DNA of 26,449 bases from a virus, in the IMG/VR virus record IMGVR_UViG_3300033233_000148, positions 1 to 26,449 of that record; one strand, written 5' to 3'. Position numbers and translations under genes: made by a program. Under the pieces are notes generated by a model. The model was not told where the DNA came from, made no database searches, and worked only from the letters and a program-made list of their open reading frames with translations. Positions 1 through 26,449 of this stretch are shown here, one piece after another. Each line of letters starts with the position of its first letter. Position 1 is the stretch's first letter.

Positions 1-168
1 ATTGAGATTGAACATCGTATCAACGAACTCTCATCTGCTCTTAGTAGTCTCGCTACTCAGAGACAGCTCAACAGTTTGATTGCAATAATTCAACCTCAGT
101 TAGACAGCCTCTCTACAGACGTAGAATCATTGACAATGATCGTCTCTGGTTATCAACCGTGTGAGTAG
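1..168 (+). CDS. C-terminal fragment of a coiled-coil protein
   Basis: The first frame is open from base 1 to a TAG at 166-168, giving the last 55 residues of a protein that starts outside the window. The visible part is rich in Leu, Ser, Gln and Ile with heptad-like spacing (LSSALSSLATQRQLNSL then LDSLSTDVESL) and ends in SGYQPCE. This looks like a coiled-coil stalk, as in fibre, tape-measure-like or spanin-like phage proteins, but no family can be named from 55 residues. The following 77 bases separate it from the next gene and hold no convincing promoter or terminator. Confidence 0.6.
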   Translation: MEIEHRINELSSALSSLATQRQLNSLIAIIQPQLDSLSTDVESLTMIVSGYQPCE

Positions 169-245
169 AAAAAACTTGTAACGTGCATGAAGGGATGATA
201 CTTTAGGTGGGCTAGGGATAGTGCCAGTAACAAAGAAACAGCATA

Positions 246-1151
246 ATGAAGTACACCAACAAACTTAATCTTCCCCAATACTTATACGACTGGCTGGTCA
301 GAGACAATTACGACTACAGTGCTGAGGCGTTTACCCTCTCAGCTACTACTCTGATGAAGCCTGTAAGGGCCCATTGGCTTTCTGTACGTCATGGCAAAGA
401 TCTCGAGACTGATGTCTCCGAGCTTCTGTCTGCTAGGTATGGTACAGCTATCCATGATTCAATAGAGAAGGTTAACTCTCCGAATGTATTAAAAGAACAG
501 CGTACCACCAAGAAGATAAATCCTAATGGACAAGAGTATTCTATCAGCGGCAAGTATGACGTTCTTGTATTTGAGAACGGCATCTGGACTCTGAGAGATA
601 TCAAGACAACGTCTGTATGGGCATACATCTATGGTGGCAAGGACGATGACTATCAGAAGCAGTTATCGATCTATAGGTGGCTTCTGAATGACAAGCAGGT
701 AATTAATGACGTGGCTTATATTGACTTCTTTTTTACTGATTGGCAGTCTTCGAAAGCCAAGCAGGAAGAAGGGTATCCTCCATATCGCGTAGCGGCAGGA
801 TACAAGATCAATCTACTATCGATAGATGCAACTAACCAATATGTTTTTGACAGGGTCTCTGAGTTCGATAAGTACAGGGATGTAATTGATGAGGATTTAC
901 CTCAGTGCTCCAAACAAGAACTCTGGTCAACTGAAGATTCTTTTGCTATATATAAGCCTGGACTCAAGAGGGCAACAAAAGTTTGTGCCACTAAACTAGA
1001 GGCTGAGGTTTATATCAAGGATCATGGAATTAAGTCAGCCGGTATCGAGATGCGACCTGGCAAGGTCAAGAGATGTAAGTACTGTGCAGCAGCACCTTAC
1101 TGTTCACAGTTTTCAACCCTAGCAAATCAGGGTCTCATAGACAATTACTGA
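246..1151 (+). CDS. Cas4/RecB-like PD-(D/E)XK exonuclease with predicted Fe-S cluster
   Basis: Predicted single-strand DNA exonuclease of the Cas4/RecB/AddB nuclease superfamily, 301 aa. The expected motifs appear in order: a His in RYGTAIHD (H70), an Asp in GKYDVLVFE (D105), the DxK core in LRDIKTT (D118, K120) and the QxxxY motif QLSIY (Q139, Y143). Four cysteines suit a 4Fe-4S cluster as in Cas4/AddB: one in DLPQCSK and three in the C-terminal CKYCAAAPYC. Phage Cas4-like proteins usually sit beside replication genes, and here it is followed after 9 nt by a primase-helicase. A role in end processing for recombination-dependent replication is inferred. No cas genes or CRISPR array occur in the window, so a CRISPR role is not supported. 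Confidence 0.8.
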   Translation: MKYTNKLNLPQYLYDWLVRDNYDYSAEAFTLSATTLMKPVRAHWLSVRHGKDLETDVSELLSARYGTAIHDSIEKVNSPNVLKEQRTTKKINPNGQEYSISGKYDVLVFENGIWTLRDIKTTSVWAYIYGGKDDDYQKQLSIYRWLLNDKQVINDVAYIDFFFTDWQSSKAKQEEGYPPYRVAAGYKINLLSIDATNQYVFDRVSEFDKYRDVIDEDLPQCSKQELWSTEDSFAIYKPGLKRATKVCATKLEAEVYIKDHGIKSAGIEMRPGKVKRCKYCAAAPYCSQFSTLANQGLIDNY

Positions 1152-1160
1152 GGATAAGCA

Positions 1161-3626
1161 ATGAAAATTTCTAACTACGATGAAGTTGTTTCACAACTTA
1201 GGGCGAAGCTACCAGAATATCTAGCCGAGAAGGCTGGGTATCAGGAGGGACACAACTTCAAGTGTCTGTCTCCTAATCACACAGACAAGAACCCGTCCTG
1301 TGGTATCGTGCCATCAAAGGATCGGTTCCACTGTTTCTCGTGTGGATGTATTGGAGACATCTTTGATGCATGCAAGATCCTAGAAGGCAAGCCAGCTTCA
1401 GGTCCTGGATTCATTCAAGAGAATCTAATGTATCTGGCTGATAAGTATGCTATCCACGTAGAGAGTGCTCCTCTTACAGAGGAAGAGATCTACGAACTGG
1501 ATACCTACAGGGCTTATAAGACGGTCTCTGACTATGTAACTCATAGCGCTAAGACAGCTCTATATGAGAAGGCTGTTAAGGAGCGCGAGTGGACAACAGA
1601 GCTCTGTACTGATTATGGTATTGGCTGTATAGCTGATCATCAGAAGTACATTGAGCATATGAAGACTCTTGGTTTTACCAAGAAGTATTTAGAAGAAGTA
1701 GACCTAGTAAGAGACGACCTCTTTGGTGGAGACAAGCTAGTATTCACCATAAGAGATGAGCACGGTCGGCCTGTTGGATTTGCTTCTCGTAATCTAGCCT
1801 ATAAGGAAGACAAGTCTAATGGCGCTAAGTATTGTAATCAGAAGCATACTGGTATTAAGGTAAACATCTACAAGAAGAGTGAGCGCCTCTTTGGTCTATC
1901 TCACGCTCTAGCTCATCGCAAGAAGAAGGACAAAGAGATATTCATTTTTGAGGGTTACTCTGATGTAATGACTGCTGCTCAGAATGGCGTCTACAACTGC
2001 GTAGCCATTGGTGGTCTTGCCCTGACAGTAGAACAAGTTCTACTTCTCAAGCAGCACAATTACTATGACTTTGTCATCTGCCTAGACGGCGATGATAAGG
2101 GTCAGACACGTACTGCAGAACTATTAGATAAGGTCCTAGCAGGTCACAAGGATCTAAACATCCAGATCATGCGTCTCCCAATGGAGATGGATCCTGATGA
2201 CTTCATTAGAGCCAAGGGAATTAAAGAGTTCAAGAAGATTAAGAAGTGGTCAGCCTTTGAATGGAGACTATCTCAGTTTGGCGTAGATGAGGATGGCGAC
2301 ACTATCTCCAAGGCCATGATTCCTCTTATCGTGAATGAGACTTCATTCATTGAACAGGACAAGCAGTGTAAGGCCCTAGCTAAGGCTACGGGTATTGTAC
2401 TCAGAGTAATCAACTCTGAAGTAGACAGACTATCTAGTTGCAAGGAAGCAGAAAAGGCCAGGAACAGAGATACCATTCTCGAGTCTCTACAAGTTGCTCT
2501 CTCAAAGGATCCAGATGCAGCTGAGTTCGCTCTACAAGAAGCAGAAGCAAAGCTATATGATCTAGCTAGGCAATACAACGAAGATAGCTTCTCAGAAGAG
2601 TCTTGTATTGCTATCTTGGATCAATCTAAGTCACTAGAAGAAGCAAAGGATGGATCATTCTCTGGCTTCATTCTTGGACCACAGCTAAAGAACTTCCAGG
2701 ACGCTCTGTGTGGTGAGTGGCGCAAAGATGTCTGGATGGCTATCGGTGGTAAAGCTAATAGTGGTAAGACAAGTTTTATGTGTAAGCTGGCATACGAGAT
2801 TGCTCGTAATGAAGCAGACAACAATGCAGTAGTTATCTATCACTCTATTGATGATACCAAGTTTGAGATTCAGCCTAAGTTCATTTCAGTAGCTGAAGGT
2901 TCAAGGAAGATTACTCTGAATCAGATCAGAGATCCTAACTACTACTGTAAGGTACTAGTAGATGAGAAGAAGAAGGAAGACCTCATGGACCGTAGAGATA
3001 CTGGCTACAGTCTGGTTCGTGAGCTCATGAAGAAGGGTCGCATTGTCATCAAGGATGCCAACGATGGGGACAGTATGGCATATGCTGACAAGTTAATTAG
3101 ATACTACAAGGCTAAGTTCCCAGACAGGAACATCGTATACATTCTAGATAACTTCCATAAGAGTAAGGACTTTCAAAATGCTAAAGGAGATGAACGCGTA
3201 CGGTTCAAGACTATCTCTACTATGTGTAAGAGCCTAGCCACTAGATTACATTGCACTGTAATCACCACAGTAGAGTATAAGAAGATAGAGGCAGGCAAAA
3301 GAGCTTCCAATGGAGACATTGGAGAGACAGGACAAATCGAATATGATGCAAACGTTATTGCTCACGTTAGGAATGAGGTTCATGAGCGAGGTGATCAAGC
3401 TGCTTTGGCATTCGTTGCTGATGTGGATGGAGTCCCGACTAGGATGCCAATTATTGAGCTCGACATAGGAAAGAACAAGGTAACGAGCTTCAAGAACAAG
3501 TTGTACTATAACTTCTATCCAGCCAGTGCTGATTTTGAAATGGTGCCAGAAGGAAAGATAGCTGGGCTTCTACGCAAGGCTGAAGAGAAAGAAGTGAAAG
3601 AGGACGAGTCGATACTAGGAAAGTAA
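1161..3626 (+). CDS. DNA primase-helicase (zinc finger, TOPRIM and DnaB-like domains)
   Basis: Bifunctional replication protein of 821 aa that makes RNA primers and unwinds DNA at the fork. The N-terminal CHC2-type zinc-binding set is C35, H40, C58 and C61 (CLSPNH then CFSC). The TOPRIM catalytic core follows, with the Glu of FEGYSD near residue 263 and the acidic DGDDKG near 309. The C-terminal RecA/DnaB-type ATPase has Walker A GKANSGKTS near 531-539, a Walker B-like ILDNFH, and the VITTVEYKK strand that follows. Domain order matches the T7 gp4-like fused primase-helicases of many phages. The start is supported by an SD (GAGGATAAGCA) directly upstream. It should work with the RecA and DnaE encoded on the opposite strand at the right of the window. 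Confidence 0.9.
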   Translation: MKISNYDEVVSQLRAKLPEYLAEKAGYQEGHNFKCLSPNHTDKNPSCGIVPSKDRFHCFSCGCIGDIFDACKILEGKPASGPGFIQENLMYLADKYAIHVESAPLTEEEIYELDTYRAYKTVSDYVTHSAKTALYEKAVKEREWTTELCTDYGIGCIADHQKYIEHMKTLGFTKKYLEEVDLVRDDLFGGDKLVFTIRDEHGRPVGFASRNLAYKEDKSNGAKYCNQKHTGIKVNIYKKSERLFGLSHALAHRKKKDKEIFIFEGYSDVMTAAQNGVYNCVAIGGLALTVEQVLLLKQHNYYDFVICLDGDDKGQTRTAELLDKVLAGHKDLNIQIMRLPMEMDPDDFIRAKGIKEFKKIKKWSAFEWRLSQFGVDEDGDTISKAMIPLIVNETSFIEQDKQCKALAKATGIVLRVINSEVDRLSSCKEAEKARNRDTILESLQVALSKDPDAAEFALQEAEAKLYDLARQYNEDSFSEESCIAILDQSKSLEEAKDGSFSGFILGPQLKNFQDALCGEWRKDVWMAIGGKANSGKTSFMCKLAYEIARNEADNNAVVIYHSIDDTKFEIQPKFISVAEGSRKITLNQIRDPNYYCKVLVDEKKKEDLMDRRDTGYSLVRELMKKGRIVIKDANDGDSMAYADKLIRYYKAKFPDRNIVYILDNFHKSKDFQNAKGDERVRFKTISTMCKSLATRLHCTVITTVEYKKIEAGKRASNGDIGETGQIEYDANVIAHVRNEVHERGDQAALAFVADVDGVPTRMPIIELDIGKNKVTSFKNKLYYNFYPASADFEMVPEGKIAGLLRKAEEKEVKEDESILGK

Positions 3627-3627
3627 C

Positions 3628-4125
3628 ATGAACATCTTCTATCTAGACCATGACCCAACAAAGTGTGCACAAGCTCACTGTAATAAACATGTAGTAAAGA
3701 TGATCCTAGAGACGGCCCAGATTCTATCTCAGGCTGTTCGTGATGTATGTAAGATAGAATATGGCTATCACGTGCCTAAGTCAGAGCTAAAAAATCCATG
3801 TATCAAATGGGTAAAGGAATCTCAGGAGAACTTTCTTTGGCTATGCAACCTGGGTGATGCACTCTTGAATGAGTACTCGTATCGATACGATAACTCTCAT
3901 GCATCAGAACATATCATTAAGGATGTACGAGTATGGCACAACCGTTTTCCTTTAGTGCCTATGACCACAAGACCTCAGTTAATGCCTAGTGAATTCCAGG
4001 ATCCTGATCCTATCACTGCATACAGGCATTATTATATGGGTGCAAAGACGGGGCTATTACAGTATACTAGGCGTACTCCACCTCAGTGGATGCAAGATAT
4101 GCAGCTCGGAGAGCATAAAGGATAG
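3628..4125 (+). CDS. conserved phage protein of the MNIFYLD...CNKHVVK type
   Basis: This 165-aa protein belongs, from memory of similar sequences, to a family common in marine cyanophages and other large phages. Family hallmarks are the N-terminal MNIFYLDHDP, a CNKHVVKMILE segment with neighbouring His and Lys, a NPCIKWV block and a C-terminal YRHYYMGAK. Such proteins are usually left as hypothetical; a DNA-repair glycosylase role is sometimes suggested, but no catalytic site is visible that would prove it. The gene starts 1 nt after the primase-helicase stop, with an AGGAAAG SD inside that gene's 3' end, so it is co-transcribed with replication functions. Confidence 0.7.
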   Translation: MNIFYLDHDPTKCAQAHCNKHVVKMILETAQILSQAVRDVCKIEYGYHVPKSELKNPCIKWVKESQENFLWLCNLGDALLNEYSYRYDNSHASEHIIKDVRVWHNRFPLVPMTTRPQLMPSEFQDPDPITAYRHYYMGAKTGLLQYTRRTPPQWMQDMQLGEHKG

Positions 4126-4137
4126 AAAGGATTAGCT

Positions 4138-4311
4138 ATGCCACTATACGATTACGAATGTCAGAAGTGTAAGTGCGTTCAAGAGAAGACCCACAAAATG
4201 GCTGATAAGAATACCGAGCCATGTAAGAACTGTGGTGCTCCTCCTGAGGAGCTAAAGAAGCTTCTATCTCCTATTGCTAAACATGGGAGTTGGGGTAGGT
4301 GGCACGTATGA
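4138..4311 (+). CDS. FmdB-type zinc ribbon protein, 57 aa
   Basis: A small ORF starting at ATG 4138 with SD AAAGGA 7 nt upstream, ending in TGA at 4309-4311. It begins MPLYDYEC, the hallmark of the FmdB regulatory zinc-ribbon family, and has two CxxC knuckles (ECQKC and PCKNC) that should bind one zinc. The usual family opening is an MP-x-Y-[DE]-Y/F-x-C stretch, which fits. Proteins of this type are thought to bind nucleic acid or protein partners; the phage role is unknown. Its stop overlaps the start of the next gene (ATGA), indicating translational coupling. Confidence 0.8.
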   Translation: MPLYDYECQKCKCVQEKTHKMADKNTEPCKNCGAPPEELKKLLSPIAKHGSWGRWHV

Positions 4312-5288
4312 ACAAGTATCTAATAGGTCTGATCCTAGCGCTTTGTGTAGCTCTTGGTCTTCTAATCAAAATAGCTGTAACTAATCAGGCATTAGACTCA
4401 GCTAATAGTTCGCTAAACAAGAAGCTCATGGAAGCTGATCTAACTATTGGTAGGGCCCATACTCAAATAGGTGAAGCTAATAAGAAGGTCGGTTCTCTAT
4501 CAGATCAGTTACAGAAAGAAGTGAAGGAGCTTAAGGCTCAAGTGACAATGTATTCTGAGCTAGAGGCTAAGTACACTGTCCTAAAGAAACAGAAGGGCAA
4601 GGTGGTCGTAGAGTATCTGCCTGGAGATCCAATCGAAGTTCCATGTCCTGATGTCACGTTCATTCGCGGTCTTCTATATGAAGCTGTTACAGAACACTCA
4701 ATGGCACCTATTAGGTCTCTAGCAGCTAGGCTTGCAGATGAGCGTCTAGATGTTGTCTGTATGATCGAACCATATCCTAATACAAATAGAGACATACCAT
4801 TTAGAGTAGGATACTCATTACACTTCAAGATAAGGGGTAAGCTGATTGAAACACGTAACTCTACGGGTGCCATCAATCACTTCCTCGAACTATACGAAGC
4901 AGATGACAAAGGCAATATCTTAGGTAAGATGGAGCTTACGAAGTTTGAGGTGATCGTCAATGATGAAACGCTTCCGCACTTTATGTGGTGGGCTCCCCAT
5001 CTCGATGTTGGTTTTCTCGGTGGGTACGGTAATAGCAATGGCTTTGCTGCCGGTGGCAGTATTGGCTTTAGTGGTATGGGCTATGGTCGTACTATCAATG
5101 ATCTAACGTGGAGATTCGCTAGAGTCTCTATGGATCTATCGGGTAAGCCAGGGATAGGTCTAACTCCAGTGTTGTATAACATTGGTGATCCAATCCCATT
5201 GATAAGTAATGTCTGGACAGGCCCGCATATCATGTGGGATATGAGTCAAGGTGGAATGATAGGACTATTCTTGGGCGGCGTGCTTTAA
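4308..5288 (+). CDS. membrane-anchored coiled-coil protein with C-terminal globular domain
   Basis: I place the start at ATG 4308, overlapping the upstream stop as ATGA, rather than at an in-frame GTG at 4299; this gives 326 aa. Residues about 4-24 form one hydrophobic segment (YLIGLILALCVALGLLI). Residues about 28-95 are Lys/Glu/Leu-rich and coiled-coil-like. The C-terminal two thirds is globular, with a Gly-rich stretch (GFLGGYGNSNGFAAGG) near 240-265 and a hydrophobic end (GLFLGGVL). The single N-terminal anchor followed by a long coiled coil is the layout of an inner-membrane spanin-like or other membrane-tethered phage protein, and an endolysin-like gene lies 3 kb downstream. No family is recognised. 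Confidence 0.65.
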   Translation: MNKYLIGLILALCVALGLLIKIAVTNQALDSANSSLNKKLMEADLTIGRAHTQIGEANKKVGSLSDQLQKEVKELKAQVTMYSELEAKYTVLKKQKGKVVVEYLPGDPIEVPCPDVTFIRGLLYEAVTEHSMAPIRSLAARLADERLDVVCMIEPYPNTNRDIPFRVGYSLHFKIRGKLIETRNSTGAINHFLELYEADDKGNILGKMELTKFEVIVNDETLPHFMWWAPHLDVGFLGGYGNSNGFAAGGSIGFSGMGYGRTINDLTWRFARVSMDLSGKPGIGLTPVLYNIGDPIPLISNVWTGPHIMWDMSQGGMIGLFLGGVL

Positions 5289-5752
5289 TGGATCTATTCG
5301 TTGGTTGTGTACTTCTATTTAACGTAGTAACGTGGGTAATACTTTTATATTACATGCGTAAGCAAAAGCCAAACATAATCAACAATCAGGCTCCAGCACA
5401 GGTGAATGTCAATCTAAAGCCACTTCAGGATGCTATCGATGGATTACCCAACAAGGTACTGCAGTCTATTACCAGCTCAGCCAACACCCATAAGGGTGCA
5501 CTTGGAGAACTAATTGGATATACAAAGCTGCATGCTACCTATGACAGGGTAATCCCTCTTAGCGATATAGCCGACTTCCTTTGCATTAGATTTTCTACTA
5601 CAGAGGAAGACGGTTGTATGGATTTCATTGATATCAAGACTGGTAAGGCCAGATTATCTACTGAACAAAGGGAGATGCGTAAGTTAATACAGGAGAAGAA
5701 AGTTAATTTCATTAAGCTTTCTATCCAGACTCACAACCCAGATGATTGTTAA
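5288..5752 (+). CDS. membrane-anchored Holliday-junction-resolvase-like nuclease
   Basis: The start is taken at ATG 5288, which shares its A with the previous TAA (TAATG); an in-frame ATG at 5234 would overlap the upstream gene by 55 nt. The 154-aa product has one N-terminal membrane segment (residues about 2-22), a linker, and then a domain resembling the archaeal-Hjr-related Endonuc_Holl family: GELIGYT (E74), ADFLCIRF (D96), the catalytic-type DIKTGKARLS (D115, K117) and a closing EKKVNFIKLSI. That family often carries an N-terminal membrane anchor, so the layout matches. Role by inference: branched-DNA cleavage at the membrane, or host DNA attack. Catalytic activity is untested. Confidence 0.65.
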   Translation: MDLFVGCVLLFNVVTWVILLYYMRKQKPNIINNQAPAQVNVNLKPLQDAIDGLPNKVLQSITSSANTHKGALGELIGYTKLHATYDRVIPLSDIADFLCIRFSTTEEDGCMDFIDIKTGKARLSTEQREMRKLIQEKKVNFIKLSIQTHNPDDC

Positions 5753-6455
5753 TCTTGATCAGATTGAACGGTTTGCCCAGTGTCCACGTTCTCATAAGTA
5801 CTATAAGGAAGAGCCGTTGCTTACTGTTATGGGGCTGAGACAATCAATCATAGAATCAGTTGTTAAGCGATGTCACATAGACCTAATGAGAACAGAAGAG
5901 AAAACTGTTTGGAGAGATATAGTAGGTTATGTTGACGCCGCCGTTTTTACAGACATAGACATTACTAACAAAGAGAGTTCTGAGGCTGGAAAGATCTTAG
6001 CAGAGAATGTTCTCAAGTCACTGCAGCAGTGGTATCACAAGGTCTACCCTCAGCTGAACTATGAAACATTCACAGATATCAGACTTGAACAACACGTTAA
6101 AGGGCATGTAGTTATCTGTGAGGTTCCTATAATCCAGTTAGCAGAGCATCCATCCATAACGCTAGTTGGTAACAAAGAGTGGAATGTCCTGCGAATGTAC
6201 AATGATTATAAGGTCAGAGGACTGGCATGGGCTGTAGCTAATGAGTTAGACGACTCTGATATTACTGTAGTTTATCTAGGAACAGGAACCAAAGGTGGCC
6301 TGCGTATAACTCCACTAGCTCTTGGCAAAGAGGATCATGCCCGCACAGGGGTTACCTTAGAATGTATTGTAGAAGCTATGTCTAATAGGGTAGACTATCC
6401 ATCAGTATCGGATCACTGCATTATGTGTCCATACATAGGAAGGTGTAGATTATAA
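5742..6455 (+). CDS. degenerate Cas4/AddB-like protein with Fe-S cysteines
   Basis: 237 aa. The N-terminal LDQIERFAQCPRSHKYY is typical of the RecB/Cas4 superfamily, with the first Fe-S cysteine at C14. The C-terminal CIMCPYIGRC (C226, C229, C235) supplies the remaining three. Between them, a DYK is visible near residues 155-157 and is followed by RGLAWAVANEL, which lines up with the QxxxYA helix but lacks the Gln. The expected upstream catalytic Asp is not obvious. The fold and cluster therefore look kept while the nuclease centre looks lost, so a structural or DNA-binding partner role is possible. It overlaps the previous gene by 11 nt and has a weak SD. Confidence 0.55.
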   Translation: MIVNLDQIERFAQCPRSHKYYKEEPLLTVMGLRQSIIESVVKRCHIDLMRTEEKTVWRDIVGYVDAAVFTDIDITNKESSEAGKILAENVLKSLQQWYHKVYPQLNYETFTDIRLEQHVKGHVVICEVPIIQLAEHPSITLVGNKEWNVLRMYNDYKVRGLAWAVANELDDSDITVVYLGTGTKGGLRITPLALGKEDHARTGVTLECIVEAMSNRVDYPSVSDHCIMCPYIGRCRL

Positions 6456-6595
6456 TGGTTGGGCCACCAATAGGAATATTAAAGACTAAGGGATTGGTTA
6501 AGAAGATCAACCCTTTAGATGACGTGTTGTCAGATAAGCCTGCTGAGGAAAAGCCAGCAGAAAATACTAAACCAGAAGGGAAGGAAGACAAATGA
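6455..6595 (+). CDS. small basic/acidic hypothetical protein, 46 aa
   Basis: A short ORF coupled at both ends: its ATG shares an A with the previous TAA (TAATG at 6453-6457), and its TGA overlaps the next ATG (ATGA at 6592-6595). An AGGAAGG SD lies within the preceding gene's 3' end. The product starts MVGPPIGILKTKGLVKK and has a charged, low-complexity, probably disordered C-terminal half rich in Lys, Glu and Pro. No function is suggested. The tight coupling is the main evidence that it is real. Confidence 0.55.
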   Translation: MVGPPIGILKTKGLVKKINPLDDVLSDKPAEEKPAENTKPEGKEDK

Positions 6596-6978
6596 CTAGT
6601 TTTACAGAGTGGGAAAAGATTACGATGGGAGCTATCACAGCTCGAGAGCTACACGATCAGGAATGCATTGCATGTCCAAAGTGTGGTGGGGAATGGATGG
6701 AAGAGGTAAAGGCACAGCGCTTTAAGGACGACCATAACGTAGTTATTGGACAGCCGGTACCTAGCAAGCCAGGCTCGATTCCCTATATCATCCTACGTTG
6801 CCTCTATTGCAATAACATGATTGAGCCGAGAGTGGTTCATCAAACTAGGGACATAGCTGGTGGAGACTATAACCACTTCCTGGATACAGTAGAAGGTAAG
6901 ATGGATAAGCGCAAGACTGCTGTTCCAGCAGCTACACCAGCGGTGACTCCAGATGCAGTTCAAGGTCAAAAACAGTAA
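6592..6978 (+). CDS. zinc-ribbon hypothetical protein
   Basis: 128 aa. Two CxxC knuckles (CPKC near residue 28, CLYC near residue 70) are spaced as in a zinc ribbon. The intervening stretch includes QPVPSKPGSIPYI, and the C-terminus is an Ala/Pro/Thr-rich tail that looks disordered. Proteins of this shape are common small phage accessory genes, but no specific role is known to me. The start overlaps the preceding stop as ATGA. The 3' end overlaps the next gene by 26 nt. Confidence 0.65.
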   Translation: MTSFTEWEKITMGAITARELHDQECIACPKCGGEWMEEVKAQRFKDDHNVVIGQPVPSKPGSIPYIILRCLYCNNMIEPRVVHQTRDIAGGDYNHFLDTVEGKMDKRKTAVPAATPAVTPDAVQGQKQ

Positions 6979-7297
6979 CATCTTTCCCTTACCAGGGAAC
7001 CCTCACATGTTACATCTTGGGACCATTAACAAGGGTCTCCAAGAGTTCATCGTAATGCTGTGCACTAAGGGCCCTGAACGAGGTAAGGTCTACATTGAAG
7101 AAGCAGTTCTTAACGCTGTCGATCTGACTAAAGATGTCTTTGCCTACTGTAAGTTCATCAGTGATGATGCGCTAGCAGAAGACCTAGCAAGGTTTGCCGA
7201 GATGAAGAAACTAACAGACATGAAACGTATTTCCAATTGTCTATTGGACCAAGGGAGACAATCATGGCTGATGCCTACAACAGGTTTGAGGAAGTAG
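6953..7297 (+). CDS. hypothetical protein, 114 aa
   Basis: This ORF starts inside the tail of the zinc-ribbon gene (26-nt overlap) and its end overlaps the next gene by 34 nt if that starts at 7264. The N-terminus (MQFKVKNSNIFPLPGNPHML) is followed by a mixed helical region with a Cys pair spread over the chain. I recognise no motif. It keeps the dense co-directional arrangement, and no better frame covers 6979-7263. Confidence 0.5.
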   Translation: MQFKVKNSNIFPLPGNPHMLHLGTINKGLQEFIVMLCTKGPERGKVYIEEAVLNAVDLTKDVFAYCKFISDDALAEDLARFAEMKKLTDMKRISNCLLDQGRQSWLMPTTGLRK

Positions 7298-7632
7298 TAG
7301 CTGAAGCGGATGGTAAGCCATCACCCTCTTTAGAGAAAGAGAAGGAGCTCCGTCTCCTTAAGATAGAGCAGGATATTGAGTGGATCAAGGATAGGCTTAA
7401 GATGTTACTTGAGAAGCAGGCTGCTCCACTGATGACATATCAATACCCAACCCTTTCTGGCGTGGCTATTGCTGCTGAACCTCTTATCTATCCAATGGGT
7501 AATCCCAACACAGGGAATAGTTCATGGCCTATACCACCACCATTCTCTGTAACTTGGTGTAATACAGCAGAGCCAGGGCCAGCAGAATTCTTTGGGTATA
7601 ACATGGAAGAAGGGTTTACGGTTTCAGGATGA
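7264..7632 (+). CDS. hypothetical protein with helical N-terminus and Pro-rich C-terminus
   Basis: I choose ATG 7264 because an AAGGGAG SD sits 5-10 nt upstream; the open frame extends to an earlier ATG at 7237 without such a site. The 122-aa product has a charged, coiled-coil-like region (about residues 22-50, LEKEKELRLLKIEQDIEWIK) and a Pro/Gly-rich second half with SWPIPPPFSVTW. Its stop overlaps the following start (ATGA). Function unknown; a structural or scaffold-type phage protein is possible. Confidence 0.55.
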   Translation: MADAYNRFEEVVAEADGKPSPSLEKEKELRLLKIEQDIEWIKDRLKMLLEKQAAPLMTYQYPTLSGVAIAAEPLIYPMGNPNTGNSSWPIPPPFSVTWCNTAEPGPAEFFGYNMEEGFTVSG

Positions 7633-8216
7633 AGCAAACTAGATTCCAGTACGAGTATAGGAAGAGCGCCAGTAAGTATCACAAAGCAGTAGGGGACTTG
7701 CTTAGAACGACCTTCCCTTATCTACAGGTCTACCAGGAGTATCCAGTTAATAGAGTGAATGTCTCTTATACAGAGAGCAGTCATCACTTTGACTGGGTGT
7801 TGCCATCCCTTCAAGTAGTAATTGAAGTTCATGGCCAGCAACATTATAAGCCTACCTCGTGGGTAGGAGATGCAGATCAGGCTCAAGAAAACTTCCGTTC
7901 CCTCAAAGAACGTGATGAGCTCAAGAGGCTGGCTGCTCTTAGTGCAGGATATAGATACATCGCTCTTCCTTATAGTGAATGTATGGATCTAGATCAAGCT
8001 TCTCTGCTTAATCTAATAGAGACAGCAGAGGTATTGGCTAATGCCTCTGTAGAGGCAGAGGAAGATCCGCGAAAAGAAAAGCAAAAAGAGAAAGCTAAAG
8101 AGAAGAGACAAGAGTATCTGAAGTCGGATAAGCATAAAGAAGAGTTGGAGAAAGCCAGAGAGTGGCGTAAGATGCAGTACAAGAAGGCTAAGGAGAGGAA
8201 AGCAAATGAATCTTAA
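7629..8216 (+). CDS. Vsr/DUF559-like PD-(D/E)XK endonuclease
   Basis: 195 aa with the core of the very-short-patch-repair/DUF559 nuclease fold: HFDWVLP (D55), VVIEVHGQQHY (E66, H68, Q70, H72) and a following ERDELKRLAAL (D96, K99) leading to a YRYIALPY strand. This layout occurs in Vsr mismatch endonucleases and in some phage and intron-encoded homing endonucleases. Residues from about 143 to the end are a highly charged Lys/Glu/Arg helix that could bind DNA. The start is coupled to the upstream stop (ATGA). It may be a free-standing homing-type nuclease or a repair enzyme; sequence alone does not decide. Confidence 0.65.
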   Translation: MKQTRFQYEYRKSASKYHKAVGDLLRTTFPYLQVYQEYPVNRVNVSYTESSHHFDWVLPSLQVVIEVHGQQHYKPTSWVGDADQAQENFRSLKERDELKRLAALSAGYRYIALPYSECMDLDQASLLNLIETAEVLANASVEAEEDPRKEKQKEKAKEKRQEYLKSDKHKEELEKAREWRKMQYKKAKERKANES

Positions 8217-8664
8217 AGACCATTTAGCACCACACTTTATTCTGGAAGAGATGTGTCGTACGTCCCATAGGACTATTGATAACATGCCGCCCCAGCCTTA
8301 TCTAGATAACCTGATCATTGTTGCTCGAGATTTTCTTGAGCCTATTAGGCAGCGCTTTGGTGCCCTGTACATTACCTCAGGGTTCAGATGTGATGCTCTT
8401 AACAACCTCATTGGGGGAGTTAGAAACTCTGCACATACCTTTGGTTGTGCTGCTGACTTTGTAGCATATGATAAGAACACTTCTGTTACTGACATCGTAG
8501 ATTGGATTGTAAATGAGAGTGGACTTCAGTATGATCAGGTGATCGATGAAGCTAGCAGTACATCTAGTTGGTGTCACATAGGTATCTGTAGGCCAGGGTT
8601 TGAGACTATACCAAGGCTAGAAGCACTAGTAATGCGTAATGGTAAGTACTCGTTCTTTCAATAA
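8206..8664 (+). CDS. M15-family peptidase, probable endolysin
   Basis: Predicted zinc D-Ala-D-Ala carboxypeptidase/endopeptidase of the M15 (M15_3-like) type that cleaves peptidoglycan peptides. Visible motifs are ITSGFRC, then SAHTFGCAADF with zinc ligands H77 and D84, and the C-terminal SWCHIG with the third ligand H124. The length (152 aa) suits a single-domain phage endolysin without a cell-wall-binding module. There is no signal peptide, so release would need a holin or another route; the best visible membrane candidate on this strand is the anchored coiled-coil protein at 4308-5288. The SD AGGAGAGG lies in the preceding gene, which it overlaps by 11 nt. Confidence 0.85.
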   Translation: MNLKDHLAPHFILEEMCRTSHRTIDNMPPQPYLDNLIIVARDFLEPIRQRFGALYITSGFRCDALNNLIGGVRNSAHTFGCAADFVAYDKNTSVTDIVDWIVNESGLQYDQVIDEASSTSSWCHIGICRPGFETIPRLEALVMRNGKYSFFQ

Positions 8665-8672
8665 GGAGTCCG

Positions 8673-9245
8673 ATGTTCTTTCATCAAGTTAAATGGAGTC
8701 CGGTAGAGGAAGACTATCTAAAGTTACATCGTGAGGATATGTCAGAGAACCAACTATCTCTAGCATTAGGAAAGTCACGCAATGCAATCAAAAGAAAGCT
8801 TATGGAATTTGACGGTAAGCCCCTTCCTCAGAAAATGTCTAAGCGCTCTATCATTGGAAAGCGTAAGGACCTTGGTCAATTCTTTAGGTCAGCTTGGGAA
8901 GCAAACTGTGCTAGAGTGTGGAATGCAGAAGGAAAGAAGTGGGAATATGAACCAAGAGTCTTTGTCTTCCCTGGAGTCAAACGAGGGACTGTGTCCTACT
9001 GTCCAGACTTTAGACTTGCCGGGGACGAATGGGTGGAGATTAAAGGCCTTCTGGATGGACGAGGGCGTACTGCCATTAGAAGATTCAAAAAGCATTACCC
9101 TGACGAATTTAAAAAGCTCAAGGCCATTGTGGGACGTCCCGGAACGAAGGCAGAGGTCTTCTTCAAATCAATTGGAGTTCCCATTTATGCATATATGAAT
9201 GAACTCGATAAGAAACACAAAGCGACACTTCCCAATTGGGAGTGA
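8673..9245 (+). CDS. HTH plus PD-(D/E)XK nuclease, homing-endonuclease-like
   Basis: 190 aa. Residues about 5-45 (WSPVEEDYLKLHREDMSENQ then GKSRNAIKRKL) look like a SANT/Myb-type helix-turn-helix. A nuclease domain follows: RSAWEANCARVW (residues 72-83), a KKWEYEP strand, then YCPDFRLAGDEWVEIKG with D112, E122 and K124 forming the PD-(D/E)XK site. The same RS-x-WEAN...YEP...PDF...EVKG pattern occurs in the gene at 24518-25348, so the two are related. The SD AAGGAG is 5 nt before ATG 8673. Its 3' end overlaps the sigma-like gene. Probable role: site-specific nuclease or selfish homing gene. Confidence 0.75.
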   Translation: MFFHQVKWSPVEEDYLKLHREDMSENQLSLALGKSRNAIKRKLMEFDGKPLPQKMSKRSIIGKRKDLGQFFRSAWEANCARVWNAEGKKWEYEPRVFVFPGVKRGTVSYCPDFRLAGDEWVEIKGLLDGRGRTAIRRFKKHYPDEFKKLKAIVGRPGTKAEVFFKSIGVPIYAYMNELDKKHKATLPNWE

Positions 9246-9870
9246 GCCCTTTATAACGTGTGCTAAAGAGTTTGGCATACTAACAGATACTATCTGGCGT
9301 ACCTATAACGGTAAGTCATTAGTGTTCCAACAGAAGTGGGCAAGGAAATTATCTGAGCTCATAGAACAGATACCTAAGCATAATAAGTTTGTCCTAGATA
9401 AAGAAGATGTAGAGCAGCAGCTAGCCCTGTATTGGTTGAAGTGGTATAGGGCATGGAAGAAGCGGAATAATAAACGTCTCAGCTTACGTGGCTATCTAAT
9501 CCGGCGTACAATCTTTGACATCGGTGAATGGATAGCTAGGGAAGGAAGGGTAGTAGATCAAGCTCTCATAGAGGTGAGCCTAATGTGTTCAGAAACTAAG
9601 CCAGTAGATATGGACCTTCATTGGTTGTTCTATGGTGGAACTGAGCTCGAGGCCTTTAAAGACATAACACGCTATGAACGTTATCTGCTATACTTACACT
9701 TCCTACAGGGAAAGACGATATGCGAGATATCAGAGATTGTATTTAGACATAGAAATATGGTAAGTAAAGACTTGGTGAATGCTATAAGCAAGATAAGGAG
9801 CTACTATAATGCAAAAGAAGTCACAGGCGGATCATGTAACGGAGGAGCTGGGAATCCAGTCTCAGTATGA
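9199..9870 (+). CDS. divergent sigma-70-family transcription factor
   Basis: 223 aa. Residues about 64-112 (KEDVEQQLALYWLKWYRAW, then RLSLRGYLIRRTIFDIGEWI) resemble sigma region 2 of ECF-like factors. Residues about 155-203 (ITRYERYLLYLHFLQGKTI, CEISEI, NMVSKDLVNAISKIR) resemble the region 4 helix-turn-helix of the type xxERxxLxLxxxxGxTxxEIAxxxxxSxxxVxxxLxxAxxKLR. It probably redirects host RNA polymerase to a class of phage promoters. The start at 9199 overlaps the nuclease gene by 47 nt and has no strong SD; no later in-frame ATG is available nearby, so the first 15 residues are uncertain. Confidence 0.65.
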   Translation: MNSIRNTKRHFPIGSEPFITCAKEFGILTDTIWRTYNGKSLVFQQKWARKLSELIEQIPKHNKFVLDKEDVEQQLALYWLKWYRAWKKRNNKRLSLRGYLIRRTIFDIGEWIAREGRVVDQALIEVSLMCSETKPVDMDLHWLFYGGTELEAFKDITRYERYLLYLHFLQGKTICEISEIVFRHRNMVSKDLVNAISKIRSYYNAKEVTGGSCNGGAGNPVSV

Positions 9871-10036
9871 CAGAGAGAAGGTTTCACTCCCAGGTATTAA
9901 GACATTACACGAGAAGTCCACCACAGAGATCGCAGAGTCTCTGGCTATTATCCTAAAGTCTCGTATGGGGATTGTAGAGATGAACTATAAGGTGGGAGAA
10001 TTTATCGAGCTAGTAACTATTCCACTGAATCGTTAA
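9809..10036 (+). CDS. hypothetical protein, 75 aa
   Basis: Starts at ATG 9809 with a good SD (AAGGAG, 9 nt upstream) inside the end of the sigma-like gene, which it overlaps by 62 nt. The small protein has a Lys/Gln-rich start and a helical middle (TTEIAESLAIILKSRMG). No family is recognised. It is the last gene of the rightward unit; its TAA overlaps the stop codon of the opposing gene. Confidence 0.55.
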   Translation: MQKKSQADHVTEELGIQSQYDREKVSLPGIKTLHEKSTTEIAESLAIILKSRMGIVEMNYKVGEFIELVTIPLNR

Positions 10037-10560
10037 GCTGGTTTATTCTCTTCTGGTTGCTGTCCAGCAGCTAGTGCCTCAGCCTTTGGTTTGATCAAAG
10101 CATCCCAGGTAGACTTCATCTCTTCGTGAGTGATTAGTCCCTTATTAACTAAGAGCGCAATCAAACACTGTAGATGAGCTGCAGTCTGGAATCCCTGTTG
10201 TCCAAAGCCTTCCATGTTCTGAATGACAGACATGAGGTCATGCTTGATATAATCAAGTAGGCTTGAGCTAGCTTCCATGTTAGTTAGAGTGGCAGCAAGT
10301 CCACCTTGCACATCACGGAGAGCGGCTTCAGTCTTTGGCTCTGGATGGAGCTCTCGATTAGATAGGATCTCTACCTTCTCGCCCAGGGCCTGGATACCCT
10401 TCTTGCGATTCTTTTCGATTAGGCTCAGGACATACTCCTGACTCCTAGCTGCCTTCTCAGCTACATCCTCAGCTACATCCTCACCGACTGCAGGTACTGC
10501 CGCTAGATGCTGAGCTGAACTCTTTGGAAACTGTACTACGTTGTCTCGTTCTTCTGACAT
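10033..10560 (-). CDS. hypothetical protein, 175 aa
   Basis: Last gene of the leftward unit. It starts MSEERDNVVQFPKSS after a strong SD (GAGGAAGG). The protein is Ala/Glu-rich and probably mostly helical, with a central region LTNMEASSSLLDYIKHDLMS and a Pro/Glu-rich C-terminal tail. No motif gives a function. Its stop overlaps that of the opposing gene by 3-4 nt. Confidence 0.6.
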   Translation of the reverse strand: MSEERDNVVQFPKSSAQHLAAVPAVGEDVAEDVAEKAARSQEYVLSLIEKNRKKGIQALGEKVEILSNRELHPEPKTEAALRDVQGGLAATLTNMEASSSLLDYIKHDLMSVIQNMEGFGQQGFQTAAHLQCLIALLVNKGLITHEEMKSTWDALIKPKAEALAAGQQPEENKPA

Positions 10561-10579
10561 TAGATTATTCCTTCCTCTA

Positions 10580-11086
10580 TTAGGATCTGATGTACTCTAT
10601 CATATTAGATAGAGTAATCGTATTTTCTTTTATCATTCCAAGCACTATGTTGCAATTACTACACAAAATGCCTCTAACCCTTCCAGTCTTATGATCATGA
10701 TCAACACAACATTTCTTTTCTGTATGGATTAATGGTGAGGCACAAGTCTTACACACATTATTTTGTTGTTCTAAAAGCAGTTTTTTGTCTTCTAGGCTCA
10801 TGCCATAAGATTTTTTTAAATGATGTTCGTACCTGTAAAGCCTGTCTTTCTCTAGATTATTTTTATGATAATCTCGTTTTTGTTTGTTAATGGCCTCTCT
10901 ATGCTTTTCGTTCCATTTTCTCTGGTAACCTAAAAGCCTTTCTTTATTTTTAGCATAATATTTTTTGTAGTAATCAGGATCATCTTTAACCTGTCGTTGT
11001 CTATGTTCTTTAGCTTGGGCATTAAGTTTTACTGAATGTTTGTGATAATAATCTCGGTGATATTTTCTGCGTTCGTCTATAGTCAT
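10580..11086 (-). CDS. endonuclease VII-like (His-Me finger) nuclease
   Basis: 168 aa. The C-terminal 60 residues match the recombination endonuclease VII family (T4 gp49 type): NVCKTC (C112, C115), CCVDHDHKTGRVRGILC (D129, H130, D131, H132), then CSNCN (C142, C145, N146). The four cysteines bind structural zinc, and the DH/N residues form the one-metal catalytic site. The N-terminal 95 residues are an unusual Lys/Tyr/His-rich repeat-like region (YHRDYYHKHS, YYKKYYAKNK, YRYEHHLKKS). The gene is clearly AT-richer than its neighbours and lacks a close SD, which suggests recent arrival, probably as a free-standing homing-type gene rather than a core Holliday-junction resolvase. Confidence 0.8.
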   Translation of the reverse strand: MTIDERRKYHRDYYHKHSVKLNAQAKEHRQRQVKDDPDYYKKYYAKNKERLLGYQRKWNEKHREAINKQKRDYHKNNLEKDRLYRYEHHLKKSYGMSLEDKKLLLEQQNNVCKTCASPLIHTEKKCCVDHDHKTGRVRGILCSNCNIVLGMIKENTITLSNMIEYIRS

Positions 11087-11101
11087 TCAAAGACAATACG
11101 G

Positions 11102-11764
11102 CTAAACTCCTATTTCGTCAAGGATTTTCTTTAGCTGCTTGATGTCCGTCCATGTTTGTTGTCTATACATATCATAGACTGGCTGGTTACCCTTAGCATG
11201 CAGGATTGCAGCCGGGTGAATCATTGGGAATACCTTAGCACCATATACCCCTGATACATTACAGAGCTTACCGCGCCACTCTCCCATCTTTAGTCCTTTC
11301 AATCCTGTAATAGCCTCTAGTGCTACTGCACCAATGGTAACTATTAGTTTAGGTTTGATCAGGGTGATCTGTTTACTCAGGTAAACACTACACTTTTTAC
11401 GTTGGTCTTGCTTGGGTGTGAAGTTCTCCTTGCCGGATCCACGGGGACTGTAGGGTCTGCACAACACTGTATTGGTAATGTACCAGTCGTTCGTATTCAT
11501 TCCAACCGACTGCCATATTTCATCCATAAGGCGTCCAGCAGGCCCTGAGAACGGCGTAGCTGTGCTATCCTCTTCCTTACCAGGGGCCTCCCCTATAATC
11601 ATCCTATTGGAGCTCTCAGAGCCTCTAGCAACGCATACGCCATTGATCTCTGGCTGGAAGCCAAGACTACAAAGCTTGCATCCGTTGATAGTTAGATGTC
11701 TACGTAGAGAACCTACAGAGGAATACTCTGGGATATCTTCAATCTTTTCAACTGGTTGTGTCAT
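11102..11764 (-). CDS. family 4 uracil-DNA glycosylase
   Basis: 220-aa enzyme that removes uracil from DNA. Family 4 hallmarks: GEAPGKEED (residues 58-66) with PFSGPAGRLMDE, the ITNTVLCRP block (97-104), a strand ending TIGAVALEAI, and the HPAAIL loop (183-188). C29, C32, C102 and C125 are placed to bind the 4Fe-4S cluster of this family. It sits in the same operon as ThyX and dCMP deaminase, so it may guard a thymine-based phage genome against uracil, or help turn over host DNA. The KRRIH insertion of the UdgX subfamily is not visible. The SD AGAGGAA precedes the start. Confidence 0.85.
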   Translation of the reverse strand: MTQPVEKIEDIPEYSSVGSLRRHLTINGCKLCSLGFQPEINGVCVARGSESSNRMIIGEAPGKEEDSTATPFSGPAGRLMDEIWQSVGMNTNDWYITNTVLCRPYSPRGSGKENFTPKQDQRKKCSVYLSKQITLIKPKLIVTIGAVALEAITGLKGLKMGEWRGKLCNVSGVYGAKVFPMIHPAAILHAKGNQPVYDMYRQQTWTDIKQLKKILDEIGV

Positions 11765-11992
11765 CTATTCCTCTAAGATTGCTGTCCACCTATTGAATGG
11801 CGGTATCTCAAGCCATCTCTTATCTGCTGGCTCGTCTAACATTGCTGGCCGTACCCATTCACCAAACATCTGATGCATACCTATTACGTCATAGACTGGT
11901 GTCGGTATACTTACAGGGCCCCATTTTACATTCATCTTGAATGAAGGGGATTTAGATATACTGCTTTGTAGTTTTAGATCAAACTCACTCAT
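11765..11992 (-). CDS. hypothetical protein ending in NRWTAILEE
   Basis: 75 aa, starting MSEFDLKLQSS; its start overlaps the previous gene by 8 nt. The body contains KWGPVSIPTPVYDVIGMHQM, with no recognised domain. Its C-terminus (NRWTAILEE) is almost the same as that of the next protein upstream in the operon (NRWEDILDE) and similar to that of the 13889-14356 product (DRFSSILEE), which points to a shared short C-terminal peptide of unknown purpose. Confidence 0.6.
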   Translation of the reverse strand: MSEFDLKLQSSISKSPSFKMNVKWGPVSIPTPVYDVIGMHQMFGEWVRPAMLDEPADKRWLEIPPFNRWTAILEE

Positions 11993-12368
11993 CTAAAATA
12001 TCTTCCCACCGGTTCTTTAGAACAACTGGTACTGGCTCTAATACTTTGAACTCCATATCGATCTTCTCGATTGGATATTTAATGTTCCACAACATAGCAG
12101 CGCTTGGTCCTGTCATAGGTTGGGCCATTACTATTTCTTCTGCTGTTGGACCATCATAGAATGGATGATGCATTGGATTAGCAGGCTGAGCTACGGTAGC
12201 ACCCATAGATACACCACTACAGACATCTTGGATATCTTTCCAGGTATCAGGGTGCATTAGTATGGTATCTGGCTTTAGTCCTTGTTGAAGAATGCCATTG
12301 AATGCATCTTGGATTGCCTTCATCATAGCGCCGGCATCAAAGATATCATTGTTCTTATTGGGTGGCAT
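11985..12368 (-). CDS. hypothetical protein ending in NRWEDILDE
   Basis: I choose the ATG at 12368, which shares its A with the TAA of the upstream gene (TAATG), over an ATG five codons earlier. The 127-aa product starts MPPNKNNDIFDAG. Its middle resembles the shape of phage structural or accessory proteins: ILMHPDTWKDIQDVCSGV, then a Met/Pro-rich linker with HHPFYDGPTAEE. No family is recognised. The C-terminus NRWEDILDE belongs to the shared C-terminal peptide set in this operon. Confidence 0.6.
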   Translation of the reverse strand: MPPNKNNDIFDAGAMMKAIQDAFNGILQQGLKPDTILMHPDTWKDIQDVCSGVSMGATVAQPANPMHHPFYDGPTAEEIVMAQPMTGPSAAMLWNIKYPIEKIDMEFKVLEPVPVVLKNRWEDILDE

Positions 12369-12622
12369 TATCCAAAGTCCCATCTACACGCCTTACCATT
12401 TACTATCTTAATAGGTAGGGATGGTGGTTCATTAAGAAGAATTCCATTGGCCGAGAATGTAGTTGTTATCTTTCCTGGGATAGTCATCTGACCATTAGCA
12501 CCTGTAGACCAGATAGCCTGACTATCTCTTGATTGATTCATGGTAAATGAGTCAGCTATGCCATACATAGTTCTCTTGGTACCATCATCACTCGTGATAG
12601 TTATCTGAATATCTACCTGCAT
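12368..12622 (-). CDS. hypothetical beta-rich protein, 84 aa
   Basis: Start taken at ATG 12622, where an AGGA SD lies 6 nt upstream in the previous gene's end; the frame extends six codons further to another ATG. The sequence is beta-rich and Thr/Ile-rich (MQVDIQITITSDDGTKRTM, GQMTIPGKITTTFSANGILL), suggesting a small beta-sandwich, perhaps structural. The C-terminus is CRWDFG, a shorter version of the R-[F/W] ending seen in neighbouring proteins. Confidence 0.55.
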   Translation of the reverse strand: MQVDIQITITSDDGTKRTMYGIADSFTMNQSRDSQAIWSTGANGQMTIPGKITTTFSANGILLNEPPSLPIKIVNGKACRWDFG

Positions 12623-12623
12623 A

Positions 12624-12986
12624 TTATTCCTCGAAATCAAAACGAGATAGGCGTGCTTTTTTTCTAGCTATATCTTGCGTGTCCTTAAACTTCTCTGGAT
12701 GCTCGAGGATATACTTCAGTATTTGCTCTTGTTGTTTAGCAGCCTTCTCACCCATGCCGTAAGCTAGTTGGGCGATATTCTTGAGCGCTTTAGCCTTTGA
12801 ATCAATGCTGATTCCAGGAGGACCCTGTATAACAGTCCATTCATTACCAGTCCATGCTCTCATACATTGTGTAGTCGGATCAAAATAGACCTCACCTATC
12901 TGATGGACTGCACCAAGTTGCTCTGTTTGAAACTTATCAATAGTTATTGCTCCATAAGGAGGCAAAGGTGGGGGTGTTGCTGCCAT
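12624..12986 (-). CDS. hypothetical protein, 120 aa, ending in SRFDFEE
   Basis: The N-terminal half has IGEVYFDPTTQCMRAWTGNEW, a pattern seen in phage tail and virion proteins in which a short beta unit ends with Gly-x-x-Trp. The second half is helical and Lys/Gln-rich (GMGEKAAKQQEQILKYILE). It ends SRFDFEE, related to the C-terminal peptides of neighbouring gene products. The SD is weak. Function unknown; a virion-associated role is a guess. Confidence 0.55.
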   Translation of the reverse strand: MAATPPPLPPYGAITIDKFQTEQLGAVHQIGEVYFDPTTQCMRAWTGNEWTVIQGPPGISIDSKAKALKNIAQLAYGMGEKAAKQQEQILKYILEHPEKFKDTQDIARKKARLSRFDFEE

Positions 12987-12993
12987 GAATTAC

Positions 12994-13878
12994 CTATACG
13001 TCAAAGACGTCGGCAAATAGACTGCTCACTGCTCCTCTTTCTGACTTGATGAGTTCAATAGAGGCAGTAAGTGGACTCTCCTGTACTCGCTTATCATTAA
13101 CCCACTTATAGATTCCAGTCTTCTCCTTGGCAATGTCCTCATCACGTTGTCCCAGATCTCCCATGATAACGATCTTGCTACCTTCAGCCACTCGTGTGCC
13201 CAAAGCAACAAACTCTTGATACCCAAGGACTTGAACTTCGTCTGCAATGATGAAAGCATTAGACCAACTAGCTCCTCTGATTAACTGTAGTGGTACGAAC
13301 TCCATGTTGTACTGTTCTATTACTGAGGCAATATCAAAGTCCTTCTTCTTACCCTTGAAGAAATGCTCCATGTTACACATGTAGTTCTCTAGATATGGGT
13401 AGAACTTATCTTCTACTTCACCGGGTAGATAACCCAGACCATGCTGCCCTACCCAGGACATTGGTCTAGTGAGGATAATCTTCTGATATGGCGAACCCCT
13501 CTCCTCAAACTTGTGTAATGCCGCCGCTAGAGTTAGTAAAGTCTTACCTGTACCAGCTCTACCTGTTAAGGTTACTACCTGAAGTGTATCGTCTAGGAGT
13601 GCATCAAATGCCATCCACTGTTCTTTATTGCGTGGCTTTACTCCACTAACTGAAAGATCTTTTGGGAGCTTCAGTAGCATTAGCTGATCACCTATTACTC
13701 TGGTAATAGCTGATTGGTTGCCACCTGCATTATCTTTGACTACAACATACTCATTCTGAGCGAACTTGTATGTCTTGTTGAATGTAACTTCTAACCGTCT
13801 ATTAGCATATAACCTATCAAGTATCTCTGTCTTTACTTCGACTACACGTACCCCTGTATATAGGCTACTGGTTGCCAT
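12994..13878 (-). CDS. phoH: PhoH-like ATPase
   Basis: 294 aa, P-loop NTPase of the PhoH family, very common in large phages and of unsettled function (an RNA helicase/RNase-linked role is known for PhoH2 types). Visible: Walker A GRAGTGKT (106-113), the family motif GLGYLPGEVEDKFYPYLE (147-164), Walker B IIADEVQ (210-216; the usual DEAQN is altered to DEVQV), and a sensor strand KIVIMGDLGQ. An N-terminal region of about 80 residues precedes the ATPase core. An SD-like GAGGAG lies 13 nt before the ATG. It sits within the nucleotide-metabolism unit between two unknown genes. Confidence 0.9.
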   Translation of the reverse strand: MATSSLYTGVRVVEVKTEILDRLYANRRLEVTFNKTYKFAQNEYVVVKDNAGGNQSAITRVIGDQLMLLKLPKDLSVSGVKPRNKEQWMAFDALLDDTLQVVTLTGRAGTGKTLLTLAAALHKFEERGSPYQKIILTRPMSWVGQHGLGYLPGEVEDKFYPYLENYMCNMEHFFKGKKKDFDIASVIEQYNMEFVPLQLIRGASWSNAFIIADEVQVLGYQEFVALGTRVAEGSKIVIMGDLGQRDEDIAKEKTGIYKWVNDKRVQESPLTASIELIKSERGAVSSLFADVFDV

Positions 13879-13888
13879 TTTGTTTTTA

Positions 13889-14356
13889 TTACTCCTCTAG
13901 AATCGATGAGAAACGATCGTAAGATCCTATTGAGATGCTCGAGATCTTCATATCTCTTGGTTTGGTAAACATTATCTCTATTCCCTGAGGCCCTAAGTCT
14001 GCAAGCCATCCATCATCTAGTGCTGCGACTAGCTTGTCTGGATGGACTATAGCATCCCATATCTGTGCCTTGATATCAAGTTCATCCCATGCGATGCCAG
14101 ATATTTCTGACTGAAAGATCTTCTTATAGATATCAGTACTGAATGCAGAGAGCATTATTGTACTAATGTTCTCTTCCTTATCAATCTCTCCTAAGAGACC
14201 ACCTATATTAGGTAACAGGAATATCTTACAGTTGTTATCTCTAGAGATACTGAAGGTAGTCCTATGTATCTTTAGTGTGCCTACTAGGTACTTGTTTGGG
14301 AAAAGATTCTGTCGGTCAGTATTTTTATATTTGTTTGTAAGGCCGGTTGATGCCAT
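13889..14356 (-). CDS. hypothetical protein ending in DRFSSILEE
   Basis: The frame is open from ATG 14398, but ATG 14356 (MASTGLTNKYKN...) reduces the overlap with the dCMP deaminase gene to 73 nt and gives 155 aa. No alternative start occurs after the deaminase stop. The product has beta-rich stretches (KYLVGTLKIHRTTFSISRD, IEIMFTKPRDMKISSISIG) and a helix-rich middle. I recognise no domain. Its C-terminal DRFSSILEE matches the endings of the 11765-11992 and 11985-12368 products. Confidence 0.55.
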   Translation of the reverse strand: MASTGLTNKYKNTDRQNLFPNKYLVGTLKIHRTTFSISRDNNCKIFLLPNIGGLLGEIDKEENISTIMLSAFSTDIYKKIFQSEISGIAWDELDIKAQIWDAIVHPDKLVAALDDGWLADLGPQGIEIMFTKPRDMKISSISIGSYDRFSSILEE

Positions 14357-14805
14357 TCGTGTTTGACCCTCTTGATACCAGCATGGTCTAGCATCCACTT
14401 TGAAGCTTGTGTCTGCCAGAGATCCGCATATGGATCACTCAAATAGTATACAACCTTTATACCAGATTGAATAATCTCTTTGGCACACTCTTCACAAGGA
14501 TGCATGGTAACGTATAGTAGGCTACCGAATAGATCACTATTAGCATTGAGAACTGCATTACGTTCGGCGTGCACGATATAGGGATACTTAGTATCGAGAG
14601 GACTATCGGCTGTTCTAAGCCATGAGATCTGTTCTGGATTTATACCACGCGGTAGGCCATTATAGCCCTTACTAATAGGCTTATTGAATGGGTCAACTAT
14701 ATAGGCACCTACCTGTGTATTCGGATCAGGGCTACGTAGTGCTGCTACACAAGCTTCTAGCATATTATAATCGTGCCACTCGAGTCTATCTTCTCTAGGT
14801 CCCAT
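14284..14805 (-). CDS. deoxycytidylate (dCMP) deaminase
   Basis: Zinc enzyme that converts dCMP to dUMP, the substrate of thymidylate synthase. I use ATG 14805 because an SD (GAGGAAAAGA) sits directly before it; the frame extends four codons further. In the 173-aa product, the active-site signature is VHAERNAVLNA (H79, proton-shuttling E81) with PCEEC (C104, C107) as the zinc ligands, and NTQVGAYI near residue 29 is typical of the family. It lies one small gene away from thyX, completing a dCMP-to-dTMP route. T4-like and other phage dCMP deaminases are often allosterically regulated by dCTP/dTTP; that was not assessed here. Confidence 0.9.
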   Translation of the reverse strand: MGPREDRLEWHDYNMLEACVAALRSPDPNTQVGAYIVDPFNKPISKGYNGLPRGINPEQISWLRTADSPLDTKYPYIVHAERNAVLNANSDLFGSLLYVTMHPCEECAKEIIQSGIKVVYYLSDPYADLWQTQASKWMLDHAGIKRVKHEWHQPALQTNIKILTDRIFSQTST

Positions 14806-15013
14806 TCTTTTCCTCATCCATTACTTTCCACCATCTCATATACTCTTGGTGGGCTTCCCAACACCTAAGGTGAAGGCCTCTCCATGTAGTATGACCTGGA
14901 CCGTGAAACATTACTTCTAGTTCACAGTTGTCATGGCCACAGACTATACAAGAGACATTCTTATCGTCTGTCTCTCTAATAGGAGCCTCAAGCATCCCAA
15001 TAGCTGCTTTCAT
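14795..15013 (-). CDS. small Cys/His-rich hypothetical protein, 72 aa
   Basis: Coupled to thyX: its ATG overlaps the thyX TGA (ATGA at 15013-15010). It carries SCIVCGHDNC and, further on, HLRCWEAH, a set of Cys and His that could bind one zinc ion. The C-terminus is Trp/Met-rich (YMRWWKVMDEE). No function is recognised; position suggests an accessory to thymidylate synthesis, but that is only inference. Confidence 0.6.
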   Translation of the reverse strand: MKAAIGMLEAPIRETDDKNVSCIVCGHDNCELEVMFHGPGHTTWRGLHLRCWEAHQEYMRWWKVMDEEKNGT

Positions 15014-15654
15014 TCCACAATGATATCATCAAATACTACTGGGATCCTAGACTTGAGTTCCTTCAATAGCGGGATCATTAGCTCCCTCATCTGTGGATGA
15101 GCTGGTGGAGCTGTACGAAGCTTAAGGATATGTCTCCATTCGCGTACATTAGCAGTGACTACGATCTCTGTCTTTAAGCTATTAGGTAGGACGGATCTCG
15201 CAATTTCTGGTTTAGTCTCTACCCGAATTAGTTCGAAGTATTGTGATTCTGCTGCATCCATAGCCCTAGTCCACATACCCATCTGTTCATCTGTCATCCA
15301 TCTACCTGGATCAATAACTGTAATTTGATTACCAAACTTGTCTTTGGTGTAGTTACAGTAGCGAGTACTTTCTTGCGAGAAGCTCGCAATGCGATGACGT
15401 ACTAGTTCATGTGATACGCCACGGTCACAGATAAAGCGTACAGTAATCTTCTCGTGCTCGAGTACTGACTCATGACCACGCTCGATTAGATTCTTAACGA
15501 ACTTGGCAGTACGTTCTTTGTCCCATACCTCTGCACAGAAGCCGTTGCTCTTATAGCAGGTACGCCCTGATAGCTCAATGTGACGGAGGATTTCCATCCC
15601 GTCGTCGCCATCTACTGGATCTTCAATACTAAATGATGCGTTGATGATATTCAT
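15010..15654 (-). CDS. thyX: flavin-dependent thymidylate synthase ThyX
   Basis: 214 aa. Makes dTMP from dUMP using FAD, NADPH and methylenetetrahydrofolate. The ThyX signature RHRx7S is present as RHRIASFSQES (residues 86-96) within SHELVRHRIASFSQESTRYC. Other expected features: an N-terminal SGRTCYKS, GHESVLEH (residues 60-67) and a C-terminal REWRHILKLRT. Length is normal for the family. The start overlaps the previous stop (TAATG at 15656-15652). With the dCMP deaminase it provides thymine nucleotides independently of folate-oxidising ThyA. Confidence 0.95.
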   Translation of the reverse strand: MNIINASFSIEDPVDGDDGMEILRHIELSGRTCYKSNGFCAEVWDKERTAKFVKNLIERGHESVLEHEKITVRFICDRGVSHELVRHRIASFSQESTRYCNYTKDKFGNQITVIDPGRWMTDEQMGMWTRAMDAAESQYFELIRVETKPEIARSVLPNSLKTEIVVTANVREWRHILKLRTAPPAHPQMRELMIPLLKELKSRIPVVFDDIIVE

Positions 15655-15842
15655 TAGTCAATCTTCTTACTGAAGCCGAGTAGCTTCTCGGCTGCTTTCT
15701 TATTTACTATAGAGACAAGGACCTTCTCTCCTGCCTCATTGTACCCATAGCAATACATATGAGTATCTGTTTCTTCCCAGAACTTAGGCTCCACGTATTC
15801 TTCGCGTATTACCCATCCTGGTCCTTTAATGTTCTTTGCCAT
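15654..15842 (-). CDS. small hypothetical protein, 62 aa
   Basis: A short ORF between purA and thyX, overlapping both with TAATG junctions and preceded by a good SD (AAGGAG, 5 nt from the ATG). The product has WVIREEYVEPKFWEE, then YCYGYNEAGEKVLVSIVNKK, which looks like a single small beta-sheet domain. No known family. Its strict coupling between two metabolic genes suggests it is expressed with them. Confidence 0.6.
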   Translation of the reverse strand: MAKNIKGPGWVIREEYVEPKFWEETDTHMYCYGYNEAGEKVLVSIVNKKAAEKLLGFSKKID

Positions 15843-16798
15843 TAGATCTCCTTCATCTCTGGTAGCGGTGTATCTGAATAGTACTTAATCTGAGGATACC
15901 GCTCGGTTAGAAAGTCTAGATAGTTTTCTGTGCTATGGAAGCAATGATTCTTACCATAATCCGAGAACCAGATCTTGCCCCAGTCACATGCATCCTTCAG
16001 AATATCTAGCTTTGTTAGTACTATAGTCTGTGGCTTGCTAATACCAATAGCATAATCTAGCTCTTCTGCATCGTTCCAATAGCACTTACGGGGCCTACCC
16101 GTAGTAGTGCCGTACTCCTGGCCTTTCTCGGTTAGCCAATCAATCTTCTCTCTATTAGGTGGCCCGTCTCCTACCCTAGATACGTATGCCTTCATTACTC
16201 CAATACGATTATCAATATTGTAGTATCCATTAGGCATCACAGAACTAGATGTTACATATGGGTAGCAGCCATAATCAATATCTAACATTACTCCTTGTGC
16301 ACTCTCAAACAGGACGTTGTCGTTATCCTTGAATGGAGCCAGGCCTTCATAGATCTTGAGGCCTCTGAGCTCAGCCCATGCTCTATAGTCAGCCATCCTT
16401 TTGCCAAGCCGTAGAGCCTTATCTCTATAGGCATATGCAATGCCTTTCTTAGTCGTACCTATCCCACTACCTTCAGCATCTTCTTTGGCATGCTGAGATA
16501 GAATGACATGAGCTCTAGATGAGATAAAAATCTCTGGACAGGCTGGTAGTCCATTGAGCTCTTCCATTAGGAGACCTGTGTCTATAACCATACCCGCATC
16601 AAGGGCAATAGAATGTCCTGATAGGACGCCACCAGGTAACTGATGTAGCGCATACTTTTGGTTGTCACGATAAACTGTATGTCCAGCATTTGGTCCACCA
16701 TTGAATCTAACTGACCATTGGTAATTGGGTGCTAGCCAACTAGCTACCTTACCCTTACCCTCATCACCGTACTGTAGCCCGAAAACTACTGTCTTCAT
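15842..16798 (-). CDS. purA: adenylosuccinate synthetase, short form
   Basis: Converts IMP plus aspartate to adenylosuccinate with GTP. The start is ATG 16798 (MKTVVFGLQYGDEGKGK), with SD AGGAG 8 nt upstream; the open frame reaches 16831 but only inside purB. The 318-aa product is about 110 aa shorter than E. coli PurA, like the archaeal and phage short forms. Key residues: the catalytic Asp in GDEGKGK (D12), the catalytic His in GGPNAGHT (H40), the SRVGDGP block, the Asp-binding YGTTTGRPRK (230-238) and the guanine-recognising TKLD (262-265). The retained Asp and TKLD favour true PurA chemistry with GTP over PurZ, which makes 2-aminoadenine precursors. It overlaps purB by 35 nt. Confidence 0.85.
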   Translation of the reverse strand: MKTVVFGLQYGDEGKGKVASWLAPNYQWSVRFNGGPNAGHTVYRDNQKYALHQLPGGVLSGHSIALDAGMVIDTGLLMEELNGLPACPEIFISSRAHVILSQHAKEDAEGSGIGTTKKGIAYAYRDKALRLGKRMADYRAWAELRGLKIYEGLAPFKDNDNVLFESAQGVMLDIDYGCYPYVTSSSVMPNGYYNIDNRIGVMKAYVSRVGDGPPNREKIDWLTEKGQEYGTTTGRPRKCYWNDAEELDYAIGISKPQTIVLTKLDILKDACDWGKIWFSDYGKNHCFHSTENYLDFLTERYPQIKYYSDTPLPEMKEI

Positions 16799-17930
16799 TG
16801 TGTTGCTCCTGGGTAGCTCTGTAGGCATCATACCTAGAGAACCCCTTATCCTTGATCATATGTAGCATTTCTTCTTGAGAGTCCGACTCTATTAGATGAC
16901 TATCTATTAGAGAATGATTAACCTTGAGGCCGTGGATAACCTTATTCATCCTATCGGTAACAAACGCTACCAGATTGAATACATCTGGTAACATTATTCT
17001 CTCAGTGGATGAATGGGTTAGGTCACGGTGTCCCCATAGTGGAACATTGTCGAGGGCCATTGGGACATAGCTACTAATCACTCTAGATAGGCCAGTAATG
17101 TTCTCGCACATAATAGGATTGTGCTTGTGTGGCATGGCTGATGAGCCGCCCTGACCTTCATAGAATGGCTCTTCAATCTCCTCGATACCACTCTGCTGCC
17201 AGAGTCTAATCTGGAGAGCAAACTTCTCAAGGGTCTTGGTGTAGATGGCCAAACGCCAGATGAGCTCAGCATAGAACTCACGTTGAACTACTTGAGTTGC
17301 ATGGTAGTCTAGTTGCATACCTAGTCTATCAGCTATCTTCTTCTGGATAGGATAGGGGATTACCCGGTTGTCACCTACTGCACCTGACAGTTTACCTGGT
17401 ACACAGATTCTAACTAGATCACCCAGATGGTTATTGATCTGTCTACCCCAGGAGGCGAAGATTTCAGAGAGCGATACTTTCATGGCGTGTTTACCATGAG
17501 TTCTTGCCATGATCTGTTGGTCTTTCTCCCAATTAGCTCTGTCCTCAATGACAGCTATTAGCTTCATTACCTCTAGGTGCAGGAACAATAGAGAGTCTCT
17601 AACTTGAATTGCAGTAGCTGAGTCTAATAGGTCAGAGCTAGTGAGGCCATAGTGGATCCACTTACAATCTGTTCCACATTCTTTCTCACACAACTTCTCT
17701 ACTGCAAATACGAACGCTAGGATATCGTGTCTAGTCTCTACTTCAATCTTATCTGCTAGCTCCATAACCATACCCACTGGTAGTCCAGTAGGATGCATAC
17801 GATTATGCTCGATGATAAAGTGTTCTTGGAGCGCGTCGTTAACCTTCTCCTCTATTAGGAGATAGATTCTATACCTATTCTCTCTGCTCCAGATGTTCTC
17901 TATTGCTGGGACTGAATATCTTTCGATCAT
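16764..17930 (-). CDS. purB: adenylosuccinate lyase, C-terminally shortened
   Basis: Fumarase-superfamily lyase that splits adenylosuccinate into AMP and fumarate. Motifs: YGLTSSDLLDSA (residues 94-105), ARTHGKHA (142-149, catalytic-type H145) and the signature GSSAMPHKHNP (262-272), followed by NVPLWGHRDLTHSSTERI. The signature usually reads PHKRNP; here the Arg is His (H270), and the usual Lys in GQKGSS is Gly. Against the roughly 430-aa bacterial enzyme, the 388-aa chain stops just after the SSFRATVR segment, losing about 40 C-terminal residues. The start is coupled to the guaC-like gene by TAATG. It completes the IMP-to-AMP branch with purA and could serve a Z-genome route too. Confidence 0.9.
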   Translation of the reverse strand: MIERYSVPAIENIWSRENRYRIYLLIEEKVNDALQEHFIIEHNRMHPTGLPVGMVMELADKIEVETRHDILAFVFAVEKLCEKECGTDCKWIHYGLTSSDLLDSATAIQVRDSLLFLHLEVMKLIAVIEDRANWEKDQQIMARTHGKHAMKVSLSEIFASWGRQINNHLGDLVRICVPGKLSGAVGDNRVIPYPIQKKIADRLGMQLDYHATQVVQREFYAELIWRLAIYTKTLEKFALQIRLWQQSGIEEIEEPFYEGQGGSSAMPHKHNPIMCENITGLSRVISSYVPMALDNVPLWGHRDLTHSSTERIMLPDVFNLVAFVTDRMNKVIHGLKVNHSLIDSHLIESDSQEEMLHMIKDKGFSRYDAYRATQEQHNEDSSFRATVR

Positions 17931-18973
17931 TATCTTTTACCGTGAGGTGTACCCTCAATGTAACCAGCATTGGTTACTCTTCTCCACCTAGCTAATCTAC
18001 GTAGCTCTTGGATATTACTAGCACCTGTATAGGCTAGACCAACCCTGATTGATTTGCATAGACCTTCAATGATCTTAACAGCTGACTTGCCCATGTAGGG
18101 TACCTTAGTAGAGATACCCTCTACTGGTAACCCAGCCTTAGACTTCTCAAAGAAGTTAGCTCGAGACTTTTCACTGGCCATACCCTGGTAGTACTTGAAT
18201 AACCTACCATCCTCTTCAATGATCTGACCTGGTGTCTGTGTAGTGCCAGCTAATAGGGAGCCGACCATTACCATATCAGCACCAGCAGCCAGAGCCTTAA
18301 CGATGTCACCTGAATGGCGGATACCACCATCTGCTACTATCGCGATATCCTTACCATCGCTCTTAGCTAGAGCACAGGATTCAATAGCTGATAGCTGTGG
18401 ACACCCATGACCAGTTACTAGTCTAGTTGTACAGACCGCACCTGATCCTACGCCTACCCTTAGTAGTGTAGCGCCTGACTTTACAAGTTGCTTGGCACCC
18501 TCATAGGTACAGACGTTACCTGCCATAATCTTAACGTCCGGATAATTGGCTCTTATCATCTCAACTGTACGCCAACAGTGAATATTATGGCCATTAGCTA
18601 CATCAACACAGAATAGGCGCACACCACTGGCATATAGTGCAGGTACCCTTTCATCAGCATCGTTAACTGAACCAACAGCAAAGAATACATTGCTGATCAT
18701 GTGTCCATGAAGGACCTTCTCGGCAATCTCTACTTGTTTGGCTACTGTCATATACCTATGAATGACAGAGCCAGCTTCTACCTCGTCCATTGCAAGCGCC
18801 ATCTCTAACTCAGTCACCGTATCCATTGGTGCAGAGAAGATTGGAGACTTTAAAGGGAAGTCTATTACAGGTGCTGTAATATCTGGGTGTTTTCTAGACT
18901 CGATTAGCGATCTACCTGGCTCGAGAACAAAGTCATCGAATGTGTATGCTACATCTGCTTCAACTAGTCTCAT
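17930..18973 (-). CDS. guaC: IMP dehydrogenase/GMP reductase family enzyme, GMP-reductase-like
   Basis: 347 aa, no CBS domain, the size of GMP reductase (GMP + NADPH to IMP + NH3). The catalytic Cys loop is GVGSGAVCTTR (C181), with CVDVANGH (D124) and MAGNVCT before it and VADGGIRHSGDI after. For GMP reductase speak the DVANG sequence (IMP dehydrogenase usually has TAHGH), the GMASE segment (264-268, compare GMSSE/GSASE) and the absence of the Arg-Tyr flap that IMP dehydrogenase needs for hydrolysis. Against it, several blocks (VPYMGK, VMVGSLLAGT) are IMP-dehydrogenase-like. Start by SD GAGGAG 5 nt before the ATG. Next to purB and purA, GMP reduction gives a complete GMP-to-AMP route. Confidence 0.75.
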   Translation of the reverse strand: MRLVEADVAYTFDDFVLEPGRSLIESRKHPDITAPVIDFPLKSPIFSAPMDTVTELEMALAMDEVEAGSVIHRYMTVAKQVEIAEKVLHGHMISNVFFAVGSVNDADERVPALYASGVRLFCVDVANGHNIHCWRTVEMIRANYPDVKIMAGNVCTYEGAKQLVKSGATLLRVGVGSGAVCTTRLVTGHGCPQLSAIESCALAKSDGKDIAIVADGGIRHSGDIVKALAAGADMVMVGSLLAGTTQTPGQIIEEDGRLFKYYQGMASEKSRANFFEKSKAGLPVEGISTKVPYMGKSAVKIIEGLCKSIRVGLAYTGASNIQELRRLARWRRVTNAGYIEGTPHGKR

Positions 18974-19655
18974 AGTGCTCCTCTATTACCGAGAGTAATC
19001 TGTCTACATGTTTCTTCTTTGAACCATGGGCAGGGAAGCCTATTATGGCCTGACGGTTTGCCTTCTGGCAAAGCCCACAAACAGCGCACGACTCTAACTT
19101 ATCTAATGCTACAGGGCAAGGGATAACTAGACGGTGCTTTGGGGTATAAACCTTATGATTACAATCACTTGGTAGAAGAGTTGTTACAGGGCCACACTCT
19201 TCGTCATACTTTTTATCTGCTTCCTCAAGTGAATCAGATGACCAGTTGATTGTGAAGCCATTACCATTTGCAAAGGCAATACAGTCAGAGTTGTGCTCAT
19301 CTATTGGGTAGTGGGTATAAGTAAAACCCTTCTTACCCTTATTAGCTGCCACCAACTCTTGAAGTTGTCTATCGCTAATGACCTTCTGACCTATTCCTAC
19401 TAGATCTCCACACTGGTTATGTCTCCAGAGTTGCCCTTCTGGGAGAGATCTAATAGCATTTAGAAATTGTTGCCAGTTGAAGCCCCGCTCTCCATTACTT
19501 ACTTTGTCCCAATGAATACGCAGAGGTCCACCATCGGCATAACATCCTTTGCCTTTGAGTGGACATGAATTCGGGCAGGTAGATTCGGGGCTAGTACTTA
19601 CTGGTATAGGTCCTGTTTTCTTATTTGAGCTCTTTGGTGTTAAATGGAACAGCAT
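18960..19655 (-). CDS. conserved Cys-rich phage protein (DUF7227-like)
   Basis: 231 aa. Clear family pattern known to me from many phage genomes: GPIPVSTSPESTCPNSCPLK, GCYADGGPLRIHW, LWRHNQCGDLVG, KGFTYTHYP, GFTINWSSDSLEEAD, CAVCGLCQ and a closing GFPAHGSKKK. The Cys clusters near both ends suggest metal binding. The function is not established; I recall it as a domain of unknown function (DUF7227), a name given from memory. The start lies 35 nt inside the metallophosphoesterase gene. Long overlaps on both sides imply co-translation. Confidence 0.65.
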   Translation of the reverse strand: MLFHLTPKSSNKKTGPIPVSTSPESTCPNSCPLKGKGCYADGGPLRIHWDKVSNGERGFNWQQFLNAIRSLPEGQLWRHNQCGDLVGIGQKVISDRQLQELVAANKGKKGFTYTHYPIDEHNSDCIAFANGNGFTINWSSDSLEEADKKYDEECGPVTTLLPSDCNHKVYTPKHRLVIPCPVALDKLESCAVCGLCQKANRQAIIGFPAHGSKKKHVDRLLSVIEEHYETS

Positions 19656-20787
19656 TATCTACTTCGTTTCTAAACTCTATGTAGCCAAAGCCCCATAGAG
19701 GTTTTCCAGCTGTTACTAGGAAGTAACCTTGTCGTGCTGGACCTTCTTGGGCGATACGTTCTGACAGATCGTTTGGTCCACACAGTGAACCATTGGCCAT
19801 CCACATAGCCTCTGCCCAACACCCAACCTTCCATTCATGCCAGTGTCCACTGACCATGAAGTTAAACTGCTTTGCATATACCCAACCAGCAATCTTCTCT
19901 CTCATAGCTGGTGTACCGTTATGCTTTACTCCTTGGTGATAGATCATACCCTTCTGATCTTTGACCATGAAAGTCTTGAACTCTGAGTAATCACATTCAA
20001 TACCAATATTAGGATCAGCACATTCATGGGCCACAATCTTTAGAGAATGGTACAGAACGTTATCCCAATTGGTCTTCTCGCTATTGAATGCATTAGCTTT
20101 ACCATGGTTACCAAATACACAGACTACTCTTACAGGTACTTTGAATAGCTTCTGTGTCCTACGGATCATATTCCAGAGGGCAATAGTAGCATGCTCTACT
20201 TGTTCCATGGTTGAGCAGACGATGTGGTGAGGCTGCGATGGATAGATATCCTCGCCCTCTACCATATCTCCGATCATTAGGTAGACCACTTCATCGATGT
20301 CTACCATGCCAACGGCCTGCATTAGTCTATCAGGCATCTCTCCAATACGCTTCTCAGCGATTTGGATATCATAACCCTTGTTCTGTTGACCAAAGTGTAG
20401 GTCTGATAGAGCTACTACTAGAGATGAGTCCTTGGTAGCAACTGGCTTGATAGAGACATCACCAGGCTTATGTTGCTTGGAGTACTCTACAAAGTCTTTT
20501 AGCCATTGCTTACGATCTGAACGCAAGTTAGATCTTGTAGCCAGAGGAATAGAAACTACGTCATCGCCATACGGAATGAGGATCGTCTCTTCTACATCTA
20601 GATCCTGTGCTGGTTCGGAATCACCTGTTGAATAAGCAACACGTAATGCCTGTACCTTCTTCTGCACAGAGTTGTACGATCTCTCTTCTCCGAACTCTAA
20701 TACAAAGACATCATAAATTTCTTTAGTTGTTGCCTTTGATATATTCTTTCTAAGGAATTCTAGTTCTGCTTCTGACCAGATTTGCAT
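19621..20787 (-). CDS. calcineurin-like metallophosphoesterase with N-terminal HTH
   Basis: 388 aa. Residues 3-50 (WSEAELEFLRKNISKATTKE, NSVQKKVQALRVAY) form a SANT/Myb-like DNA-binding region. The metallophosphoesterase core follows: SDLHFG (D129, H131), MIGDMVEGE (D174), FGNHGK (N227, H228), YHQG (H284) and GHWHEW (314-319), giving the two-metal site of the Mre11/SbcD/calcineurin superfamily. A DNA end-processing or repair nuclease role is likely but unproven; phosphatase activity is also possible. SD AAGGAG lies 8 nt before the ATG, inside the preceding small membrane-protein gene. Confidence 0.8.
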   Translation of the reverse strand: MQIWSEAELEFLRKNISKATTKEIYDVFVLEFGEERSYNSVQKKVQALRVAYSTGDSEPAQDLDVEETILIPYGDDVVSIPLATRSNLRSDRKQWLKDFVEYSKQHKPGDVSIKPVATKDSSLVVALSDLHFGQQNKGYDIQIAEKRIGEMPDRLMQAVGMVDIDEVVYLMIGDMVEGEDIYPSQPHHIVCSTMEQVEHATIALWNMIRRTQKLFKVPVRVVCVFGNHGKANAFNSEKTNWDNVLYHSLKIVAHECADPNIGIECDYSEFKTFMVKDQKGMIYHQGVKHNGTPAMREKIAGWVYAKQFNFMVSGHWHEWKVGCWAEAMWMANGSLCGPNDLSERIAQEGPARQGYFLVTAGKPLWGFGYIEFRNEVDNAVPFNTKELK

Positions 20788-20924
20788 TCTGAAGTCTCCT
20801 TTGATATGCCTGACATAAATTTCTTAGCTAACATGCTACTGCCAAGCAGTACCGCTGCTGCCGCTGCAAATTTTATTACTACGTATACAGTAACAATACC
20901 TACGATAGGGTTTTTCATTGTCAT
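20760..20924 (-). CDS. small membrane protein, 54 aa
   Basis: This ORF fills most of the gap between dnaE and the metallophosphoesterase gene. Its ATG overlaps the dnaE TGA (ATGA at 20924-20921), and its TAG lies 28 nt inside the next gene. The product (MTMKNPIVGIVTVYVVIKF then AAAAAVLLGSSML) has one hydrophobic segment of about 27 residues, a basic KKF after it and a Ser/Lys tail. It could be a small holin-like or membrane-anchor protein. The coupling and hydrophobicity are the evidence; function unknown. Confidence 0.55.
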   Translation of the reverse strand: MTMKNPIVGIVTVYVVIKFAAAAAVLLGSSMLAKKFMSGISKETSECKSGQKQN

Positions 20925-23545
20925 CCTTCTTGCAGTTTAGCTATCTCTTTGATAAATGCTGCTTTTTGATTACAGATCTTGTATGCATCTGGGCACCTGA
21001 AGCTTGTCCCATCATGTCCCCTGAAGGTCACTACTACATCGTGAACGTCGCCCTCATACTTCTTTAGTATCTCAAGGAACTCTTGTGCTCTCGTAGCTGG
21101 TACATTAGCTTCTATTCTTTCAGTACTTCCTGTCTGCTGTAGAATCAGCGGACTCACTCCCCATATAACCAGCTTCACCGCTCGTCTATCATCTGCTTCT
21201 ACTACATCTACTGATGCATCTACTCTCAATGGCTGAATCTCATTCATTAGATGAGCGAACTTGGCATATATCTTTGGGAAAATTGCTCCTTCGATAGTAC
21301 CTGTAAGATCTTCCATTACTAGGAAGGCCATCTTGTCAGACTTTTTGGTAGTGATCTCTGTCTTTGATGTAATCACTACTGCCAGAGACACCTTAGTCTC
21401 TGCGGGCATTTCCTTTATGTCCTCAATCTTGTTGAGGTTCAGGCCAAACTGTCTAGATATCGTCCATTCAAGGGGATGCGACGAGACATAGAAACCTAGG
21501 AGCTCATGCTCATTTGATTGGAGCTGACTCTTTGGCATCTCATCTAACTCTTTGAGTTCTGGCCACTGTGGTTGCACTGGCTGCTCTGGAACAGAGAGCG
21601 GCTTCAACTTGGTCTTCTTACCAAGCTTGCCTGCTTCCTCTATGTCAGCCATTCTAAGGTGATAGGCTTCAGACTTCTTCTGGAACGTTTCCATTTTGCT
21701 GGTATAGCGTTTACATTCTGTACGATAGTTCCAGATGTCTTCGACAGCTGCCAGCATGGTAGCTCTGTTCATACCAAATGGGTCGAAAGCACCGGCCCGG
21801 ATTAGGCTTTCAATCTTACCTCGATTGACTACACCTAGATCCACACGCTCACAAAAATCTCTTAGTGATGTGAACGACCCGTTAGACTGCCTTTCAGCAA
21901 TGATCGTACTGGAACTTTCGCCTAGATTCTTGATTGGTCCTAAGCCGAAGCGAATATTGTCCTGACCATCTACATGGAATGAATGCTTACTTTCATTTAT
22001 GTCTGGTGGTAAAACTTGTATACCCAGCCTTCGACATTCTGATAGATACTTGATCATCTGATCTGTATTACCAGCGTCGGAAATCATAATAGCACACATG
22101 AATTCAGATGGGTAATAAGTTTTTAACCATGCTGTCTGATAAGTGATGAATGCATATGCTGCCGCATGACTCTTGTTGAAGGCATAGTCTGAGAACGATA
22201 CCATCTGATCCCAGAGCTCTGTACCTGCTGCTTCTGGTAGACCATTATCTACCCAGCCTGCCTTGAAGCCCTTCTCGTGCTTAGCCATCTTCTCTGGAAT
22301 CTTCTTACCGATGGCCTTGCGAAGATCATCAGCTTGTCCACCCGTGTATCCACATAGAGTCTTGGCAATATTCATTGCCTGCTCTTGATAGATTAGCCAG
22401 CCACCAGTTGGCTTTAGGATTGGCTCGAGCTCCGGTACTAGATACTCTGGGTCCTGTCGTCCAGCACGGACCCTGAGATAGACATTCTTATAGTCTGATG
22501 CTAGAGGACCTGGACGATAGATAGCTACAAGTGCGGTAATGTCTTCTATATTAGTAGGCCTGATCTGAATCATCAGATCTCTCATGCCACTACTGGTCTC
22601 TAACTGGAAAAGGCCAACGTTATCACCGGCTCTCAACCCAGCGAATACCTTCTCATCACAGAGATCTATCTTGGTAATATCTATTACCTTACCGGTACGA
22701 GCCTTAATGATGTCGATACAGTTATGTATCTTAGTAAGGGCATCTAGACCCAGGATATCGAACTTGATGAGGCCGACTTCCTCGATATTACCCATCTCCC
22801 ATTGGGTAGTAACCTCTTCACTACGACCTCTGAACAGTGGTACTGAATCTATTAGGGAGTTGTTACTGATTACCATTCCACTAGCGTGAACGCCCACGCT
22901 ACTAATATGGTCCTCTACCTTCTCAGCCCACCTTAGAATCTCACCCTCTGGTCCACTATCTTCATAGAAATCTCTGAGCTCTCTGACAGACTCCACGCTT
23001 AGCTTCAGTGACTGAGGCTTACCATGAATCGGAGGTAATAGGAGTTTTGCCAGGCCATCTCCCAGAGAATATGGGTGACCTAGAGTCTTGGCTACGCTAC
23101 GGACTGCTGCCTTAGCTCTGTGCATATTGAATGTACCAATATGCGCTACATGCTCGGCACCATACTTATTCGTAATGTAATCTAATACCTTATCGCGCAG
23201 CTTCTTTTCAACATCTATGTCGATATCTGGCATAGATATACGATCAGGGTTGAGGAACCTCTCAAATAGTAATCCCCATCTGATTGGATCTATGTCTGTA
23301 ATGCCCAGAACATAGGAGACTAAACTGCCTGCGGCGCTGCCTCTACCTGGGCCAATATAGATGTCGTTGTTCTTAGCCCAATTGATTAGGTCAGCTACGA
23401 TTAGGAAGTAGCCTGGGAAGCCCATCTTGACGATGACTCCCATCTCATATTGTAGTCGTGATTCATAGTCGGATGCCGTGTCAAGACCACGGAGCTTCAT
23501 CCCTTTATGACATTTGAATCTGAAATACTTATCTAGGTCTGACAA
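20921..23545 (-). CDS. dnaE: DNA polymerase III alpha, polymerase part (split dnaE)
   Basis: Replicative DNA polymerase catalytic part, about 875 aa from the proposed TTG start at 23545; the frame stays open to a GTG at 23572. Visible: MGFPGYFLIVADLINWAKNN, the palm GPGRGSAAGSLV, the catalytic PDIDIDVE (two Asp) and the third Asp in IKFDILGLDAL, the fingers with YNKSHAAAYA-type residues (AFNKSHAAAYAFITY), and a C-terminal OB-fold region (KVSLAVVITSKTEITT). A beta-clamp motif was not identified. It lacks its own PHP domain, which lies in the upstream frame. An AGGAG SD at 23558-23554, 8 nt before TTG, supports independent initiation. Confidence 0.85.
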   Translation of the reverse strand: MSDLDKYFRFKCHKGMKLRGLDTASDYESRLQYEMGVIVKMGFPGYFLIVADLINWAKNNDIYIGPGRGSAAGSLVSYVLGITDIDPIRWGLLFERFLNPDRISMPDIDIDVEKKLRDKVLDYITNKYGAEHVAHIGTFNMHRAKAAVRSVAKTLGHPYSLGDGLAKLLLPPIHGKPQSLKLSVESVRELRDFYEDSGPEGEILRWAEKVEDHISSVGVHASGMVISNNSLIDSVPLFRGRSEEVTTQWEMGNIEEVGLIKFDILGLDALTKIHNCIDIIKARTGKVIDITKIDLCDEKVFAGLRAGDNVGLFQLETSSGMRDLMIQIRPTNIEDITALVAIYRPGPLASDYKNVYLRVRAGRQDPEYLVPELEPILKPTGGWLIYQEQAMNIAKTLCGYTGGQADDLRKAIGKKIPEKMAKHEKGFKAGWVDNGLPEAAGTELWDQMVSFSDYAFNKSHAAAYAFITYQTAWLKTYYPSEFMCAIMISDAGNTDQMIKYLSECRRLGIQVLPPDINESKHSFHVDGQDNIRFGLGPIKNLGESSSTIIAERQSNGSFTSLRDFCERVDLGVVNRGKIESLIRAGAFDPFGMNRATMLAAVEDIWNYRTECKRYTSKMETFQKKSEAYHLRMADIEEAGKLGKKTKLKPLSVPEQPVQPQWPELKELDEMPKSQLQSNEHELLGFYVSSHPLEWTISRQFGLNLNKIEDIKEMPAETKVSLAVVITSKTEITTKKSDKMAFLVMEDLTGTIEGAIFPKIYAKFAHLMNEIQPLRVDASVDVVEADDRRAVKLVIWGVSPLILQQTGSTERIEANVPATRAQEFLEILKKYEGDVHDVVVTFRGHDGTSFRCPDAYKICNQKAAFIKEIAKLQEG

Positions 23546-24450
23546 GCCAGAAACTCCTGGTAGTCCTCGCACTTGGTAATATCAAACTGCGGAGTCTGAT
23601 ACTTACCTAACTGAATCTCTACTTCACATCGAGCTGCTATGTCCCTAGTGTTCCAGAAGGCTTCTCCTAGATTGTGGTCCATTGCAGCCTTATACAACTC
23701 ATCGGGCTCACGCACCCAGTTCTTCACCGAGAACTTGTTCTTACTCTTATAGTCGGAGAGTAACATCTTATATTGCTGAGCCATTAGAAGGTCGTGAGAC
23801 TCTACGTCTTCTTCCTTTGGATAGTGAGCATCACAAGCTAGCGTAGTCTGGATGTTTAGTTCCTCTGCTATCCTCATTGCCCACTTATTGAATGCTTCCT
23901 GTTCCCAATTGGGTTGGTCCTGCACTTCGATATACAGTCTGTCTTTGAAGTGACTGTGGAGTTTTGCTAACCATCTTATTCCAACATTCCCTCCATCAGT
24001 AAACGTCTTATCCATCTCATTATAGATGCCACCATTCTGAACTACCGTATCTCCTTCGACCAACTGCTTCTTTGCTATTACACCACCAAGGCATGCTGTT
24101 GTCGCTATTAACCCGTCGTTTCTTTCTAATAAATTTTCGAGTGCAACCCTTGGATTATAATAGAAGTTATGCAGATGAGCCCGATTGTTAAGCCAAATAA
24201 GGTTCCGCCAGCCAACGCTATTCATAGCTAACAGAACTAGATGGCGGTTATCCCTTGTCTTCTCTTCATTAGGTAGACCATCTTTATCCATGGTGCAATA
24301 CACTTCGCACCCTAGGATAGGTTTGATCCCTGCCTTCTTACATGCCTTATAGAAATCAATTGCACCAGACAGATTCCCATGATCTGTAATGGCACACGCC
24401 GACATACCTAGATTCTTAATACGTTCCACTAGTGGCTCTACTTTATTCAA
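23533..24450 (-). CDS. dnaE: DNA polymerase III alpha, PHP part (split or broken dnaE)
   Basis: PHP domain of the same polymerase, reading in a different frame from the downstream part and ending in TAG at 23535-23533. Motifs include ACAITDHGNLSGAIDFYKAC, IKPILGCEVYC, CLGGVIA and LACDAHYPKEED, as in bacterial DnaE. The listed start is a TTG at 24450 with no SD. In the same frame further upstream, TEYSPLDG (the normal continuation of the DnaE N-terminus) runs to bases 24474-24451, and beyond a 9-nt TAAGGTCCC lies FCHLHVH, the usual first PHP metal motif. So the true N-terminus is blocked by one in-frame TAA. If only the TTG is used, the PHP site lacks its first HxH. Confidence 0.75.
   Translation of the reverse strand: MNKVEPLVERIKNLGMSACAITDHGNLSGAIDFYKACKKAGIKPILGCEVYCTMDKDGLPNEEKTRDNRHLVLLAMNSVGWRNLIWLNNRAHLHNFYYNPRVALENLLERNDGLIATTACLGGVIAKKQLVEGDTVVQNGGIYNEMDKTFTDGGNVGIRWLAKLHSHFKDRLYIEVQDQPNWEQEAFNKWAMRIAEELNIQTTLACDAHYPKEEDVESHDLLMAQQYKMLLSDYKSKNKFSVKNWVREPDELYKAAMDHNLGEAFWNTRDIAARCEVEIQLGKYQTPQFDITKCEDYQEFLACQT
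23554..23558 (-). promoter_or_regulatory. Shine-Dalgarno site for internal TTG start of the polymerase part
   Basis: AGGAG on the minus strand, 8 nt upstream of TTG 23545, within the last codons of the PHP reading frame. It makes re-initiation at the polymerase ORF plausible and argues that the split could be functional rather than a simple lesion. Confidence 0.5.
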
Positions 24451-24480
24451 GCCATCTAGTGGTGAATACTCTGTGGGACC

Positions 24481-24531
24481 TTAATGCACATGCAGATGAC
24501 AAAAATTTCTAACATTGTCACGCATGTGCAT
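24481..24531 (-). CDS. 16-codon leader encoding the DnaE HLHVH motif, ending at an in-frame TAA
   Basis: From ATG 24531 (or ATG 24525), reading MHMRDNVRNFCHLHVH and then TAA at 24483-24481. A strong AAGGAGG SD (24542-24536) precedes it. NFCHLHVH matches the start of DnaE/PHP proteins (FVHLHVH) and is in the same frame as the PHP ORF that resumes with TEYSPLDG at 24474. Either this is the 5' end of dnaE cut off by a nonsense insertion, or translation passes the TAA by an unknown event. Confidence 0.6.
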   Translation of the reverse strand: MHMRDNVRNFCHLHVH

Positions 24532-24532
24532 T
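24483..24532 (-). repeat. imperfect inverted repeat / hairpin spanning the dnaE start
   Basis: The outer arms are a perfect 11-bp inverted repeat: AATGCACATGC (minus strand, 24532-24522) and GCATGTGCATT (24493-24483). An inner arm of 7 pairs follows, TGACAA/TTGTCA plus one G-T pair, with a 2-nt bulge and a 12-nt loop. The 5' arm contains both candidate dnaE ATGs and overlaps the end of the homing-endonuclease-like gene; the 3' arm encodes HVH and ends on the first bases of the in-frame TAA. No U-tract follows in either direction, so it is not a typical intrinsic terminator; translational control is more likely. Confidence 0.75.
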
Positions 24533-25348
24533 GATCCTCCTTGATCCTTGTTTTGTTTCCCAACCATAAATTTTATCCTTAAAGTTCTTTTCTATTTCCC
24601 TATAAACTCCAACATCTATATATGTAATCTCAATGGCAGGATGTTGGTTTTTCATTAATTCTCTTATTAACTTAGATCTCTCATCCCACCATCCTTTGAC
24701 TTCATAATATTTTCCCTCTGCTATCTTAAAGTCTGGTGTATAAATAATTGTCTTATCTGATAGATGTAGATAGAAGTTATCTGGTTCATATGTATAGTTT
24801 ATGTCTTGAAATTTCAAATATCTACAAAAATTAGCTTCCCAAGAACTTCGGACATAATGTCCTATATCCTCTCTGACGCCACCTATACCCTTTGTATAAT
24901 GTCTAGAAGCACTCCGTTTGGTAGCTGCGATAGACATTTTAAGTCGCGTCTGTTCTGTGATAGGTTTTCTAGGACGTTTAGCAATAGCAGCTATACTCTC
25001 TCGATGTGTCATCCCTCCGCAATGTCTACTGCAATATCTTTGCTTACTGTGAATAGGGTTATAAACTTTACCACAGTACCAACATTCCCTTGGAAGAGTC
25101 TTTACTTTCTTGCGAAGACCCTTTCTTAAGTTATGTATTGTCCTGTAGGTGTCTCTACAAAAGATACTACAGAACTTGGATCTATGTCTTTTCGTTAAAT
25201 GTCCACACTGTAGACACTTTGGACGTTCTTTCCATCTACTGTGTCTTGCACACCAAGTACTACAATATTTTTTATTTTGGCTTGGATAGCTTTGGAAAAT
25301 CTTTGCACAAGACAAACATTCTCCTGTTATTATACTATTGGTCTTCAT
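24518..25348 (-). CDS. zinc-finger PD-(D/E)XK homing-endonuclease-like protein
   Basis: 276 aa. Three CxxC...CxxxC zinc knuckles stand in a row (C11/C14/C29/C33; C45/C48/C60/C64; C89/C92/C106/C110). They are followed by a NUMOD3-like DNA-binding motif (ITEQTRLKMSIAATKRS, 130-146) and a nuclease domain: RSSWEANFCRYL (167-178), YTYEP, then YTPDFKIAEGKYYEVKGW with D206, E216 and K218. The layout is that of a phage homing endonuclease. It shares its nuclease domain with the gene at 8673-9245. It sits between recA and dnaE, a typical homing target region, is AT-rich relative to both, and its last codons carry the SD and half of the hairpin of dnaE. Confidence 0.8.
   Translation of the reverse strand: MKTNSIITGECLSCAKIFQSYPSQNKKYCSTWCARHSRWKERPKCLQCGHLTKRHRSKFCSIFCRDTYRTIHNLRKGLRKKVKTLPRECWYCGKVYNPIHSKQRYCSRHCGGMTHRESIAAIAKRPRKPITEQTRLKMSIAATKRSASRHYTKGIGGVREDIGHYVRSSWEANFCRYLKFQDINYTYEPDNFYLHLSDKTIIYTPDFKIAEGKYYEVKGWWDERSKLIRELMKNQHPAIEITYIDVGVYREIEKNFKDKIYGWETKQGSRRINAHA
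24536..24542 (-). promoter_or_regulatory. strong Shine-Dalgarno site for the dnaE leader
   Basis: The sequence AAGGAGG lies in the 3' end of the homing-endonuclease-like gene, 4 nt before ATG 24531 and 10 nt before ATG 24525. It is one of the best SD matches in the window and marks the intended dnaE start, which the hairpin at 24483-24532 would partly sequester. Confidence 0.6.
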
Positions 25349-25369
25349 TCACTCTCTAGTGTTTGCCAT
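25349..25369 (-). pseudogene. six-codon ORF MANTRE, possible remnant of the original dnaE start
   Basis: The recA TAA overlaps an ATG (TAATG at 25371-25367) that opens MANTRE and stops with TGA immediately before the homing-endonuclease-like ATG. TAATG coupling marks several real gene starts in this window, so this ATG may once have started the gene that followed recA, presumably dnaE, before the nuclease gene was inserted. This is inference; the ORF is too short to prove it. Confidence 0.3.
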
Positions 25370-26400
25370 TACGCTCTTACTTTATTTGTAATTTCTTCCA
25401 CTAGCTTTGGATTACCCTTCAGGAATGCACAGACATTAGCCTCACCTTGGCCTAACTTATTGTTATCATAAGCATACCAAGCACCAGCCTTGTCGATAAT
25501 GTTCTTGTCTACAGCTACCTTAACTAGGTCTGCCATAGCATCAATACCAGAACCATATCTGATTAGGAACTCTGCCTCTCTGAACGGAGGAGCTACCTTG
25601 TTTTTGGATACTTTTACCTTGGTTAGGTTAGCTACTGAGGTCTCACCTTCCTTGATAACTTCCTTACGCCTTACATCCAGTCTCTGGCTAGCATAGAACT
25701 TCAAGGCATTGCCACCGCAGCTTGTCTCTGGATTTCCATAGACTACGCCAATCTTCATACGAATCTGATTCACGAATATCAACACCGTGTTGGTCTTGTA
25801 TACGATACCAGTTAACTTTCGCATAGCCTGGCTCATTAGTCTGGCCTGTAGACCCATGAACTGCTGACCCATCACGCCCTCTAGTTCTGCTTTTGGGGTA
25901 AGAGCTGCTACTGAGTCTACTACACAGATTCCTACAGCGCCTGTAGCGATGATCTTTTCTACTACTTCTAGGCCTTCTTCTGCCGAGTCTGGCTGAGAGA
26001 TCAGAAGTAGATCTGTGTCTACACCAAGATCCTTGGCATACTTAAGGTCTAAGGCGTGCTCCATATCTACGTATGCTGCACCAAGCCCTAGTTTTTGTGC
26101 CTCTGCTACAGCATGGAGACAGAGCGTTGTCTTCCCAGAGCTCTCTGGGCCACCGATCTCAATGATTCTGCCACGAGGATAGCCACCTACACCTAGTGCT
26201 GTGTCAATAGACATACAGCCTGACGAGATAGCTGAGACGCCAATGATCTTATCTTGACCCTGATGAACGATGCCTTTTCCGAACTGCTTTTCTAGAGCTA
26301 GTCTCGCCAGCTCTAATGTTTTTCCTGCGGGGTTTAATAGAACCTCTGCTTCCGCTAATACTTCCTGCTTTAGCTCTTCGATGTCCTTCTTTTTTGCCAT
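25369..26400 (-). CDS. recA: RecA recombinase, bacterial type
   Basis: 343 aa, close in length and sequence to cellular RecA, not the shorter UvsX type. It forms ATP-dependent filaments on single-stranded DNA for strand exchange. Visible: Walker A GPESSGKTT, the catalytic-type Glu in YVDMEHALD (usually YVDAEHALD), the L1 region MGLQARLMSQAMRKL, Walker B CVVDSVAALTP, the NQIRMKIGVVYGNPETSCGG L2 loop (usually NPETTTGG) and GGNALKFYASQRLDVRR. The acidic C-terminal tail of E. coli RecA is largely missing. The SD AGGAG is 8 nt before the ATG. It lies first in the visible leftward unit, upstream of dnaE. Confidence 0.95.
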   Translation of the reverse strand: MAKKKDIEELKQEVLAEAEVLLNPAGKTLELARLALEKQFGKGIVHQGQDKIIGVSAISSGCMSIDTALGVGGYPRGRIIEIGGPESSGKTTLCLHAVAEAQKLGLGAAYVDMEHALDLKYAKDLGVDTDLLLISQPDSAEEGLEVVEKIIATGAVGICVVDSVAALTPKAELEGVMGQQFMGLQARLMSQAMRKLTGIVYKTNTVLIFVNQIRMKIGVVYGNPETSCGGNALKFYASQRLDVRRKEVIKEGETSVANLTKVKVSKNKVAPPFREAEFLIRYGSGIDAMADLVKVAVDKNIIDKAGAWYAYDNNKLGQGEANVCAFLKGNPKLVEEITNKVRA

Positions 26401-26449
26401 TATCTTGCTCCTGCTTTACTTTAAGCTGTCTACTTATATGCTCTCTTAA

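Follow-up and report, generated by a model that had tools for sequence, protein, structure and literature searches.

A candidate recoding element in phage dnaE, a putative short stop-hop site with a 5′ hairpin near the DnaE N-terminus

In RF2 (prfB), a +1 frameshift takes place at CUU-UGA-C, with a Shine-Dalgarno sequence 3 nt before the stop. Efficient natural bypassing has one well-studied case from a bacterial virus, T4 gene 60, alongside that of a yeast mitochondrion (PMC5009743). In gene 60 the take-off codon is followed by a stop, and a stem-loop on its 5′ side is described as pulling the mRNA back when it refolds and driving the ribosome forward; the homing endonuclease gene mobA lies upstream, and the bypassed insertion is thought to protect against cleavage (PMC5009743, PMC3014915, PMC11194080). 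Among shorter events, synthetic stop-hops of +2, +5 and +6 have been reported (Weiss et al. 1987, via PMC5009743), and a bypass linked to UUA decoding was proposed for the terminase of phage Hau3 (PMC5009743). According to the same 2016 review, shorter counterparts of gene 60 have long been presumed, and regulatory cases would broaden interest in them (PMC5009743). RNA hairpins at start sites are described for T4 soc, e and homing endonuclease genes (PMC2988022). In the titles and opening lines of abstracts that we searched, we found no report of recoding in phage dnaE.

The stretch of DNA analyzed here (the window) is a virus record of 26,449 bases, whose minus strand carries, in this order, recA, a free-standing nuclease gene and dnaE. 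The features discussed below are:

25369-26400, minus strand: recA, upstream of the nuclease gene (ORF and Pfam)
24518-25348, minus strand: free-standing nuclease gene, 276 aa (ORF; Pfam PF05367, E=1e-8; relative in locus L009)
24550-24567, minus strand: possible upstream in-frame dnaE start, ATG at 24567, with AAGGA at 24580 (read from the sequence)
24536-24541, minus strand: AGGAGG ribosome-binding site, its final two G inside the extended stem
24484-24531, minus strand: first dnaE piece, ATG to CAT, MHMRDNVRNFCHLHVH, 16 codons (alignment with uninterrupted DnaE from seven phage loci)
24483-24532, minus strand: hairpin, 5′ arm 24532-24515 and 3′ arm 24502-24483, with an extension pairing 24537-24533 with 24480-24476
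24475-24483, minus strand: 9-nt insertion TAA GGT CCC between HLHVH and TEYS, an in-frame stop followed by two codons
23536-24474, minus strand: dnaE continuation TEYSPLDG.., PHP domain, in frame, with its stop at 23533-23535
20921-23545, minus strand: polymerase part of DnaE, a second ORF, likely start TTG at 23545 behind AGGAG

The nuclease combines a Cys-rich N-terminal part with a Phage_endonuclease_I-like C-terminal domain, and its last codons overlap the ribosome-binding site and start of dnaE; by domain and position, it is a candidate free-standing homing endonuclease. Uninterrupted dnaE genes are directly preceded by recA-type genes in 6 of 103 control loci, where the order is that of the window without the nuclease. 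The PHP and polymerase parts of the window dnaE meet at overlapping ORFs (23533-23572, about 26 nt longer than in relatives), a split that looks like gene fission. Elsewhere, at 15842-18973, the window carries an adenylosuccinate synthetase-like gene (Pfam), and the adjoining ORFs look like genes for adenylosuccinate lyase and IMP dehydrogenase. Genes of purine metabolism are associated with modified phage DNA, which these could serve.

From the ATG at 24531, dnaE reads MHMRDNVRNFCHLHVH, then TAA GGT CCC, then TEYSPLDG and the remainder of the PHP domain. Because the strand bearing the HLH motif and the residues after it are contiguous in the aligned relatives (seven phage loci), these nine bases with their stop interrupt a highly conserved DnaE motif, and the stop lies at the 3′ foot of the hairpin. 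A start at ATG 24567 would give the window an N-terminal ORF of 28 codons. This ORF (MVGKQNKDQGGS..HLHVH; 24533-24567) resembles MEHQNKEGGQ..HLHLH of L033 (upstream of 7082), and the AACAAGGA..AGGAGG stretch that both contain may, judging by its sequence, reflect a common origin.

The hairpin itself is present as the preliminary description of this DNA had it, with 11 outer and 7 inner pairs at 24483-24532. On the dnaE (minus) strand, the outer stem pairs AATGCACATGC (24532-24522) perfectly with GCATGTGCATT (24493-24483) over 11 bp, and the inner stem pairs GTGACAA (24521-24515) with TTGTCAT (24502-24496) over 7 bp, one of them G-U. The predicted fold adds another 5 bp between GGATC (24537-24533) and GGTCC (24480-24476), so that bases of the insertion lengthen the stem as far as the ribosome-binding site. 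Again as first described, the final codons of the nuclease gene lie in the 5′ arm together with the two possible dnaE start ATGs (24531 and 24525); the 3′ arm consists of dnaE's own HLHVH codons, encoding HVH and followed immediately by the in-frame TAA (24483-24481).

The window hairpin is real and better than chance. Its 11-bp arm is the sole perfect inverted repeat of at least 11 bp with a 3-40 nt loop in the whole record (mean random expectation 0.17); since 5 of 30 Markov-1 sequences also had one, an arm of this length is by itself no more than modestly improbable. Among 70-nt windows along the minus strand, the whole hairpin has the lowest energy (best window −29.3, with 2 of 2638 windows at or below −28.3), and when the strands were folded separately the z-scores were −3.84 for the plus strand and −4.33 for the mRNA strand. 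None of 300 synonymous versions encoding the same peptide was equally stable (z=−3.53).

The same codon is interrupted in other phages. We scanned viral contigs, in GAT and GAC halves, for any insertion of 1-31 nt between HLHxH and EYSxxLDG, and the full listings gave two loci (GAT half) and three (GAC half). All five are dnaE genes with an in-frame stop zero or one codon after HLHxH, a feature that the search pattern did not require, and in all five dnaE resumes past the stop in another frame: L017 reads CAT TCT TGA, L030 CAT ACG TAG and L031 CAT ACG TGA, each at +5, and L032 and L033 both read CAC TAG, each at +8. With the window, this makes a set of six interrupted loci. L030 is related to L031, and L032 to L033, the members of each pair coming from different metagenome contigs; we infer four independent lineages from the unlike flanks rather than from a tree. 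The pattern without an insertion occurs in at least 120 viral loci in the GAT half alone. In 84,980 species of bacteria and archaea, the insertion pattern (GAT half) matched five times, four times outside dnaE and once in a dnaE with a 25-nt tandem duplication and no such stop arrangement. In named-phage records, HLHVH-TEYS is unbroken in 59 of the best 60 of 809. One named-phage dnaE match, MT835961.1 (L170), begins only at query residue 43, possibly because of some other interruption.

Some of these genes are also broken elsewhere. The dnaE of L033 (7081-12870; also L032/L167) is fractured within its palm domain, where the two halves are separated by a minus-strand ORF of 553 aa that lacks a Pfam match, and in L017 (8836-9453) a second HNH/NUMOD4-like gene, with no Rfam intron match, interrupts dnaE after ..INALIRP.

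Past the stop, the dnaE genes of both pairs are under strong purifying selection: dN was 0.114 and dS 0.817 for L030/L031 (1001 codons), and 0.099 and 1.75 for L032/L033 (432 codons). The stop is common to both members of each pair, differing in type in L030/L031 (TAG versus TGA), and stop and 5′ element are kept in both pairs across a dS of 0.8-1.8. Because of this retention and of the selection downstream, in two pairs, we conclude that the interrupted dnaE is not decaying. Just past the stop, the amino acids of TEYS..LDG are kept and changes are mostly synonymous. On the 5′ side, L032 and L033 differ at 1 of 66 nt from ribosome-binding site to stop, and the short ORF has 19 codons that can be compared, every one of them identical, versus 205 of 365 beyond the stop (P=1.7e-5). 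The corresponding figures for L030/L031, 10 of 11 versus 542 of 808, do not differ significantly (P=0.08). Identity falls once the stop is passed, which places the signal 5′ of the stop.

A hairpin at this position is common to most of the set. In synonymous shuffles, p was 0.003 for L017, 0.010 for L030 and 0/300 for each of L032, L033 and the window; L031 does not stand out (p=0.13), and the most stable fold there is a different one from L030's start-codon stem. Five of the six interrupted loci therefore reach p≤0.01, versus 2 of 95 uninterrupted dnaE controls (Fisher 1.6e-6, with relatives counted apart and with near-identical loci, e.g. L039, L046 and L068, among the controls). Dinucleotide shuffles gave the same picture, weaker for L017 (z −2.1) and L030 (z −1.9), with L031 at −0.7 and 2 of 95 controls below −2. 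Between lineages the arms are unrelated in sequence and occupy the same codon positions. We left out of this test L038, the locus with the tandem duplication (hairpin z +1.57), and dropped L034-L037 (chance matches outside dnaE), L002 and L165-L169 (copies) and 39 of 142 pattern matches with no ATG within about 20 codons.

We consider it about an even bet (probability roughly 0.5) that translation is recoded here, at the N-terminal end of phage DnaE, by a short stop-hop or bypass with a 5′ hairpin. What is observed is the insertion, the stop, the hairpin, the recurrence at one codon and the purifying selection on the gene. Read jointly, the two ORFs give a conserved protein, the HLHxH and (T/S/A)EYS of DnaE, and in four of the six loci (the window, L030, L032 and L033) the stretch from the stop to EYS contains no ATG, GTG or TTG in frame with dnaE. 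With conserved protein on both sides and no start between, translation should cross the stop in these loci. Ribosomes would translate the short N-terminal ORF of about 9 to 28 codons, which ends in HLHxH or HLHxH plus one residue, and would then reach the stop at the hairpin's 3′ foot; a fraction of them would move forward 5, 8 or 9 nt beyond it and pick up translation in the (T/S/A)EYS..LDG frame, yielding DnaE with an intact PHP motif. More tentatively, by analogy with what is proposed for T4 gene 60, the hairpin refolding 5′ of the ribosome might push this hop. A codon-matched hop does not serve for all loci: of the six, L031 is the only one whose take-off and landing codons are the same (ACG/ACG), and in the window the hop would have to go from CAT to CCC. 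The short ORFs are also too short for a nascent-peptide signal of the T4 type.

Ordinary −1 (or +2) frameshifting, or readthrough of the stop, might take the place of a hop. The net shift is 2 mod 3 in five of the six loci, so that the +5 and +8 loci need a −1 or +2 shift and the window needs stop readthrough, and the stops of L017, L030, L031 and L033 stand in UGA-C or UAG-C contexts, which are leaky. We nevertheless find this unlikely, since no slippery heptamer was seen, no conserved structure lies 3′ of the stop (where conservation drops at once), re-pairing of the P-site tRNA one base back is poor in all loci and the window would call for a second mechanism. Reassignment of the stop was rejected: the ORFs of the window end in TAA, TAG and TGA alike, and it would leave the frame unrestored in five of the six loci. 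The window carries no suppressor tRNA. L017 carries Met, Ile and His tRNAs, and tRNA matches exceeded the cut-off in two of five records; the tRNA-His(GTG) of L017 lies at 245-318, and the N-terminal dnaE ORF of that locus is His-rich before the stop. An intron remnant (group I or II) was likewise rejected, with no Rfam match in the window at the gathering score or around the site at E≤1, and Rfam found nothing but tRNAs in the six other loci.

Two products might instead be made, a leader peptide ending at the stop and a DnaE started anew just after it, with the hairpin as tuner; the restart could come from terminating ribosomes or from 30S subunits bound at AGGAGG that step over the folded hairpin. 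A restart could serve in L017 and L031 because a start codon overlaps the stop there (TTG in TTGA and GTG in GTGA), all four lineages have a ribosome-binding-site-like stretch just 5′ of the hairpin, and the conserved stretch runs from that sequence to the stop. Against this stand the four loci with no in-frame start before EYS and the cost to the protein: DnaE would keep its other conserved domain residues but lose the HLH histidines, which are ligands in the PHP site. Restarting farther along, right after LDG, was rejected as nothing special, as ATG, GTG or TTG occurs there in 60 of 130 uninterrupted controls. Taken together, we rate either route of restart as rather improbable. That dnaE is simply broken (a pseudogene, a population variant or an assembly error), with a hairpin that controls initiation only, has in its favor the second joint of the window dnaE, with its two overlapping ORFs, and our failure to find a close relative of the window. 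It is hard to reconcile with two pairs of relatives that share the arrangement under strong purifying selection, and with lesions that all fall on one codon and each bring a stop, and we hold it to be improbable.

The preliminary description took a different view, in which the nuclease gene had evolved or imported sequence complementary to the dnaE start and thereby set dnaE expression; it named the same structure in nuclease-free relatives as counter-evidence. In its favor, the 5′ arm lies inside the nuclease ORF, and nuclease genes directly precede dnaE in the window and in L017, where the gene encodes an unrelated HNH protein. Pfam and reading of the ORFs showed no nuclease gene directly upstream in L030, L031, L032 or L033, however, and pairing of the start region with HLHxH is significant in three of these four (L030, L032 and L033); conversely, in L009 a relative of the window nuclease (45% identical over the C-terminal part) immediately precedes a dnaE that is uninterrupted and lacks that hairpin. 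The nuclease is thus neither needed nor enough for the hairpin, and an origin of the hairpin from that gene, which we regard as very improbable, fails: the nuclease gene is a neighbor, not the source. Control of the dnaE start survives in part, as the fold covers the start and the end of AGGAGG, and some effect of the hairpin on dnaE expression is likely. As for the covariation expected among relatives, the arms are identical within each related pair, leaving no compensatory changes to count, and differ completely between lineages. Upstream of intact dnaE, the 25 Pfam families listed of 91 (103 proteins) include no nuclease family, and rarer nucleases may occur beyond those 25. The nuclease may still have favored the insertion by targeting conserved dnaE DNA.

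If the recoding reading is right, a tentative extension is that very short bypass sites, with a gap of 5-9 nt and a stop at the hairpin foot, evolved repeatedly at one codon of the replicative polymerase gene, where they may shield a homing-endonuclease target within the conserved HLHVH-TEYS DNA or make the amount of polymerase depend on how translation is faring. Small natural sites that can be compared with one another would make it testable what a ribosome minimally needs for a stop-hop and why dnaE keeps such a site. Gene callers will mis-start or split such dnaE genes.

Of the described systems, RF2 likewise has its stop early, no more than about 25 codons into the gene, and continues in another frame, but the dnaE net shifts are +2 mod 3 or 0 rather than +1, and neither CUU-UGA-C nor a Shine-Dalgarno sequence 3 nt 5′ of the stop occurs at the six loci. 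The T4 soc and e hairpins also cover a start region, whereas the dnaE hairpin has a stop behind it, within a coding sequence that is split. The Hau3 terminase is likewise a phage gene with a short gap and a Shine-Dalgarno sequence 5′ of it; it is a different gene, and its link to UUA decoding sets it apart. T4 gene 60 resembles the dnaE loci in its stop directly after the last decoded codon, its 5′ stem-loop, its break close to the N-terminal end of a gene for DNA replication and, for the window and L017, a nuclease gene just upstream, where by analogy the insertion may protect from cleavage. It differs in its gap (50 nt versus 5-9 in dnaE), in its matched take-off and landing codons (found in dnaE only in L031), in its KKYK nascent-peptide signal, which lies 25-30 residues before take-off (the dnaE N-terminal ORF has only about 9-28 codons), and in its nuclease, absent from two dnaE lineages (L030/L031 and L032/L033). 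Because matched codons (bar L031) and the nascent-peptide signal are missing, we do not file the dnaE site as a member of the gene 60 type. With the synthetic stop-hops it shares a short forward jump over a stop, and ACG UG ACG in L031 is an exact +5 with matched codons; unlike them, the dnaE genes are natural and carry a hairpin, and the codons of the other five loci are unmatched.
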